Assembly: GCF_023206215.1 (NCBI RefSeq)
Contig: NZ_CP065800.1
Span: 930,001 to 994,000, forward strand
Direction of reading: 5' to 3'
Source of the DNA: Butyrivibrio fibrisolvens
GTDB lineage: Bacteria; Bacillota; Clostridia; Lachnospirales; Lachnospiraceae
Length of the DNA: 64,000 nucleotides
Under the pieces are notes generated by a model that had not been told where the DNA came from, searched no databases, and saw only the letters and a program-made list of their open reading frames with translations. Position numbers and translations under genes: made by a program. Shown in pieces: positions 1 through 64,000 of this stretch; the stretch's first letter is position 1, and every line of letters begins with the position of its first letter.

Positions 1-2
1 AT

Positions 3-236
3 GTTGGCCAGCTGGGGCTTGATCTGATCATGCCTGTGCTGCTTTGTCTTGCAGGATGCTGGTACCTTGATACACATTTCGGATTTGGAATGTGGATTTA
101 TTTTGTTGGGCTTTTTTTCGGTCTTGGCGCAGGTTTTATGACTTTCTGGAAGTTTTACACCAAGATAGTCATGAAAGGTCAGAAACGCCCTGACAAGAAC
201 AAACCAAAAAGTCATTCTTTTTCCAAACATTACTAA
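3..236 (+). CDS. AtpZ/AtpI-like ATP synthase accessory protein, 5' end outside window
   Basis: The reading frame is open from the first bases of the window, so the N-terminus lies upstream; the visible part is about 77 residues. It has two hydrophobic segments joined by a short loop with LDTHFG, followed by a basic tail rich in Lys. This is the pattern of the small AtpZ family (two-helix protein at the head of clostridial atp operons), thought to help assembly of the ATP synthase or Mg2+/Ca2+ handling. It stands directly before atpI and the structural atp genes in the same direction, which supports the call. Identity of the family is from pattern and context; the exact function is not settled. 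Confidence 0.7.
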   Translation, partial: VGQLGLDLIMPVLLCLAGCWYLDTHFGFGMWIYFVGLFFGLGAGFMTFWKFYTKIVMKGQKRPDKNKPKSHSFSKHY

Positions 237-319
237 AAAGGCTTTTTAGCCGAAATATAATAATGTGGACACTTACTTATGACAGATTCAAGAGGACATT
301 TTAAGGGGAGGGAAGTTTC

Positions 320-772
320 ATGCATTTAGATGATGATATCAAAGGACTCGTTAAAGGAGTTTTTGCCTGTTGCGGGATTTTGTGTGTCATTGAGATCGTG
401 GTCGGTTTTTTGATTTCATTTACCGGCTTATACGCGTTTGATGTGACTATTGTTATCGGTGCAGTTGGCGGTACTCTTATTGGAATGATCTGCTTTATCT
501 GGATGGCAGTTTCTCTCCAGAGATCGCTCAACGCGGCACAGAATGGAGGTGCAGAAGTAAGAAGAGGCGTTCAGAAAGGCTACACTCAGAGAATGGGGCT
601 TCAGGGCTTATGGATTGTAGCTTCTGTTTTTGTACCCTTTATCAATGTTATAAGCGCTCTGATACCGCTTCTCTTCCCGAAACTAGCTATTTATATACTA
701 CAAATAACCGGCAAACTGAACCTGACCGGCAAGGTTGGTTCAGAGCCCGGAGTAAAAGGAGGTGAATCCTGA
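320..772 (+). CDS. atpI: ATP synthase subunit I (AtpI-like)
   Basis: A 150-aa membrane protein with about four hydrophobic segments (roughly residues 15-36, 42-66, 92-112 and 115-130). A strong purine-rich ribosome binding site (GGGGAGGGA, 304-312) precedes the ATG. It sits between the AtpZ-like gene and atpB, the usual place of AtpI, a poorly conserved protein thought to guide c-ring assembly. Its stop is only 3 bases before the atpB start, and the atpB ribosome binding site lies inside its last codons, so the two are translationally linked. The call rests mostly on position and topology, as AtpI sequences diverge quickly. Confidence 0.7.
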   Translation: MHLDDDIKGLVKGVFACCGILCVIEIVVGFLISFTGLYAFDVTIVIGAVGGTLIGMICFIWMAVSLQRSLNAAQNGGAEVRRGVQKGYTQRMGLQGLWIVASVFVPFINVISALIPLLFPKLAIYILQITGKLNLTGKVGSEPGVKGGES

Positions 773-775
773 TTT

Positions 776-1528
776 ATGGACATTGATCTTCATGGCGCGA
801 GGATCTATACGATAGTAGAAAACTCGCCGATTGGGGAGATCCACATCACTCAGACCATGATCATGGGCTGGATAGTTCTGATCGTATTGTCTTTTATCTG
901 CTGGATCCTTGGAAGAAATCTTAAGGTAACCGGCATCAGTAAGAGGCAGGCCATTGCAGAGTGGATAGTAGAGCTTCTTAATAACTTTGTAAGAGGCAAT
1001 ATGGGCGATAAGTTCGACTACTATATTCCATTCATTGGCGCTTTGTTCGGGACTGCTATTTTCAGCAACATGATAAGTCTTGTAGGAGGATGTTGGAGTC
1101 CGACTGCTGACCTGGCAACAGAGGCCGGATGGGCGATCATTGTATTGATACTCATAACCAAGCACAAAATCAAGGCTAATGGATTCGGCGGATATCTCAA
1201 AGGATATCTTGATCCTATGCCGGTAATGCTACCTATGAATATCATCAGTGAATTCTCCACGCCTATATCTATGGCTTGCCGTCACTTCGGCAACATACTT
1301 TCGGGTATGGTTATCGGAACCCTGATCTATTCTTCACTGGGGCTTGCCAGTGCTGCGCTGCTGGGACTTATCCCTGTAGTTGGAGGATGGCTTGCAGCTA
1401 ATATTCCGATCCTTGAGATTGGTTTACCGGCTGTGACATCACTTTACTTTGACTGGTTCAGCGGACTGATCCAGCCGTTTATCTTCTGTACACTTACGTG
1501 TATATTCATTAAACAGGCATCAGAATAA
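776..1528 (+). CDS. atpB: F-type ATP synthase subunit a
   Basis: A 250-aa integral membrane subunit of the Fo motor. It forms the stator half-channels through which the coupling ion reaches the c-ring. Five to six hydrophobic segments are visible. The essential stator arginine is R169 in the segment SMACRHFGNILSG, the counterpart of the conserved R-x-F/L-G-N motif. Length is normal for the family. The ribosome binding site AAGGAGGTG lies in the end of atpI. Together with the two-carboxylate c subunit just downstream it would set the ion specificity of the enzyme, probably Na+. Confidence 0.95.
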   Translation: MDIDLHGARIYTIVENSPIGEIHITQTMIMGWIVLIVLSFICWILGRNLKVTGISKRQAIAEWIVELLNNFVRGNMGDKFDYYIPFIGALFGTAIFSNMISLVGGCWSPTADLATEAGWAIIVLILITKHKIKANGFGGYLKGYLDPMPVMLPMNIISEFSTPISMACRHFGNILSGMVIGTLIYSSLGLASAALLGLIPVVGGWLAANIPILEIGLPAVTSLYFDWFSGLIQPFIFCTLTCIFIKQASE

Positions 1529-1574
1529 GTTACTTACAGGCAATAAACCTATTACAGTAACGAATAATTCTTAG

Positions 1575-1862
<288 letters not shown>

Positions 1863-1907
1863 TAAGGTCAGGAACAAGGACACTTAAACCAAGAAAAGGA
1901 GAATACC

Positions 1908-2420
1908 ATGGAAGCAACATACAATTTATTGGTTTCGCTGGACTGGCAGACAATTGTTGTTCAGCTGATCAACCTGGGTATTCAGATTCTTTTGTTCAAA
2001 AAGTTCCTGTACAAACCTGTAATGGACATCTTGGCCAAGCGCCAGGGACTTGTAGACCAGCCTTTAAAAGAGGCTGAAGAAGCCAAGGCCAAAGCGCTTG
2101 ATCTCAAAGCTCAGTACGAGACAAGTCTTTCCAGAGCTAACGACGAAGCTGATCGTATAGTCAAGGAAGCAACAAGTACTGCGACTAAGAGAAGCGAGAA
2201 GATCGTTGCAGATGCCCAGTCAGAGGCTGCCTCAATTAAGAGACAGGCAGAGAAGGATATTGAGCAGCAGAAAAAGCGCGCGATCAATGATGCCAAAGAC
2301 GAGATCGGTTCTATGGCAATGAGCATCGCGTCTAAGGTTATCGGCCGCGAAATCAACGAAAAGGATCATGAGAACCTAGTTGACGAATTCATTCAGAATG
2401 TTGGAGATACGTCTATATGA
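1908..2420 (+). CDS. atpF: F-type ATP synthase subunit b
   Basis: A 170-aa peripheral stalk subunit. One N-terminal hydrophobic segment (about residues 14-34) is followed by a long charged helix rich in Ala, Lys, Glu and Gln (about 40-140), which forms the right-handed coiled coil of the stator and ends in a region that binds delta. AAAAGGAGAATACC precedes the ATG. Its stop codon overlaps the start of atpH in an ATGA arrangement, so the two are probably translated by re-initiation. Confidence 0.95.
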   Translation: MEATYNLLVSLDWQTIVVQLINLGIQILLFKKFLYKPVMDILAKRQGLVDQPLKEAEEAKAKALDLKAQYETSLSRANDEADRIVKEATSTATKRSEKIVADAQSEAASIKRQAEKDIEQQKKRAINDAKDEIGSMAMSIASKVIGREINEKDHENLVDEFIQNVGDTSI

Positions 2421-2959
2421 TGACCGAAACAGCCAAGAAATATGGTGGAAGCTTATATGAGCTTGCTTCGGAAGAAAATCAGACGGATCTGGTTTTGGAA
2501 CAGCTTGGGACAGTTCTTTCTCTCATGAAAGAAAATCCCCTTTACGAAAAGCTTCTTTCAGAACCCAGTATCAGTAAGGATGACAGGGTCAGACTCCTTG
2601 ATGAAGCATTCGGAGCTGACATGTGGCCTTACCTTCTGAATTTCCTAAAACTCATGTGTGAGAAGGGATATATGGGCGAAGTTAAGGGCTGCGCCAAAGA
2701 GTATCGCAGACTTTACAATGAAGCCCATGGCATTGTGGAAGCAACCGTTACAAGTGCTGTAGCACTAACAGATGCTCAGAAAACTGCCCTTCACGATAAG
2801 CTTGAGAAGATGAAAGGCAAGAGGGTCGATATGACCTGCTATGTCAATCCCGCGCTTATCGGCGGTATCCGTCTCGACATGGATGGCAAGCGATATGATG
2901 GCACAGCAAAAGAGCGTATTGATGCTCTTAATTCCATCATCAAAGATACAGTTGTATAA
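2417..2959 (+). CDS. atpH: F-type ATP synthase subunit delta
   Basis: A 180-aa subunit that joins the b stalk to the top of the alpha3beta3 head. It has an all-helical N-terminal domain (about 1-105) and the typical C-terminal segment with VNPALIGGIRLDMDGKRYDG, matching the conserved delta/OSCP end. The first ATG overlaps the atpF stop; a second ATG at 2420 is an equally possible start and changes only one residue. Order b-delta-alpha is normal for Firmicutes. Confidence 0.93.
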   Translation: MMTETAKKYGGSLYELASEENQTDLVLEQLGTVLSLMKENPLYEKLLSEPSISKDDRVRLLDEAFGADMWPYLLNFLKLMCEKGYMGEVKGCAKEYRRLYNEAHGIVEATVTSAVALTDAQKTALHDKLEKMKGKRVDMTCYVNPALIGGIRLDMDGKRYDGTAKERIDALNSIIKDTVV

Positions 2960-3009
2960 CCCTGAAAGGGTAAGTATGCGCAGTAAGCGCAGGAATAAGA
3001 GGATGAGAA

Positions 3010-4530
3010 ATGGCGCTGAAACCTGAAGAAATTAGTCAGATAATAAAAAGCCAGATCAAGCATTATTCCGCCGCTATCGAACAGGCAGAGACAGGAACTG
3101 TTATCCTGGTCGGTGACGGTATCGCACGTGCCAGCGGAATGGAAAAATGTATGGCCGGAGAACTTGTAGAATTCTCTAACGGTACTTACGGCATGGCACA
3201 GAATCTGGAAGAAAACAGCATTTCAATAGTCCTTCTTGGTTCCGATGTAGGAATCAAAGAAGGCGATATTGTAAAGCGTACAGGAAAAGTTGTATCTGTT
3301 CCTGTAGGCGATGATGTACTCGGAAGAGTAGTCAATGCCCTTGGCCAGCCAATAGATGGCAAGGGTGATATTACGCCTGTACGTTTCGATCCTATCGAAC
3401 ATACAGCCCCCGGAATCATCGAACGTCAGCCTGTTAAGGAGCCTCTCCAGACAGGTATCAAAGCTATCGATTCAATGATCCCGATAGGTCGTGGTCAGCG
3501 TGAGCTTATCATTGGTGACCGTCAGACAGGTAAGACAGTTATTGCTACAGATACTATCATCAACCAGAAGGGCAAAGATGTTATCTGTATCTATGTAGCT
3601 ATAGGTCAGAAAAATTCCACAGTTGCCAACCTTGTTGCAAATCTTGAAGCAGCAGGCGCTATGGAATATACAGTAGTTGTTGCAGCTACTGCATCAGAAG
3701 GTGCTCCTCTTCAGTACATTGCACCTTATGCAGGAGCTACTATTGGTGAATATTTCATGAATCAGGGCAAGCATGCACTTATCATCTATGATGATCTTTC
3801 CAAGCATGCGGTTGCTTATCGTGAGCTTTCACTCCTTATCAGACGTCCACCGGGACGTGAAGCTTATCCCGGAGATGTATTCTATCTGCACTCACGTCTT
3901 CTTGAAAGAGCTGCTAAGCTTTCTGAAGCTAAAGGCGGCGGATCACTTACAGCTCTTCCTATCATCGAGACACAGGCAGGCGATGTATCGGCATACATTC
4001 CTACCAACGTTATCTCTATTACAGACGGACAGATATTCCTTGAGACAGAGCTGTTCCACGAAGGTGTACGACCTGCCGTTAACCCCGGTATCTCCGTATC
4101 CCGTGTAGGTGGTAATGCTCAGGTCAAGGCCATGAAGAAGGTTGCCGGAACACTTAAGCTTTTGTACTCACAGTACAGAGAGCTTCAGTCTTTCGCACAG
4201 TTTGGATCTGACCTTGATGAAGATACCAAGGCTCGTCTTGATAAGGGTGCCAGAATTGTGGAAGTTCTCAAGCAGAACAGAGGAACTCCTGTTCCTGTTG
4301 AGAAGCAGGTAGCAATTCTTTATGCCGTTAACAATGACTACCTTAAGGAAGTTGACACAGCTCAGGTAGCAGAATATGAGTCAGGTCTTTATGATTTCCT
4401 TGATGCTAATGAAAAAGGCAAGGCCGTAATGGACAAGATTGCCGCTACAGGCGCATGGGATGATGAGATCGAAGGTGCTCTTAAGGATTCACTTTCTGAG
4501 TATACAAAACGGTTTACAAAGAATGCATAA
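3010..4530 (+). CDS. atpA: F-type ATP synthase subunit alpha
   Basis: A 506-aa non-catalytic nucleotide-binding subunit of F1. The N-terminal beta barrel (about 25-95) is followed by the nucleotide domain with P-loop GDRQTGKT at 169-176, and by the C-terminal helical domain with the alpha-type [12 protein letters not shown] segment. Length is typical (about 500). GAGGATGAGAA precedes the ATG; an overlapping small frame at 2841-3026 is only a shadow. Confidence 0.97.
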
Positions 4531-4548
4531 GCGGAAAGGAGAACTGAC

Positions 4549-5388
4549 ATGGCTTCGATGAAAAGCATCAAGCTCCGCATAAAATCAGTGCAGAGCACCA
4601 TGCAGATTACCAGAGCTATGAAGCTGGTAGCTTCTTCCAGACTCCGCAAGGCCCAGGAACGTGTAGAGAACAGCCGTCCTTATTACGAAGTCCTTTCTAA
4701 GACGCTCAACGATATAGCTAATTCAAACTCTGATTTTGATTCTGTATATCTTAAGAAAAGAGAGATCAAGAAGAGGTTATATATCGTATTTGGCGGAGAC
4801 AGAGGACTTGCAGGCGGCTACAATGCCAACATGTTCAGGATGATCGAACAGGAAACCAAAGGTAAGGAATGTGCATTCCTTCCTGTAGGTAAGAAAGCAC
4901 TGGAATACTTCCGTAAGAGAAACAGGGAGATCATATCCGATGCTTTCCCGCTGGTAGGTGAAGTATCTGTCAGTGACTGCTTCGAAATGTCAAGACTCGT
5001 ATGTCAGGGCTATAAAAATGGCGACTACGACGAGATCCATGTGGCCGGAACTGTCTTCAAATCGGTTCTGTCACAGGTACCTACGACCTGGCAGCTGCTT
5101 CCGTTTACACCGGATCCGCCGTCAGAAAACGGTCGTGAGGTTATCATGTATGAACCGAGTTCTGAAGAGACATTCAATGCGATAATACCGGAATATATAG
5201 CAGGTATCATCTTCAGCGTAATGTGCGAAAGTGCTGCATCCGAACAGGGTGCTCGTCGTATGGCTATGGAGAATGCTACCAACAACGCTTCCGACATGAT
5301 CGACAATCTCAGCTTGTACTACAACCGTGCAAGACAGGCTGCTATCACGCAGGAGATCACGGAGATCGTATCGGGATCCGGTTCATAA
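4549..5388 (+). CDS. atpG: F-type ATP synthase subunit gamma
   Basis: A 279-aa central shaft subunit. The N-terminal helix carries the conserved MQITRAMKLVASSRLRKAQ and the C-terminal helix carries the matching SEQGARRMAMENATNNA and the final YNRARQAAITQEITEI; these two form the antiparallel coiled coil that rotates inside the head. The middle Rossmann-like part has the GDRGLAGGYN motif. Only 18 bases separate it from atpA and AAAGGAGAA precedes the ATG. Confidence 0.96.
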   Translation: MASMKSIKLRIKSVQSTMQITRAMKLVASSRLRKAQERVENSRPYYEVLSKTLNDIANSNSDFDSVYLKKREIKKRLYIVFGGDRGLAGGYNANMFRMIEQETKGKECAFLPVGKKALEYFRKRNREIISDAFPLVGEVSVSDCFEMSRLVCQGYKNGDYDEIHVAGTVFKSVLSQVPTTWQLLPFTPDPPSENGREVIMYEPSSEETFNAIIPEYIAGIIFSVMCESAASEQGARRMAMENATNNASDMIDNLSLYYNRARQAAITQEITEIVSGSGS

Positions 5389-5444
5389 CGCTGGAATGAA
5401 GCGTGTAACTGTAAACATCTTTTGTCTAAATATAAAGGAGATAA

Positions 5445-6842
<1,398 letters not shown>

Positions 6843-6861
6843 GATGAAGGAGGGATGAGCT

Positions 6862-7275
6862 ATGGCAACTCCGTTTCATCTTCAGATAGCTACTCCTGAC
6901 GGGAGTAAGCTGGACGGACAGGCTACAAGGATTATCCTTCGCACCATAGACGGTGATGTCTGTGTTATGGCAAAGCATACTAATTATTGCTCTGCACTTG
7001 GTATGGGACCTGCTAAGGTTGAATTCGAGGACGGAACAGTAAAAACAGCTGCCTGCATGGGCGGAATGATAAATGTCATGGACGGCGAGTGCCGTGTTGT
7101 TGCTACAACATGGGAATGGAAAGAGGATATCGATCTTGAGAGAGCTATGGATGCCAAAAAGCGTGCTCAGGAGCGACTTGCAACCAAAGACAAACTTGGA
7201 GACAAGGATGTCATGCTTGCAGAAGCTAAGCTCAAGAGAGCCCTTATAAGATCCGATGTAGCGAACAAAAAATAA
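6862..7275 (+). CDS. atpC: F-type ATP synthase subunit epsilon
   Basis: A 137-aa subunit with an N-terminal beta sandwich (about 1-85) and two C-terminal helices (about 90-135, with RAMDAKKRAQERL). It contacts gamma and the c-ring and regulates ATP hydrolysis. AAGGAGGG precedes the ATG. It closes the operon: a strong terminator follows within 20 bases. Confidence 0.94.
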   Translation: MATPFHLQIATPDGSKLDGQATRIILRTIDGDVCVMAKHTNYCSALGMGPAKVEFEDGTVKTAACMGGMINVMDGECRVVATTWEWKEDIDLERAMDAKKRAQERLATKDKLGDKDVMLAEAKLKRALIRSDVANKK

Positions 7276-7288
7276 TAAGTTGTACACA

Positions 7289-7338
7289 TAAAAAGAGCTT
7301 GGAGACATGTTATTTTATACAGTTTCCGGGCTCTTTTT
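7289..7338 (+). terminator. Rho-independent terminator of the atp operon
   Basis: A stem of about 12 pairs (GAGCTTGGAGAC with GTTTCCGGGCTC, some G-T pairs) is followed by seven T. It stands 15-60 bases after the atpC stop. Confidence 0.85.
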
Positions 7339-7540
7339 TTGTTGAATAGATAGAAAATTAAAATTGAGGACTAAATAGCAATAATTAAACATTAAAAATT
7401 CAAAATGTGTTGTAAAATAATTTTGTATTAAAGACAAATAGTATATCAGTTGTATTAATAATAAATACATGTAATACCGTACAACTGGTAATTGGCTTGA
7501 GAAGAAAAAGTTAATGTTATAAGAGGTAGGAGGCAAAAAA

Positions 7541-9025
7541 ATGAACAACATTCCAGAAATCAAAATCGGAATCGTAGCAGTTAGCCGTGACTGTTTCCCG
7601 GCTAGCCTTGCAGAAAACAGAAGAAAAGCACTTGTTAAGGCTTATGCAGACAAGTATGATGCTAAGGACATCTATGAATGCCCTATTACAATCATTGAGA
7701 GCGAGATCGATATGGTTAACGCTCTTGAAGATGTTAAGAAGAACGGATGCGAAGCTCTCTGCGTATTCCTTGGAAACTTCGGTCCTGAAATTTCAGAGAC
7801 ACTTCTTGCTAAGCACTTCGACGGACCTAAGATGTTCTGCGCAGCTGCAGAAGAGAGCCAGAACGACCTTATGGACGGAAGAGGCGATGCATACTGTGGT
7901 ATGCTCAATGCAAGCTACAACCTTGCACTTAGAAATACAAAGGCATATATCCCTGAGTATCCTGTAGGCGATGCTGAGGATTGTGCTGATATGATCCACG
8001 AGTTCCTTCCGATCGCTAAGGCTGTATATGCACTTCAGAACCTTAAGATCATCAGCTTCGGACCTCGTCCTATGAACTTCCTTGCTTGTAATGCTCCTAT
8101 CAAGCAGCTTTACAACCTTGGTGTAGAGATCGAAGAGAACTCAGAGCTTGACCTCTTCGAGAGCTTCAAGAACCACGCTGGCGATGCTCGTATCCCTGAA
8201 GTAGTAGAAGATATGAAGAAGGATCTTGGATCAGGCAACAAGAAGCCTGAAGTTCTTGAGAAGCTTGCTCAGTATGAGATTACACTTCTTGACTGGATCG
8301 AAGCTCACAAGGGCTACAGAAAGTTCGTAACACTTACAACAAAGTGCTGGCCTGCATTCCAGACACAGTTCGGATTCGTTCCCTGCTATGTAAACAGCCG
8401 TCTTACAGGAAGAGGAATCCCTGTATCATGTGAGGTTGATATCTATGGAACACTTTCAGAGTTCATCGGAACAGTTATCAGTAACGATGCTGTAACTCTT
8501 CTTGATATCAACAACTCTGTACCTAAGGATATGTACAAAGAGTCAATCGAGGGCAAGTTCCCTTACAAGCACACAGATACATTCATGGGCTTCCACTGCG
8601 GCAATACATGCACAAGCAAGCTTTCATTCCATGAGATGAGATACCAGAAGATCATGGCTCGTAATCTTCCTATCGAGGTTACAAACGGAACACTTGAAGG
8701 AGATATCATCCCTGGCAAGATCACATTCTATCGTCTCCAGAGCACAGCTGATGCTAAGCTTCGCGCTTACATTGCTGAGGGTGAAGTACTTCCTGTTGCA
8801 ACTAAGTCATTTGGTTCAATCGGTGTATTCGCTATTAAGGAGATGGGCAGATTCTACAGACACGTACTTATCGAGAAGAACTTCCCTCACCACGGTGCTG
8901 TTGCATTCGGTAACTGGGGCAAGCAGCTCTTCGAGGTATTCAAGTACATCGGTGTACCTGTAGAAGAGATCGGTTACAACCAGCCTGCAGAAGTTAAGTA
9001 TCCTACAGAGAATCCTTGGGCATAA
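7541..9025 (+). CDS. L-fucose isomerase-family sugar isomerase
   Basis: A 494-aa cytoplasmic protein of the FucI fold: N-terminal Rossmann-like domains (about 1-250) and a C-terminal catalytic domain. Candidate Mn2+ ligands are E298 in CEVDIYGTL, D322 in LLDINNS and H352 in GFHCGNT, at the order seen in fucose/arabinose isomerases. It is shorter than E. coli FucI (about 590 aa), so the true substrate may be L-arabinose, L-fucose, D-arabinose or a related sugar. Codon use is strongly biased, suggesting high expression. AGGTAGGAGG precedes the ATG. It is monocistronic, between two terminators. Upstream AT-rich DNA contains GTACAAC-type half-sites like those before araR, so shared AraR control is possible. 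Confidence 0.8.
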   Translation: MNNIPEIKIGIVAVSRDCFPASLAENRRKALVKAYADKYDAKDIYECPITIIESEIDMVNALEDVKKNGCEALCVFLGNFGPEISETLLAKHFDGPKMFCAAAEESQNDLMDGRGDAYCGMLNASYNLALRNTKAYIPEYPVGDAEDCADMIHEFLPIAKAVYALQNLKIISFGPRPMNFLACNAPIKQLYNLGVEIEENSELDLFESFKNHAGDARIPEVVEDMKKDLGSGNKKPEVLEKLAQYEITLLDWIEAHKGYRKFVTLTTKCWPAFQTQFGFVPCYVNSRLTGRGIPVSCEVDIYGTLSEFIGTVISNDAVTLLDINNSVPKDMYKESIEGKFPYKHTDTFMGFHCGNTCTSKLSFHEMRYQKIMARNLPIEVTNGTLEGDIIPGKITFYRLQSTADAKLRAYIAEGEVLPVATKSFGSIGVFAIKEMGRFYRHVLIEKNFPHHGAVAFGNWGKQLFEVFKYIGVPVEEIGYNQPAEVKYPTENPWA

Positions 9026-9089
9026 TCTTAGATAGTATAAAATTTATACAAAAATAAGGTTATAGAAAAGGTATAGTTTAGATTTTTCA

Positions 9090-9127
9090 AGGGTCTGTGC
9101 ATGACAAGGTGCACAGACTCTTTTTTG
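9090..9127 (+). terminator. Terminator after the FucI-like gene
   Basis: GGTCTGTGCA pairs with TGCACAGACT across a short loop and is followed by seven T. Confidence 0.88.
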
Positions 9128-9246
9128 TAAAAGTTTGACAGTAGCCCTCCATGACTTTGCCCCTTAGTCTTCACAGGAAAGCCTTTTATCGGTATAATTA
9201 AAATATATGTCAGTTAGGGAAAAAGCTTTATTAAAGGAGGAGGACA

Positions 9247-11085
9247 ATGTCAAAAAAAGTCATCAGACGGCTAACAGCTATGCTGTCAGCTATTGTCATT
9301 TCTCTTGCATCAGCACTTGCGGCGCCTCAGGCAGTTGTTGATGTACAGGCAGCGCCTGTAATAGCAAGAGGAATAGACGTATCTCACTATCAGGGTGCTA
9401 TTAACTGGACAGCAGTTGCAAATAGTGGTATCACATTTGCATTTGTTCGCGTAGGAACTTCCAAAACTATCGACACACAGTATATCAATAACCTTCAAGG
9501 CGCTGCAGCAGCAGGTCTTAGAGTAGGTGTTTACTGGTATACATATGCTATGAGCCCGGAGCAGGCAGCTAGCGAAGCTAGTCTGTTACTACAGCTTATA
9601 GCACCTTATCAGGTATCTTTTCCTGTAGTAATTGATATCGAAGCTCAGTGCCAGAAGGCTCTTAATATGGCTCAGCAGCAGGCGATCGTCAATACATTCT
9701 GTACTATAGTATCTGATGCAGGATATATGCCAATGGTATATGCAAGCAGAAACTGGTACGTACAGCGTCTTGGCGATGTATCATGGCAGAAATGGGTAGC
9801 TCAGTACTCTGATACCAATACAATGCCTTACAGCTATGGCGTATGGCAGTATACAAGCAGTGGTTCCGTTCCGGGTATAAACGGCAGAGTTGATATGGAT
9901 TATCTCTTCACAGATTATTCATCAGTGATCATCCCTGAAGGATTCCTTACAACAGCCAAGGGTACATATTATTACAACAATTATCGCTGGCAGAAGGGAT
10001 GGGTCAGACCGGCAGCAGGCGGCAAGTATTTCTGTGATGCTTCTAACGGCCTTGTATGGAAGGGCTGGATGAACGATGGCGTCAATCAGTACTATCTTGA
10101 TCCTGCCAATGGCGGTAATGCTAAAGTAGGACTTGCTGATATAGAGAATTCAAGATACTACTTTGATGCAGAAGGAATCATGCAGACAGGTCTTCTTACA
10201 GTAGGAGAAGGCATCCAGACATATTTTGGTGCTGATGGTAAGGCTGTAAAGGGATTTGTACCACTTCCTGATGGCACAAGATATTTTAACGACGATTATG
10301 TAATGCTTACAGGCCTTCAGAGCATAGGAGATAATCTCTACTATCTCGGCGCAGACGGTATCATGAGAACAGGTCTTTTAGGACTTGATACAGGTATCTA
10401 CTATTTCGATGCAGAAGGTAAGGCATACACAGGATTCTATACAGATGCTGCTTCAGGTAAGACCTATTACTTCGAGCCTCAAACACGTACTGCAGTAGTA
10501 GGACTTCAGACTATAAATAATAATCTGTACTATTTCAACGAGAATGCTGTAATGCAGACTGGCATGCTTGGAGTTGGCGGAGCAAAATATATGTTCGGCG
10601 CAGACGGCGCAGCAGTCAGCGGATTCTATACAGATCCTGCAACAGGCGGAGTATACTATTTCGATCCTAAGACACATGCAGCAGCAGTTGGTAATGTAAC
10701 AATTGATAAGGCAAGCTACTTCTTCAACGCAGAAGGACTGATGCAGACAGGATTTGTAGGCGACTACTTCTTCGGCGCAGACGGCAAGATGGTAGCAGGG
10801 CAGATGTTTAGCGATGGTGTTAATTTCTATATCGCAGGCAAAGACGGTCTGATCCTTAAAGGTCTTAACAAGACCAAGGATGGCACATACATGCTGGATC
10901 CTGTAGATGGACATATGGTCATCGGATTCGTACAGATAGGCGACGGATTCTTCTACTTCGCAGAAGATGGCAAGATGGTTGCAGGGGCAACTATCAACAT
11001 AGCAGGCCTTGACTGCACATTTGACAAGAACGGTAAACTTATAGCACCTGAAGGACTCGTACCTCCTGTAGTTGCTGTATATTAA
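9247..11085 (+). CDS. Secreted GH25 lysozyme with cell-wall-binding repeats
   Basis: A 612-aa secreted enzyme. Residues 1-36 are a signal peptide (MSKKVIRR, hydrophobic core, cleavage near VQA-AP). Residues 40-225 form a GH25 muramidase domain that cuts the MurNAc-GlcNAc bond of peptidoglycan; D44 in DVSHYQG and D130/E132 in VVIDIEA are the catalytic acids. Residues 235-600 consist of repeated aromatic-glycine units such as YYFDAEGIMQTGLL, the choline-binding/glucan-binding repeat type that anchors proteins to wall polymers. AAAGGAGGAG precedes the ATG. It stands alone between terminators. Likely role: wall remodelling, cell separation or attack on neighbours. Confidence 0.92.
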   Translation: MSKKVIRRLTAMLSAIVISLASALAAPQAVVDVQAAPVIARGIDVSHYQGAINWTAVANSGITFAFVRVGTSKTIDTQYINNLQGAAAAGLRVGVYWYTYAMSPEQAASEASLLLQLIAPYQVSFPVVIDIEAQCQKALNMAQQQAIVNTFCTIVSDAGYMPMVYASRNWYVQRLGDVSWQKWVAQYSDTNTMPYSYGVWQYTSSGSVPGINGRVDMDYLFTDYSSVIIPEGFLTTAKGTYYYNNYRWQKGWVRPAAGGKYFCDASNGLVWKGWMNDGVNQYYLDPANGGNAKVGLADIENSRYYFDAEGIMQTGLLTVGEGIQTYFGADGKAVKGFVPLPDGTRYFNDDYVMLTGLQSIGDNLYYLGADGIMRTGLLGLDTGIYYFDAEGKAYTGFYTDAASGKTYYFEPQTRTAVVGLQTINNNLYYFNENAVMQTGMLGVGGAKYMFGADGAAVSGFYTDPATGGVYYFDPKTHAAAVGNVTIDKASYFFNAEGLMQTGFVGDYFFGADGKMVAGQMFSDGVNFYIAGKDGLILKGLNKTKDGTYMLDPVDGHMVIGFVQIGDGFFYFAEDGKMVAGATINIAGLDCTFDKNGKLIAPEGLVPPVVAVY

Positions 11086-11138
11086 AATTTCATTAGCATA
11101 TGGGATTTTCGATTAGTTTTAATTAAATTATTATTATA

Positions 11139-11188
11139 AAAGAGCGGTTGTTGTGTTTTGGTAAAAGTTTCACATCAATCGCTTTTTT
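11139..11188 (+). terminator. Terminator after the lysozyme gene
   Basis: GCGGTTG pairs with CAATCGC (with flanking GTG/CAC) and six T follow. Confidence 0.75.
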
Positions 11189-11338
11189 ATATGAAATGCA
11201 AAAAACATGCGCAACTCTTAAGTGGAAACTTTACGAAAAATGTGATAAAGTAAATAGGCAATTTTGAAAAAGGGAGTAAGTGGTGCTGCACTATATAAAA
11301 TATGGTGGACAGCAACCAATTTGGAGGTGAGTGAAAAA

Positions 11339-12568
11339 ATGAATTTAGAACAGGCTAAAGAGAAACTGGCAAAATACGGACAGGAGCATGTCCTTAAATA
11401 CTATGATGAGCTTTCAGAAGAAAGCAAAAAGGCACTTCTGCAGCAGATAGATGAAACAGATTTTGCTGTACTTTCTAAGTGCTCAGAGCTTGGAAAGGGC
11501 GGCGACCGCGGCAAGTTCAGCCCGCTTGCAGCTATGCAGCTTCCTGAGATAGAAGCAGGCAGAGAAGAGTTTGAGAGAATCGGTATTGAGACTATCAAAG
11601 CCGGCAAGACAGCAGCAGTACTTCTTGCAGGCGGAATGGGAACACGTCTTGGATCAGACAATCCAAAGGGAATGTATGATATTGGTCTTACCAAGAACGT
11701 ATATATCTTCCAGAGACTTTTTGAGAACCTTATGGACAGCGTTAATGCTGCAGGTGGAGCTTATATACATCTTTTCATAATGACAAGTGAGAAGAACCAT
11801 GAAGCTACAGTTAAGTTCCTGACAGAGAAGAAGTTCTTTGGATATCCTGAAGATAAGGTTACATTCTTCAAACAGGATATGGCACCTGCTTCTGACTATG
11901 AAGGTAAGGTATACATGGAAGGCAAGGACCGCATCTCTACATCACCTAACGGTAATGCAGGATGGTTCTCATCTATGATCAGAGCAGGCCTTCTTGATGT
12001 GATCCATGCAGAAGGAATCGAGTGGATCGATGTATTTGCTGTAGACAATGTACTTCAGAGAATCTGTGATCCTTGCTTCGTAGGTGCTACAGTTAAGCGC
12101 GGAGTAAGCGTTGGTGCCAAGGTTGTTAAGAAGAATGCTCCTGATGAGAAGGTTGGTGTTATGTGCCTTGAAGATGGTAAGCCTTCAATCGTAGAGTATT
12201 ACGAGCTTTCACAGGAGATGATGGATGCCAAGGATGAGAACGGCGATCCTGCTTATAACTTTGGAGTAATCCTTAATTATCTTTTCAATGAAAAGGCTCT
12301 TGAGGAGATAGCTTCTAAGGAACTTCCTCTTCACGTAGTTGAGAAGAAGATCCCTCATATAGATGAAAATGCGCAGCTTGTTAAGCCGGAAAAGCCAAAC
12401 GGATGCAAGTTCGAGCAGCTTGTTCTTGATATGATCCATATGCTGGATTCATGTCTTCCTTACGAAGTAGTAAGAGAGAAAGAGTTCGCACCTATCAAGA
12501 ACGCTACAGGTGTTGATTCTGTAGAGTCAGCAAGAGAGCTTTGCAAGCTCAATGGAATCGAGCTTTGA
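11339..12568 (+). CDS. UDPGP-family UDP-sugar pyrophosphorylase
   Basis: A 409-aa nucleotidyltransferase of the eukaryote-like UDP-glucose/UDP-GlcNAc pyrophosphorylase family. The nucleotide motif LAGGMGTRLGSDNPKG is visible near residue 96, and the DVFAVDNVLQRICDP block lines the sugar site. It makes a UDP-sugar from UTP and a sugar-1-phosphate. The frame is open further upstream, but ATG 11339 is chosen because GGAGGTGAG lies 8 bases before it and the upstream residues do not resemble the family. galE follows, so the product probably feeds UDP-glucose/UDP-galactose (or UDP-GlcNAc/GalNAc) conversion for polysaccharides. Confidence 0.85.
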   Translation: MNLEQAKEKLAKYGQEHVLKYYDELSEESKKALLQQIDETDFAVLSKCSELGKGGDRGKFSPLAAMQLPEIEAGREEFERIGIETIKAGKTAAVLLAGGMGTRLGSDNPKGMYDIGLTKNVYIFQRLFENLMDSVNAAGGAYIHLFIMTSEKNHEATVKFLTEKKFFGYPEDKVTFFKQDMAPASDYEGKVYMEGKDRISTSPNGNAGWFSSMIRAGLLDVIHAEGIEWIDVFAVDNVLQRICDPCFVGATVKRGVSVGAKVVKKNAPDEKVGVMCLEDGKPSIVEYYELSQEMMDAKDENGDPAYNFGVILNYLFNEKALEEIASKELPLHVVEKKIPHIDENAQLVKPEKPNGCKFEQLVLDMIHMLDSCLPYEVVREKEFAPIKNATGVDSVESARELCKLNGIEL

Positions 12569-12603
12569 TAATACTTTAGGCCTATTTAAAGCCTAAGTTA
12601 AGG

Positions 12604-12658
12604 TAGCCATAATATGATTTTCAAGGCGATGATGCCTCAGACGATTATATTATGGCTA
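12604..12658 (+). terminator. Hairpin after the pyrophosphorylase gene
   Basis: TAGCCATAATAT (12604-12615) pairs perfectly with ATATTATGGCTA (12647-12658), with a smaller GGCGATGATGCC hairpin in the loop. No clean T run follows, so termination is likely but not certain. Confidence 0.5.
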
Positions 12659-12813
12659 TTATCGTTTGTGTGGTTGTTAACATTTTGACAGCTTTGCATA
12701 ACATGTTGTTATTGAACGGCCAACTCGTGTTATTTATAATTACGGATAGTAAGAGCGAGTTTGGTAATAGTGAGCATACATATGTTTTTTGTGTATCCCA
12801 GGAGGTAAACATT

Positions 12814-13830
12814 ATGACAATTTTAGTAACAGGTGGAACAGGTTATATCGGAAGCCATACAGTAGTTGAACTGCAGAACGCCGGATATGATGTAGTAGTT
12901 ATGGACAACCTCTGTAACTCATCAATGAAGGTTCTTGACAGAATTGAAGCTATCACAGGCAAGAAAGTTCCTTTCTATGAAGCAGATATCAGAAACCGTG
13001 AGGATCTTGAGAAGATCTTTTCAAATGAGAAGATCGATGCAGTTATCCATTTCGCAGGACTTAAGGCAGTTGGCGAGTCTGTTCAGAAGCCTTGGGAATA
13101 TTATGAAAACAACATCTCAGGAACATTGACTCTTCTTGATGAGATGAGGAAGCATAATGTAAAGAACATCATCTTCTCTTCATCTGCAACAGTTTATGGC
13201 AATCCTGCCATCATCCCGATCACAGAAGAGTGCCCTAAGGGAGTATGCACCAATCCTTACGGCTGGACCAAGCATATGCTTGAGCAGATCCTTACAGATA
13301 TCCAGAAGGCAGATAATGAGTGGAATGTAGTACTTCTTAGATACTTCAATCCTATCGGAGCTCACAAGTCAGGAACTATGGGAGAGAACCCTAACGGTAT
13401 TCCTAATAACCTTATGCCTTATATCACACAGGTTGCAGTTGGTAAGCTTGATCACCTTAATGTATTTGGTGATGATTATGATACACCGGACGGAACAGGT
13501 GTTCGTGACTATATCCATGTAGTAGATCTTGCTAAGGGACATGTTAAGGCTCTTAAGAAGCTTGAACCCGGCACAGGACTTTCACTTTACAACCTTGGAA
13601 CAGGCGTAGGTTACAGCGTTCTTGATATCGTCAAGAACTTCGAAGAAGCTAACGGCGTCAAGATCCCATACGTGATCGCTCCCAGAAGAGCCGGAGATAT
13701 CGCAACCTGCTATTCAGATGCAAGCAAGGCTGAGAAGGAACTTGGCTGGAAGGCTGAGAATGGTATCCGCGAGATGTGCGAAGATTCCTGGAGATGGCAG
13801 AAGAATAATCCTAACGGATACGAAGACTAA
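12814..13830 (+). CDS. galE: UDP-glucose 4-epimerase
   Basis: A 338-aa short-chain dehydrogenase/reductase. The N-terminal NAD site is GGTGYIGSH (residues 7-15); the catalytic set is S124 in the FSSSAT block, Y149 and K153 in YGWTK. It interconverts UDP-glucose and UDP-galactose. The frame is open 54 codons further upstream, but ATG 12814 has AGGAGG 9 bases before it and gives the standard N-terminus. It lies after the UDPGP gene and may be cotranscribed. Confidence 0.95.
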
Positions 13831-13859
13831 AAAAAGACTGATATAAAGATCGGTATAAA

Positions 13860-13896
13860 GGGCTCGCCTTGTATTAAGGCAGAGCCCTGATTTTTT
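13860..13896 (+). terminator. Terminator after galE
   Basis: GGGCTCGCCTT pairs with AAGGCAGAGCCC (one bulge) and is followed by six T. Confidence 0.9.
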
Positions 13897-14224
13897 GGTA
13901 ACTGTAACTTCGAACTTATCAAACATACGCAGCAATTAAAATCATTAAAAGCTGTCTTTGCCTATGACATGAGGCTATATTTGTTGGCAATATGCAATCT
14001 GTCATCTAAAATATGCATTTCGTCGCATTAGGGAACACTTCTTTAAAAAAGATGATAATATATACTCAGTCTCGACATTAAAAGGAATGTACTTCTATTC
14101 CCGTCTTTACAGGACGTAATAGGGGAATGTCCAGAAGTACATGGATGTACTTCTATTCCCCATTTGCAATTTTGCTCATTTTAGTGCAAAGTAATAGAAG
14201 CATGGAAGGAGCAGAGATTACAAA
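13897..14224. other. Intergenic region with a palindromic element
   Basis: No gene is visible. The 3' half contains nested palindromes: AGAAGTACAT and ATGTACTTCT face each other across GG, flanked by GGGGAAT and ATTCCCC (14122-14161), and a second GTACTTCTATTCCC copy lies at 14089-14102. A related palindrome is found at 20010-20102. The element may be a regulatory site for the gene at 14225 or a dispersed repeat. Confidence 0.6.
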
Positions 14225-14503
14225 ATGTTCAGATTATGGGTGAGACTATTCAAAGACAATCATATGTTACAAGATACAGTGATCTGCAATGACGAAGAAG
14301 ATACCAGAACTCATAAGGTTATGGGAAGTCTGGAGAAGGCATGCTATGAGCTTGATCTTCCAAAGCCTATATGGCTTTCGGTCAATGTTAATGACTTCAA
14401 GAAGACCAGTAAATGCAGGTTCACGCAGGACAGCTTCATTGAGGAAGTTCCATTTGACTACATGGAGATTAATGTAATCGAAGAAGATAATACATGGTTT
14501 TGA
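14225..14503 (+). CDS. Small hypothetical protein upstream of htrA
   Basis: A 92-aa soluble, acidic protein without signal peptide or membrane segment. I do not recognise a named family. It begins MFRLWVRLFKDNHMLQDTV and has a Cys/Lys/Arg-rich middle (KKTSKCRFTQDSF). GGAAGGAGCAG lies upstream of the ATG. Its stop is 13 bases before the HtrA start with a ribosome binding site in the gap, so the two form an operon. Reading frame quality, spacing and codon use support a real gene. Confidence 0.7.
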   Translation: MFRLWVRLFKDNHMLQDTVICNDEEDTRTHKVMGSLEKACYELDLPKPIWLSVNVNDFKKTSKCRFTQDSFIEEVPFDYMEINVIEEDNTWF

Positions 14504-14515
14504 AAGGGGAAGAAA

Positions 14516-16027
14516 ATGAATAACACACAAAATCCTAATAATAACGGATTGAATGCAGCCGGCACCGGTACGCCTGGCGCTCCTTTGCAGGGCACATACC
14601 AGTATACAGGTAATGCAGGATACAATAATTACAATCCTGCAGGTGCTAATAATCAGGGAGGCACTCCTCCTAAGAAGAAAAAGAAAAAAGGAAAGAAGAT
14701 CCTTGCTGCGTTTCTTGTAATTGCCATGATAGCAGGACTTGGATGCGGCGGTGTATATGTAGCCAAGAAGAAGGATATCTCAATTAGTGATCTTCTTAAA
14801 TCCAAGGACAAAGAAGATACAGCTACAACTCAGACAACAGAAGATACCAAGGATCAGCAGGAAGAGCAGCTTGTAGTAGCAACTGATGTATCAAGTCTTG
14901 TTGAGAAGGTAATGCCTTCTATAGTAGTTATCGAGAATAGATATACTGTCAACCTGGAAGACTATGGCTATGAAGAGGGAGAAGCTCTTAACGGAGGATC
15001 AGGTTCCGGTGTTATAATCGGACAGAATGACGAAGAGCTTCTTATCGTTACTAATTATCACGTTGTAGAAGGTGCTGACGATCTTACTGTACAGTTTGTT
15101 AATGGTACCAACAAATCAGCTTTTATCAAGGGAACTAATTCAGGAATGGACCTTGCAGTTATAGCAGTACCTCTTACAGAAGTAGATGATGCTACTATGA
15201 ATGCTATAAGTTTTGCTACAATGGGCGATTCAGACGATCTTAAACTTGGAGAGCCTGCCATAGCTATCGGTAATGCTCTTGGTATGGGTCAGTCAGTGAC
15301 AGTTGGTGTTATCAGTGCTTTGAACAGACGACTTCCCAATGAAGACGGATCAGAGGGATTGTTCATTCAGACAGATGCGTCCATCAACCATGGTAACTCC
15401 GGTGGAGCACTTCTTAATGTCAAAGGTGAACTTATAGGAATCAATTCAAGAAAAGTGGTAGCAGATGAAGCAGAAGGTATGGGATATGCTATTCCGATAT
15501 CTGTTGCAAAACCTATAATTGAAGATCTTATGGATTCTTCTACAAAGTATAAGGCATCTAAGGAGAACAGAGGATATCTTGGAGTTACAGCTTATACACC
15601 TACAGGAGTAGAAGGAGCTTATATATCATCTATAGAAAGTGGTAGCGCTGCCGAAGCTGCAGGCCTTGAAGTCGGAGATGTTATCATTAAGGTAGAAGAT
15701 GCTAAGATAGCTTCAAGAGGAGATCTTGATGCAAACCTTGCTTATTATGAAGCAGGTCAGACTATTACTATCACAGTTCTTAGAAAAGGTGATAACGGAT
15801 ATACTGAAGTTGAAGTACAGGTAACACTCAAGGAGCAGAAGGCCTCTAAGTCAGGAAGCTCAAGTGATAAGGATTCATCTTCTAAGAAAGAATCTAGTGA
15901 TGATAAAGGTTCAGACGACTATGAAGATGGCGGCGACTACGAAGACGGAGGCCAGGAAGGCGGATCTGATTCTGAGGGAAGCGGAGATGAAGACGGCGGA
16001 GATGACGGAGACGACTTCGGATTCTAA
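14516..16027 (+). CDS. HtrA/DegP-type membrane-anchored serine protease
   Basis: A 503-aa quality-control protease acting outside the membrane. Residues 1-60 are Asn/Gly-rich and end in a Lys run; residues 60-83 are the membrane anchor. The trypsin-like domain (about 125-345) has the triad H182 (TNYHVVEG), D212 (SGMDLAVI) and S295 (NHGNSGGALL). One PDZ domain follows (about 355-440, with GYLGVTAYTP and SGSAAEAAGLEVGDVI). The tail from 450 on is Ser/Lys then Asp/Glu/Gly repeats (YEDGGDYEDGG), unusual for HtrA and possibly wall-spanning or low-complexity linker. Likely stress-induced. Confidence 0.92.
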   Translation: MNNTQNPNNNGLNAAGTGTPGAPLQGTYQYTGNAGYNNYNPAGANNQGGTPPKKKKKKGKKILAAFLVIAMIAGLGCGGVYVAKKKDISISDLLKSKDKEDTATTQTTEDTKDQQEEQLVVATDVSSLVEKVMPSIVVIENRYTVNLEDYGYEEGEALNGGSGSGVIIGQNDEELLIVTNYHVVEGADDLTVQFVNGTNKSAFIKGTNSGMDLAVIAVPLTEVDDATMNAISFATMGDSDDLKLGEPAIAIGNALGMGQSVTVGVISALNRRLPNEDGSEGLFIQTDASINHGNSGGALLNVKGELIGINSRKVVADEAEGMGYAIPISVAKPIIEDLMDSSTKYKASKENRGYLGVTAYTPTGVEGAYISSIESGSAAEAAGLEVGDVIIKVEDAKIASRGDLDANLAYYEAGQTITITVLRKGDNGYTEVEVQVTLKEQKASKSGSSSDKDSSSKKESSDDKGSDDYEDGGDYEDGGQEGGSDSEGSGDEDGGDDGDDFGF

Positions 16028-16110
16028 AACATATACAGATTATATAGATAAGCTTATCAGTATATAAAGTTTAAAAAGAATAAAGAGATATGGAAGAAGA
16101 ACAATAAAGA

Positions 16111-16152
16111 AAGCCATTTTAAGGAAACTATAATCCTTAAAATGGCTTTTTA
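16111..16152. terminator. Bidirectional terminator between htrA and the ABC operon
   Basis: AAGCCATTTTAAGGA pairs perfectly with TCCTTAAAATGGCTT, with T-rich tails in both directions; the genes on both sides converge here. Confidence 0.85.
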
Positions 16153-16226
16153 TTATAAATAAAACAGGCTTTCGTTTTAGGTTTTGTGAAGCAAAAGGCC
16201 ATGCTTCACAAGTGCATATTTAAGTT

Positions 16227-18044
16227 TTATGCCTGAAGGAAAGCGTACTGGCTGTCATACAGGTTGTGATAGTAGCCGTTTGGAATCTTTAGAAGCTCAT
16301 CATGAGAACCTTTCTCCTGAATCTTTCCATCGTCTACATACATGATGCAGGTAGCATTTTTGATAGTACTGAGTCTGTGAGCGATGATGAAGGAGGTTCT
16401 GCCCTTAAGCATCTGCTGCAGACCCTTTTGAAGAAGTATCTCTGTCTCTGTATCGATACTTGACGTAGCTTCATCAAGTATCAGGATCTTAGGATCAGCA
16501 AGAACTGCTCTTGCAAAGGAGATTAGCTGTCGCTGACCTGCTGATAAGCGGCTTCCTCTTTCGTTGACCTGCGTATAATAGCCGTTTTCAAGATTTATGA
16601 TAAAATCATGAGCACATACAGTCTTGGCTGCAGCTATAACTTCTTCATCAGTAGCTTCCATATTGCCATAGCGGATATTGTCCATAATAGTTCCGGAGAA
16701 TATGAAGCTGTCCTGCATCATAACGCCCATCTGCTGTCTTAAGGACTTTATAGTGACATCATTTATATCTATACCATCTACAAGTATCTTGCCACTTCCT
16801 ACGTTATAGAATCTGCTGATAAGATTTACGATAGTAGACTTACCGGCGCCTGTAGGACCGACTATGGCATAGGACTCGCCTGCACCTACTTTAAAGCTTA
16901 CGTCGTGCAGGATTTCAACTCCGTCGTCGTAGGCAAAGCATACATTCTTGAACTCTACATCGCCCTTTATCTCAGGCATTGTGGTTGCACCTTCTTTGTC
17001 CTTGACCGTAATAGGAGAATCAATAGTCTCGAAGATACGCTCAAGGTATGATATAGCAGTCAGAAGCGAGTTGTAGAAGTTAGCAAGTGTCATAATAGGC
17101 TGCCAGAATCTTGATACATAGCCTACGAAGGCAGTCAGAAGACCTACTGTGATCGCGGTCTCGCCGTGAGTAAGCCAACCTATACCCAGTACATATATTA
17201 CAGAAGTTGTGATAACAGTGATATTCTCAATTACAGGGCTTAGGATGAAGTTGTACTTGACGGCATTCATCCATGCACTTCTTGCATCCTTATTAAGTCT
17301 GTTGAAAAGGACTGTATTGGTGTCCTCTCTGACAAAAGACTGAGTGACCCTTATACCGTTGATACTTTCAGCTATGTAAGCGTTAAGATTGGACTGCTTG
17401 TTGCTCTGTATCTGCCAGGCCCTTCTTTGTCTGTTTTTGACAAAAAGGATGATAACAGTGAGTACAGGAAGACCGCACAGACATACAAGTGTGAATCTTA
17501 CATTCAGATAGAGCATGAATATGAGTATGAATACCAGTGAGAACATATCTGTGATGGTATTAACGATACCATTGGACAGAAGGTCACTTAAATTGTTGAC
17601 ATAGTTAACAACTCTAACCTGAATCTTGCCATGGGGCTTGTCATCGTAGTAGGAGAAGGGGAGCTTCTGAAGATGTACGAACAGCTCTCTTCTAAGGTTA
17701 TATATAACTCCCTGACCTACTCGGGATGTAAGTATTATCTTGTATTTCATGATGACTGCACAGGTTATACCTACAAGAAGTGCTGCCAGAGCATTGATGA
17801 TGATAAGCTGCACAGCCTTATCAGGAGTATATACCTTGTCATACACTGTCGCAGATATAACATCCATGACATTTTTCATAAAAAGAGGAATGAGCATGGA
17901 TATGGCGCTTGATATTACCATTATGATCACGGCTATAGTCAGGTCTTTTTTGTAAGTGCCGACATAGCCTGCAAGTCTTTTTAGCTGATTTATGTCAAAA
18001 CCGCTGTCAAGCTCTTCGTCTTGTTCTATCTTATTTCTAGCCAT
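16227..18044 (-). CDS. ABC exporter half-transporter (second gene of pair)
   Basis: A 605-aa fused membrane/ATPase protein. Six hydrophobic segments lie in residues 30-320; the ATPase domain has Walker A GPTGAGKST, signature SRLSAGQRQ and Walker B ILILDEATSSID. The signature begins LSAGQ rather than LSGGQ, as in one half of many heterodimeric exporters. Its start overlaps the stop of the upstream ABC gene by one base (TAATG), so it forms an operon and almost certainly a heterodimer with it. Substrate unknown: drug, lipid or peptide export is possible. Confidence 0.93.
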   Translation of the reverse strand: MARNKIEQDEELDSGFDINQLKRLAGYVGTYKKDLTIAVIIMVISSAISMLIPLFMKNVMDVISATVYDKVYTPDKAVQLIIINALAALLVGITCAVIMKYKIILTSRVGQGVIYNLRRELFVHLQKLPFSYYDDKPHGKIQVRVVNYVNNLSDLLSNGIVNTITDMFSLVFILIFMLYLNVRFTLVCLCGLPVLTVIILFVKNRQRRAWQIQSNKQSNLNAYIAESINGIRVTQSFVREDTNTVLFNRLNKDARSAWMNAVKYNFILSPVIENITVITTSVIYVLGIGWLTHGETAITVGLLTAFVGYVSRFWQPIMTLANFYNSLLTAISYLERIFETIDSPITVKDKEGATTMPEIKGDVEFKNVCFAYDDGVEILHDVSFKVGAGESYAIVGPTGAGKSTIVNLISRFYNVGSGKILVDGIDINDVTIKSLRQQMGVMMQDSFIFSGTIMDNIRYGNMEATDEEVIAAAKTVCAHDFIINLENGYYTQVNERGSRLSAGQRQLISFARAVLADPKILILDEATSSIDTETEILLQKGLQQMLKGRTSFIIAHRLSTIKNATCIMYVDDGKIQEKGSHDELLKIPNGYYHNLYDSQYAFLQA

Positions 18045-19819
18045 TATGCGGTCTCCTTTCTCTTCATGATCTTGTCGAATTCACCGTACTGATGCTCGAA
18101 TACTTTCTTGTAGTATCCGTCTTTTTCTATAAGCTCGTCGTGAGTTCCGGACTCTGCAATACGTCCGTCCTCTACAACCAGTATGACATCAGCATCCTTG
18201 ATAGAGGATATACGGTGAGCGATGATAAAAACTGTATGACCGTCAAGCTTCTTGAGGTCGCGCTGGATCTCAGCCTCTGTCTCCATATCAACAGCTGACG
18301 TAGTATCATCAAGTATCAGGATGGAAGGCTCTTTAAGAAGGGCTCTTGCAAGAGATATACGCTGGCGCTGACCACCGGAGAGGCCGACACCCCTTTCTCC
18401 TACAACAGTGTCATAGCCGTCGTCCATCTTCTGAATGAAATCATCCGCATCAGCCATCTTGGCAGCCCACTTAACCTTCTCGAAAGGACAGTTAGGATCA
18501 GCATAAGCTATATTGCCTTCAATGGTATCTGAGAAGAGGAATATATCCTGCATGGCAATACCGATACCATCCCTAAGTCTATGAAGATCCAGATCCTTAA
18601 CATTGATGCCGTCCATAAGAACTTCACCTTCCGTAGTATCGAAGAATCTGCACATAAGATTCATGATGGTAGATTTACCTGAACCTGTAGCACCGATGAT
18701 ACCAACTGTCTGGCCCGGCTTTATATGGAAGCTGACATTGTGAAGGACAGGCTCTCCGTCTACTGTGTAAGATACGTTTCTGAATTCTACATCGCCTTTT
18801 ATCTTATCAACTTCCTTGGGATATCTTGGGGTCTGGATATCAGGCTTCTGGGTGATAGTCTGATATATCTTCTCTACAGAAGTTGTGAACCTGTGGTAAT
18901 CATTGATAAGCCAGCCCATGAACTGAAGCGGGTTATTGAGCATCCACAGATAACTGTTGATCATAACAAGGTTACCAAGAGACATGTAGCCGTAGATACA
19001 CATGATGCCGCCTGCTACCATAAGCAGGAAGGTAAGCATATGTGACAGGAACATGAATATAGGTACATACTTGGTCCAGACTCTGGCTGCATCAAGCTCT
19101 GCGTCTCTGTACTGGGCGTTTTCTTTGTCGAACTTCTCAATCTCGTAGTCTTCCTTGGCAAAAGCTCTGACAACGCGGTTACCACTTATGTTCTCCTGAA
19201 CGAATGCGTTAAGAGATGAGAACTTGTCTCTGATGTTCATGAACTTGGGCTTTATAGTTTTACTCTGAGAGTAGGTCATGAAAGCAGTGATAGGAAGAAC
19301 CAGTATCATTGCAAGACCTATCCTGAAATCTACAGAGAATATCATAAACAAAGCTATTACGAACAAAAGGACATTCTCATATATGCTGTAGATTACAAAT
19401 GCAACAAAATGGCGGATTGCCATCATGTCACCTGTCTGTCTGCTCATGAGGTCACCGGTTCTGCTCCTGTTATAGAAGGCGAAGTCCTTCTCAAGGAGAT
19501 TGCGGTATACGCCGTCTCGCATGTCATAGAGCATATCCTGAGAAGCTGTCTCGAACAGATACAAAAAGATAAGTCTAAAGACAGCTCTTACAACAGTGAT
19601 ACCGATCATAAGAAGCAGAAACTTTGGAAGAAGGTCTGTTCTGATATTCCTGCCATCACCTATGATGTCATCAACGATGAAGCCAGTGATTCTAGGATTG
19701 ATGATTGCAAGAACAGATGTTGCTGTAACCAGGATAAGTCCAAGCGCGACTTTCCAGGTGTACTTTTTGAGGTAGGAATAGAACCACCTCATTGCCGATT
19801 GATGTTTTTTGATTTTCAT
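18044..19819 (-). CDS. ABC exporter half-transporter (first gene of pair)
   Basis: A 591-aa fused membrane/ATPase protein with six membrane segments (about residues 22-310), Walker A GATGSGKST, signature LSGGQRQR and Walker B ILILDDTTSAVD. The residue after Walker B is Asp, not Glu, so this half holds the degenerate catalytic site, as expected of a heterodimeric exporter where the partner supplies the active Glu. The frame is open to 19870, but ATG 19819 with AGGGGAC just upstream gives the best start. The AraC-type gene at 20122 is divergent and may regulate it. Confidence 0.93.
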   Translation of the reverse strand: MKIKKHQSAMRWFYSYLKKYTWKVALGLILVTATSVLAIINPRITGFIVDDIIGDGRNIRTDLLPKFLLLMIGITVVRAVFRLIFLYLFETASQDMLYDMRDGVYRNLLEKDFAFYNRSRTGDLMSRQTGDMMAIRHFVAFVIYSIYENVLLFVIALFMIFSVDFRIGLAMILVLPITAFMTYSQSKTIKPKFMNIRDKFSSLNAFVQENISGNRVVRAFAKEDYEIEKFDKENAQYRDAELDAARVWTKYVPIFMFLSHMLTFLLMVAGGIMCIYGYMSLGNLVMINSYLWMLNNPLQFMGWLINDYHRFTTSVEKIYQTITQKPDIQTPRYPKEVDKIKGDVEFRNVSYTVDGEPVLHNVSFHIKPGQTVGIIGATGSGKSTIMNLMCRFFDTTEGEVLMDGINVKDLDLHRLRDGIGIAMQDIFLFSDTIEGNIAYADPNCPFEKVKWAAKMADADDFIQKMDDGYDTVVGERGVGLSGGQRQRISLARALLKEPSILILDDTTSAVDMETEAEIQRDLKKLDGHTVFIIAHRISSIKDADVILVVEDGRIAESGTHDELIEKDGYYKKVFEHQYGEFDKIMKRKETA

Positions 19820-20009
19820 AATGTCCCCTCTGGCAGTCTGAAACTGCTCTAAAACTAATACTCCGTACAATTTATATTAGTCTGTTGCTGGATTTTTACA
19901 ATGATATATGTTGTTTAAGATTGATTTTTTCTGCTTTAAAATTGTATTATTGTTGTGATGGGATGTATAAGTGGATTATCGGCGGATGGATTCGTAAATT
20001 TGATGAGGG

Positions 20010-20102
20010 TGACATAGAAGTACATCCCTGTACTTCTGAAAATGTCAGATTTACATCCTGTAAAGGCGACATATAAGTACATCCCTGTAAAGACGACATA
20101 CT
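20010..20102. repeat. Nested short palindromes before the AraC-type gene
   Basis: GTGACATAGAAGTAC / GTACTTCTGAAAATGTCA forms one hairpin, TTTACA / TGTAAA another, and AAGTACATCCCTGTA occurs twice (20018 and 20076 region), with GTAAAGGCGACATA and GTAAAGACGACATA as direct repeats. The stretch 19820-20121 has no gene; these repeats are its main content and are candidate operator sites for the divergent genes. Confidence 0.6.
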
Positions 20103-20121
20103 ATGATGAAAGGAAGAGCTT

Positions 20122-21063
20122 ATGATATCGGTAGATGCGATTGGTTGTAATTATGTTCATACTAAGGGCTGGGAGATCAACAGGCCGGAAGGGCTAAACA
20201 ATTATCTCTTCCTCCATATACAGACACCTTCGGATATTATGGTTGATGGTAAGATGGTCTATTATCCTGAACCCTGCTTTATCTTGTTCAAAAAGTGGCA
20301 GAGGCAGCTCTTTCATAATCATGAAGATATGACCTATATAGACAGCTGGGTACATTTTAGGAGCGCCTGTGAATCAGGCAGTGATATCATTCGTAAAGAT
20401 GGGCATAATAATGCCGGTAGAACAGATGATATAAACTCCGGATCCCATAATAGTAGTAATAACTCCGCTGCCCGAACTATAAGAGACTGGAATGCCAAAG
20501 ATGACAGTGATGAAAAAGATGAGATAGAGACACTTATAGAGAGTCTTGATATCCCCTGCGGTAAGCCTGTTATCATCTACAATACAATAGAACTTAGCGA
20601 TCTGTGGCATCTTGCAGATGCAGAGTTTCATCAGGCAGGGAGTCACAAAAAAGAGCTTCTTGATATGAAGATGAAGGCGCTTATCTATAAGTTTGCAGAT
20701 ATAATGCATTCTGAAAGTGGAACTCCAAGTAAATACAATCATTACAGGAAGGCTTTCGGAGAGCTTAGAAACAGTATCTTTAGCGGCAACAATGCTGCTA
20801 CCATAACTGATGTTGAGAAGCTTGCCAAGGGCCAGAATATGAGTCTTTCATATTTTGAGCATGTATATAAGGAGCTGTTCCATGTACCTGTGACCAAGGA
20901 TATCATTAAGGCGAGGATTGGCTATGCAAGGTATCTTCTAAGATCAAGTGGGAACTCTGTTCAGGATATAGCAAGTTACTGCGGCTATGAGAACATAGAA
21001 CACTTCAACAGGCAGTTCAAGGCAACCGTGGGCTGTACCCCCACCCAGTTCAGAAACAGATAG
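20122..21063 (+). CDS. AraC/XylS-family transcription regulator
   Basis: A 313-aa regulator. The C-terminal ~100 residues hold the two helix-turn-helix motifs, ending in SVQDIASYCGYENIEHFNRQ and KATVGCTPTQFR, the classical AraC signature. The N-terminal ~200 residues should be the sensing domain, but contain an Asn/Ser/Asp-rich insert (about 95-140) that looks like a linker. GGAAGAGCTT precedes the ATG. It is divergent from the ABC exporter pair and close to palindromic repeats, so control of that exporter is the simplest guess. Confidence 0.88.
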   Translation: MISVDAIGCNYVHTKGWEINRPEGLNNYLFLHIQTPSDIMVDGKMVYYPEPCFILFKKWQRQLFHNHEDMTYIDSWVHFRSACESGSDIIRKDGHNNAGRTDDINSGSHNSSNNSAARTIRDWNAKDDSDEKDEIETLIESLDIPCGKPVIIYNTIELSDLWHLADAEFHQAGSHKKELLDMKMKALIYKFADIMHSESGTPSKYNHYRKAFGELRNSIFSGNNAATITDVEKLAKGQNMSLSYFEHVYKELFHVPVTKDIIKARIGYARYLLRSSGNSVQDIASYCGYENIEHFNRQFKATVGCTPTQFRNR

Positions 21064-21125
21064 AGTATACTTCGCGTTCTGGTGGCGTGGCATCTACCAA
21101 AGACTTGCGAGGGTACTCGATCCTT

Positions 21126-21241
21126 GGGCATACAGAATATAAATCATTGCCATGTATTAACCATTTTATAAATTCATGGCATGATATCTGGAGATTTTTA
21201 TATAAACTTTACTTGCCAATATAGTGTCCTAAGCATATACT
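21126..21241 (+). repeat. 116-bp direct repeat, left copy
   Basis: Starts GGGCATACAG and ends GCATATACT; identical, base for base, to 23199-23314. The two copies immediately flank the insertion sequence, as a target-site duplication would. Confidence 0.95.
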
Positions 21242-21267
21242 CCCATCTTTGACAGTTTGGAATAACA

Positions 21268-21315
21268 AAAAGTCTCGTAACCCTCATATATAGAGGCATA
21301 GCGAGACTTTTTTCT
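21268..21315. terminator. Hairpin at the IS left end
   Basis: AAAAAGTCTCG and CGAGACTTTTTT pair, with CCTC/GAGG inside. It terminates the transposase transcript and shields against read-through from the AraC side. Confidence 0.8.
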
Positions 21316-21337
21316 TCGTTTTAAAGTATAGTAATTT

Positions 21338-23062
21338 CTATCTTCCTTTACTGTTTTTTTGAATTGTTTTCATTTGACTTTTGGTGATGAACTCAAAGTC
21401 TGTTCTGAAACCGCAGGCTTCATGGAGATTATCGGTTAGTTTTGTTCTCTGATATGTTGGTATATAGCCTTGTTCTTTGATTCCTGCAAAGTTCATTTCT
21501 TTTAGTGTGCTGAGTATATCATTACAAGTGTATCTGCTATCAATGCGTTTTTCTAAATATCTATAGATGATTAGAGCAAGAAAACAAGTAAGAAAGTGTG
21601 CTTTAATCCTAACATCATTCTGAAGAAATACAGGTCTTGCTTCAAAATCTGTTTTCATAATCCTGAAACATTCCTCTATCTCCCAGCGACCTTCACTGAC
21701 TTTCAATATATCGCTTACAGGATCATCTAGAAGATCTGTTGAAACAGCATACATGCCATCGTAAAGAGATTCCTGTTCAATCTTGTCTGTATCAAGGTAA
21801 TTATGTATGTTTGCAGCTTCTCCGCTATCGGTTACAGCAATCTTGCCGATAAAACGTGCCGGATCGTTGGGATTTTTCCTGTTCCGTTTTGTTGAACCAG
21901 AATCGATAAGTTTCTGCGCACGTTCCACCTGTGACTCACGGATTGCTTTCTGATACTTGGCAAACTTTGGAGAATAGGTGACTATAAGACGTTGATGGAG
22001 TTTCTTGGGAGTGTAGGGTTCTTCTTTGTAGTATAAATCAGTATCATCATCAGATAGTTTTGATATATCTACAAGAGTATCGTCTGATAATCTTTTGAAG
22101 CCTTCGCCATCTAATGCCCATTTTTTATCTTCAGCGTTAAGCTTCTTGATGGACTGAGTCACGATAAATGCCCGTTCACCCATGTGGTTGTAGTTCCTTA
22201 TCTTCTCTGAACCAAGCCCTGCATCACTACAATATATGAATTTTTGGCATCCGAATTCAGACAGTACTTTTTCTTCAAGAGGCTTAAGCGAAGTCTGCTC
22301 ATTGGCATTGCCTGGAAACAACGAAAAAGCTAAAGGAATACCGTCACCGTCCATAAACATACCCATTTGTATGATTGGATTTGGGCGGTGTTCTTTACTC
22401 TTGCCATATTTCTTATCGCCGTCTTCCTGCTCAATCTCAAAGTAGTAATTAGTGCAATCGTAGAAGAGGATTTTGTCATTTCTTTTGCCAATAAGATGGC
22501 TGTTTTTATAAACCTCGGATTGAATGAATTCACATTCATTTCCAAGAACATCCAATGCGCGGTATATATCATGAAGTTTATATGTTGGCTTTTCTAAGAA
22601 TTCAGAAGCTACTTTAAATGAAGATCTTTTACTTGATGGTTCAAGAATTCTTGCGAAAATCATGTCCGAAAGAATAGCATTGATATCGTACTTGAACTTA
22701 TATTTATCTCTAAGTTTTCTGCAGGTTTTATCTAATGCCAGGGAATAGTAAATGTATTGAAGGAATAGGTATCCTCCGCGGTGAAGTACTTGCTGATTAT
22801 AATCGAGCTGTCTGTTGGCATGGAATGTTATCTGGACAGACTTCGATTGCTGGTCTTCTTTATATTTCAGTGTTTCGAGTCTTGCTTCCTCTTTAGCCCA
22901 TGCCATAACATCATCTCTTGTTGGCCCGTGTTCTTTTATTAGTTCCTGTAAGGTTCCAAGTTTTCTGATAATCGTAGAAGTGTTGATACCTTTATCATTG
23001 ATATACCCTTTAGAAATGTAGAATGATTCGGCGTTTTTGGATTTAGATGTTATCACTCTCAT
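21338..23062 (-). CDS. IS1634-family DDE transposase
   Basis: A 574-aa transposase. Visible features: N-terminal MRVITSKSKNAESFYISKGY, the first catalytic Asp region FYDCTNYYFEIEQEDG, the second near FIYCSDAGLGSEKIR, and the Glu in the C-terminal block SEGRWEIEECFRIMKTDFEARPV, the YREK-like signature of IS4-type enzymes. ATG 23062 is preferred to the upstream frame start because GGAGG stands 9 bases before it. The gene is intact, so the element may still be active. Confidence 0.92.
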   Translation of the reverse strand: MRVITSKSKNAESFYISKGYINDKGINTSTIIRKLGTLQELIKEHGPTRDDVMAWAKEEARLETLKYKEDQQSKSVQITFHANRQLDYNQQVLHRGGYLFLQYIYYSLALDKTCRKLRDKYKFKYDINAILSDMIFARILEPSSKRSSFKVASEFLEKPTYKLHDIYRALDVLGNECEFIQSEVYKNSHLIGKRNDKILFYDCTNYYFEIEQEDGDKKYGKSKEHRPNPIIQMGMFMDGDGIPLAFSLFPGNANEQTSLKPLEEKVLSEFGCQKFIYCSDAGLGSEKIRNYNHMGERAFIVTQSIKKLNAEDKKWALDGEGFKRLSDDTLVDISKLSDDDTDLYYKEEPYTPKKLHQRLIVTYSPKFAKYQKAIRESQVERAQKLIDSGSTKRNRKNPNDPARFIGKIAVTDSGEAANIHNYLDTDKIEQESLYDGMYAVSTDLLDDPVSDILKVSEGRWEIEECFRIMKTDFEARPVFLQNDVRIKAHFLTCFLALIIYRYLEKRIDSRYTCNDILSTLKEMNFAGIKEQGYIPTYQRTKLTDNLHEACGFRTDFEFITKSQMKTIQKNSKGR

Positions 23063-23198
23063 ATGCAAAACCTCCACACCTTATTATAACACACATTGCG
23101 ATACATTGCGATAGTATAACACCATAAAATTGACATAAAAAATACAGACCTTAAGCGGTCTGTAAGGTATTATTATTTTATTGAACTGTCAAACTACC

Positions 23199-23314
23199 GG
23201 GCATACAGAATATAAATCATTGCCATGTATTAACCATTTTATAAATTCATGGCATGATATCTGGAGATTTTTATATAAACTTTACTTGCCAATATAGTGT
23301 CCTAAGCATATACT
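23199..23314 (+). repeat. 116-bp direct repeat, right copy
   Basis: Perfect copy of 21126-21241, adjoining the right end of the insertion sequence. Of the rest of 23063-23452, 23315-23452 is the AT-rich 5' region of clpX. Confidence 0.95.
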
Positions 23315-23452
23315 TAGAATGCTGAAATCGATTTTACATATATTAGTGAATTAAAAAATAGGCAATAATTGATAGAGACAGATAATACAAAGAGACGATA
23401 AATCGGATCGGCGGATCAGGAACTTGGAAGATTCAAAAAAGAAAGGTTTTTT

Positions 23453-25051
23453 ATGAGCGATTTTTTTAACAACGACGACAACAAAGATAATGCTACTAAT
23501 GAAACTACTAATACAGAAACAACCGCAAATACAAATAGTAGCGACAATAATGATAACAAGAGCGCTATGGATTTTCGTGAGATAGATGAGAATGGTAAAT
23601 CTACTGTAGATGATAAGGATCTATCTGGTTCTGATAAGAAGGATAGTGATTATGAGGATATCTGCTTCATATGCAGACGTCCTGAGTCCAAGGCCGGTCG
23701 TATGTACAAGCTTCCAAACCATATATGTGTGTGTGAAGACTGTATGCATCGTACCATGGATACTGTAAGTCAGTATGATTACAACAATCTTCTCAATAAC
23801 CCTGAACTCATGAATCAGCTTAACAAGAACAGCGGTATTACATTCATGAATCTTGGAGACTTTGGCTCTAACCTTCAGGGCGGAATACCTAATTCACAGA
23901 AGATCAAGAAATCCAAGAAAAAAGAGGAAGAGGAGACTATTGATATCAAGAAGATCCCTGCTCCTCACAAGATCAAGGCACAGCTCGATGAATATGTAAT
24001 AGGTCAGGATCAGGCCAAGAAGGTTATCTCTGTTGCGGTTTATAACCACTATAAGAGAGTTGCTACAGGCACTATGGACGATATTGAGATTGATAAGTCC
24101 AATATCCTTATGATAGGACCTACAGGAAGTGGTAAGACATATCTTGTTAAGACGCTTGCCCGTCTTCTTGATGTACCGCTTGCTATAGCAGATGCTACAT
24201 CACTTACAGAAGCAGGTTATATCGGTGATGATATCGAAAGTGTAATATCCAAGCTCCTTGCGGCAGCAGGCAATGATGTCAAGAAAGCTGAGCGCGGTAT
24301 CGTCTTCATCGATGAGATAGATAAGATCGCCAAGAAGAAGTCCACAACAGCAAGAGATGTAAGCGGCGAATCCGTACAGCAGGGAATGCTCAAGCTCCTT
24401 GAAGGATCTGAAGTTGAAGTTCCTGTAGGTGCTAATTCCAAGAATGCTATGGTACCTCTTACTACAGTTAATACCAAGAATATCCTCTTTATCTGTGGTG
24501 GTGCCTTCCCGGATCTTACAGATATAATCAAGAACAGGCTCAATAAATCTTCATCAATAGGTTTTAACTCTGAACTTAAGGATAAGTATGATGACGATGA
24601 GAACATCCTTTCATACGTAACTACAGAAGATTTAAAGAAGTTCGGAATGATCCCTGAGTTCCTTGGACGACTTCCTATAGTATGCACACTTTCAGGTCTT
24701 ACCAAGGAAGCACTTATCAAAATCCTCAAAGAGCCCAAGAATGCTATCCTCAAGCAGTATCAGAAGCTCCTTGAGCTTGATGAAGTAGATCTTAGATTTG
24801 ACGACGGAGCGCTTGAAGCTATTGCAGAGAAGGCTCTTGAAAAGGATACAGGAGCCCGTGCCCTTAGATCTATCATAGAAGAGTTTATGCTTGATATCAT
24901 GTACGAGATACCAAAGGATGACAATATAGGCAGAGTTACTCTTACAAGAGAGTATATTGAAGGCACAGGCGGACCTCAGATCGAGATCAGAAGCGAAAAG
25001 CCCAAGATTAATGCTGCGGTGGAAGCTGCTATAGAAGATAAAAAAGAATAG
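23453..25051 (+). CDS. clpX: ClpX-type AAA+ unfoldase with N-terminal extension
   Basis: A 532-aa ATPase that unfolds substrates for ClpP. Residues 1-66 are an Asn/Thr/Asp-rich extension absent from ordinary ClpX (about 420 aa). The zinc-binding domain uses C71, C74, C94 and C97. Walker A GPTGSGKT is at 222-229, Walker B VFIDEIDKI follows, and the SSSIGF segment is the IGF loop that docks on ClpP, so partnership with ClpP is expected. GAAAGG precedes the ATG. It could be a second ClpX paralogue. It lies just outside the insertion sequence and before the RiPP locus. Confidence 0.9.
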   Translation: MSDFFNNDDNKDNATNETTNTETTANTNSSDNNDNKSAMDFREIDENGKSTVDDKDLSGSDKKDSDYEDICFICRRPESKAGRMYKLPNHICVCEDCMHRTMDTVSQYDYNNLLNNPELMNQLNKNSGITFMNLGDFGSNLQGGIPNSQKIKKSKKKEEEETIDIKKIPAPHKIKAQLDEYVIGQDQAKKVISVAVYNHYKRVATGTMDDIEIDKSNILMIGPTGSGKTYLVKTLARLLDVPLAIADATSLTEAGYIGDDIESVISKLLAAAGNDVKKAERGIVFIDEIDKIAKKKSTTARDVSGESVQQGMLKLLEGSEVEVPVGANSKNAMVPLTTVNTKNILFICGGAFPDLTDIIKNRLNKSSSIGFNSELKDKYDDDENILSYVTTEDLKKFGMIPEFLGRLPIVCTLSGLTKEALIKILKEPKNAILKQYQKLLELDEVDLRFDDGALEAIAEKALEKDTGARALRSIIEEFMLDIMYEIPKDDNIGRVTLTREYIEGTGGPQIEIRSEKPKINAAVEAAIEDKKE

Positions 25052-25073
25052 TAAGTTAACAAGTGGATTCAAA

Positions 25074-25140
25074 GGGGCAGTTCTAGTGTTGTTCAAATAG
25101 CCAAAGGCTTTATAATAGCATTGGAACTGTCTCTTTTATA
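25074..25140 (+). terminator. Terminator after clpX
   Basis: GGGGCAGTTC (25074-25083) pairs with GAACTGTCTC (25124-25133) through ten pairs including G-T, with a small AGCC/GGCT hairpin in the loop, then TTTT. Confidence 0.7.
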
Positions 25141-25166
25141 TTGCTTTGGCACCAATGGGAATTATT

Positions 25167-27025
25167 ATGGACAAAAATAAAAAAGCTTATGGCAATCTTT
25201 TAAAATCTATAAGGAAATACAAAGGTATATCAGAAGAGCTACTTGCGCATGGTATGTTTGACAAGAGTATGATATACAGAATTGAGTCTGGTCAAAGGCG
25301 AATAGGCTTCTTTTCAAGAAGACGTTTAATGAGCAGACTTGGAATTTCTTTGTCATTATTTACCGAGTATCTTCAGTATGATGAATATGAAGCATATTCT
25401 AAGCAAAGAGAAATAATATATGCTTTTGAGAATGAAGATACACAAAATATAGAGTCTGTTCTGGCTGAATACGAAAAAACAGCCAAGAAAGATAAAGTTG
25501 GTTTGCAATTTGCACTATTTATAAGAGCAGTTTTGGAATCATCTTCTGATCTCGAAATGTCTTATGAGTATATTAGTAAGTGCATAAAAATAACAATGCC
25601 GAATATTAAATATAGTGAATTATCTGAGTATGTACTATCCGGCGAAGAGGTAAAATATCTGTCATATTATTTGAAAATAAAATCTACTATCGAAAAAGAT
25701 ACTATAGACGATGATATATGCGGAAATCTTACTATTAATGGATGCTTTGAAAAACTGCTTGACTACATAATAGAACAGAAGTGGGATACTGTACCACAGA
25801 TGCAAGTGTTTCCTGCCGTACTGGTAGATTATTGGAACTACTTGGTGAATTGTAGAAATGATTTTTTAATAAAAAATGGAAACGCGAATCAAACTTTTTA
25901 AAATATCTGAACTATGCATTATATACATTAAAGGAAAGTGATCTATTATTTTATTTGCCTTCGCTTCTTACGATGGGGAAGACTCTATCGCGGGGAATAA
26001 AACAAAGTGAATATGAGAAATATGATAATGTATTTAGAAAAGTGTTTGAATTAAGCGGAAATGACTATAATAAAAAAAATCCATGGTCTGTGTTTTATGG
26101 TGGAAGCATATATTTGCTTGGAGATGTTTTAAAAAGACGGAGGATCCTGTTTGGGATGACTCAAAAAGAGTTTTGTGAAGGGATTTGTGATATAAGGACA
26201 TATTCAAGACTTGAGACTGGCAAGGCAAAAACACATGATCGTGAAACTATAATGCTGCTAAAAAAGGCTAGATTGCCAGAGCAATATTTTTATGCACAGA
26301 TAGTATCAGACGATTATTCTCTAATAAAGGATTCTCTACTAATAAATAAACTAATAAATGAATCAAAATATAATGAAGCTAATAATATGCTGTTATTGTT
26401 GGAGAACAAAATAGATATGAGCATTCCAATAAATAGTCAATTTATCGGCAATAAGATAGCATTGGCGAGTATTGGACTAAAAGAAATTGATAAGAATTGT
26501 TATGGAAATCTGGCAAGAAAATATCTGCATCTTACTATAGATAAAAGTATTGGTGACTTATGTATATCAAAAATGTATTTTACATCAGTAGAATATAATC
26601 TTATATATAATTTGGTGCGGTATGGTGAATTGCAGAAGAAGATATTTGATGGTATTCTTACATATTTTACTGATGTTAGCTATCTTGAAAAGAGACATAG
26701 AGATAGGCATTTAGATTATATTGTATGGTATTTTGCAAGCTATTTAGGTGATCATGATGACAAACAAAAGTCAACTGAGATTAGCAAAATATTGTTAAAA
26801 AACACCTTCTTAAAGATGAATAGAGAAGAGGTTATTAAAAATATTTATAATATTTTGTGGAATAAATATGATGGCAATTTTGCGGGTAGTACAGAAGCAG
26901 AGAATATCCTTTCTGTACTTCTTAATGTAAGTGAATTTTATAAAGCCGAAAGAGATATGAAATTCTTTAATCAAAGGTTGAAAGAAGTGATAGTTGAACC
27001 TGAATCGTCAGAATCATCAGAATAA
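25167..27025 (+). pseudogene. Two-HTH RRNPP-like regulator, broken by a one-base frameshift near 25862-25867
   Basis: Two consecutive frames make one protein of about 619 aa when a single T is restored in the T run at 25862-25867: the first frame runs ...CRNDF and the second continues FNKKWKRESNFLKYLNYAL. Residues 5-65 form an XRE-type helix-turn-helix (SMIYRIESGQRRIG), followed by helical repeat-like sequence; a second XRE-like HTH (LKRRRILFGMTQKEFCEG, then TYSRLETGKAK) lies near the middle, followed by another helical repeat region to the C-terminus. Rgg/PlcR-type peptide-responsive regulators have one HTH plus TPR-like repeats; the double arrangement here is unusual. ATG 25167 is preferred to TTG/ATG codons upstream. 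It stands before the RiPP operon, which it probably controls. Break may be real or a sequencing error. Confidence 0.7.
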
Positions 27026-27144
27026 TCGCAGGAAAGTTCAAAATAATCATTGTCTATTTGTGATGGTAAGTGAATAGATATAAGTTTTGATCCAATTAAA
27101 AAAATAATGACCGTTACAAGAATAAGAAGTGTTTTTTTGAACAT
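26971..27144 (-). CDS. Putative exported signalling peptide, convergent with the regulator
   Basis: A 57-codon frame on the minus strand, overlapping the last 55 bases of the regulator. The product begins MFKKTLLILVTVIIFLIG, a basic start and hydrophobic core like a signal or anchor segment, then a polar, Asp/Ser-rich stretch with one Cys (FELSCDYSDDSDD) and ends GSTITSFNL. GAGGAG lies about 10 bases before the ATG, and a good promoter reads into it: TTGTGA (27204-27199), 17-base spacer, TACAAT (27181-27176). Pheromone genes of Rgg/SHP and TprA/PhrA systems also lie against their regulator gene, which suggests this is the cognate peptide. No homologue is recognised; function is inference. Confidence 0.6.
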   Translation of the reverse strand: MFKKTLLILVTVIIFLIGSKLISIHLPSQIDNDYFELSCDYSDDSDDSGSTITSFNL

Positions 27145-27175
27145 TTGATATTTACTCCTCTGTATTTTGATATAT

Positions 27176-27204
27176 ATTGTAATGATAGTAATGGTTATTC
27201 ACAA
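27176..27204 (-). promoter_or_regulatory. Promoter of the putative peptide gene
   Basis: Minus-strand TTGTGA and TACAAT are separated by exactly 17 bases, placing the transcription start near 27168, about 24 bases before the ATG. The -35 box touches the base of the long inverted repeat at 27202-27245. Confidence 0.55.
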
Positions 27205-27245
27205 TAGACAGAACTGGCAACTTTTGTTGCCAGTTCTGTCTATTG
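27202..27245. promoter_or_regulatory. Perfect 20-bp inverted repeat with T tail in the RiPP control region
   Basis: CAATAGACAGAACTGGCAAC and its exact complement are separated by TTTT; TTTTAT follows on the plus strand. As RNA it is a strong terminator for plus-strand transcripts leaving the regulator gene. As DNA it lies between the minus-strand peptide promoter and the RiPP precursor, where an operator is expected. It could serve as both. The rest of 27026-27333 holds the peptide gene and AT-rich leader. Confidence 0.8.
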
Positions 27246-27333
27246 TTTTATATATATTAGTATGGGTTAATGTAAGTAGTTACTTGTTTAGCAGGTGCAC
27301 ATGCTAGATGAAAATAAAGAATAGGAGGATGCT

Positions 27334-27438
27334 ATGCAAATATTAGAAATGGGTTTTACAGACGAAGAGATATTATCTCAAGTTGGTGCAATTGCAGATA
27401 ATAATGGTACTTGTGGCAATAATGGAATTTGCGGATAA
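27334..27438 (+). CDS. RiPP precursor peptide with two NNGxCG repeats
   Basis: A 34-aa peptide, too short for ordinary gene calling. AGGAGG (27323-27328) stands 5 bases before the ATG. The leader (1-22) begins MQILEMGFTDEEILSQVG and is acidic and helical; the core is two tandem six-residue units, NNGTCG and NNGICG. Each contains N-x-x-C (N24..C27 and N30..C33). In streptococcal radical-SAM RiPPs of the NxxC class, the maturase joins the Cys sulfur to the Asn beta carbon. By analogy the product may carry two small thioether rings. A maturase and exporter follow in the same direction. Modification is inference. Confidence 0.8.
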   Translation: MQILEMGFTDEEILSQVGAIADNNGTCGNNGICG

Positions 27439-27444
27439 GAAAGT

Positions 27445-27475
27445 GACAGGGCAAGGTATTGCCCTGTCTTATTGC
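27445..27475 (+). terminator. Hairpin between precursor and maturase genes
   Basis: GACAGGGCAA and TTGCCCTGTC pair perfectly over a 4-base loop and are followed by TTATTGCTTT. The weak T tail suggests partial termination, giving more precursor than maturase transcript, a common arrangement in RiPP operons. Confidence 0.7.
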
Positions 27476-27494
27476 TTTATAATGGGAGGAAATA

Positions 27495-28742
27495 ATGCGG
27501 TATTTTATACCTGGATATATAGATATATGGGATGAAAAAAATAATACTATTCTAGAGTCCAAAATTAACAAGAATAAAGTGATAATTGAAGACGAGATAT
27601 ATAAAAAAGAACTTAATGAAGTTATAGAAAATGGATGTAATGATATTGATACTAGGCTGAGAAAATTCTTAAATGCTCAAAATATGCTGGTTACAGAGCA
27701 ATATGCTCGTAATAAGCTTGATAGATTAAAATCTTTATTAGATAAGGTGTGTATTGTAACAATTTGTCCTACTGAAGCTTGTAATTTTAATTGTAAATAT
27801 TGTTATGAGAATCATAAAAAAGGCAAGATGCAACAAGGTACATTAGATAATATACTAGAATATCTGATAGAAGAGTCATATAAGTATCATAAGGTTCATG
27901 TGAATTGGTTTGGCGGAGAACCGACTCTTTGTAAAGATATGGTAGTTCGTTCATCTATGAAGCTTAAGACAAATATTAAGAATTACTCGTCAGCAATGAC
28001 TACTAATGGTTTTTTACTTACTCCAAAGACATTTGTTGATTATTATAATGTTGGTATTACAAACTTTCAAATCACTATTGATGGTAAAATGCACGACCAA
28101 TTTAGAATCTTAAAAAACGGAAAGGGAACACTTGAAACTATTGAAAAGAACATAACGGGAATTAAGAGTCTTCCTAATGATCGATTCAGATATCGCATTA
28201 TGATTAGGCACAATATAATGGCTGATGATATAGACTACGGGTGGTATGATCATTTAAAAGAATTGATACAGGAAGATAATCGTTTTACAGTTTTGATTAA
28301 AGCTATATCCGACTATGGTGGAAACAGAATTAAGAAAATGAATCTCCATACTTATAAAGAGAGAACTGACACTATTAACAGGCATGTTGAATATGCTAAT
28401 AAAATAGGTCTTAAATGTGCTAATTTGACTAAGGAGTGTTTTTCTAATATATGTTATGCAAGCTATTCTAACAGCATGGTATTTAGAATGGATGGCAGAA
28501 TAGAAAAATGTACAGTATGCCTTGGGGCAAAACAAAATTATATAGGAGTAGTTGAGGGAAACGAAGTAGTAATAGATGAATATAATAATAATCAGAAGTG
28601 GACACAAGCTCCTTTGCTTGATGAATGCTTGAGGTGTAAAAATGTTGCTTCGTGTCTTAATCTTCGTTGTAGAAAACAAAACGTATTAGAAGGAATAGAA
28701 AGACAAACTTGTTCTGATTATAATTATAGGAGTTTAGTGTGA
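27495..28742 (+). CDS. Radical SAM/SPASM peptide maturase
   Basis: A 415-aa enzyme. Residues 1-85 resemble the peptide-binding (RRE-like) N-terminus of RiPP maturases, though I cannot confirm the fold. The SAM-cluster motif is C96-x3-C100-x2-C103 (CNFNCKYC); the GGEP motif lies at 140-143. The C-terminal SPASM region has C320, C339, C342, C378, C381, C387, C392 and C406, enough for two auxiliary Fe-S clusters. GGGAGG stands 6 bases before the ATG. It follows the NxxC precursor by 56 bases and precedes the exporter by 4, so it most likely installs thioether links in that peptide. AT-rich with many AGA/ATA codons, unlike the backbone genes. Confidence 0.88.
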   Translation: MRYFIPGYIDIWDEKNNTILESKINKNKVIIEDEIYKKELNEVIENGCNDIDTRLRKFLNAQNMLVTEQYARNKLDRLKSLLDKVCIVTICPTEACNFNCKYCYENHKKGKMQQGTLDNILEYLIEESYKYHKVHVNWFGGEPTLCKDMVVRSSMKLKTNIKNYSSAMTTNGFLLTPKTFVDYYNVGITNFQITIDGKMHDQFRILKNGKGTLETIEKNITGIKSLPNDRFRYRIMIRHNIMADDIDYGWYDHLKELIQEDNRFTVLIKAISDYGGNRIKKMNLHTYKERTDTINRHVEYANKIGLKCANLTKECFSNICYASYSNSMVFRMDGRIEKCTVCLGAKQNYIGVVEGNEVVIDEYNNNQKWTQAPLLDECLRCKNVASCLNLRCRKQNVLEGIERQTCSDYNYRSLV

Positions 28743-28746
28743 CATT

Positions 28747-30338
28747 ATGAGAAAATATTTAATACGGCATTGGAAGATAAATCTTTTATCAGCATTTTTA
28801 GTTATTATATGTGCGGGCTTTAGTGTAGGAATAAATCTTATTATGGTTGAAGCGATATATCAAATAATAGAGTTTGACCTGACGGGATTTGCCAAATGGA
28901 TGACAATTGATTTGATAGGGTGGGGACTATATGTTTTTGCGGATTGTATTAGAGCATTTTTTCAAAACAAGTCCATCTGTGCTATGAATAATGATTATAG
29001 GATGGATCTTGTTGAGAAATTAAGTAGAAAGAGTTATCAGCTCTATCATGAAAAAGATAGTGGAGAGTATATTTCCTGGTTTACTAACGATGTATCTCAA
29101 ATACAAAGACTGGCATGGGAACCATTTTTTAGTTCCATAAGCTCTGTAGCCAGTATTGTGTTTAGTATCATTGCTCTTTTTACATTTCATTGGTCATTAC
29201 TGATAATATCACTGGCTGCAGCTATAATAATAATGACTGCACCAAAATTGTTTACTAAAAATATGGAGAAGTATGGTAAGGATAATACAATTGTCTTAGA
29301 ACAAAGCACTGATTATATAAAGGATAATTTACTTGGATTCGATGTACTTAGATTTTTTGATAGAATAGAGCTTTTTAAGAATGCTTTTCAAAAAATAAGC
29401 AAAAAAATAGAAAAATCAAACTTTAATTTGAATTACAAAAATGAACTGAGCGGAAACGGGATTGCTTTAGTAAGTATTATATGCCAGATGTTAGTAAATT
29501 TTTATATAGGTTATCTTTCTATAAAAGGTATAATTATACAATCAGCAATCATGGGAGGAGGTAATATTTGCGGAGCAATATATAACAATCTGGGGAATCT
29601 TGGTAAATATAAATTGAGTTTTGCATCTGCTTCCGCCATATTTGAAAAAGCTTTACAAGAAGATGATGATGAAAAAGGGAAAGAAGAGAAAATTGCTGAA
29701 TTGAAGAAAAGCATATCTCTAGAGAATGTCTCATTTAAATATGGTGATGGACCGTTAGTCCTAGATGATATGAATATCAATTTTGAGATAGGCAAAAAGT
29801 ATGCTCTTATCGGCAAATCCGGAAGAGGAAAGACTACTTTATTAAAACTAATCTTAGGATTCTTGAGAGATTATGATGGAAAGATATTTTTTGATCAAAA
29901 GATATAGGAAAATGTAATTCTGAAGAAATTCAGAAACATTTAAGTTACATAGAACAGAATGTATATCTCTTTAATACTACCATTCGAAATAATATAACTC
30001 TATTTGAAGAGTTCCCGGAAGAGGAAATAGATGAAGCTATAAGAATAAGTGCCTTGACTAAAGATATTAGTTCTTTTGAGAATGGATTGGATACAGAAGT
30101 GGGAGAGGCAGGCTGTAATCTGTCGGGAGGCCAGCGTCAAAGAGTTGCAATTGCAAGGGCATTACTTCATAAGCGAAATGTTTTGCTGGTAGACGAAGGA
30201 ACAAGTGCGCTAGATAAGGAAAATGCAGATATTATCGAGAAGAATCTTTTGGCAGAGAAAGAACTGACACTGATTATAGTGAGCCACCATCTATCTGATG
30301 AAAGAAAAAAACAGTTTGACTTAGTATATGAGATATAA
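28747..30338 (+). pseudogene. Peptide ABC exporter, broken by a one-base frameshift near 29897-29900
   Basis: Two frames form one half-transporter of about 530 aa when one A is restored in the A run at 29897-29900: the first ends GKIFFDQ-KI and the second continues K-DIGKCNSEEIQKHLSYIEQ. The membrane domain (1-300) has about six hydrophobic segments; the ATPase has Walker A GKSGRGKTT in the first part and signature NLSGGQRQR plus Walker B VLLVDEGTSALD in the second. There is no N-terminal C39 peptidase, so leader removal needs another protease. The gene starts 4 bases after the maturase stop. As read it would make a truncated, inactive transporter. Confidence 0.82.
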
Positions 30339-30350
30339 GCGTAACTATAA

Positions 30351-30428
30351 CAAATTCAAAGTTCCCCCTTGGGAAATGCATTGATGTGGCCTTAGCAGAC
30401 ACGGCATCTCCCAAGGGGGAATTTGAGT
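30351..30428 (+). terminator. Long inverted repeat after the RiPP exporter gene
   Basis: TTCCCCCTTGGGA (30362-30374) and TCCCAAGGGGGAA (30409-30421) pair perfectly, extended by CAAA/TTTG with one bulge. It is 13 bases after the exporter stop and probably ends the RiPP transcript, although no T run follows. Confidence 0.55.
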
Positions 30429-30431
30429 TAC

Positions 30432-30519
30432 AAGTTTGAAAGTGTTCCACTTTCAAATCCAAATTGGTGTCGCGAGCGCCACCGATTTGAACCATTAGCA
30501 GCTCGCTTTGCTCGCGACA
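30432..30519 (+). repeat. Dispersed triple-hairpin repeat, copy A
   Basis: Contains TTTGAAAGTG/CACTTTCAAA, CAAATTGGTG/CGCCACCGATTTG and GCTCGC/GCTCGCG type hairpins in series. A copy of about the same length lies inverted at 35341-35430. No gene is visible in the remainder of 30339-30689. Confidence 0.7.
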
Positions 30520-30689
30520 TGAGGTTAAAATGAAGAAATGCAGATAATTGCAAAGTTTGGAAGAGTGGAGGCTTAAAGTTAACCAGCTATTCGGAAAAAT
30601 TATCAGAAAATTTGTAGGCTTTATTGAAAATATTCTGCTTTTATGATAGTATTATTTTGACTAAATAGATTAAAAAGGAAGGCATGACG

Positions 30690-31034
30690 ATGGAAGGTAG
30701 CCCGCGCAGAAGAATGGCGAGTATGTCAGTATGGCTCGGAATCACATCTATACTGTTTTATAGCACAGGAGTTATAGCGATCATACTTGGAGGCATAGCA
30801 ATAATACTTGCATTTCTTTCAAGAGGGAATACTAAAAAGCTTTCCCGGCAGGCCATTATCGGATTGATAATAGGTACGATCGGAGTAACAGTTACTTACG
30901 TAACAATAGGACTTATTTTTTATAAGATCCTTTCAGATCCAAGTGTCGTATCTGCGATAAGAGAATATGCACAGACCGGTTCGATAGATGCTTACAACAA
31001 TATGGAGAATGCGATATACAGTATCGTAAGATAG
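30690..31034 (+). CDS. DUF4190-like small membrane protein
   Basis: A 114-aa protein with two long hydrophobic segments (about residues 14-43 and 53-78) separated by a short basic loop (SRGNTKKLSRQA). The layout, with a first segment rich in Ala/Ile/Gly, resembles the DUF4190 family of unknown function. Two ATG codons exist, 30684 and 30690; AAGGAAGG at 30675-30682 stands 7 bases before the second, which I prefer. It stands alone. Confidence 0.65.
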   Translation: MEGSPRRRMASMSVWLGITSILFYSTGVIAIILGGIAIILAFLSRGNTKKLSRQAIIGLIIGTIGVTVTYVTIGLIFYKILSDPSVVSAIREYAQTGSIDAYNNMENAIYSIVR

Positions 31035-31106
31035 TTGTTGTTACTGGTTACGATTATCGGGTTCACAAAGTGACCTTCTGGTAATTCAGTAAGTAAGGAT
31101 TTAGTT

Positions 31107-31607
31107 ATGATGAGAATTGGCGCTATAGGATATGGAAGCGTATATGGATATGGTGGATATAGCGTAGGCGCTGCAGCAGGGGCCGGTGAATCCAAAGCTG
31201 TAGTTAATCCCGGAGAGTCTGATGTTAAGTCGGCCGGAAGGAAGTCTTCTCCTGCAGAGTGTGAGACTTGTCAGAACCGCAAATATCAGGACGGATCTGA
31301 TGAGATGGTTTCGTTCAAGACAGCTCAGCACATGAGCCCTGCAGAAGCAGGTTCCAGAGTACGGGCGCATGAACAGGAACATGTATCTAATGCTTATGCC
31401 AAGGCAGCCCAGAAAGGCGGCAAGGTACTTCAGGCATCAGTGAGTATCCATACAGCTATATGTCCGGAATGTGGAAGGACATATGTATCCGGCGGTACTA
31501 CTACTTCTCAGATCAAATATGGCGGCGAAGATAATCCTTATCAGAAACAGCGTAAGGCTTTGGATGCAGGATTGCTTGCCGGAATGAATGCGGATTATTC
31601 TGTATAG
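31107..31607 (+). CDS. SprA-like putative metalloprotease (HExxH)
   Basis: A 166-aa protein without membrane segments. The N-terminus is Gly/Tyr/Ser-rich (GYGSVYGYGGYSVG). Near residue 90-97 it has RVRAHEQEHVSNAYAKA, an HExxH zinc-protease motif, flanked by two CxxC pairs (CETCQNRKY and CPECGRTY). This resembles a small family annotated as SprA-related or putative metalloprotease, found in many bacteria and not biochemically defined. AGTAAGGA lies upstream. It is monocistronic. The Cys pairs could bind a second metal. Confidence 0.65.
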   Translation: MMRIGAIGYGSVYGYGGYSVGAAAGAGESKAVVNPGESDVKSAGRKSSPAECETCQNRKYQDGSDEMVSFKTAQHMSPAEAGSRVRAHEQEHVSNAYAKAAQKGGKVLQASVSIHTAICPECGRTYVSGGTTTSQIKYGGEDNPYQKQRKALDAGLLAGMNADYSV

Positions 31608-31734
31608 CATATGTTCCTGAATATAAAATCTGATAGTCATAACTTTTAGTTCAATGAATAAGTTCTATGAATATTGGAAAGCGTTTAATATTTTTGAGCT
31701 AATAATTATCATAAAACAAGGATAACTATATAAA

Positions 31735-32418
31735 ATGGCTAAAACATCAGGTGTTTCTACTTCTATGATCAAGGCGACTGCCAGAGAGAGGCTCCTTGGT
31801 AACTATGGCACTATAATTGCCGCAAGCATTGTGGTCAACATCATCTATTTTGTTAGTATGCTGACCATACTGCAGATAACAAATATATTTATATCGCTTA
31901 CAACGCAGATCATTGTTGATCTGCTTTTTGGCGTCTTCATATCAGGTCGGTGCTATATGCTTATGAATCTTGCATATGGCCAGCCTGTAACTTTTGGAGA
32001 TCTCTTCTTTGGATTTAAACAAAATCCTGACAAGGCAATCCTTATACAGCTGATCTATACTATAGCATCTCTTATTCTTCAGATACCACAGTTTCTGCAT
32101 GTAGCAGGACTTATACCGATTACATGGATGGCTATAGGAACTCTGGTACTGCTGATTCCATATATCATCTTTGCTGTTGCTATGTCACAGACTTTTTTCC
32201 TGTTGCAGGATTTCCCGGACAATTCGGTAAGGCAGCTTGTCAGAAAGAGTATATCTGTGATGCGCCATAACTATATTAAATATATAGGTTTTGTACTAAG
32301 CTTTGTGCCGATGATGTTTATAGGCGTCATTACATTTTTTATACCGCTATTGTGGGTAGAAGCTTATTTTAATGCCAGCAGGGCGATGTTTTATAAAGAA
32401 ATAATATCGCAGAGATAG
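31735..32418 (+). CDS. DUF975-family membrane protein
   Basis: A 227-aa integral membrane protein. The N-terminus MIKATARERLLGNYGTIIAAS matches the DUF975 opening (small basic helix followed by the first membrane segment). About five hydrophobic segments follow, with a late amphipathic region near RQLVRKSISVMRHNYIKYIGF that is also typical of the family. Function is unknown. AAGGATAAC precedes the ATG. Confidence 0.75.
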   Translation: MAKTSGVSTSMIKATARERLLGNYGTIIAASIVVNIIYFVSMLTILQITNIFISLTTQIIVDLLFGVFISGRCYMLMNLAYGQPVTFGDLFFGFKQNPDKAILIQLIYTIASLILQIPQFLHVAGLIPITWMAIGTLVLLIPYIIFAVAMSQTFFLLQDFPDNSVRQLVRKSISVMRHNYIKYIGFVLSFVPMMFIGVITFFIPLLWVEAYFNASRAMFYKEIISQR

Positions 32419-32477
32419 AGGGCGTTATTATCTTTTTGCTCCCTATAAAAAGGACAGGAACATACTAAAACTATAAT

Positions 32478-32506
32478 AAGGGGATAAGTCTAAGGGCAAT
32501 CCCCTT
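32478..32506 (+). other. Hairpin in the leader of the GH2 gene
   Basis: AAGGGGAT and ATCCCCTT pair over a 13-base loop, directly after a TATAAT box (32472-32477) and before the ribosome binding site of the GH2 gene. It may stabilise the mRNA 5' end. Confidence 0.35.
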
Positions 32507-32530
32507 CTACTTCCTTGGAGGAACCTTTCA

Positions 32531-34498
32531 ATGGATCTTACAGATATCACTCGCAGTATGGTGCGAAGCAAGGAACCTGTAGCTTTAAAGCAGCTTGATA
32601 CTCCATGGACAGACAAGGCGCTTACAAGTAAGTGCCCTAAATCAGAATATCCAAGACCCCAGTTCGTGAGGGATAGTTATATATCTCTTAACGGAATCTG
32701 GGGTTTTTGTGTTACTGATTCGCCTTCGATTCCACGGAAGAAGGATATATGCGGGAGTATAAGAGTGCCTTTTTCTCCGGAGAGTATGCTTTCGAAAGTT
32801 GATATTACGGCTGGCAGCAGGAAGACTCTCCTTCCGCATGTCCTAAAGCCGGGCGAGTATCTCTGGTATTACAGGAAGGTTGACGTTGTGGGAAGGCCTG
32901 ATGCTTCGTCCCGTCTTCTCCTTCACTTTGGAGCAGTGGATCAGGTGTGTGATGTCTATATAAACGGACACAGCGTGGCACATCATGAGGGAGGGTATCT
33001 TCCCTTTACTATTGATGTAACAAGATATTCCCAAAAAGACTACTTTGATCTTAAAGTATGCGTTACAGATGTAACTGACACGTCCTGGCTTTCAAGAGGC
33101 AAACAGACGCTAAATAGAGGCGGTATGTTCTACTCTGCCCAGAGCGGGATATGGCAGAGCGTGTGGATGGAGTGGGTGCCTGATACGGCTATCCTCAAGG
33201 TGGTTGCAGAGCCTTCCAAGGATCTTTCTTTTGTGAAAATAAGGCTGACGGTGACAAAGCCATGTGATGTGATCATAAGGCAGATTCCGGATAGTAGGAT
33301 AGGACAAAAGGATGATATAGGGGGTGAAGAATCGGAGTTATTTGAAAAGATGATAACAGCAGATAAATTCCACCCCTGTGATCCTCTTGAAGCGCAGACC
33401 GATCATCCTATACCGTCATCAGATACTATCCCAATGGATACCTTGTATGCGTATACAACTAAGGTCGGAATACTGATAGAGGATGCAAAACTCTGGACAC
33501 CGGAGAATCCATATCTATATCATATAGAGATAATTGCAAGAGACGAAGAAGGCAGTACAGACAAGGTTAAGTCCTATTTTGGTATGAGGACCTATACCAT
33601 GGAGCAGGATGCCAAGAGGCATATGAGATTCTGCCTGAATCATAAGCCTTATTTTATAAAAGGAGTCCTGGATCAGGGCTACTGGCCTGATGGTCTTATG
33701 ACTGCGCCTTGCGACGCTGCACTTATCTATGATATCAAGACTATGAAGAAACTTGGATTCAACACGCTTCGTAAGCATATCAAGATAGAGGAATCAAGAT
33801 ATTATTATCATTGCGACAGACTTGGCATGCTGGTAGTTCAGGATATGGTCAGCGGCGGATCAACTTATGACAAGCCACTTGTAACGTATCTGCCCAATCT
33901 TTTTCCAAATATAATGCAGACACTGGATGACTCGGCCAAGAGTTACAAGTTCCTTGCAAGATCGGATGCGGCAGGAAGACAGGCCTTTGTGGCAGAGATG
34001 CGCAGCACGGCTTCCTATCTTAAGAACTGCACATCTATAGCTATATGGACTATCTTCAATGAAGGCTGGGGGCAGTTTGATGCTGCGACGCTTCCGGGTA
34101 TCCTTAAGTTCATTGATAATACAAGGCCTATAGATGCGGCCAGTGGCTGGTTCGATCAAGGGTCAGGAGATTTCAACAGCATACATAACTATTTCAGGAA
34201 GCCTTCTGTTCCGGTTGATAAGCATAAAAGAGCATGTTTTCTTTCAGAGTGCGGCGGCCTTACCTACTATATGGAGGGACACTGCGCCAGCAGGAAAACC
34301 TACGGCTATGCGACCTATAAGAGCAGGAAGAAGATGAATGAAGACTATGGGCAGTTCATCCATTACGAGATACTGCCTCTTGAAACAAAAGGACTGTGCG
34401 GATTCATCTATACGCAGGTAAGTGATGTAGAGGATGAAGTCAACGGTATCCTGACTTATGATAGAAAAGTAGTGAAGATCAGGACGAAGATATGGTAA
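32531..34498 (+). CDS. Glycoside hydrolase family 2 enzyme
   Basis: A 655-aa cytoplasmic enzyme (no signal peptide). The order is a galactose-binding-like sandwich (about 45-200, with SLNGIWGF and VYINGHSVAHHEGGYLPFTIDVT), an Ig-like domain, and a TIM barrel (about 350-650). The acid/base Glu is in SIAIWTIFNEGWGQFD and the nucleophile Glu in CFLSECGG. The family includes beta-galactosidases, glucuronidases and mannosidases; the substrate cannot be decided here. TTGGAGGAACC precedes the ATG. It probably acts on imported plant-derived oligosaccharides. Confidence 0.88.
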   Translation: MDLTDITRSMVRSKEPVALKQLDTPWTDKALTSKCPKSEYPRPQFVRDSYISLNGIWGFCVTDSPSIPRKKDICGSIRVPFSPESMLSKVDITAGSRKTLLPHVLKPGEYLWYYRKVDVVGRPDASSRLLLHFGAVDQVCDVYINGHSVAHHEGGYLPFTIDVTRYSQKDYFDLKVCVTDVTDTSWLSRGKQTLNRGGMFYSAQSGIWQSVWMEWVPDTAILKVVAEPSKDLSFVKIRLTVTKPCDVIIRQIPDSRIGQKDDIGGEESELFEKMITADKFHPCDPLEAQTDHPIPSSDTIPMDTLYAYTTKVGILIEDAKLWTPENPYLYHIEIIARDEEGSTDKVKSYFGMRTYTMEQDAKRHMRFCLNHKPYFIKGVLDQGYWPDGLMTAPCDAALIYDIKTMKKLGFNTLRKHIKIEESRYYYHCDRLGMLVVQDMVSGGSTYDKPLVTYLPNLFPNIMQTLDDSAKSYKFLARSDAAGRQAFVAEMRSTASYLKNCTSIAIWTIFNEGWGQFDAATLPGILKFIDNTRPIDAASGWFDQGSGDFNSIHNYFRKPSVPVDKHKRACFLSECGGLTYYMEGHCASRKTYGYATYKSRKKMNEDYGQFIHYEILPLETKGLCGFIYTQVSDVEDEVNGILTYDRKVVKIRTKIW

Positions 34499-34657
34499 TG
34501 TGATGACCTGTAGATAGAACTTTCATTTGCGTTTAGGTGATATTACTGTTAATAATAATATTTGGAGCAGGTTCCTGGCTCATTTGGGGGCAGATTACTT
34601 GTTTATGTATTAATATATAGAATACTGATCAGAGCTTAATTGGTGGAGGATGATCAC

Positions 34658-35290
34658 ATGTTAAAAAAGAGAATAGTAATGTCAGTACTTGGCGTACTGA
34701 TATGCGGGTTTTCTGTAGGTATATTCAAGCTTGCGGCATTTGGAGTAGACCCATTTCAGGCCTTTATGAGCGGCATAGATCACATGATCCCGATTGATTT
34801 TGGTACGTTATATGTGATCGTCAACGCTATACTGCTTACGTTTAGTCTGGTGTTCAACAGAAAGAAGATAGGTATTGCGACCTTTATCAATCTGTTTCTT
34901 TTGGGATATGTTACGCAGTTTAGTTATGAAACGCTTCAGAATATTTTCCCTGATCCGTCTATACCGGTAAGGGCAGCAGCTCTTATTATCGGCATAGTAG
35001 TAATATGCTTTGGCTCAGCTTTTTATATGACAGCGGATCTGGGCGTATCTACTTACGACGCTGTTGCTATTATCATGGCAGATACATGGCACATGGGCAA
35101 GTTCAAGTACCTTAGGATCATAACAGATGTTGTATGTGTGGTTCTTGGAGTAGTGCTCTTTATCATGAGCGGCGGCATGGCTAAGGATATACCGACATTT
35201 GCGGGAATAGGAACTATAATAACAGCATTTTTCATGGGACCTTTAATTGAATTTTTTAATGAACATGTAGCAAGGCCTATATTAAAATAA
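34658..35290 (+). CDS. YczE/YitT-like membrane protein
   Basis: A 210-aa protein with five to six hydrophobic segments. The first part, VLICGFSVGIFKLAAFGVDPFQAF, matches the YczE/YyaS opening and the STYDAVAIIMAD motif recurs in the family. Function is unknown. ATG 34658 is preferred to the upstream GTG because GGAGGA stands 8 bases before it. A terminator follows immediately. Confidence 0.78.
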   Translation: MLKKRIVMSVLGVLICGFSVGIFKLAAFGVDPFQAFMSGIDHMIPIDFGTLYVIVNAILLTFSLVFNRKKIGIATFINLFLLGYVTQFSYETLQNIFPDPSIPVRAAALIIGIVVICFGSAFYMTADLGVSTYDAVAIIMADTWHMGKFKYLRIITDVVCVVLGVVLFIMSGGMAKDIPTFAGIGTIITAFFMGPLIEFFNEHVARPILK

Positions 35291-35336
35291 TAAACCACCT
35301 GAGGCGTACCAGAGCGTCCCAGGTGGTTTATTTTTA
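35291..35336 (+). terminator. Terminator after the YczE-like gene
   Basis: TAAACCACCTG pairs with CAGGTGGTTTA and is followed by TTTTT. Confidence 0.85.
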
Positions 35337-35340
35337 ATCT

Positions 35341-35430
35341 CTTGCCACGAGCAAAGCAAGTGGCTAATGGTTCAAATTGGTGGAGCTAAAGGCACCAATT
35401 TGGTTTTGAAAGTGGAACACTTCCAAACTT
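35341..35430 (-). repeat. Dispersed triple-hairpin repeat, copy B
   Basis: Read on the minus strand it follows copy A (30432-30519) almost base for base: AAGTTTGGAAGTGTTCCACT, then CAAATTGGTG and ATTTGAACCATTAGC, then TTGCTTTGCTCG. The left part overlaps no gene. Confidence 0.7.
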
Positions 35431-37021
35431 ACTCTTCTTCCAAAATCTCATCTCCGATCACGATATATCTATGACTATCATGATCGTAAAATCCTACCAG
35501 ATGATCTTCTCCGGTTACGTATGTTAACATATGACAGTAATCGCAGACAGTTTCATTATCATAAGAATTAGTTCCAACGCTGCATAAGTACTTATCTTCT
35601 TTGACATAGAAGCATCTATCTGATAATGAATCATACATTAGATCAAGGTTGATTTTTGAGCCCTGATCAGCCACCATAATAGCATCTTTGTCCTTTTCCA
35701 GATAGTAAACATCATTATCCAAAATGAACCATATCTTATCCAGCGTCTTGTTTGTGGCAAAGTCAATTGATATTTCGTCGGTGTGGTATAGTACGCTGCG
35801 AGTAACTTCTTTTCCATCATAGGTGAACTTTACCAGATCACCATCTGATGATCCAATGCAGACAGGTCCTTCAGCAGTAATTGCCATTTGAAAATATTTG
35901 GCCTTTTCATCATCCTTGGTAAGGCAGATGATCTTGGGGGTATTACCTGAAAAAGCATAGCAATCATCGAATGAATGCATCATCATAGCATCAGAAAAGA
36001 AGTCTGTATCAAGTATATAATGATCTGAAAAAAACGATATGGGCATTTTTTTGCCACCTGCTATATCGAACTTGAGATCTTCAGTATCTTCGGTCAATAT
36101 TGTAGGCTCGCTATCTCCGGCTTTATAATATTTCACTCCATCATTATCCATGTACATTATCTGATCGCAGGATTTGGTAAAATATGACTCAAGCAAAAAT
36201 TTCTCGCTAAGTTTTATCTCCTGTTCGTGATCAATACATTTAAAGCAGTCTTTAGAGCTGCTGTATTCGTTGAAATATATCATGGTCGCATCATTTGAAA
36301 CTGCTACGACACTTGGAGAATTTTCGGTTATGTATGTCTTTTTTTCAATATCTATTCCGGCAGTGCATATTCTGTCAGTACCTGTATGATCATAAAATGC
36401 AACTACACGTCCATTTGGAGAAATACAGGCTCCTATGATATTCCCTTTAGCTAGAGGTTCTGTAGTCTGATTCCATATATCATAAATGAATAATTCCTGA
36501 TTGGGAGTTCCAACTTCTCCTTTAATACAGTAACAGTATCCGCCATCAAAGCATATCCCTGCCTCAGAAACATCAGATGCAATCTCTGTTACATTAAGCT
36601 CTGCGTCAATGTAATAACATACATTGTCATATACAAGAACGGCCTCAGAAGCATCAGCATTAACGGTCATATCAAGATAGTATCTCTCGCCATCATGGAA
36701 ATCTTTTAGAATTTTGCCATCGGAGTTATAGATGTACTGATCAACCTGAGAGATTGTAGGACCGGAATAGTTTGCTGTTCGGCGACTATCTTCATTATTT
36801 GTGTGAATTTTTGATTCATCATCATTGCTACCAGACTTGACTTCAATATCAGTGTTACCAGATTTGATTTCAAGATTAGCGGTATCGACGCTACTGCTAT
36901 CTGATAATGATGGCGATCCATTTTTGATAAGTTTCCCTAAAGAAAAGACTGACAATGCGCCTATAATAAAGACAATTGCGCTTATAAATCCAACTAGAAG
37001 ATTCGTTCTTTTTTTGTTCAT
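35429..37021 (-). CDS. Membrane-anchored protein with propeller-like extracellular domain
   Basis: A 530-aa protein. Residues 8-30 are an N-terminal membrane anchor (MNKKRTNLLVGFIS...). Residues 35-85 are Ser/Asp/Asn-rich linker. The rest has many short beta-strand repeats of the form DG-x-x-Y-Y-x-x-V-x-x-Y (VLVYDNVCYYIDAEL, CFDGGYCYCIKGE), suggesting a beta propeller or TolB-like fold outside the cell. No enzyme motif is seen and I do not recognise a named family. AAAGG stands before the ATG. It is monocistronic. Confidence 0.65.
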   Translation of the reverse strand: MNKKRTNLLVGFISAIVFIIGALSVFSLGKLIKNGSPSLSDSSSVDTANLEIKSGNTDIEVKSGSNDDESKIHTNNEDSRRTANYSGPTISQVDQYIYNSDGKILKDFHDGERYYLDMTVNADASEAVLVYDNVCYYIDAELNVTEIASDVSEAGICFDGGYCYCIKGEVGTPNQELFIYDIWNQTTEPLAKGNIIGACISPNGRVVAFYDHTGTDRICTAGIDIEKKTYITENSPSVVAVSNDATMIYFNEYSSSKDCFKCIDHEQEIKLSEKFLLESYFTKSCDQIMYMDNDGVKYYKAGDSEPTILTEDTEDLKFDIAGGKKMPISFFSDHYILDTDFFSDAMMMHSFDDCYAFSGNTPKIICLTKDDEKAKYFQMAITAEGPVCIGSSDGDLVKFTYDGKEVTRSVLYHTDEISIDFATNKTLDKIWFILDNDVYYLEKDKDAIMVADQGSKINLDLMYDSLSDRCFYVKEDKYLCSVGTNSYDNETVCDYCHMLTYVTGEDHLVGFYDHDSHRYIVIGDEILEEE

Positions 37022-37184
37022 ATAAAAAACCTTTCAATAATGGCTGACAATAACTGCGATAATAAATAGTCCCGATATTATAGGATGTATAATGGGAATG
37101 CATACCTACCACTATCATAAATGCATTCCTGGTGATTGAACAGAACTATATTGCAAATTAACTTATAAAAATGCATTTTGGGTG

Positions 37185-37211
37185 TTGACATGAGGAATAA
37201 AAGATTATAAA
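37185..37211 (+). promoter_or_regulatory. Promoter of the tRNA-Leu gene
   Basis: TTGACA (37185-37190) and TATAAA (37206-37211) with a 15-base spacer; the start would fall a few bases before the tRNA. Upstream, GGAATGCAT/ATGCATTCC (37095-37127) is a further hairpin. Confidence 0.55.
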
Positions 37212-37224
37212 ATAGCATTTGCTT

Positions 37225-37308
37225 GCGGAAGTGTCGGAATTGGCAGACGAGCAAGACTAAGGATCTTGTGATGGTTACATCGTGAGGGTTCAAGTCCCTT
37301 CTTCCGCA
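37225..37308 (+). tRNA. tRNA-Leu (anticodon AAG)
   Basis: Acceptor arms GCGGAAG and CTTCCGC pair fully with discriminator A. The anticodon stem CAAGA/TCTTG encloses loop CTAAGGA, so the anticodon is AAG and reads CUU. The T arm is AGGGTTCAAGTCCCT. The extended variable arm (TGATGGTTACATCG) is the class II form expected of tRNA-Leu. The CCA end is not encoded. Confidence 0.93.
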
Positions 37309-37315
37309 CGAGTTT

Positions 37316-37362
37316 AGAAAGCCCAGAAATGTTGAGAAATCAACATTTCTGGGCTTTCTTTT
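37316..37362 (+). terminator. Terminator after tRNA-Leu
   Basis: AGAAAGCCCAGAAATGTTGA pairs perfectly with its complement over GAAA, followed by TTTTT. Confidence 0.92.
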
Positions 37363-37416
37363 TGTGGAAATCCAGTAAAGGAACCTGAACTTTGAAAGAT
37401 GCTGGCTACCGGAACA

Positions 37417-38496
37417 TCACATGTATATCACCAGTACATCGAACGTGTCACTGTTTTGGTCATTGAAGAAGTGAAAAGTAGTTGCGCCTTTTTTGACAGG
37501 AGTGAAGGTTACGACTATGGTTCCGTTGTCTGTGAAGTGATCGTCCCAGGCAGCAGAGATTCGCTTGTTGTCGCCCTGGAGGTTGCAGGTTCCGTAGAAA
37601 TCCATAGTGACCTTGATCGTCACATCATCGCCGCTTGTAGTGACCACATAGTTATCAGCGTAGAAGCGCCCTGAGCCTTCTTCACCGGCTGTATCATATG
37701 TTTCGATATGCTCGGCTACCTGAATATCAGCTTCGTGCTCTTCTATATAAGAAGAGAACTCGGTGATCTCGTCGTCAAGTGCAAGGTTCTTGTCATTAAG
37801 ATCATCAATCTGCCCGTTAAGTGAAGCTATGACCTCTTCCTGAGAAGAAACTGTAGAGATGAGTTCACTGTTCATATTCTGAAGTTCGCTAATAGATGTA
37901 GAGAGTTCATCGGTTCTTTTTTTGAGATTATATGTGTATACTGCTCCTGATCCAAGTGCTGCAAATAATAAGGTGACAGCAGCTACAAGCGCGATGATAG
38001 TCTTTTTGTGAGTGACTCTTTTTATGATAGTTACTTCTGACATGGTGTATGATTTTGATATATCTACAAGATTCCTGACAATATCAAGCACAGCCTTATG
38101 CCCCTCATTAGAAGCTTCTGCCTTCATAGATGCAATGATATAATCAGCAAACTCCTCATTCATTATATCTTCCCAATCTGCAGATGAAAACTGAACTCTG
38201 GCACCTATATCCCTGAACTTTTCATAATAGGCCATAGACTCCCTGGAACATTTCTTGTAGTCTGCACCTGCAAGCTTATCCTTATTGCTATCCAGATATA
38301 TCGGCAGGATGTTGTACGCAAGCTTGGTATTATCACCCATAGCAGCCACAAGACATGTCATAAGTCCGGTAAGTATGCGGTCTGCGACATCTTTATCACC
38401 ATTATTGTATGGGAAAAGAACTTTGCTGTGACATAAACATTCAGAAGTATCAGATATAAGTTTTAGAATTTCCAAAGTCTGAGTATTAAGATCCAT
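37417..38496 (-). CDS. Bitopic membrane protein with coiled coil, function unknown
   Basis: A 359-aa protein. Residues 1-165 are a soluble cytoplasmic, helical domain; residues 168-190 are one membrane segment (KTIIALVAAVTLLFAALGSG); residues 195-255 are a coiled coil (ELSTSISELQNMNSELISTV, then Asp/Glu/Leu heptads); residues 265-359 are a beta-rich extracellular domain with a C-terminal pattern (VVTFTPVKKGATTFHFF) like chagasin/immunoglobulin-type inhibitor folds. The cytoplasmic-coiled-coil-outside layout suggests a sensor or signal relay. It is divergent from the clostripain gene 38724, and an inhibitor role toward that cysteine protease is a speculative possibility. Confidence 0.65.
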   Translation of the reverse strand: MDLNTQTLEILKLISDTSECLCHSKVLFPYNNGDKDVADRILTGLMTCLVAAMGDNTKLAYNILPIYLDSNKDKLAGADYKKCSRESMAYYEKFRDIGARVQFSSADWEDIMNEEFADYIIASMKAEASNEGHKAVLDIVRNLVDISKSYTMSEVTIIKRVTHKKTIIALVAAVTLLFAALGSGAVYTYNLKKRTDELSTSISELQNMNSELISTVSSQEEVIASLNGQIDDLNDKNLALDDEITEFSSYIEEHEADIQVAEHIETYDTAGEEGSGRFYADNYVVTTSGDDVTIKVTMDFYGTCNLQGDNKRISAAWDDHFTDNGTIVVTFTPVKKGATTFHFFNDQNSDTFDVLVIYM

Positions 38497-38723
38497 GAGC
38501 TCCCCCTAAATCCCCTGTTATTAACAGTTCTAGATATAACGCCGTACATGGAAAAGACGCTGCAAGTAATATAAGATGATTTTTGCGCGGCTTCCAACAT
38601 TATAACATAGGATTCTGCAGGTGATGCTATCAAGAATAGGTAAATATATCGGATTTTGTGATATTATTGTAATGGTATACAAATAACAAATGATCTATTT
38701 ATAGTAATAGCGTGAGGTTAATT

Positions 38724-41291
38724 ATGGCAGATAAACGTCCACATTCAAGAACCAAAACACCATCTTCGGGAACAGGTCATGTCAGTAAAAGGGGCAGTGG
38801 CACAGGTCACGGTCAGGTCGGCAACATAGGAGGCCTTCACGGGCAGCAAGGCTCAGGCTCATCTTCTCGTCCGGGAGCATCTTTTGGATCATCTCACAAA
38901 AAAGGTAGCAGCTACGGCTCCGGAATGGGAGGCGGCTATTATGGCTCAGGTTCAGGCGGCCCTTCATATGGCGGCATGAAGATTCTTCCGCTACTTGTAA
39001 TCATCGCGGTTGTATTCTTTTTTGTAATGAGAGGATGTGGATCGGATTTCATATCTTCTGATTATTATGGTCAGGATACAGGTACTACCACATCTACCCA
39101 GGGTACCGGAATAGGTGGAAGTTCATATCAGGGGACATCTTTTTCTACAACGGGGTCAGGTTGGATGACAACGCAGTCATCAGCTTATCAGGATACATCT
39201 ATGTCAGCAGTTGATACATCCGTTGATGCATCAGCAAGAGATAAGTTCACTAAGATCAAAGGCGGCGGAGAAGACACTGTAACAGTAATGGTATACATGT
39301 GCGGAGCTGACCTTGAGTCAAGGAGCGGTATGGCAACCAGAGACCTTAACGAGATGGTTTATGCCGATATCTCTGACAAGGTCAATGTCATCGTAGAAAC
39401 AGGCGGTGCCAAAAAGTGGCAGAATTCTGTAGTGAGCGCATCTACCAACCAGCGCTGGAAGGTTGAAAAGGGCGGTCTTAAAGCCCTTGATAAGAATGTT
39501 GGCAAGAAGCAGATGACTGATCCAGATACTCTCGTAGACTTTGTAAATTATGCCAAAGAGAACTATCCGGCAGACAGATATATGCTCATATTCTGGGATC
39601 ACGGCGGAGGATCTGTATCAGGATATGGCTATGACGAACTGTATCCTAACAGGACCATGACAATAGATGAGATACAGGCAGCTCTTAAAAAGACAGGCAT
39701 AACCTATGACTTTGTAGGATTTGATGCATGTCTTATGGCCGGAATGGAGACAGCTATGGCTGTAGAGCCTTGCGCTGATTATCTGATCGCATCGGAAGAG
39801 ACAGAACCAGGTACAGGCTGGTACTATACTAATTGGCTTACAGATCTTTCTAATAATACATCTATTGCTACAGTAGATCTTGCCAAGAGGATCATAGATG
39901 ACTTCACATCAGCAAGTGCATCAGCATCATCCAGATCCAAGACAACTCTTTCTATAATAGATCTTGCAGAGTTCAAGGGAGTGATCCCTGATGTTCTTGC
40001 AGGTTTTGGTACAAGCCTTAATGCTCAGCTAAAGAGTGAAGATTACCAGCAAGTAGCCAAGGCAAGGAGCGATACAAGAGAGTTTGCAAGTTCATCTCAT
40101 ATAGATCAGGTTGATCTTGTGAATTTCTGTAATAATCTTGGAACAGATGAAGCAATGAAACTCGCTGATGCTGTCAAGGGATGTGTTAAGTACAATAAGA
40201 CCTACAATGTGACCAATGCCTATGGAATGAGTGTATACTTTCCGTATAGTTCACTAAAGTCAGTGAATTCTATGGTCAAGATCTATGAAAACCTTGATAT
40301 GGACGGATCATATTCGGATTCTATCAAGTCTTTTGCCACATTGGAATCATCAGGACAGATAGTTACATCTCAGGCTCCGCAGGGTACGGGACTGTTTGAT
40401 GTATTGCTGGGAGGAACCGGATCATCGTCGTCTTCATCTTCATCGGTAGATCTTACCTCTATACTGATGCAGGCTCTGTCAGGATCAATGACTAGCACTA
40501 ATAGTTCATATTCCGGTTCGGGATCTGGATACGGATCACTGCTTGACTATGCATCACTTCTTGGCGGAAGCGGAATCGTAAGTAGTGATTCGATATCAGA
40601 TATAGCATCACTTCTTGGTAATAGAGCTGTGATCACTTCAGATGATCTTGCTCTTACAAGTAAGGGCGGTCAGGACGTAGTAACACTTTCAGATGAGCAG
40701 TGGGCCCAGATGAAGTCAGTAGGTCTGAACGTATTTGTAGATGATGGCGCCGGATATATAGATCTTGGAATTGACAATGTGGCATCTTACAACGATGACG
40801 GAGATCTTATAGTATCTTATGACGGAACCTGGATGGCTATAAACGGTCAGGTTGTCGCCTTCTATATATGTCAGGATGACTATGATGAAGAGACAGGATA
40901 TTACTACACCATGGGATATATACCTGCTGAGCTTAACGGAGTATATGTCAACATCCTGGTAGAGTTTAGCTCTGATAATGAAGAGGGAGTTGTACTTGGA
41001 GCCAGCGAAGTATATGAAGGAACGGATGGCGAGAAGACGTTCTCTACAGAAGGTAAAGGGATGATCGAGATCACAGAAGGAGATGAGATAGACTTCTTAT
41101 GTGACTACTACTCATATGACGGAACGTTCCAGGATAGCTATTATCTAAATGATACGTCTCTTGTAGTGGGATCTGATGGCCTTTATATACAGACACTTAC
41201 ATTGGACAATGAAGGTATATATTATAGCTATAGACTGACAGATTATTACAATGCCAATTACTGGACACCAGTTAAGAAGCTGGAGGGATGA
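38724..41291 (+). CDS. Clostripain-family (C11) cysteine protease, membrane-anchored
   Basis: An 855-aa protein. Residues 1-80 are Gly/Ser/His-rich with basic residues, residues 88-104 are a membrane segment (MKILPLLVIIAVVFFFVM), so the remainder is outside. The C11 domain (about 190-540) has VTVMVYMCGADLESRSG, catalytic His in FWDHGGG and catalytic Cys in GFDACLMAG. A Ser/Gly linker (about 565-620) is followed by a C-terminal domain of unknown type. C11 proteases cut after Arg or Lys. ATG 38724 is chosen over 38712 because GTGAGG lies nearer to it. The upstream 38497-38723 has no other gene. Confidence 0.85.
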   Translation: MADKRPHSRTKTPSSGTGHVSKRGSGTGHGQVGNIGGLHGQQGSGSSSRPGASFGSSHKKGSSYGSGMGGGYYGSGSGGPSYGGMKILPLLVIIAVVFFFVMRGCGSDFISSDYYGQDTGTTTSTQGTGIGGSSYQGTSFSTTGSGWMTTQSSAYQDTSMSAVDTSVDASARDKFTKIKGGGEDTVTVMVYMCGADLESRSGMATRDLNEMVYADISDKVNVIVETGGAKKWQNSVVSASTNQRWKVEKGGLKALDKNVGKKQMTDPDTLVDFVNYAKENYPADRYMLIFWDHGGGSVSGYGYDELYPNRTMTIDEIQAALKKTGITYDFVGFDACLMAGMETAMAVEPCADYLIASEETEPGTGWYYTNWLTDLSNNTSIATVDLAKRIIDDFTSASASASSRSKTTLSIIDLAEFKGVIPDVLAGFGTSLNAQLKSEDYQQVAKARSDTREFASSSHIDQVDLVNFCNNLGTDEAMKLADAVKGCVKYNKTYNVTNAYGMSVYFPYSSLKSVNSMVKIYENLDMDGSYSDSIKSFATLESSGQIVTSQAPQGTGLFDVLLGGTGSSSSSSSSVDLTSILMQALSGSMTSTNSSYSGSGSGYGSLLDYASLLGGSGIVSSDSISDIASLLGNRAVITSDDLALTSKGGQDVVTLSDEQWAQMKSVGLNVFVDDGAGYIDLGIDNVASYNDDGDLIVSYDGTWMAINGQVVAFYICQDDYDEETGYYYTMGYIPAELNGVYVNILVEFSSDNEEGVVLGASEVYEGTDGEKTFSTEGKGMIEITEGDEIDFLCDYYSYDGTFQDSYYLNDTSLVVGSDGLYIQTLTLDNEGIYYSYRLTDYYNANYWTPVKKLEG

Positions 41292-41385
41292 TAGCGGGAG
41301 ATTTTATTCTGCCTGTCCCCCTACAAAGACTTTGTGAACGCTGGTCTGTCCAAGTGGGAAGTAGTTTGATATCATGAATATTACA

Positions 41386-41426
41386 AAGCCTCCAAAAGTT
41401 AGAATAAACCTGACTTTTGGAGGCTT
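41386..41426. terminator. Hairpin between clostripain and flavin reductase genes
   Basis: AAGCCTCCAAAAGT pairs with ACTTTTGGAGGCTT across 13 bases; both flanking genes end here. Confidence 0.75.
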
Positions 41427-41469
41427 AATTATTGACATTATATATACTAATTGCAGTATTTTGATTATT

Positions 41470-42246
41470 TTAGTGCTTATTATTAGAGGTTCTATTTCCT
41501 TTTTTTGGCTTTTCCTTACTTGCGTTTTTCCCAGATAGTGCTTTCTTTGAAGCTTTATCTTTTTTGCTTTTTTCACTATTTGCTTTTGCAAAGGAAGGAT
41601 CTTTCTTTTGCTTTGCATTTTTGGCTGTCTGCAAAGGTTTACTTTTCTTATCTTTAGAAGAAGGGGTCTTGTCTTTGGCAGTCTTCTTCCTGACAGCGAA
41701 GCCGAAGGTTCCGAGCTTGTCACCAAGTTCTCTGTAAGTGCCATGCTCATAAGCGATCATACCTATGTCGTCCATATGGAATGCGTTCTTGCCATCCATA
41801 TATCTGTCATCAACATGTACAGCTACAACCTCTGCAAGGAACATGTCATGAGTGCCAAGTGGCAATATCTGAGTGACTTTGCATTCGATAGACACAGGGG
41901 CTTCCTCGATCATAGGAGCTGATATTACAGAACTCTTGGCTGGTGTTAAGTGACACTCTTTGAATTTATCAACTTTACGCCCTGATGTGCAGCCGCAGTA
42001 GTCGCAGGCATGAGCCAGAGCCTTGTCCGGAAGATTTATAACAAAGCATCCGCTTTCTTTGATCATCTCATAGGAGTGTCTTTCTTTTCTTACAGAGATA
42101 TATGCCATAGGCGGATCAGAACAGATGGTGCCGGTCCAGGCTATGGTTATTATATTGGGTTTACCATCAGTGCCCTGACAGCTGACCATCACGGCAGGAA
42201 CAGGATATATAAAATTACCGGGTTTTGGAAATTGTATTTTGCTCAT
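41470..42246 (-). CDS. Flavin reductase-like (flavoredoxin) protein with basic tail
   Basis: A 258-aa FMN-binding split-barrel protein. The core (1-190) has PVPAVMVSCQGTDGKPNIIT and the AWTGTICSDPPMAYISVRKERHSYE block typical of the flavin reductase/flavoredoxin family, which reduces or carries FMN. The last ~70 residues are almost all Lys, Ser, Ala and Asn, a low-complexity tail absent from ordinary members; it may bind nucleic acid or be disordered. AAAGGAATATCGTT precedes the ATG. Confidence 0.85.
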   Translation of the reverse strand: MSKIQFPKPGNFIYPVPAVMVSCQGTDGKPNIITIAWTGTICSDPPMAYISVRKERHSYEMIKESGCFVINLPDKALAHACDYCGCTSGRKVDKFKECHLTPAKSSVISAPMIEEAPVSIECKVTQILPLGTHDMFLAEVVAVHVDDRYMDGKNAFHMDDIGMIAYEHGTYRELGDKLGTFGFAVRKKTAKDKTPSSKDKKSKPLQTAKNAKQKKDPSFAKANSEKSKKDKASKKALSGKNASKEKPKKGNRTSNNKH

Positions 42247-42662
42247 AACGATATTCCTTTCTGAGGAAAATGTTCTATGGATTAAGCATAACGAACCCTG
42301 AGACCATAAGTCAAGGGATGCCCCGGAAGAGCCTCAGAAATGACCACAAGTGACGGATACAAGGGAATATTTTCTTATTTGGGATCAAGATAGATGACCT
42401 TTCGACTGCGCTGCTTAGGGGCATGTGACAGGCAAAGTTGTACATATACATCTTGCGAAAATTGTACATGATTTTTGCACATGTATTGTTGACAGCTACG
42501 CCACTGATATCTATTATAAAGATACAAGTTTGCACCACATGACAGCGGACTTGCAGATTTCTATATTAATTTAACTCAAAGTTATACCAATCAGTAAAAG
42601 TTGTACACGTATATGCTGAAAAGAATACAACTTCAAAAAAATACAACACAATAAGGATGATT
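42247..42662. promoter_or_regulatory. araR upstream region with three TTGTAC operator-like sites
   Basis: No gene is visible. AAAGTTGTACATATACA (42434-42450), AAATTGTACATGATTTT (42458-42474) and AAAGTTGTACACGTATAT (42597-42614) share the core A-R-TTGTAC-R. They resemble the AraR box of Bacillus (TTGTAC plus its complement). The last is 50 bases before araR, implying autoregulation. Confidence 0.6.
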
Positions 42663-43730
42663 ATGGCCAAATACCAGGAGATTGTCGGATGGATATCCGA
42701 GCAGATTGATAAGGGGGATTATCCTCCGGGGAGTAAGATCCCTTCTGAAAACGAACTATGCAGGAAGTTTGGTATCAGCAGACAGACTGTGCGTCATGCC
42801 ATTGCCTATCTTATAGAAGATGGCAAGCTCACAGCTGAAAGGGGAAGCGGAACCTATGTTAAGGGAGACTTCGTTGAGAACTCTTCCAAAAGGATCGCAG
42901 TAGTTACCACATACGTTGACAGTTACATATTCCCTAAGACGATTCAGGGAATTGAGAACAAGCTCACAGAGTATGGCTACACCATGCAGCTGTCCTTTAC
43001 AGGCAATACTTTCACCAAGGAGAGAGCTATCCTTCAGGACATTCTTGATAACGGGGATGTGGCAGGTCTTATCATAGAGCCTTCCAGAAGCGCTCTTCCC
43101 AATCCAAACATAGATCTTCTTACAGAGCTTGAAAGAAGGGGGACCAGGATCCTGTTCCTTAACAGCAACTATACACAGCTTCCTTTTCCTCACGTATCCC
43201 TTGCGGATAAGGAATGCGCATATCATGCAGTAAGAGAGCTTATACAAGCCGGGCACCGCAGTGTCGCATGTATCCTTAAGCTTGATGACAGGCAGGGACA
43301 TGAGCGTTACAGCGGATATCTCAAAGCCATGATGGAAGCAGGTCTCCCTGTCAGGGATGAATGGGTTGTATGGCTTGATACAGATGATATCTCACATATG
43401 AAAGACAATTATGAAAGGATCCGCAGGAGATTTGAAGGCTGCACAGCGCTTTTTGCCTACAATGATCAGGTTGCAGTGGATGCAATAGGCATCCTACAGG
43501 CAGCAGGGATCAAGGTTCCTGGTCGTATGTCTGTTGTGAGTATGGATGATTCTGACATGGCCATGATGAACGGCCTTGCCCTTGATTCTGTCCCGCATCC
43601 CAAGGAGAGACTTGGAGCCAAGGCAGCAGAGAATATCATACATCTTATACATAACAAGGATTTCGAAGGAACATTTGAATTTGTAGAGGATGTGATCCAG
43701 AGAGGCTCTGTCAGGAGTATAAAGAAGTAA
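42663..43730 (+). CDS. araR: AraR-type GntR/LacI regulator
   Basis: A 355-aa repressor with the AraR layout: N-terminal GntR winged helix (1-65, with IPSENELCRKFGISRQTVRHA and the RGSGTYV end) fused to a LacI-type sugar-binding domain (about 75-345, with DNGDVAGLIIEP and VVSMDDSDMAMM). In Bacillus AraR is released from DNA by L-arabinose. ATG 42663 is preferred: the ATG at 42657 lies inside the Shine-Dalgarno AAGGA itself. It precedes araA by 79 bases, in the same direction, so it is part of the arabinose block. Confidence 0.9.
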   Translation: MAKYQEIVGWISEQIDKGDYPPGSKIPSENELCRKFGISRQTVRHAIAYLIEDGKLTAERGSGTYVKGDFVENSSKRIAVVTTYVDSYIFPKTIQGIENKLTEYGYTMQLSFTGNTFTKERAILQDILDNGDVAGLIIEPSRSALPNPNIDLLTELERRGTRILFLNSNYTQLPFPHVSLADKECAYHAVRELIQAGHRSVACILKLDDRQGHERYSGYLKAMMEAGLPVRDEWVVWLDTDDISHMKDNYERIRRRFEGCTALFAYNDQVAVDAIGILQAAGIKVPGRMSVVSMDDSDMAMMNGLALDSVPHPKERLGAKAAENIIHLIHNKDFEGTFEFVEDVIQRGSVRSIKK

Positions 43731-43809
43731 GCAGGAATCCATAAAGACTTCACATACATTTTTTATCGTTCAATAAACCGCTTTTAGGTATTTTATAGGA
43801 GGAAAAGAA

Positions 43810-45312
43810 ATGAAGCTTAACAAAAATTACAAGTTCTGGTTTGCAACCGGTTCACAGGATCTGTACGGAGATGAGTGCCTTAACAAGGTAGCAGCTCATT
43901 CTAAAGAAATAGTTGCAGGCCTCAATGCAAGCGGCAAGCTTCCCTTTGAAGTTGTCCTTAAGCCTACACTTATAAGTCAGGCATCAATAAGACAGACCTT
44001 CAATGATGCCAACAACGATCCCGAGTGCGCAGGCGTTATCACATGGATGCACACTTTCTCACCTGCCAAGATGTGGATACTGGGCCTTCAGGAGTATCGT
44101 AAGCCCCTGTGCCATCTCCACACTCAGTTCAATGAAGAGATCCCTTATGACACAATTGACATGGACTTCATGAATGAGAACCAGTCAGCTCATGGTGACA
44201 GAGAGTATGGTCACATCGTATCCCGCATGGGTATCGAGCGCAAGATCATAGTAGGACACTGGCAGGATCCTGAAGTTGTAGAAGAGCTCTCCGGCTGGAT
44301 GTACACAGCAGTTGGCGCCATCGAGTCATCACATATCCGTGTATGCCGCTTTGGTGACAACATGAACAACGTAGCTGTCACAGAAGGTGACAAGGTTGAA
44401 GCTCAGATCAAATTCGGCTGGGAGATCGACCACTACAACGTTAACGACCTTGTAGAGATCGTAGATGCTGTATCAGAATCAGATGTTAATGCTCTTACAG
44501 ATGAGTATTACTCCAAGTATAAAATCCTTCTTGAAGGTAGAGATGCTGATGAGTTCAGAAGACATGTAGCAGTTCAGGCTCGTCAGGAGATAGGACTTAG
44601 AAAATTCCTTGAGGACAATGATTATCATGCAGTAGTAACACACTTTGGAATGCTTGGCGGTCTTAAGCAGCTCCCGGGACTTGCTATCCAGAGACTTATG
44701 GAAGATGGATACGGCTTTGGCGCAGAAGGCGACTGGAAGACAGCAGCACTTGTACGTCTCATGAAGCTCATGACAGCAGGCAAGAAAGATGCCAAGGGCA
44801 CATCATTCATGGAAGACTATACATACAACTTCGTTAAGGGCAAAGAAGGTATACTCCAGGCCCACATGCTTGAAGTATGTCCATCTATAGCTGACGGAGA
44901 GATTTCTATCAAGGCTTGCCCTCTTTCTATGGGTAACAGGGAAGATCCTGCACGTCTTGTATTTACAGCTAAGGAAGGAAAAGGCGTTGCTTGCTCACTT
45001 ATAGACCTCGGTCACAGATTCCGTCTTATCATCAATGCTGTTGATGTTAAAAAGACTGAAAAGCCTATGCCAAAGCTTCCAGTAGCAACAGCTTTCTGGA
45101 CACCTGAACCTGACCTTAAGACAGGCGCAGCTGCATGGATCCTTGCAGGCGGAGCTCATCATACATCATTCTCATATGACCTTACAGTGCAGCAGATGGT
45201 AGATCTTGCTGATACATTTGGTATAGAGAGCGTTGTAATTGACAAAGACACTAATCTAAAGAGCCTTAAGAACGAACTTAGATGGAATGAGATGTTCTTT
45301 TCAAGACGCTAA
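43810..45312 (+). CDS. araA: L-arabinose isomerase
   Basis: A 500-aa enzyme converting L-arabinose to L-ribulose. The N-terminus KFWFATGSQDLYGDE, the ITWMHTFSPAKMWI block and the ending WAGGAHHTSFS-type segment (ILAGGAHHTSFSYDLT) are diagnostic of AraA. Mn2+ ligands should be the Glu/His residues of the GAEGDWKTAALVRL and CPSIADGEI regions. Length is the family norm. TAGGAGGAAAAGAA precedes the ATG. It starts the catabolic operon. Confidence 0.96.
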   Translation: MKLNKNYKFWFATGSQDLYGDECLNKVAAHSKEIVAGLNASGKLPFEVVLKPTLISQASIRQTFNDANNDPECAGVITWMHTFSPAKMWILGLQEYRKPLCHLHTQFNEEIPYDTIDMDFMNENQSAHGDREYGHIVSRMGIERKIIVGHWQDPEVVEELSGWMYTAVGAIESSHIRVCRFGDNMNNVAVTEGDKVEAQIKFGWEIDHYNVNDLVEIVDAVSESDVNALTDEYYSKYKILLEGRDADEFRRHVAVQARQEIGLRKFLEDNDYHAVVTHFGMLGGLKQLPGLAIQRLMEDGYGFGAEGDWKTAALVRLMKLMTAGKKDAKGTSFMEDYTYNFVKGKEGILQAHMLEVCPSIADGEISIKACPLSMGNREDPARLVFTAKEGKGVACSLIDLGHRFRLIINAVDVKKTEKPMPKLPVATAFWTPEPDLKTGAAAWILAGGAHHTSFSYDLTVQQMVDLADTFGIESVVIDKDTNLKSLKNELRWNEMFFSRR

Positions 45313-45350
45313 ATGATCTTGATAGTATTTAAATAGAATATAAGCAATAA

Positions 45351-45390
45351 ATATATTTGGGGAAAATTAATTGCTTTTCCCCAAATATAT
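45351..45390. repeat. 16-bp perfect hairpin between araA and araB
   Basis: ATATATTTGGGGAAAA pairs completely with TTTTCCCCAAATATAT over TTAATTGC. No T run follows, so it probably stabilises or processes the mRNA rather than terminates. Confidence 0.75.
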
Positions 45391-45462
45391 ATCTCAAATT
45401 TCTCTAAACAGATGAAAGCTTGAGCATATAAATGGTATTGAAAGAAGATATAAGGAGAGACT

Positions 45463-47055
45463 ATGAGTAGCGAAATCATTAAAAGTGGTAAGACAGTAGT
45501 TGGAATAGAGTTTGGTTCTACCAGAATCAAAGCTGTTCTGACAGATATGGATCACAACGTGATCGCACAGGGAGGACACACCTGGGAGAACAGACTTGAG
45601 AACGGAATCTGGACCTATTCACTTGATGATATATGGTCAGGACTTCAGGACTGTTACAAGAATCTGGCTAAAGATGTCAAAGAAAAATATGGCGAAGACC
45701 TTACAAATATAGGTGCACTTGGATTTTCTGCCATGATGCACGGCTATATGGCATTCGATAAAGATGGCAACCTCCTTGTACCATTCCGTACATGGAGAAA
45801 TTCTATAACACAGGAAGCTTCCGAGAAGCTTACAGACCTCTTTGGATATCACATCCCTCAGAGATGGTCTATCGCACACCTGTATCAGGCGATTCTTAAC
45901 GGCGAAGAGCATGTCAAGGATATTGCCTTTGTTACAACTCTTGCAGGATATATCCACTGGCAGATGACTGGTGAGAAGGTTATCGGTATTGGCGATGGTT
46001 CAGGTATGTTCCCTATCGACTCTTCCATCAAGGACTACAACCAGAAGATGCTGGATCAGTTCGATGAGCTTATAGCTGACAAGAACCTCCCTTGGAAAAT
46101 AAGAGACATCCTTCCAAAGAACCTTGTAGCAGGAGAAAAGGCAGGAGTTCTCTCAGAAGATGGTGCTAAGAAGCTTGATGTAACAGGTACACTTCAGGCC
46201 GGCTGCCCTGTATGTCCTCCTGAAGGAGACGCAGGTACAGGCATGGTAGCAACCAACTCAGTTGCTAAGCGTACAGGTAACATCTCCGCAGGTACATCAG
46301 TTTTCTCAATGGTGGTTTTGGAAAAAGATCTAAAGAAAGCTCATGAAGAACTTGATCTTGTAACAACTCCTGATGGAGAGCAGGTCGCAATGGTACACTG
46401 CAACAACTGCACATCAGATCTTAATGCATACGTAGGCCTCTTTAGAGAGTTCGCTCACCTTACAGGTAACGATATCAGTGACAACGACCTTTATGGCAAG
46501 CTCTATCTCAACGCTCTTGAAAACGGAGATGCAGATTGCGGCGGCCTTATGGCATACAACTATGTATCAGGTGAGAACATCACAGGTTTCAATGAAGGAA
46601 GACCACTCTTTGTACGTCGTCCTGATGCCAAGATGAACCTTGCCAACTTCATGCGTACACACCTTTATACAGCACTTGGTGCTCTTAAAGCAGGCAATGA
46701 TATCCTCATGAAAGAAGAAGGCGTTCAGGCTGACTACTTCTATGGTCAGGGCGGATTCTTCAAGGTTAGAGGCGCTGGTGACAGAGTTATGGCAGCAGCT
46801 CTTAACACAGAGATCCGTATGATGGAGACAGCTGGTGAAGGCGGACCATGGGGCCAGGCTATACTTGCATCCTTCATGCTGGAAAAAGAGGATGGAGAAA
46901 GCCTTGAAGCTTACCTTGCAAATAAGGTATTCAAGGAAGGCAAGGTTGAATCCTGCATGCCTAATGCAGAAGATGTAAAGGGCTTTGATAAGTTCATGGA
47001 AGACTACCTTGCAGTACTTCCTGCAGAGCGCGCAGCGGTCGAGACACTTAAATAA
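45463..47055 (+). CDS. araB: L-ribulokinase (FGGY family)
   Basis: A 530-aa sugar kinase phosphorylating L-ribulose at C5. The N-terminal phosphate motif is [17 protein letters not shown]; the second ATP motif is near [14 protein letters not shown], and [23 protein letters not shown] is the adenosine end. Length fits AraB/xylulokinase-like members; its place after araA supports ribulokinase. AAGGAGAGAC precedes the ATG. Confidence 0.92.
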
Positions 47056-47061
47056 TGATTA

Positions 47062-47181
47062 GGCTTGCATCCATGCAAGCCAATACAATCACCATTTAAG
47101 TGTAGTCACGTCCTGTGACGGACACTTAAATAAATAGTAAATACATCATATAAGTGTATCAGGTAACGATACACTTATATG
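47062..47181. repeat. Three successive hairpins between araB and araD
   Basis: GGCTTGCAT/ATGCAAGCC (47062-47081), TTTAAGTGT/ACACTTAAA with inner TCAC/GTGA (47095-47130), and CATATAAGTGTATC/GATACACTTATATG (47147-47181), each perfect or nearly so. They share the TAAGTGT word. Probable mRNA processing or expression-tuning elements. Confidence 0.75.
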
Positions 47182-47228
47182 AATAGTAAAAAATTATCTA
47201 TACAATAGGTATATAGGAGATTTTTCAA

Positions 47229-47939
47229 ATGTTAGAAGAGTTAAAAAAGAAAGTTTATGAGGCGAATATTCTTTTGCCAAAGTATGGTCTTGTTACATTC
47301 ACTTGGGGCAACGTATCTGAGTTCGATCCTGAGACAAGGCTCTTTGTAATAAAGCCAAGCGGCGTTGATTATGATATCATGAAGCCTGAAGATATGGTTG
47401 TTATGGATCTTGATGGCAACAAGGTTGAAGGTGATCTTAATCCTTCATCTGATACACCTACACATGTTGAGATCTACAAGGCTTGGGCAGATAAGGGTAT
47501 AAAAGGCATCGTACATACTCACTCATCCTATGCAACAAGCTGGGCTCAGGCTGGCCGCGGCATTCCTTGCTATGGTACAACTCACGCTGATTACTTCTAT
47601 GGCGAGATCCCTTGCGTCAGATGCCTTACCAAAGAAGAGATAGAAGATGCATATGAAGAGAACACAGGACATCTTATTGTTGGTGAATTCGAGCGTATGG
47701 GCAAAGATCCTATCGCTGTTCCTGCAGTACTGTGCAAGAACCACGGCGTATTCTCATGGGGCAAAGATGGCAATGAAGCTGTACACAACTCAGTTGTAAC
47801 AGAAGAAGTTGCCAAGATGGCTTACAGATGTGAGACAATTAATCCTCGTGTACAGCCTGCACCTCAGGAGCTTCAGGACAAGCACTATTATCGCAAGCAT
47901 GGTGCCAATGCATACTATGGCCAGTCCAAAAAATCGTAA
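47229..47939 (+). CDS. araD: L-ribulose-5-phosphate 4-epimerase
   Basis: A 236-aa zinc enzyme of the class II aldolase/epimerase family converting L-ribulose-5-phosphate to D-xylulose-5-phosphate. The FTWGNVSEFDPETRLFVIKPSG opening and the zinc ligands in the VHTHSSYATSWAQ (HTH) and later CKNHGVFSWG (H) segments are visible, along with the catalytic Tyr-rich end. Length is typical. ATAGGAG precedes the ATG. Third enzyme of the arabinose pathway. Confidence 0.95.
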   Translation: MLEELKKKVYEANILLPKYGLVTFTWGNVSEFDPETRLFVIKPSGVDYDIMKPEDMVVMDLDGNKVEGDLNPSSDTPTHVEIYKAWADKGIKGIVHTHSSYATSWAQAGRGIPCYGTTHADYFYGEIPCVRCLTKEEIEDAYEENTGHLIVGEFERMGKDPIAVPAVLCKNHGVFSWGKDGNEAVHNSVVTEEVAKMAYRCETINPRVQPAPQELQDKHYYRKHGANAYYGQSKKS

Positions 47940-47943
47940 CGTC

Positions 47944-47960
47944 TTTGTCAATTTGACAAA
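47944..47960. promoter_or_regulatory. Palindrome TTTGTCAA-T-TTGACAAA after araD
   Basis: A perfect 8-bp inverted repeat in the araD-transketolase gap. The same gap carries AAAGTTGTAACGGTTATA (48013-48030), close to the AraR-like sites before araR except for C to A at one position. Confidence 0.4.
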
Positions 47961-48066
47961 AACTCGTAAATAATTGGCAAGAAATACATGGACGTATCTG
48001 TATACATATGTTAAAGTTGTAACGGTTATAGATAGTACTTTACAAGTGAATTAAAGGAGAATAACT

Positions 48067-48900
48067 ATGACAAACAAGGAACTTCAGAAAACAGCTAACG
48101 AAGTCCGTAAGGGTATTGTTACAGCGGTTCATGCAGCAGGCGCAGGACATCCGGGTGGATCACTGTCTGCAGCAGATATTTTTACATATCTGTATTTTGA
48201 GGAGATGAACATCAATCCGGAGAAGCCCGCAGATCCTGATCGTGACCGTTTCGTTCTTTCAAAGGGACACACAGCACCGGGACTTTACTCTGCAATGGCT
48301 CAGCGTGGATACTTCCCGGTAGAAGAGCTTACAACACTGCGTAAGCTTGGATCAAGACTTCAGGGACATCCAAGTATGCAGTATCTTCCGGGTCTTGATA
48401 TGAGTTCAGGATCTCTTGGACAGGGTATCTCTGTTGCTTGTGGAATGGCACTTTCTGCTAAGCTTAACAATAAGGACTACAGAACTTACACACTGCTTGG
48501 TGATGGTGAGATCGAAGAGGGACAGGTTTGGGAAGCAGCTATGTTCGCTGGATTCCGTAAACTTGATAACCTTGTTGTCATCGTAGATAACAATGGTCTT
48601 CAGATTGACGGACCTATAGATGAGGTTTGCTCACCTTATCCTATCGATAAGAAATTCGAAGCATTTAACTTCCATGTGATCAATGTTGATGCTCATGACT
48701 TTGATGCGCTTCGTGCAGCATTCAAAGAAGCTAGAGAAACTAAGGGTAAGCCTACAGCAATCATAGCTCACAGCCTTAAAGGTAAGGGCGTTTCCTTCAT
48801 GGAAGGCCAGGTTTCATGGCACGGCGTAGCACCTAATGATGAAGAGTATGCAAAGGCTATGGACGATCTTAACAAGATCGGCGAAGCACTTGAGGCTTGA
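48067..48900 (+). CDS. Transketolase, N-terminal subunit
   Basis: A 277-aa thiamine-pyrophosphate subunit. The TPP motif GDGEIEEGQVWEAAMFAGF and the GHTAPGLYSAM and SSGSLGQGISVACGMA blocks are the typical N-half. It pairs with the downstream C-half to form split transketolase, which links xylulose-5-phosphate from arabinose to the pentose phosphate pathway. AAAGGAGAATAACT precedes the ATG. The stop lies at the ribosome binding site of the next gene. Confidence 0.94.
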   Translation: MTNKELQKTANEVRKGIVTAVHAAGAGHPGGSLSAADIFTYLYFEEMNINPEKPADPDRDRFVLSKGHTAPGLYSAMAQRGYFPVEELTTLRKLGSRLQGHPSMQYLPGLDMSSGSLGQGISVACGMALSAKLNNKDYRTYTLLGDGEIEEGQVWEAAMFAGFRKLDNLVVIVDNNGLQIDGPIDEVCSPYPIDKKFEAFNFHVINVDAHDFDALRAAFKEARETKGKPTAIIAHSLKGKGVSFMEGQVSWHGVAPNDEEYAKAMDDLNKIGEALEA

Positions 48901-48910
48901 GGAGGTTAAG

Positions 48911-49852
48911 ATGAGCGAAGTAAAGAAGATTGCGACTAGAGATAGTTATGGTAAGGAACTTATAGAGCTTGCTAAGGTTAATGACAAGGTAGTTGTCCTT
49001 GATGCTGACCTTGCAGCAGCAACAAGAACCGGCTGGTTCAAGAAGGAATTCCCTGATCGTCACATCGACTGCGGTATCGCAGAGAGCAACATGATGGGCG
49101 TTGCAGCAGGACTTGCAACAACAGGCATGATCCCATTCGTAAGTACATTTGCTATGTTCGCTACAGGACGTGCTTTCGAGCAGGTTCGTAACTCAATCGG
49201 TTACCCACACCTCAATGTTAAGATCGGTGGAACACATGCCGGTATCACAGTAGGTGAAGACGGCGCCAGCCATCAGTGTAACGAAGACCTTGCACTTATG
49301 CGTACAATCCCTGGTATGGTTGTTATGTGCCCTGCTGATGATATCGAGGCAAGAGCCTGCGTAAGGGCAGCAGCTGAGCATGTAGGCCCTGTATATATCA
49401 GATTCGGCCGTGCAGCTTGCCCTGTTGTTAATGACAGACCTGATTACAAGTTCGAGCTTGGTAAGGGAACACTCCTTCGTGAAGGTAAAGATGTAAGTAT
49501 CATCGCTACAGGTATCGGAGTAGGCGCAGCTCTTGAAGCAGCGGAAAAGCTGTCTGCTGAAGGTATCGAAGCAGAAGTTGTTAACATCTGCACTATCAAG
49601 CCTATCGATAGAGAGCTTGTAGTTGCAACAGCCAAGAAGACAGGCAAGGTTGTAACAGTAGAAGAGCACTCAGTAATAGGCGGTCTTGGAAGCGCTGTAT
49701 GTGACGTTCTCTCAGAAGAGTGTCCTACAGTTGTTAAGAAGATCGGTATGCAAGACAGATTCGGTGAATCAGGATCTGCAGCAGCTCTTGTTAAGAAGTA
49801 TGGTCTTGACGGAGAAGGCGTATACAACTCTGTAAAAGAGTTCCTTAAATAA
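48911..49852 (+). CDS. Transketolase, C-terminal subunit
   Basis: A 313-aa subunit carrying the pyrimidine-binding and C-terminal domains. FVSTFAMFATGRAFEQVRNS and CGIAESNMMGVAAGLA are the TPP pyrimidine-site segments; AAALVKKYGLDGEGV is near the end. ATG 48911 with GGAGGTTAAG directly upstream is the real start, although the frame is open earlier. Translation is coupled to the N-half gene. Confidence 0.94.
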   Translation: MSEVKKIATRDSYGKELIELAKVNDKVVVLDADLAAATRTGWFKKEFPDRHIDCGIAESNMMGVAAGLATTGMIPFVSTFAMFATGRAFEQVRNSIGYPHLNVKIGGTHAGITVGEDGASHQCNEDLALMRTIPGMVVMCPADDIEARACVRAAAEHVGPVYIRFGRAACPVVNDRPDYKFELGKGTLLREGKDVSIIATGIGVGAALEAAEKLSAEGIEAEVVNICTIKPIDRELVVATAKKTGKVVTVEEHSVIGGLGSAVCDVLSEECPTVVKKIGMQDRFGESGSAAALVKKYGLDGEGVYNSVKEFLK

Positions 49853-49883
49853 TTTGGTTCGCCAGAGGTATAAGTTTTAATTA

Positions 49884-49925
49884 AAGCCAAAAAAGCCGGA
49901 GATGATCTGACTTTTTTGGCTTTTC
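49884..49925 (+). terminator. Terminator after split transketolase
   Basis: AAGCCAAAAAAG pairs with CTTTTTTGGCTT and is followed by TTCCTTTT. Confidence 0.75.
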
Positions 49926-49945
49926 CTTTTAAAAAGAGACCGGAT

Positions 49946-50101
49946 GTAACCTTGGAGGTTAGCTTCCTTGATGGAGAATACAAAGGGAACAGAGTATCAT
50001 TTACAATCCCTGCCGGAACAGATACTATGGGCCTTGTAGATGATAATGGCTATTCCGGATTCTTGTACCTGGCAGGTCAGTTTGGTTTAATAGCAAATTA
50101 A
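49946..50101 (+). pseudogene. Possible gene remnant or short hypothetical protein
   Basis: A frame of about 50 codons with a protein-like alternating pattern (VTLEVSFLDGEYKGNRVSF, then TDTMGLVDDNGYSGFLYLAG). There is no in-frame start with a ribosome binding site, and its 5' end overlaps a terminator. It may be the C-terminal remnant of a lost gene. I do not recognise a family. Confidence 0.25.
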
Positions 50102-50131
50102 AACACATCTTTTCGCTGTGTATGCTAAAAG

Positions 50132-50192
50132 AAAAAACAGTTATTGCTTTTGGGGTAGGTACGCACCTCATTATTAGCAATAACTGTTTTTT
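50132..50192. terminator. Bidirectional terminator
   Basis: AAAAAACAGTTATTGCT pairs perfectly with AGCAATAACTGTTTTTT, giving T runs on both strands. It ends the transketolase side and the minus-strand XRE gene. Confidence 0.85.
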
Positions 50193-50194
50193 GA

Positions 50195-51319
50195 TCATAT
50201 ATCAATGCGATGTTCGCCTAAGCGGTTTCGAAGAGTATTGAACTGTTCATCGTCTCCAAAATAGTTTGATAGCTCATCGAGGCGATATGAAAGCATTTCT
50301 GTTTCTGTGCCAGAGAAGTATTTTCCGTTTCTTATCATGTCACTTGTAGCGAGGTCACAGAATGGTGATGTGAACTTGTACACTTTCTCCTTATCAAGTG
50401 AATCATAGTAAGTTGCCATCTTTTCTGCTTTAAGGAGATACTCTATAGCTTTATCTTTCTGATCCATCATGGTGTAAAGTTCAGCTATTCGCCTATAGTT
50501 CCAACCGAGCTTTCGTGAGTATTCAAAGTAGTTGCCATCTGGAATGATAGTCATGAGAATAGTGTTTGCAGCTTCGATATATTCGAGCTTCTCTTCAGGT
50601 GACATGGAAGTAGTGAATCCATATTCTTTTTGAAAAGCGATTTTCACAAGTATATCAGAAATATAATTTGCCATATTTAAGATATTATCCTGAAGCTGTT
50701 TCTTCTTATCATCTCCAGACTGTATTTCGCCAAGCAGAATCTCTTTTGAATGCATGATATCTGTCATGCTGTTGGCAATTTTAATAGCTTCATTTGTATT
50801 ACCAGATTTCATGTAATAGGTAGATAACAGAGCAAGTGCTTTGGAACGGTCTGTCTCATCTTTGCTCTCGTCAACAACTTTCTGACACAGCATACGTATC
50901 TGCTCAGAGAAGTTTTTATCGCGGTAAAGAGATATCTGCTTACTGTTTCCACCTTCAAAGAGATCCATGACCTTTGCAAGATTAGTGCAAAAATGCAGGT
51001 CGCGAGGAAACATCTTTCTTGCTTCAAGCATCACTTCATATGCACCATCAAGGTCTCCTTCTTTTCTAAAATTCAGATATTTTTGTTCAAGCTCTGACTT
51101 TGTAATTTCAGATTCTTCATCTTCAAGACCGAATAAGTGATCAGTCGATACCCCAAAGAATCTGGCTATAACAGGAATAAGGCTTATATCAGGTGTGGAT
51201 ATCCCATTTTCCCATCTGCTGATACTTTGAAATGAAACATTGAGTTCCTCTGCAAGTTTTTCCTGCGTCAGATTTTCTGCAATCCTTAGTTCTTTTATTT
51301 TTGTCCCCAAATTATTCAT
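50195..51319 (-). CDS. XRE-family regulator with TPR-like region
   Basis: A 374-aa regulator. Residues 1-65 are a classical XRE helix-turn-helix (LGTKIKELRIAENLTQEKLA, then SFQSISRWENGISTPD). The rest is helical, with repeated motifs such as EYLLKAEKMATYYDSLDKE and EVMLEARKMFPRDLHF, like TPR repeats. This layout recurs in clostridial stress and phage/conjugation regulators; the target is not visible. The next plus-strand gene (51656) starts 336 bases away. Confidence 0.82.
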   Translation of the reverse strand: MNNLGTKIKELRIAENLTQEKLAEELNVSFQSISRWENGISTPDISLIPVIARFFGVSTDHLFGLEDEESEITKSELEQKYLNFRKEGDLDGAYEVMLEARKMFPRDLHFCTNLAKVMDLFEGGNSKQISLYRDKNFSEQIRMLCQKVVDESKDETDRSKALALLSTYYMKSGNTNEAIKIANSMTDIMHSKEILLGEIQSGDDKKKQLQDNILNMANYISDILVKIAFQKEYGFTTSMSPEEKLEYIEAANTILMTIIPDGNYFEYSRKLGWNYRRIAELYTMMDQKDKAIEYLLKAEKMATYYDSLDKEKVYKFTSPFCDLATSDMIRNGKYFSGTETEMLSYRLDELSNYFGDDEQFNTLRNRLGEHRIDI

Positions 51320-51655
51320 GATCTTCTCTTTTCTATTATTGCAATAATATTGTATTCAGCTGTAAGTAAAGTGTAGCAAAGAAAAAGCATGGATTACATA
51401 TCAGCATACGTGAAAGTGTATTCTCATTATATGATATAAGCTGTTTCGAGAAATCATAGAATAAGTGAATAGAAGAAACTTAGTGCGTTCTAATCGTACA
51501 GAGAGCAGGTTTTAAACTATGAATTCAATGACAAATGCATATCCAAACGGTATAATTTGTGTATTGAGGCAACGGAGCAGAGTCTTATTATTTATATGGA
51601 GGAAGTAGCTGTGAAATCACAAATTGTGATTTCATGGGTATGAGAGAAGTGGGTT
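51320..51655. promoter_or_regulatory. Intergenic region with a 23-bp palindrome before the YhcG-like gene
   Basis: TGAAATCACAA-A-TTGTGATTTCA (51612-51634) is perfect, ending 21 bases before the ATG at 51656, a candidate operator or mRNA hairpin. Nothing else gene-like is seen in the region. Confidence 0.5.
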
Positions 51656-52477
51656 ATGGATCAGAAATATAGAGATTCTGATTCGGAAATTTGGCACTCA
51701 CAAGTGCCAAATTTGGAAGTGTTCCCCTTTGATGACTATTTGAGTATTGGGTTCACTCATCATAGGGTAATACTGAGTAAAGTCAAAAACTATGAGGAAC
51801 GAATATTTTATATTTCTGAATGTGCACATAGTAAGTGGGGAACCCGTGAATTAGAGAAAATGATTGATGAAGATTTATATCATCATCAAGGTACTCTTCC
51901 TAACAACTTTGCTCAGACAATGACACCTGGCATGCAGGCCCTAAAGGCAGTTAGTACTTTTAAGGACGAATACCTTCTGGATTTCATCAATGTAGAAGAA
52001 ATAGATGTTCGTGATACTGCAGATATAGATGAGAAGGTTGTTGAAAACTCTATTGTTAACAATGTAAAGAACTTCATTCTTACTTTTGGAAAGGACTTTG
52101 CATTCATTAGCAATCAGTATCACTTGGATGCATTCGGAGAAGATCAGTATATCGATTTGCTTTTCTTCAATAGAGAACTGAACTGTTTGGTTGCTGTAGA
52201 ACTCAAGAGAGGAAAGTTTAAAACCTCGTATTTAGGACAGCTTCAGGGATATTTGAGTGTGCTTGATGGCTTTGAAAAGAAACCTCATGAGAATCCTGCC
52301 ATTGGTCTTATCCTGTGTAAAGATATGAATAAATCATTTGTGGATTATGTTATCCAAGATTATTCAAAGCCTATAGGAGTAGCAACATATAAAACATCAA
52401 GGGATATGTCAGAAGAGCTAAGGAAGGCGCTGCCGGATATAGAAGAACTAAAGAGGCTGCTTGATACAGAAGAATAG
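51656..52477 (+). CDS. YhcG-like PDDEXK nuclease protein, N-terminally short
   Basis: A 273-aa protein. Residues 33-110 match the end of the YhcG (DUF1016) N-terminal domain (HRVILSKVKNYEERIFYISE, LPNNFAQTM), and residues 130-230 the PDDEXK nuclease domain with D and ELK in YIDLLFFN...LVAVELKRGKF. Usual members start 80-100 residues earlier. Here the first ~30 residues are unrelated and include a perfect DNA hairpin (51687-51714), so the N-terminus looks replaced or lost. YhcG proteins are linked to restriction-like or mobile-element defence; the role here is unknown. Confidence 0.75.
   Translation: MDQKYRDSDSEIWHSQVPNLEVFPFDDYLSIGFTHHRVILSKVKNYEERIFYISECAHSKWGTRELEKMIDEDLYHHQGTLPNNFAQTMTPGMQALKAVSTFKDEYLLDFINVEEIDVRDTADIDEKVVENSIVNNVKNFILTFGKDFAFISNQYHLDAFGEDQYIDLLFFNRELNCLVAVELKRGKFKTSYLGQLQGYLSVLDGFEKKPHENPAIGLILCKDMNKSFVDYVIQDYSKPIGVATYKTSRDMSEELRKALPDIEELKRLLDTEE
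51687..51714 (+). repeat. 12-bp perfect hairpin inside the YhcG-like gene
   Basis: AAATTTGGCACT and AGTGCCAAATTT flank a CACA loop; the words just after (TTTGGAAGTGTTCC) resemble the dispersed triple-hairpin repeat at 30432 and 35341. Confidence 0.7.
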
Positions 52478-52509
52478 CAAACTGTTTTATATGACGGTCG
52501 AACACGCAT

Positions 52510-52535
52510 GGAGTCTGGATTTCAGGCTCCTTTTT
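52510..52535 (+). terminator. Terminator after the YhcG-like gene
   Basis: GGAGTCTG pairs with CAGGCTCC (one G-T) over GATTT, followed by five T. Confidence 0.75.
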
Positions 52536-52691
52536 GTTACAATAAATGAGTGACACTAAATAGGTATAATTCAGTTATAACGATTCTCTCTATTTGAATA
52601 AAGCGCTACTGCTGTTATTATCATAATTGTAAAAGCGCTGATACAAAAGGGATTACAACATTACGCAAAGCAAATAGATGAGGACAATAAC

Positions 52692-53399
52692 ATGAATAGA
52701 GACATTTTTATAAGAAACCTTACTAAAGAAAAAATAGAGATGAGCCCCAAGGGCAGAAAAGCTGGTGAGCTTTCACCTGAAGAATTTGAGAAGTGCTATG
52801 AGAACTTTTTTGACATGATCTTCGAGATCGCTGCTACTGATGTATCTGCAGTGGAAGGTTACGGAGAATTTGATGAGAATAACAAGGCTCCATACAAAAC
52901 ACTGGAAGAGTTTATCCGTGCAGACATGGTAGAAGAACCTGAAGATGGTTATTGGAAGAACTGGAAGGAAATGTTCGGAACAACATTTCTTGAAGAAGAC
53001 TACTACAACGAGATCGCAAATAAAGCTCTTAAGTATGTACCATTCTGTGAAGGCCAGAGATACCTTGCAAACAACAACACCTTCTTTTGCAATATGATCG
53101 TAGATGATGATGGAAAAACTTACTGTGCTGACTGGGGAAGAGCCGGAATCATGGATTTCATGATGGATTTTGCAATCCTTGATCTTAACAAGCCATATCT
53201 CCTGGTACCGGAAAAGCTCTATGAGTATGCTAAGAAAAAGAATATAAAGATTGATAATTTCAAAGAGCGTTTCTTATGCATGGCATATTACAAGGGAATC
53301 GTTACACTTAGATGGCACGCATCAATTGATGACCTTGAATCATGCGAGTCTATCGTTAAATCCCTTAATGCCTTAGAAGGACGCATGGCAAAACTATAA
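52692..53399 (+). CDS. Truncated, degenerate aminoglycoside phosphotransferase-like protein
   Basis: A 235-aa protein resembling the C-terminal two thirds of hygromycin/aminoglycoside phosphotransferases: SPEEFEKCYENFFDMIFEIA, DVSAVEGYGEFDENNKAPY and, later, DWGRAGIMDFMMDFAILDL, the metal-binding end of the APH fold. The N-lobe that binds ATP is absent. The catalytic H-x-D-x4-N block is replaced by NNNTFFCN in YLANNNTFFCNMIV, so the catalytic Asp is Asn. It is probably not a functional kinase; it may bind a ligand or be a remnant. It has a clear start with GAGGACAATAAC upstream and lies 21 bases before the next gene. Confidence 0.65.
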   Translation: MNRDIFIRNLTKEKIEMSPKGRKAGELSPEEFEKCYENFFDMIFEIAATDVSAVEGYGEFDENNKAPYKTLEEFIRADMVEEPEDGYWKNWKEMFGTTFLEEDYYNEIANKALKYVPFCEGQRYLANNNTFFCNMIVDDDGKTYCADWGRAGIMDFMMDFAILDLNKPYLLVPEKLYEYAKKKNIKIDNFKERFLCMAYYKGIVTLRWHASIDDLESCESIVKSLNALEGRMAKL

Positions 53400-53420
53400 G
53401 AAAAGCGTGGAAGATACCCA

Positions 53421-54071
53421 ATGAAATATGAAAACGCCAAGAATATACTTCCTGAAAAACTATTAAAAGAAGTTCAGAAGTATGCAGAAGGAAAAGTGAT
53501 ATATATCCCTAAGCAGGAATCTGCCAAGGGTTGGGGGGAAGCATCCGGCTATCGTGACAGGCTGGATAAGCGTAACGCCATGATATGCAATCGTTATTCT
53601 GCCGGTCACTCTATCATGGAAATAGCGGAAGAGTTCTACCTTTCACCGGAGACCATTAAGAAACTTGTTTATGGTAAAAAGGTGAATCTACCCATGTTTT
53701 CACCAACTATCACTTCAGCAGAGAATTATGCATCACAGGGCCTTGGAGAAGAATGGGTACGGACTTATCTGAGCTCGATGGATGAAGATGTTCCTGACTA
53801 TTCAGAATACTTTATGTCAGAACTTGTCAGGATTCCACTGCGGCTCATTAGCATAGACACTGATGAGCCGGTGGATTCCGGCGCTGAGGATTTTTCGGAT
53901 CTCCCACTGATAGCCATTTATAAGAATCATACATTTTCTGTACCTTATCAGCAGGAATATCTGAAATATCTAAAGCAAGAAAAAAGAAACTCCCATTACG
54001 CCTTTGTTTTTGCAAGAAATGAAGAGTACAGGTTCTTCTGGAATAATTTTGGGAAAAACTTCCAGAGATAG
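53421..54071 (+). CDS. CD3324-family protein with HTH
   Basis: A 216-aa protein. Residues 1-95 match a small clostridial family: MKYENAKNILPEKLLKEVQKY, GKVIYIPKQESAKGWGEASG and the helix-turn-helix SIMEIAEEFYLSPETIKKLVYG. The C-terminal half (about 100-216) is not part of that short family and has no motif I recognise. The gene follows the APH-like gene closely (21 bases) and is probably cotranscribed. Confidence 0.7.
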   Translation: MKYENAKNILPEKLLKEVQKYAEGKVIYIPKQESAKGWGEASGYRDRLDKRNAMICNRYSAGHSIMEIAEEFYLSPETIKKLVYGKKVNLPMFSPTITSAENYASQGLGEEWVRTYLSSMDEDVPDYSEYFMSELVRIPLRLISIDTDEPVDSGAEDFSDLPLIAIYKNHTFSVPYQQEYLKYLKQEKRNSHYAFVFARNEEYRFFWNNFGKNFQR

Positions 54072-54146
54072 AACTGTTTAACTCAAAAGATAAGAAGTTA
54101 CACATAAGTTGAAAAAATCTAAAAATGCTATGTTTTATTCAGGAGA

Positions 54147-54188
54147 GTTTTATTCAAAATGATTTTATTAAAATTGATTTGAATAAAA
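54147..54188. promoter_or_regulatory. AT-rich inverted repeat before the GNAT gene
   Basis: TTTTATTCAAA and TTTGAATAAAA face each other over 19 bases, with a further TTTGAATAAA copy to the right. Possible operator. Confidence 0.35.
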
Positions 54189-54213
54189 ATAATTTGAATA
54201 AATTGGAGGATTT

Positions 54214-54732
54214 ATGAGTAATATTTTATTAGAAACAGACAGATTAAAAATAACAGAAATGACAATGGACATGGCGCTGGATGTCCACAAGAACTCCCTG
54301 GATGAGGATATCAGAAGATTCGTTCCGGATGAAGTTTTTGAAACACTGGAAGATGCGCAGGAAACCATAGAGTTTATAATGTCTCAGTATGGCTCTACTG
54401 AAGGACCACTTATCTACGCGCTCATCACCAAAGAAGATGACAAGAACATAGGTTATGTTCAGCTTGTTCCGATTGGTGATGGAAAGTGGGAGATCGGTTA
54501 CCATGTAGCAAAGCAGTATACTAAAAAAGGCTATGCTACAGAGGCAGTAAGTGCATTCCTGCCTGTTATGGCAGATAAAGTCGGCGTTTCAGAAGTTTAT
54601 GGAATCCGCCTTCTTGAAAATAAAGCATCAGGCCGCGTATTGGAAAAGTGCGGATTTGAAACCTTTTTCACAGGAGAAGGTCCATATCACGATGGCGTAT
54701 TTGAAATAAGTAAGAGTGTTTGGAAAAAGTGA
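54214..54732 (+). CDS. GNAT-family N-acetyltransferase
   Basis: A 172-aa enzyme of the RimJ/RimL-like group that transfers acetyl from acetyl-CoA to an amine. The CoA-binding region is GYHVAKQYTKKGYATEAVSAFL (Q/R-x-x-G-x-G/A form in QYTKKGYA), and the late NKASGRVLEKCGFE block is typical. Substrate unknown. TGGAGGATTT precedes the ATG. A leader-type regulatory region with its own promoter follows immediately. Confidence 0.88.
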   Translation: MSNILLETDRLKITEMTMDMALDVHKNSLDEDIRRFVPDEVFETLEDAQETIEFIMSQYGSTEGPLIYALITKEDDKNIGYVQLVPIGDGKWEIGYHVAKQYTKKGYATEAVSAFLPVMADKVGVSEVYGIRLLENKASGRVLEKCGFETFFTGEGPYHDGVFEISKSVWKK

Positions 54733-54733
54733 A

Positions 54734-54762
54734 TTGACACTTTTTAGTATGTAATGTATATT
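54734..54762 (+). promoter_or_regulatory. Strong sigma-A promoter of the attenuator
   Basis: TTGACA (54734-54739), a 17-base spacer and TATATT (54757-54762); the start would be near 54769, 26 bases before the leader ATG. Confidence 0.75.
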
Positions 54763-54794
54763 GTTTTCATTACAAAAATTAAGGAAATATACGT

Positions 54795-54857
54795 ATGAAT
54801 TTATTATTACTGACAAACAGCTTAAGACGCAGAGCAAGGAGACATAAGTTCTTGTAA
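54795..54857 (+). CDS. 20-aa leader peptide, arginine-rich with +X+ motifs
   Basis: MNLLLLTNSLRRRARRHKFL follows AAGGAA by 8 bases. It contains several R/K-x-R/K triplets, the +X+ pattern where macrolide-bound ribosomes stall in Erm and ABC-F resistance leaders. The stop codon lies inside the first hairpin (54840-54896). The peptide probably acts only by its translation. Not proved. Confidence 0.6.
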   Translation: MNLLLLTNSLRRRARRHKFL

Positions 54858-54986
54858 CTATCGCATTTATCCGCATGGTTACAGGAACGTATGTCTTGTT
54901 GCCGTGCGGTGCTGTTAATAAGTAATATGAGCAGAACCGTAATTGATTTAGCAGATTGCTTTAAATCTATTGCGGTTCTTTTTTTA
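54840..54986 (+). promoter_or_regulatory. Ribosome-type attenuator: competing hairpins and terminator
   Basis: Stem 1 pairs AGACATAAGTTCTTGTAAC with GTTACAGGAACGTATGTCT (54840-54858 with 54878-54896). CCGCATGG (54871-54878) can pair with CCGTGCGG (54902-54909). CGGTGCTG (54907-54914) can pair with CAGAACCG (54932-54939), which otherwise forms the terminator with CGGTTCT (54933-54979) followed by eight T. These exclude one another, as in erm or ABC-F attenuators. Confidence 0.65.
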
Positions 54987-55015
54987 TCAAAAAACCATAG
55001 GAAAGGAATTAGGGC

Positions 55016-55105
55016 ATGAAGGAAAAAATCAGTGAAGCAGTAGTAGAGATACTGGGATTAAAAGATGGGGAGGATGCATTATCATCAAGTAGTATGCAAA
55101 ATTAA
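55016..55105 (+). pseudogene. 29-codon remnant downstream of the attenuator
   Basis: ATG preceded by AGGAAAGG; the peptide begins MKEKISEAVVEILGLKDGED and ends in a Ser run and MQN. It is where the attenuator's regulated gene should start. Either the true target was deleted, or this short peptide is the product. I do not recognise it. Confidence 0.35.
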
Positions 55106-55207
55106 TCGTTCAAACTTGTAACCTTTTGGACTCCACAACTGTAATAATAATATAAGGCCTTATTTGAAGTACTTAAAACCTAAAAATACTCAGAAATGAG
55201 GGACAAC

Positions 55208-55690
55208 ATGAGATTACCTGTACAGGAACTAATGAATATGTACAAGAATAATGTCTATGCCGCGGCATTTAGTATATGCAAGAATGCCAGTGATGCAGAA
55301 GACGTTGTTCAGGAGACATTTCTAAAGTACTACATGACACACAAAAATTTTGATGACGAGCAGCATATTCGCGCATGGCTACTCAGAGTGGCAATCAATA
55401 AAGCCAAAAATATTCAGGCATCTTTCTGGCACAGGAATGGAGTACCGTTAGAAGATTATATAGAAACTCTATCTTTTGAAACGCCGGAAAGTAGAGACCT
55501 ATTCGAAGAAGTTATGAAGTTGCACGAAAAATATCGCGTTGTAGTTCACCTTTTTTACTACGAAGACTACAGCGTCAAAGAGATAGCCAATATCTTAAAG
55601 ATTTCAGAAAGCAATATAAAGGTAAGATTATCGCGCGGTCGTGCAATGCTTAAAAACGCACTTAAGGAGGGATGGGAAGATGAGCAATAG
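55208..55690 (+). CDS. ECF-type RNA polymerase sigma factor
   Basis: A 160-aa sigma-70-family protein. Region 2 has SDAEDVVQETFLKYY and the DDEQHIRAWLLRVAINKAKN segment; region 4 has EDYSVKEIANILKISESNIKVRLSRGRAML, the DNA-binding HTH. It lacks a signal for other domains. ATG 55208 is preferred to 55196. The last bases overlap the start of a membrane-anchored gene that may be its anti-sigma factor. TGTAACCTTTT (55116-55130 region) looks like an ECF -35 box, suggesting autoregulation. Confidence 0.88.
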   Translation: MRLPVQELMNMYKNNVYAAAFSICKNASDAEDVVQETFLKYYMTHKNFDDEQHIRAWLLRVAINKAKNIQASFWHRNGVPLEDYIETLSFETPESRDLFEEVMKLHEKYRVVVHLFYYEDYSVKEIANILKISESNIKVRLSRGRAMLKNALKEGWEDEQ

Positions 55691-56261
55691 AGATAATTAT
55701 AAAAAAGCTTTCTCTGCATTACAGACCTCCTGCGACTTTTCATTGGAGGATGAAAAAATGGCTATATTAAAGAGGAAAGCAGTAATAAAGAACGTAGTGG
55801 CAGCAGCTGCAATATGTCTTGCAGTTATTGCATTATCAGGAACAGCATATGCAGCTAATGTTGGAGGTATCCAGAGAATCATCCAGCTTTGGATCCATGG
55901 TGATCAGACAACAGCTACCATAGAATTTGACGGTGCTGGTAATTACACAATGGAATATACAGATGAAGATGGTAATATAAGAGAATCCGGAGGCGGAGGA
56001 ATAGCGATAGAGCCTGATGGAACAGAAAGACCTCTTACAGAGGAAGAGTTACTGGCAGACCTTGTTAATGATGTTGACGTGGAATACTATGATGACGGTA
56101 GAGTTATCCTGTATTTCATGGATCAGGTAGTGGATATCACTGACAAATTTGAAGATGGTCGCTGTTATGTTTTTCTTGATGGAGAGGATGAAGATCTGTA
56201 CGTAACAGTCAGGTATCAGAACGGCTGGGCCATAAGCCCTGATAAGTATCCGGAATACTGA
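55680..56261 (+). CDS. Single-pass membrane protein, probable partner of the ECF sigma
   Basis: A 193-aa protein starting at ATG 55680, inside the sigma gene (11-base overlap), with AAGGAGGG upstream. Residues 1-30 are cytoplasmic, residues 37-55 a membrane segment (VVAAAAICLAVIALSGTAYA), the rest extracellular with repeated DG/YY elements (TATIEFDGAGNYTMEYTDEDG). The layout fits a DUF4179-like or other anti-sigma protein; no zinc-binding motif is seen. Assignment is by position. Confidence 0.7.
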   Translation: MSNRDNYKKAFSALQTSCDFSLEDEKMAILKRKAVIKNVVAAAAICLAVIALSGTAYAANVGGIQRIIQLWIHGDQTTATIEFDGAGNYTMEYTDEDGNIRESGGGGIAIEPDGTERPLTEEELLADLVNDVDVEYYDDGRVILYFMDQVVDITDKFEDGRCYVFLDGEDEDLYVTVRYQNGWAISPDKYPEY

Positions 56262-56318
56262 TCATGCACAGCCCAAAACAATTGTGACTATCAGTGCAAG
56301 CGTTAGAAGCTGCACAAC

Positions 56319-56362
56319 AAAAGGCGAAATGAGAACATTAAACTCATTCCGCCTTTTGACAT
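56319..56362 (+). terminator. Terminator after the sigma/membrane pair
   Basis: AAAAGGCGAAATGAG pairs with CTCATTCCGCCTTTT (one mismatch), then TGACATTTT. Confidence 0.7.
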
Positions 56363-56425
56363 TTTATATGCGCCATATAATCGCGCGTTTATTTATATAT
56401 GATAAGACTTCAGCAAACAATAGAA

Positions 56426-58150
56426 TTATTCAGTCGCAAGCTGGAAGAAATTCATCTTCTGGTTAAGCGAATCTGCAAGATCCTTAAGATCTGATGCTGA
56501 GTTACTGATAAGTGCAAATGTAGCATTGAGTTCTTCCATAGAAGCATTGGTCTCTTCTGTAGAGGCTGCGTTCTGCTGAGATATAGCAGAAAGCTCTGCA
56601 ATAAGGTCGATGAGCTGAGCCTTGGAAGAGTTGAGCATATTAACCTTATCAGATATTGTCTGGGTGTTCTGCTCTACGCTGTTTACTCCTGTTACAACGC
56701 CGTCCATATCAGACTTTGTGCTTGTAAGCTGGGAGCTTTGCTCATTGAAGGCTGCATTTAGTTCTTCTATTATTTCCATACTCTTAGTAGAGTCTGTTAC
56801 GAGATCTTCTACTATCTCATTGATAGTTGTAGCAGCTGTACTTGACTGCTGTGCAAGAAGACCTATCTCATTAGCAACTACGCCGAATCCCTTACCATAG
56901 TCACCGGCTCTTGCAGCTTCGATAGAAGCGTTAAGTGACAGAAGGTTGGTCTGGCTTGATATCTCAGTGATAGAGTGAGATGCATCAGCAATCTTCTTAA
57001 CAGCGTTGTTGGTAGCTTTGATCTGAGCATCGATATCAAGCATTGAAGCCATAACAGTCTTGTTCTGTTCCATAAGGCCGTCGAGAGCTTCGACAGTTCT
57101 CTTGGCAGCAGTGAGCATCTGGGTTGTAGCACTTGAAAGGTCTTCTACGCTTACTCCGATCTCATCAATGCTATCACCCATTTCGTTAGTATTAGAAGCA
57201 GATGTCTCTACGCTTTCAGCCTGAGATACAGCACCTTTACTGATATCACCTACAGCTTCTGCAACCTGAGTTGATACATGTGAAGCTGTTTGAGCTGATG
57301 TAGAGAGGCTATCACCTGACTTTGTAACTTCACCCGAAAGTGCAAGTGTTGCAGAGATAACTTCGTTTAGCTTGTTCTTAAGACCGTCAGCACTTCTTAC
57401 AATGTCACCAAACTCATCTTTACGACTAATATTCTTACTATCAAATGATGCAGAAAGGTCTCCATTGCCAAGCTTTTCAAGACCACTTACAACGTCTTTT
57501 ACAATTTTCTTTGATACAAGAAGCATTGTTAAACCGATGATGAAGCTTATTAATAGTACAACTGCGCTCACAGCATTCATTTTCATTGCAGCAGAAGAAA
57601 GACTGGATTCCACATCTTCTGTAGATCTTCCTGCAAAAATCATTCCAACTACTGATCCGTCAGAGTTTCTGATAGGGAGATAATATGCATACCAGCTGTT
57701 GCCACCAATCTCAAGATCTGTAGAAAGGTATTCACTGCCACCGCTGATAACGGTACTGGTAACTGCTTCGGAGGCGGTTGTTCCTTCCATACGAAGGCCG
57801 GTATCTGCGTCAGTCAGAGTTGTTATCTTTCTAACATTTTGGAAGAATACTGTATAAGATATTCCGGTTTTTTCACTAAGTGAATCTAGCTGACTCTGAA
57901 ATATGTCATGAATAGCTACGTCACCCTTCATAAGTTCATTATCACTGTTAAGTGACCAGTCGCCTGACCATTGACTTGCCATCTCGGATACTTGTAGTGC
58001 AGATATATGAAGTTCTTCGGCAAAAGAGTCGTAGTAGGCTTTTTTGACCATAGACACGCCTACAGCCGTTACAATAATAGACATAGCTATAAGCATAAGA
58101 AGAGCAGTACCGCACAATTTTCCAATAAAAGAGAATTTAGATTTCTTCAT
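56426..58150 (-). CDS. Methyl-accepting chemotaxis protein
   Basis: A 574-aa chemoreceptor. A first membrane segment (about residues 12-33) is followed by an extracellular sensing domain of Cache type (about 35-190, LRMEGTTASEAVTSTVISGG), a second segment (about 192-215), HAMP, and the cytoplasmic signalling helix with the conserved hairpin SQTNLLSLNASIEAARAGDY and GKGFGVVANEIGLLAQQSS. Start ATG 58150 has GAGGTTACAA upstream. The mRNA leader is a c-di-GMP-I riboswitch with terminator. Confidence 0.93.
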   Translation of the reverse strand: MKKSKFSFIGKLCGTALLMLIAMSIIVTAVGVSMVKKAYYDSFAEELHISALQVSEMASQWSGDWSLNSDNELMKGDVAIHDIFQSQLDSLSEKTGISYTVFFQNVRKITTLTDADTGLRMEGTTASEAVTSTVISGGSEYLSTDLEIGGNSWYAYYLPIRNSDGSVVGMIFAGRSTEDVESSLSSAAMKMNAVSAVVLLISFIIGLTMLLVSKKIVKDVVSGLEKLGNGDLSASFDSKNISRKDEFGDIVRSADGLKNKLNEVISATLALSGEVTKSGDSLSTSAQTASHVSTQVAEAVGDISKGAVSQAESVETSASNTNEMGDSIDEIGVSVEDLSSATTQMLTAAKRTVEALDGLMEQNKTVMASMLDIDAQIKATNNAVKKIADASHSITEISSQTNLLSLNASIEAARAGDYGKGFGVVANEIGLLAQQSSTAATTINEIVEDLVTDSTKSMEIIEELNAAFNEQSSQLTSTKSDMDGVVTGVNSVEQNTQTISDKVNMLNSSKAQLIDLIAELSAISQQNAASTEETNASMEELNATFALISNSASDLKDLADSLNQKMNFFQLATE

Positions 58151-58166
58151 TTGTAACCTCATTCAT

Positions 58167-58315
58167 AAAAATAAGCACGAAGGACCAATGTCTACGTGCT
58201 TAAATGTCTGAAAGTGATCACGATTTCAGATTCATATAAATGCAACTGGCTGACATTTCAAAGTCCCTGTAGTTTTGCGTCACAGACTTTCGTCTGCTTT
58301 GCCTTTGTTTTTGTT
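58167..58315 (-). promoter_or_regulatory. c-di-GMP-I (GEMM) riboswitch with terminator
   Basis: Read on the minus strand: AAAGGCAAAGCAGACGAAAG, then GTCTGTGACGCAAAACTACA and GGG..., later GTCAGCCAGTTGCAT, matching the GEMM-I elements GGCAAA, GNRA tetraloop hairpin, GACGCAAA, and the AGCCAGGTTGC-type end. Downstream, TCTGAAA/CTTTCAGA and AAGCACG/CGTGCTT followed by ATTTTT (58201-58167) form the expression platform, ending before the chemoreceptor start. Second-messenger control of the chemoreceptor gene follows from this. Confidence 0.85.
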
Positions 58316-58336
58316 TTCGTTAACACACAAAACGAA

Positions 58337-58365
58337 ATTATACATAGTTGCTATTTCATTGACAA
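58337..58365 (-). promoter_or_regulatory. Promoter of the riboswitch-chemoreceptor transcript
   Basis: Minus strand TTGTCA (58365-58360) and TATAAT (58342-58337), spacer exactly 17 bases; transcript start near 58330, immediately before the aptamer. Confidence 0.7.
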
Positions 58366-58589
58366 TATAAATAATCGACAAAATAAGTAATAGTATTTGA
58401 TAAAACGTTTGGGAAAAATATATAATCGCATAGAAATCTTTTTTGTTGTAGATCAGCCCTATCAACGATTTTACCCACATGCCGACATGATGTATTATAA
58501 ATCGTAGGCATTGAAGTGTTTTTGTGCCTAGAATCCTTATATAAATTTTGTAGATATATGAAGACATTAGAAAGAAAACGAGGTTAGCC

Positions 58590-59813
58590 ATGGAATTTAA
58601 TAATGTACCAACACCATCTTATATAATTGATGAGAAGAAGTTGAAAGAAAACCTTGAGATATTAAAAGATGTAAGTAAAAGAGCAGGTTGTAAGATACTT
58701 CTTGCCCAGAAAGCATTCTCTGCATTCTGCGAATATCCCCTTATTGGGAAGTATCTTGCAGGAGCAACTGCAAGTGGCCTTTTTGAGGCAAAACTTGGTC
58801 AAGAAGAAATGGGACTTGAAAATCATGTCTTCTCTCCGGCATATAAGGAAGACGAGATAGAAGAGATTGCAAGAATATGCGATCACGTGATTTTCAACTC
58901 TTTTGCCCAGCTAAGTAAATATGGAAAGATCGTAGCTGATATTCATCAAGATCAGAATGATAAATCTGGAAGAATCGAAGGAGCAACTGATAGTAAAGAA
59001 AGCACTAATGAGACTTCGAATCTAGGAATCGGCCTTCGCATAAATCCGGAGTGTTCCACGCAGGAAGATGCTATCTACGATCCCTGCGCACCCGGATCAA
59101 GACTGGGGATAACCTTATCTTCATTTGAAAAAGGCTTATCAGACTATAGTGATGTATTTAACTATGTTGACGGCCTCCACTTCCATACTCTTTGCGAACA
59201 AAATAGTGATGATCTTGAAACAACTCTGAAAGCAGTAGAAGAAAAGTTTGGTAAGTATCTATCACTCCCCCAGATCAAATGGCTCAACATGGGCGGTGGT
59301 CACCATATCACTCGTGCAGACTATGATAGAGAAAAGCTTATCAGTTGTATAAAAAATATAAAAGAAAAATACAATGTAGAAGTATATCTCGAACCTGGCG
59401 AAGCCATCGCCCTGAATGCCGGATATCTTGTAACTCAGGTTCTTGATATTGTAGACAACGATCTTAAGATACTGGTACTAGATGCATCAGCAGCATGTCA
59501 TATGCCTGATGTTCTGGAGATGCCATATCGTCCTCCGCTTAGAGATTCAGGTGAGGCTTCTGAAAAGAAGTACACCTACAGGCTCTCTTCCTGCACCTGC
59601 CTTGCAGGGGATATTATAGGCGATTATTCTTTTGACCAGGAGATACAGATAGGAGACAGGCTGGTATTTGAAGATATGGCTATATACTCCATGGTCAAGA
59701 ATAACACCTTCAATGGAATGTGCCTTCCATCAATATATGCCATGGATGAAACAGGTGACGTAAGACTTATTAAGAAGTTCGGCTATGAAGACTTTAAGAT
59801 GAGATTGTCTTGA
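58590..59813 (+). CDS. nspC: Carboxynorspermidine decarboxylase
   Basis: A 407-aa PLP enzyme of the alanine racemase/ornithine decarboxylase fold. The PLP Lys is K41 in ILLAQKAFSAF; GLHFHTLCEQNSDD and GEAIALNAGYLVTQVLD are diagnostic of NspC; the SCTCLAGDIIGDY block holds the partner-subunit Cys. It decarboxylates carboxy(nor)spermidine in the alternative spermidine pathway. The partner dehydrogenase is not in this window. aguB and aguA, which make putrescine, lie nearby. Confidence 0.9.
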   Translation: MEFNNVPTPSYIIDEKKLKENLEILKDVSKRAGCKILLAQKAFSAFCEYPLIGKYLAGATASGLFEAKLGQEEMGLENHVFSPAYKEDEIEEIARICDHVIFNSFAQLSKYGKIVADIHQDQNDKSGRIEGATDSKESTNETSNLGIGLRINPECSTQEDAIYDPCAPGSRLGITLSSFEKGLSDYSDVFNYVDGLHFHTLCEQNSDDLETTLKAVEEKFGKYLSLPQIKWLNMGGGHHITRADYDREKLISCIKNIKEKYNVEVYLEPGEAIALNAGYLVTQVLDIVDNDLKILVLDASAACHMPDVLEMPYRPPLRDSGEASEKKYTYRLSSCTCLAGDIIGDYSFDQEIQIGDRLVFEDMAIYSMVKNNTFNGMCLPSIYAMDETGDVRLIKKFGYEDFKMRLS

Positions 59814-59916
59814 TAACATAATAACTAACCATATGTTTGAGGATTGTTGGAGTTTTGTATAAATGTATCAATCTTCAAACACATATTTTTAAAACTTATA
59901 ATACTTGGAGTTTGTC

Positions 59917-60777
59917 ATGAAGAAATTAGAGCTTAAACAGTTTGATCTTGCGCAGATTGCAGACAGCGGTCAGTGCTTTAGGTGGACCAGAATTATGGAA
60001 GATGAGACAGGTGGTGCCACATCTGATATAGAATCCGGAAAGATTAAATACAGGATAATAGCATTTGGCAAGATCCTTAACATAGAGCAGGATATGACAT
60101 CTGGCATTGTCACCATGGATTGCAGTGATGCAGACTTTGATAATATCTGGAAAGATTATTTTGACCTTGATACAGATTACGGCAAGATAATAGATCGTAT
60201 TCCGGAGGATGACAGTTATTTAAAACGTGCTGCTAGTGCCTGCGATGGAATCCGTATTATAAGACAGGATCCTTGGGAGACCCTTATTACTTTCATCATA
60301 TCTCAGAGGAAAAATATACCTGCCATAAAAGCATCTGTTGAGAAAATCTGTAAGGCAGCAGGAAGTGTAATAGGAGAAGCCGATGGAGAGAAGCTATACG
60401 CTTTCCCTACACCGAAGCAGCTTTCATCTTTATCTATGGATGACTTAAATGCCTGCAGCCTTGGCTACCGCGCCCAGTACATATATAAAGCAGCCCGCGC
60501 TGCTGTTGATGGAGTAGTTGATCTTGATAAGTGGAAGAGCCTTGGTGATGAAGAGCTTTTTGACAAACTGTGCTCATTGTACGGAGTTGGCAAGAAGGTT
60601 GCAAACTGCACTATGCTCTTTGGTTTCTACAGACTTGACTCATTCCCGATCGATGTATGGATGAACAAGATACAGGATAAATATTATCCGGAAGGCTTTC
60701 CTATAGAAGCATACCGCCCTTACGGAGGAGTCATGCAGCAGTATATGTTTGCATACGAAAGAAGCATTGATTTCTGA
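59917..60777 (+). CDS. 8-oxoguanine DNA glycosylase (OGG1-type)
   Basis: A 286-aa DNA repair enzyme. The N-terminal domain (DSGQCFRW...) and HhH-GPD domain are present. The catalytic Lys is K227 in LYGVGKKVANC and the Asp D246 in PIDVWMN; DPWETLITFIISQRKNIPAI is the HhH-GPD opening. It excises oxidised guanine and cuts the backbone. ATG 59917 is preferred to TTG 59905, which lies in the ribosome binding site. Confidence 0.9.
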   Translation: MKKLELKQFDLAQIADSGQCFRWTRIMEDETGGATSDIESGKIKYRIIAFGKILNIEQDMTSGIVTMDCSDADFDNIWKDYFDLDTDYGKIIDRIPEDDSYLKRAASACDGIRIIRQDPWETLITFIISQRKNIPAIKASVEKICKAAGSVIGEADGEKLYAFPTPKQLSSLSMDDLNACSLGYRAQYIYKAARAAVDGVVDLDKWKSLGDEELFDKLCSLYGVGKKVANCTMLFGFYRLDSFPIDVWMNKIQDKYYPEGFPIEAYRPYGGVMQQYMFAYERSIDF

Positions 60778-60810
60778 ATCAAAATGTAATTGCAGGATTT
60801 ATGGAGAATA

Positions 60811-60850
60811 ATAATGATCACTCGTTATAAATATTACGAGTGATCATTAT
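60811..60850. terminator. Bidirectional hairpin between glycosylase and ATPase genes
   Basis: ATAATGATCACTCGT pairs perfectly with ACGAGTGATCATTAT. The two flanking genes converge on it. Confidence 0.75.
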
Positions 60851-60855
60851 ACGTT

Positions 60856-61896
60856 TTATTCATATGTACTTGCGACAACTTCAAATCGTGGAAGCAGTAA
60901 GGAGACATAACCGTGTCCTGAGGACATGATTATTCCTCTTTTTATAAGTCTGTCGCGATATCTTGAGAAAATAGAGGATGTCATACCGGTTTTTTTGCAT
61001 ATTTCACTAACTTTTGTTTCATCTTTTTTTATTGCAAGAACAACATCTTTATCCTGCTTTGATAGAGATGACCATATTTTTTTGTATACAAAATCATCCA
61101 GCATATCATCAAGTTTTAAAAGAATATCGCTTAGCTCCATTTCATCTCTATGTTCATAGTAGAGAAGACCAAGCGCTTGAAAAGCGAAGGCATATCCCTT
61201 GGTTATCCTTGCGAGGTTCTTTGCACTATCAACATCAATTTGAAAAATATCAGAATATTGTTTTGTTATCTGATGTAGGCTAAGAGGCTCTAGAGATATT
61301 TTGGGAGTTCTTAGAAGAAATGTTAGAGCCGGATCGTTCTGAATTGCATAAATATTTTCATATAAACCTGTCATTAATAAGAAAACAGGATAATCTTTCC
61401 TTACAAATATTTGGAACTGGCTGGCAAAGTGACGCATATTTTCATCATGCATTACTTCGTCAATAGTAATGACCACTTTCTTATTATGCTTTTTTAATGA
61501 AGACAGTATATTATCTATGATACTAACGCTGTCTTGTGGAGTATCATTTCCATTAACACCAATACCAAAACCTGCAATTGATATATTAAATCCTTGATTG
61601 AGGAAATCAGGAATTTTTTTGCAAGAGTCGATTAACCGCATGGCGCAGTCGTTGATCAGATTCTGTGTGGAGTTAAGATCTATTACTATCCAGTCTTTGT
61701 TTTTTCTAAGTTCATTTGTTATGGAAGTCATAAGGACTGTTTTACCACTGCCCCTTATTCCTTCTATGAGATACGCTTGGCTGATTGGATTTTCGGCCTC
61801 AAATGTACTTAAGATCATGTCTGTATTTTCATATCTGTTTATATATTCATTTGGTTGTTTTCCAAAGGTAAGGGTGAATGGATTATTCTTCTTCAT
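60856..61896 (-). CDS. Stand-alone AAA ATPase with winged-helix-like C-terminus
   Basis: A 346-aa ATPase. Walker A is GIRGSGKT near residue 47, Walker B VVITIDEV near 145; FLLMTGLYENIY and LEPLSLHQITKQYSDIF follow as in the archaeal-type ATPase/ORC-like family. The C-terminal ~70 residues (SEICKKTGMTSSIFSRYRDRLIKRGII) look like a winged helix, so it may bind DNA. ATG 61896 with AAGGA upstream is preferred. Four 28-bp tandem repeats lie immediately upstream and may be its binding site. No partner gene is visible. Such ATPases are often in mobile or defence settings. Confidence 0.75.
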   Translation of the reverse strand: MKKNNPFTLTFGKQPNEYINRYENTDMILSTFEAENPISQAYLIEGIRGSGKTVLMTSITNELRKNKDWIVIDLNSTQNLINDCAMRLIDSCKKIPDFLNQGFNISIAGFGIGVNGNDTPQDSVSIIDNILSSLKKHNKKVVITIDEVMHDENMRHFASQFQIFVRKDYPVFLLMTGLYENIYAIQNDPALTFLLRTPKISLEPLSLHQITKQYSDIFQIDVDSAKNLARITKGYAFAFQALGLLYYEHRDEMELSDILLKLDDMLDDFVYKKIWSSLSKQDKDVVLAIKKDETKVSEICKKTGMTSSIFSRYRDRLIKRGIIMSSGHGYVSLLLPRFEVVASTYE

Positions 61897-61908
61897 ATAT
61901 TTATATCC

Positions 61909-62020
61909 TTTCATAATCCTTCATAGTTTAATTTGCTTTCATAATTCTTCATAATTTATTATACTTTCATAATTCTTCATAATTCAATATATTTTCATAA
62001 TTCTTCATAATTCTTTTGGC
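61909..62020. repeat. Four 28-bp tandem repeats upstream of the ATPase gene
   Basis: Units start at 61909, 61937, 61965 and 61993, exactly 28 bases apart, each TTTCATAATTCTTCATAATT plus an 8-base AT-rich filler. Each unit contains two TTCATAATT half-repeats 10 bases apart. Units are contiguous, without spacers. Confidence 0.9.
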
Positions 62021-62162
62021 CATCATAAAGTGCTGTGAATAGCACATTAATATAAAGAATGGCGATTTATAAGTGCGTATGACACTATAAATCGCCAATT
62101 GTGTGCCTCTTGCGGCGCATGTTTATTATAAAAGTATGATTTTGATCATAGAATTGTAGTTT

Positions 62163-63026
62163 CTATTTGTAGCATTCAGGTCGTCTATCCCTGAATACTC
62201 CCCAGCTCATACGCATATCTCTAAGTTCATCGAGATCAAAAGTCGCTGTAAGAACTTCTTCCTTGTCTCTTGATCCGTCTGCTACTATGGCACCTGTTCC
62301 GTCTGTGATAAAGGATGAACCATAGAACTTAAGGGACGATGACTGATTATTGTTCTCCATACATGGTATTACGGACTCTGTTCCGATTCTATTAGCAGCT
62401 GCAACAGGCATAAGATTGCAACCTGAATGCCCCTGCATACAGCGGCGCCAGTGAGGCATGGAATCTGTATCAAGAACCGGCTCTGATCCTATAGCTGTTG
62501 GATATAAAAGGATCTCAGCACCCATAAGAGCCATATATCTGGCTGTCTCCGGGAACCACTGATCCCAGCAGATTCCAACACCGACCTTGCCAAATCTGGT
62601 ATCCCAGACTTTGAAGCCGGTATTACCCGGTGTGAAATAGAACTTCTCCTGATAGAAATGATCATCCGGGATATGGGTTTTCCTGTATACTCCAAGTATA
62701 CTGCCATCAGCATCTATCATAGCGATAGTGTTATACAGGACAGTTTCATCCTTTTCATAAAAGCTTATTGGCATGACTATTCCAAGCTCAGCCGCAACCT
62801 TTTTAAAATGGTTAACGGCAGGATTGTCTGAAAGAGGAGTTGCATACTCATAGTAATCGTATCTTCTCTCCTGACAGAAATACGGGCGCTCGAAAAGCTC
62901 AGGAAGAAGGACTACGTTCGCACCCTTTTGGGCTGCTTCACGAACAAGCTTATCTGCTTTTGCAATATTCTCATTAACGTTAGATGTCATCTGCATCTGG
63001 CATGTTGCGATAGTAACTTTTCTCAT
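62163..63026 (-). CDS. aguB: N-carbamoylputrescine amidase
   Basis: A 287-aa nitrilase-superfamily hydrolase converting N-carbamoylputrescine to putrescine, CO2 and ammonia. The Glu-Lys-Cys triad is E43 (LPELFERPYFC), K116 (YRKTHIPD) and C153 (GICWDQWFPE). FERPYFCQ and the MPHWRRCMQGHSGCNLMPV block are typical of AguB rather than other nitrilases. It follows aguA on the same strand with a gap of 66 bases. Confidence 0.93.
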   Translation of the reverse strand: MRKVTIATCQMQMTSNVNENIAKADKLVREAAQKGANVVLLPELFERPYFCQERRYDYYEYATPLSDNPAVNHFKKVAAELGIVMPISFYEKDETVLYNTIAMIDADGSILGVYRKTHIPDDHFYQEKFYFTPGNTGFKVWDTRFGKVGVGICWDQWFPETARYMALMGAEILLYPTAIGSEPVLDTDSMPHWRRCMQGHSGCNLMPVAAANRIGTESVIPCMENNNQSSSLKFYGSSFITDGTGAIVADGSRDKEEVLTATFDLDELRDMRMSWGVFRDRRPECYK

Positions 63027-63092
63027 TATCGTATTATTATCCTTTTAATTATCCTTGATCGTCACTTCTATTTTTAATAAGTGGGGCTATCG

Positions 63093-64000
63093 TTAATTTG
63101 CAGGTATCTGCTGCGTTATACAGTGGATATTGCCGCCACCTACGATGATCTGTCTTGCAGGTATCCCTATAACTTCTCTGTCAGGGAACAGGGCTTTAAG
63201 TTTTTTGATTGCAGCCTTGTCATTAACATCTCCAAACTGGGGAACAAGGACTGCTTCGTTACAGATATAGAAATTTACATAGCTTGCTGCAAGCCTTTCG
63301 CCTACCTGCCTTGTATCTTCGCCTTCTGCAAACTCGTAACCCTCAAGCTCTTCTTCCTTGATACATACAGGCTTTTTAGGAATTAGCAGCTTGTGTACTT
63401 TGAGCTTACGGCCCTTGGCGTCCTTGGTACTTATAAGTACCTGTAGGTCAGCTGCGCTCATCTTGTACTGTGGATCATCTGTATCATCTGTCCATGCTAG
63501 GACTATTTCGCCGGGCTTTGTGAAGGCGCAGACGTTGTCAACATGTTCGTTGGTTTCATCATTATATATGCCATAAGGGATCCAGATGACTTTCTTTGCT
63601 CCCAGCATGTTGCAGAGCTTGTCTGTGATCTTGGCTTTTGACATCTTGGGGTTACGGCCTTTGCTAAGAAGACAGCTCTCCGTAACTATAACTGTTCCTT
63701 CGCCGTCAGAATGGATAGCGCCTCCTTCAAGGACGAAATCCTGAGCATCATATACATCTGTATCAAGAGCCTTACATATCTTAGATGCTGCCGCGTTATC
63801 ATTCTCATAATCCGGATACAGACCGTCTATGTCTCCGCCCCAGGCATTGAACTTCCAGTCGATACCTCTTATACTGCCTCTTTTGTTAGTAACAAAAGTA
63901 GGTCCCACGTCTCTTGCCCAGCTGTCATCAGTAGGGATCACAAGGACATGTATGTTAGAGGAGCCTTCTTTGAAAAATGTATCAGGTACTGCCTCTCCAT
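63093..64000 (-). CDS. aguA: Agmatine deiminase, 5' end outside window
   Basis: About 302 C-terminal residues are visible; the frame stays open to the window edge ([21 protein letters not shown]). It is a guanidino-group hydrolase (PPAD fold) making N-carbamoylputrescine from agmatine. Conserved features: [11 protein letters not shown], the [11 protein letters not shown] block, [12 protein letters not shown] and the catalytic Cys in [13 protein letters not shown] near the C-terminus. aguB follows, giving a two-step agmatine-to-putrescine operon. Confidence 0.93.

Follow-up and report, generated by a model that had tools for sequence, protein, structure and literature searches.

PlcR binds a peptide derived from an adjacent propeptide. 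For the RRNPPA family, which includes the PlcR/PapR pair, the accessible portions of two papers describe receptors with a five-TPR core to which an N-terminal HTH and four further TPRs may be added (PMC12700828), or receptors with 5 to 9 TPRs (PMC9765709). The accessible part of a third describes group III SHPs as convergent to rgg and overlapping it (PMC13361665). For the Streptococcus NxxcA/NxxcB ranthipeptide system, the accessible portion of the report mentions Asn20, Cys23, and a C-beta thioether (PMC8326336). A list of RRNPP-linked gene clusters names no Lachnospiraceae in its accessible part (PMC10075063). We found no paper in the open-access collection searched tying Lachnospiraceae to RRNPP quorum sensing or PlcR-like regulators, and none there on tandem-HTH pheromone receptors.

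We analyzed a 64-kb stretch of DNA (the window) from a 4.45-Mb, two-contig genome that is 99.94% complete. An AT-rich island separates clpX (23453-25051) from a small ORF at 30684 and encodes, in order, two HTH-containing frames, a convergent 57-aa ORF, a 34-aa ORF, a radical SAM gene, and an ABC exporter. GC content was 31% over 25167-30338 versus 34-46% in 1-kb windows well outside the island, and the earlier hand counts (25% for 27541-27600 and 45% for 24121-24180 in clpX) were exact on recount. Our best reading of the locus is a pheromone cassette of the RRNPPA type, belonging to Lachnospiraceae and their relatives, that here precedes an NxxC-type RiPP. The features are as follows.

25167-25901, + strand: tandem regulator, first half, HTH and TPR-like helices, frame 1
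25862-27025, + strand: tandem regulator, second half, HTH and TPR-like helices, open in the other frame
26971-27144, - strand: 57-aa secreted-type peptide, candidate pheromone propeptide, convergent with the regulator and overlapping its 3' end
27201-27246, no strand: perfect palindrome, 21-bp arms and 4-nt spacer, separating the convergent ORF from the precursor
27334-27438, + strand: 34-aa RiPP precursor, core DNNGTCGNNGICG, ending NNGTCGNNGICG, Asn standing three residues before each Cys (-3)
27445-27468, listed on both strands: hairpin separating precursor and maturase, stem of 10 bp
27495-28742, + strand: radical SAM peptide maturase of 415 aa in an unbroken open frame, with a SPASM-like Cys pattern
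28747-29907, + strand: ABC exporter, membrane domain (PF00664, E 3.5e-23) and start of the ATPase (PF00005, E 1.2e-9)
29895-30338, + strand: ABC exporter, rest of the ATPase in a second frame (PF00005, E 2.8e-10 over 30054-30338)

The 34-aa precursor with its two repeats and the convergent small hydrophobic peptide gene were thus present as the original prediction had described them. Its radical SAM/SPASM enzyme was supported by a match to PF04055 (E 1.5e-17) and by the SPASM-like Cys pattern, but the Pfam SPASM model gave no match to the maturase. The CxxxCxxC motif and six further Cys were invariant in 27 aligned maturase sequences, that of the window included. A database search with the maturase returned 122 proteins at E<=1e-20, counting its own copy, and the nearest solved structure by profile was 5wgg (E 6e-22), which we take to be the SCIFF maturase CteB. 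The enzyme paired with P0058, labeled Catonella sp. in one source, in a 151-sequence tree (support 0.97), where both belong to a 74-protein clade (0.96). The next branches outside this clade were G143 (0.94) and then G653 with G554 (0.78; 0.95 in the tree remade with L160), followed further out by the L080, L082, and L083 enzymes on viral-database contigs (0.89; 0.78 in the tree with L160). We call genome G381 Catonella-like because its maturase is 99.7% identical to P0058. Within the same clade falls the enzyme of L160, a human faecal contig (MT837704.1), which is 39% identical to the window maturase over residues 85-347 and whose ORF is only 294 aa.

The precursor core carries two N-x-x-C motifs in tandem, NGTC and NGIC. 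In G653, MKIKKSRMVSMRLGNGNCHGVCDGNGNCPC, a maturase, and an ABC gene follow one another, preceded by a TPR-type regulator with one HTH, and the ORFs beside the maturases of G143 and G554 read MELKIRNNNSDSSVVNFCNVQC and MEIKKSVVIPVIPLSNNCQCTNECPSG, respectively. Near their maturases, L082 has a 93-aa ORF with NAGC, NGSC, NSGC, NGGC, and NAGC, L083 has two NxxC-rich ORFs, and L080 has an 85-aa ORF with NVYC. Asn stood at -3 of Cys in 2/2 cases in the window, 3/4 in G653, 1/2 in G143, 1/3 in G554, 2/5 and 4/6 in the two ORFs of L083 (L083a and L083b), 5/5 in L082, and 1/3 in L080; these counts are not blind, the ORFs having been picked by eye among small Cys-containing ORFs near the maturase and partly filtered for NxxC. 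The closest relative, G381, is uninformative because it seems to have lost the precursor region along with the N-terminus of the maturase. In L160, the one member of the clade for which the complete cluster was readable, no small ORF with two NxxC motifs was found, and the ORF before its other radical SAM gene ends SCDDDNGHRLY. The expectation that the precursor would be conserved beside the maturase in relatives therefore has only half an answer: N-x-x-C ORFs lie near sister-clade enzymes, and the evidence from the same clade, that of L160, is unfavorable.

For the product, an Asn-Cys cross-link of the N-x-x-C kind is a tentative assignment. That the Cys residues are linked otherwise, by a sactipeptide alpha-thioether or a different ranthipeptide bond, comes close to an even chance. 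The five best NCBIfam models for the maturase (TIGR04463, Clo7bot, geopeptide, PapB, and SCIFF) represent other Cys-peptide maturases, although all were far below cut-off (TIGR04463, 131/525 bits; likewise TIGR04334, 106/600, and NF047865, 90/340). Asn also occupies -4 of both window Cys, and the lack of a double-NxxC ORF in the L160 cluster points the same way. Against a different linkage stands the recurrence of Asn at -3 in ORFs near sister maturases.

The original prediction also named a two-HTH regulator. Two HTH-TPR units are present, but in two different frames rather than one ORF, with the break located within 25862-25901. Although both halves scored below the Pfam HTH_3 cut-off of 23 (16.8 bits for the first and 20.4 bits for the second), the N-terminal HTH of an RRNPPA receptor is indicated by the match to PlcR, the best PDB sequence match of the second half (E 3e-5), and by the fold of homolog P0121, an HTH followed by a TPR solenoid with PlcR as its best fold match; the PDB titles name PlcR with PapR. 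A structure model of the window regulator half had a pLDDT of 53.8, the TPR solenoid itself being seen in P0121. No Rgg-type C-terminal domain was found among the Pfam families of either half at E<=0.1, and membership of the locus in the streptococcal NxxC/Rgg class is not supported. The first half was 24% identical to residues 3-173 of a G381 regulator (E 1.4e-6). An intact 623-aa relative, P0126 (30 member sequences, one contig listed), is 98% identical to the regulator, and its N-half is 99% identical to the first half. A tandem-regulator profile matched 10/140 relatives' genomes (E<=1e-12), and in five genomes of the same genus (G024, G036, G046, G048, and G078) both halves scored strongly as two adjacent ORFs. 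Across the family, 9/358 genomes had matches (E<=1e-20) in a scan that scored at most three regulator candidates per genome, with at least three copies in G381. In that genome, a single 890-aa frame (L077:13967-16639) contains both a tandem-HTH regulator and a radical SAM enzyme; it lies 4.8 kb downstream from the first regulator and is either a true fusion or the result of a deletion.

The genes of the island had no match at E<=1e-15 in the clpX regions of four relatives (L181-L184); clpX was found in 26/26 genomes searched, the window genome among them. In L183 and L184, the block found after the island in the window (30684, 31107, 31735, and 32531) begins 2.2-2.7 kb past clpX in the opposite orientation; it had no match in L181 or in L182, the latter only 3.3 kb long. 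Maturase matches at E<=1e-20 occurred in 9/145 relatives' genomes: its own, two partial ones in G063 and G070, the only others from the same genus, and six from other families, of which G143 was the best non-self match in this set (36% over residues 3-409). The relatives lacking the island and the scattered maturase matches fit gain or loss within the genus. Given the 122 database matches to the maturase and the recurrence of the regulator-peptide arrangement, the locus is more than a chance assembly. Two other elements lie close by: an inverted repeat after the island (30359-30424), where a small-ORF sequence resembles one at ~35367 and may belong to a dispersed repeat element, and a 579-aa ORF directly upstream of clpX (21338-23077, minus strand) that reads as transposase-like.

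The predicted ABC exporter has the expected domains but is likewise split into two frames, with its break located within 29895-29907. Since both regulator and exporter are frame-broken in the assembly, the cluster is possibly silent or disabled in this strain. One explanation is a decaying, horizontally acquired remnant in which both are true pseudogenes and nothing is made. Two breaks within one 5.2-kb island, its low GC content, the partial nature of the only two other same-genus maturase matches, and the damage to the G381 copy all favor decay. Two other overlapping same-strand gene pairs checked in the window did not look break-like: in one, the N and C parts of a transketolase fall in separate Pfam domains, and in the other, a sigma factor is followed by an ORF without a Pfam match. 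The intact frames of maturase, precursor, and propeptide speak against a remnant, as does the existence of intact P0126, and both breaks lie in A/T-rich stretches prone to sequencing errors. We therefore consider decay a real but somewhat doubtful prospect. The alternative that the breaks are assembly or sequencing errors in a fully intact locus draws on the same A/T-rich stretches and the same intact homolog; set against the completeness of the two-contig assembly, its probability also falls somewhat short of even.

Beside the regulator, an adjacent small propeptide of secreted type, as is characteristic of RRNPPA systems, is present by hydropathy and start criteria: the 57-aa ORF has a hydropathy maximum of 3.63 and an SD-like GAGG. 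To judge recurrence, we scanned 27 loci for convergent ORFs of 30-65 aa with an ATG, an SD-like site, hydropathy, and a basic start, using no signal-peptide predictor. Such an ORF was found at 15/25 regulator loci versus 0/191 control genes, including 0/50 control genes with a downstream gap of >=150 (Fisher p 7e-17, which is too small given near-copies). These 25 come from 24 locus entries, L077 contributing two, and comprise only last regulator ORFs; ten first-half ORFs of pairs were excluded. Near-copies among the positives (L157/L158/L203, L204/L205, and L159/L210) reduce the result to ~11 independent cases of ~21. Eighteen of the 24 entries had been inspected before the criteria were fixed; among the six others (L206-L210 and L159), three were positive. 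Outside this test, L160 likewise pairs a regulator bearing one HTH with a convergent ORF of secreted type. Peptide lengths in the 15 cassettes ranged from 36 to 63 aa, and the C-termini differed widely. In same-genus loci, the peptide appears from sequence comparison to be under coding constraint, with start, frame, and an ACIL/CCIL stretch kept through substitutions and whole-codon length changes. The propeptides of L210 and L159, of the same genus, have a common C-terminal PAPSSDD(F/Y), a candidate mature pheromone. In L224:6828-7080 (G381), a regulator is followed by two genes that read as ABC type; no propeptide was detected there, a 10-aa leaderless ORF may follow an SD-like site, and a CGTAT-type dyad is still visible by eye.

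The operons adjoining the cassette vary. Radical SAM genes adjoin the regulator-peptide pairing in G381 (L077 and L223), in G076 of the same genus (L210), and on the human faecal contig (L160). Beyond the dyad of L077 lie a maturase and an ABC exporter; L223 has a PqqD-like protein, a radical SAM/SPASM protein, and an ABC exporter, and L210 has two radical SAM/SPASM proteins and an MFS protein. Elsewhere, we found an AccA/carboxyl-transferase protein with an NRPS protein (L205, where thioesterase-like and PKS-like genes were also recognized by reading), an AccA/carboxyl-transferase protein (L204), a 4'-phosphopantetheinyl transferase (L157), ABC exporter pieces beyond the dyad (L159), and, in two family genomes, an EAL-domain gene behind the cassette (L225:7602-8462 and L232:4302-5174). 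The cassette is thus not tied to a single product. At L223:5294-10871, the tandem regulator is interrupted by a stop and the convergent peptide is 36 aa long, and at L159:4460-7882 the adjoining ABC exporter seems split by an inserted ORF, by reading perhaps a transposase. The L160 record is labeled 'Bacteriophage sp.' from human faeces, yet its content resembles that of a bacterial RiPP cluster: besides the convergent secreted-type ORF, it holds a regulator, an MFS-like gene, and two radical SAM genes.

The palindrome at 27201-27246 is a candidate operator between the propeptide and the RiPP operon, or else a terminator; the hairpin at 27445-27468 is a possible partial terminator. The RNA fold of 27150-27340 gave a z of -6.9. 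Among the cassettes, a dyad lies at about -114 to -49 of the peptide start in 10/12 shown and further upstream in L225 and L232. Outer dyad arms read CATGGCGTAT...ATACGCCATG in L223, AAGGGCGTAT...ATACGCCCTT in L157, and ATGTCGTATGG...CCATACGACAT in L159. A dyad score of >=13 was reached by 8/15 cassettes versus 5/131 control upstreams (Fisher p 1.6e-6), a score of >=8 by 10/15 versus 24/131, and a score of >=5 by 15/15 versus 82/131, while the motif CGTWT...AWACG was present in 10/15 versus 7/131 (Fisher p 5e-8); the test was devised after the dyads had been sighted, near-copies inflate its result, and the starts used as controls are ORF starts called mechanically. Although the dyad of the window is perfect, its core differs from this type. 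That the cassette is regulatory without quorum sensing, its small ORF another secreted or membrane peptide and its palindrome a transcription terminator, is unlikely: the T-rich tail and terminator-like score of the window palindrome and the varied peptide lengths and C-termini would suit it, yet the dyads stand upstream of peptide starts rather than between convergent gene ends, several have a common core motif, and the receptor resembles PlcR.

Around the observed gene content, homologies, recurring cassette, and palindrome, we propose, by analogy with PlcR/PapR and Rgg/SHP, a self-regulated RiPP cluster with a peptide-sensing loop, possibly silent in this strain. After export, the 57-aa peptide would be trimmed to a short pheromone from its C-terminus; once re-imported, this pheromone would be bound by the tandem regulator through its TPR domains. 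The regulator, in effect a covalent version of the PlcR dimer ready-made for a dyad, would then bind the palindrome with its two HTH heads and activate the propeptide gene to the left as well as the precursor-maturase-exporter operon to the right. The maturase would cross-link both precursor Cys, with the Asn at -3 as the most likely partner of each, and the ABC protein would carry the product out of the cell. We regard this mechanism as a whole as reasonably probable, with confidence slightly lowered because L160 falls inside the maturase clade. The broader proposal is an evenly balanced one: that Lachnospiraceae have a pheromone system of their own, comprising a head-to-tail duplicated PlcR-type receptor that would be a dimer joined covalently or by translational coupling, a convergent propeptide, a dyad operator (often with a CGTAT...ATACG core), and exchangeable targets (radical-SAM RiPPs, NRPS/PKS, and others), with the window holding the NxxC-RiPP version. 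If true, synthetic C-terminal peptides together with the predicted operator would offer a handle on silent Lachnospiraceae biosynthetic clusters, and the RRNPPA family would gain a receptor with two DNA-binding heads.

Compared with described systems, the window maturase resembles those of TIGR04463, Clo7bot, PapB, and SCIFF in being a radical SAM Cys-peptide maturase but lies below all their NCBIfam cut-offs. Its precursor is like that of NxxcA/NxxcB in having N-x-x-C in the core, a likeness at the level of the precursor motif, but carries two such motifs in tandem. With the Rgg/SHP-controlled RaS-RiPPs (streptide and NxxC), the locus has in common a peptide-sensing regulator, a small hydrophobic peptide, a precursor, a radical SAM enzyme, and an exporter; it differs in having no detected Rgg domain, a doubled receptor, and propeptides of 36-63 aa across the 15 cassettes. 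The original prediction of a related system with a different regulator architecture is partly supported, in that an RRNPPA-type, peptide-sensing regulator and a convergent propeptide stand beside a radical-SAM RiPP operon, with the HTH-TPR unit doubled. The RRNPPA receptor described in the accessible part of PMC12700828 has at most one HTH per chain, whereas the tandem regulator has two. PlcR/PapR is a close counterpart, having in common the HTH, a probable TPR solenoid, and an adjacent secreted-type propeptide, and giving the best sequence and fold match; unlike in that pair, there are two HTH-TPR units, either within a single chain or divided between adjacent ORFs, and the propeptide is convergent.
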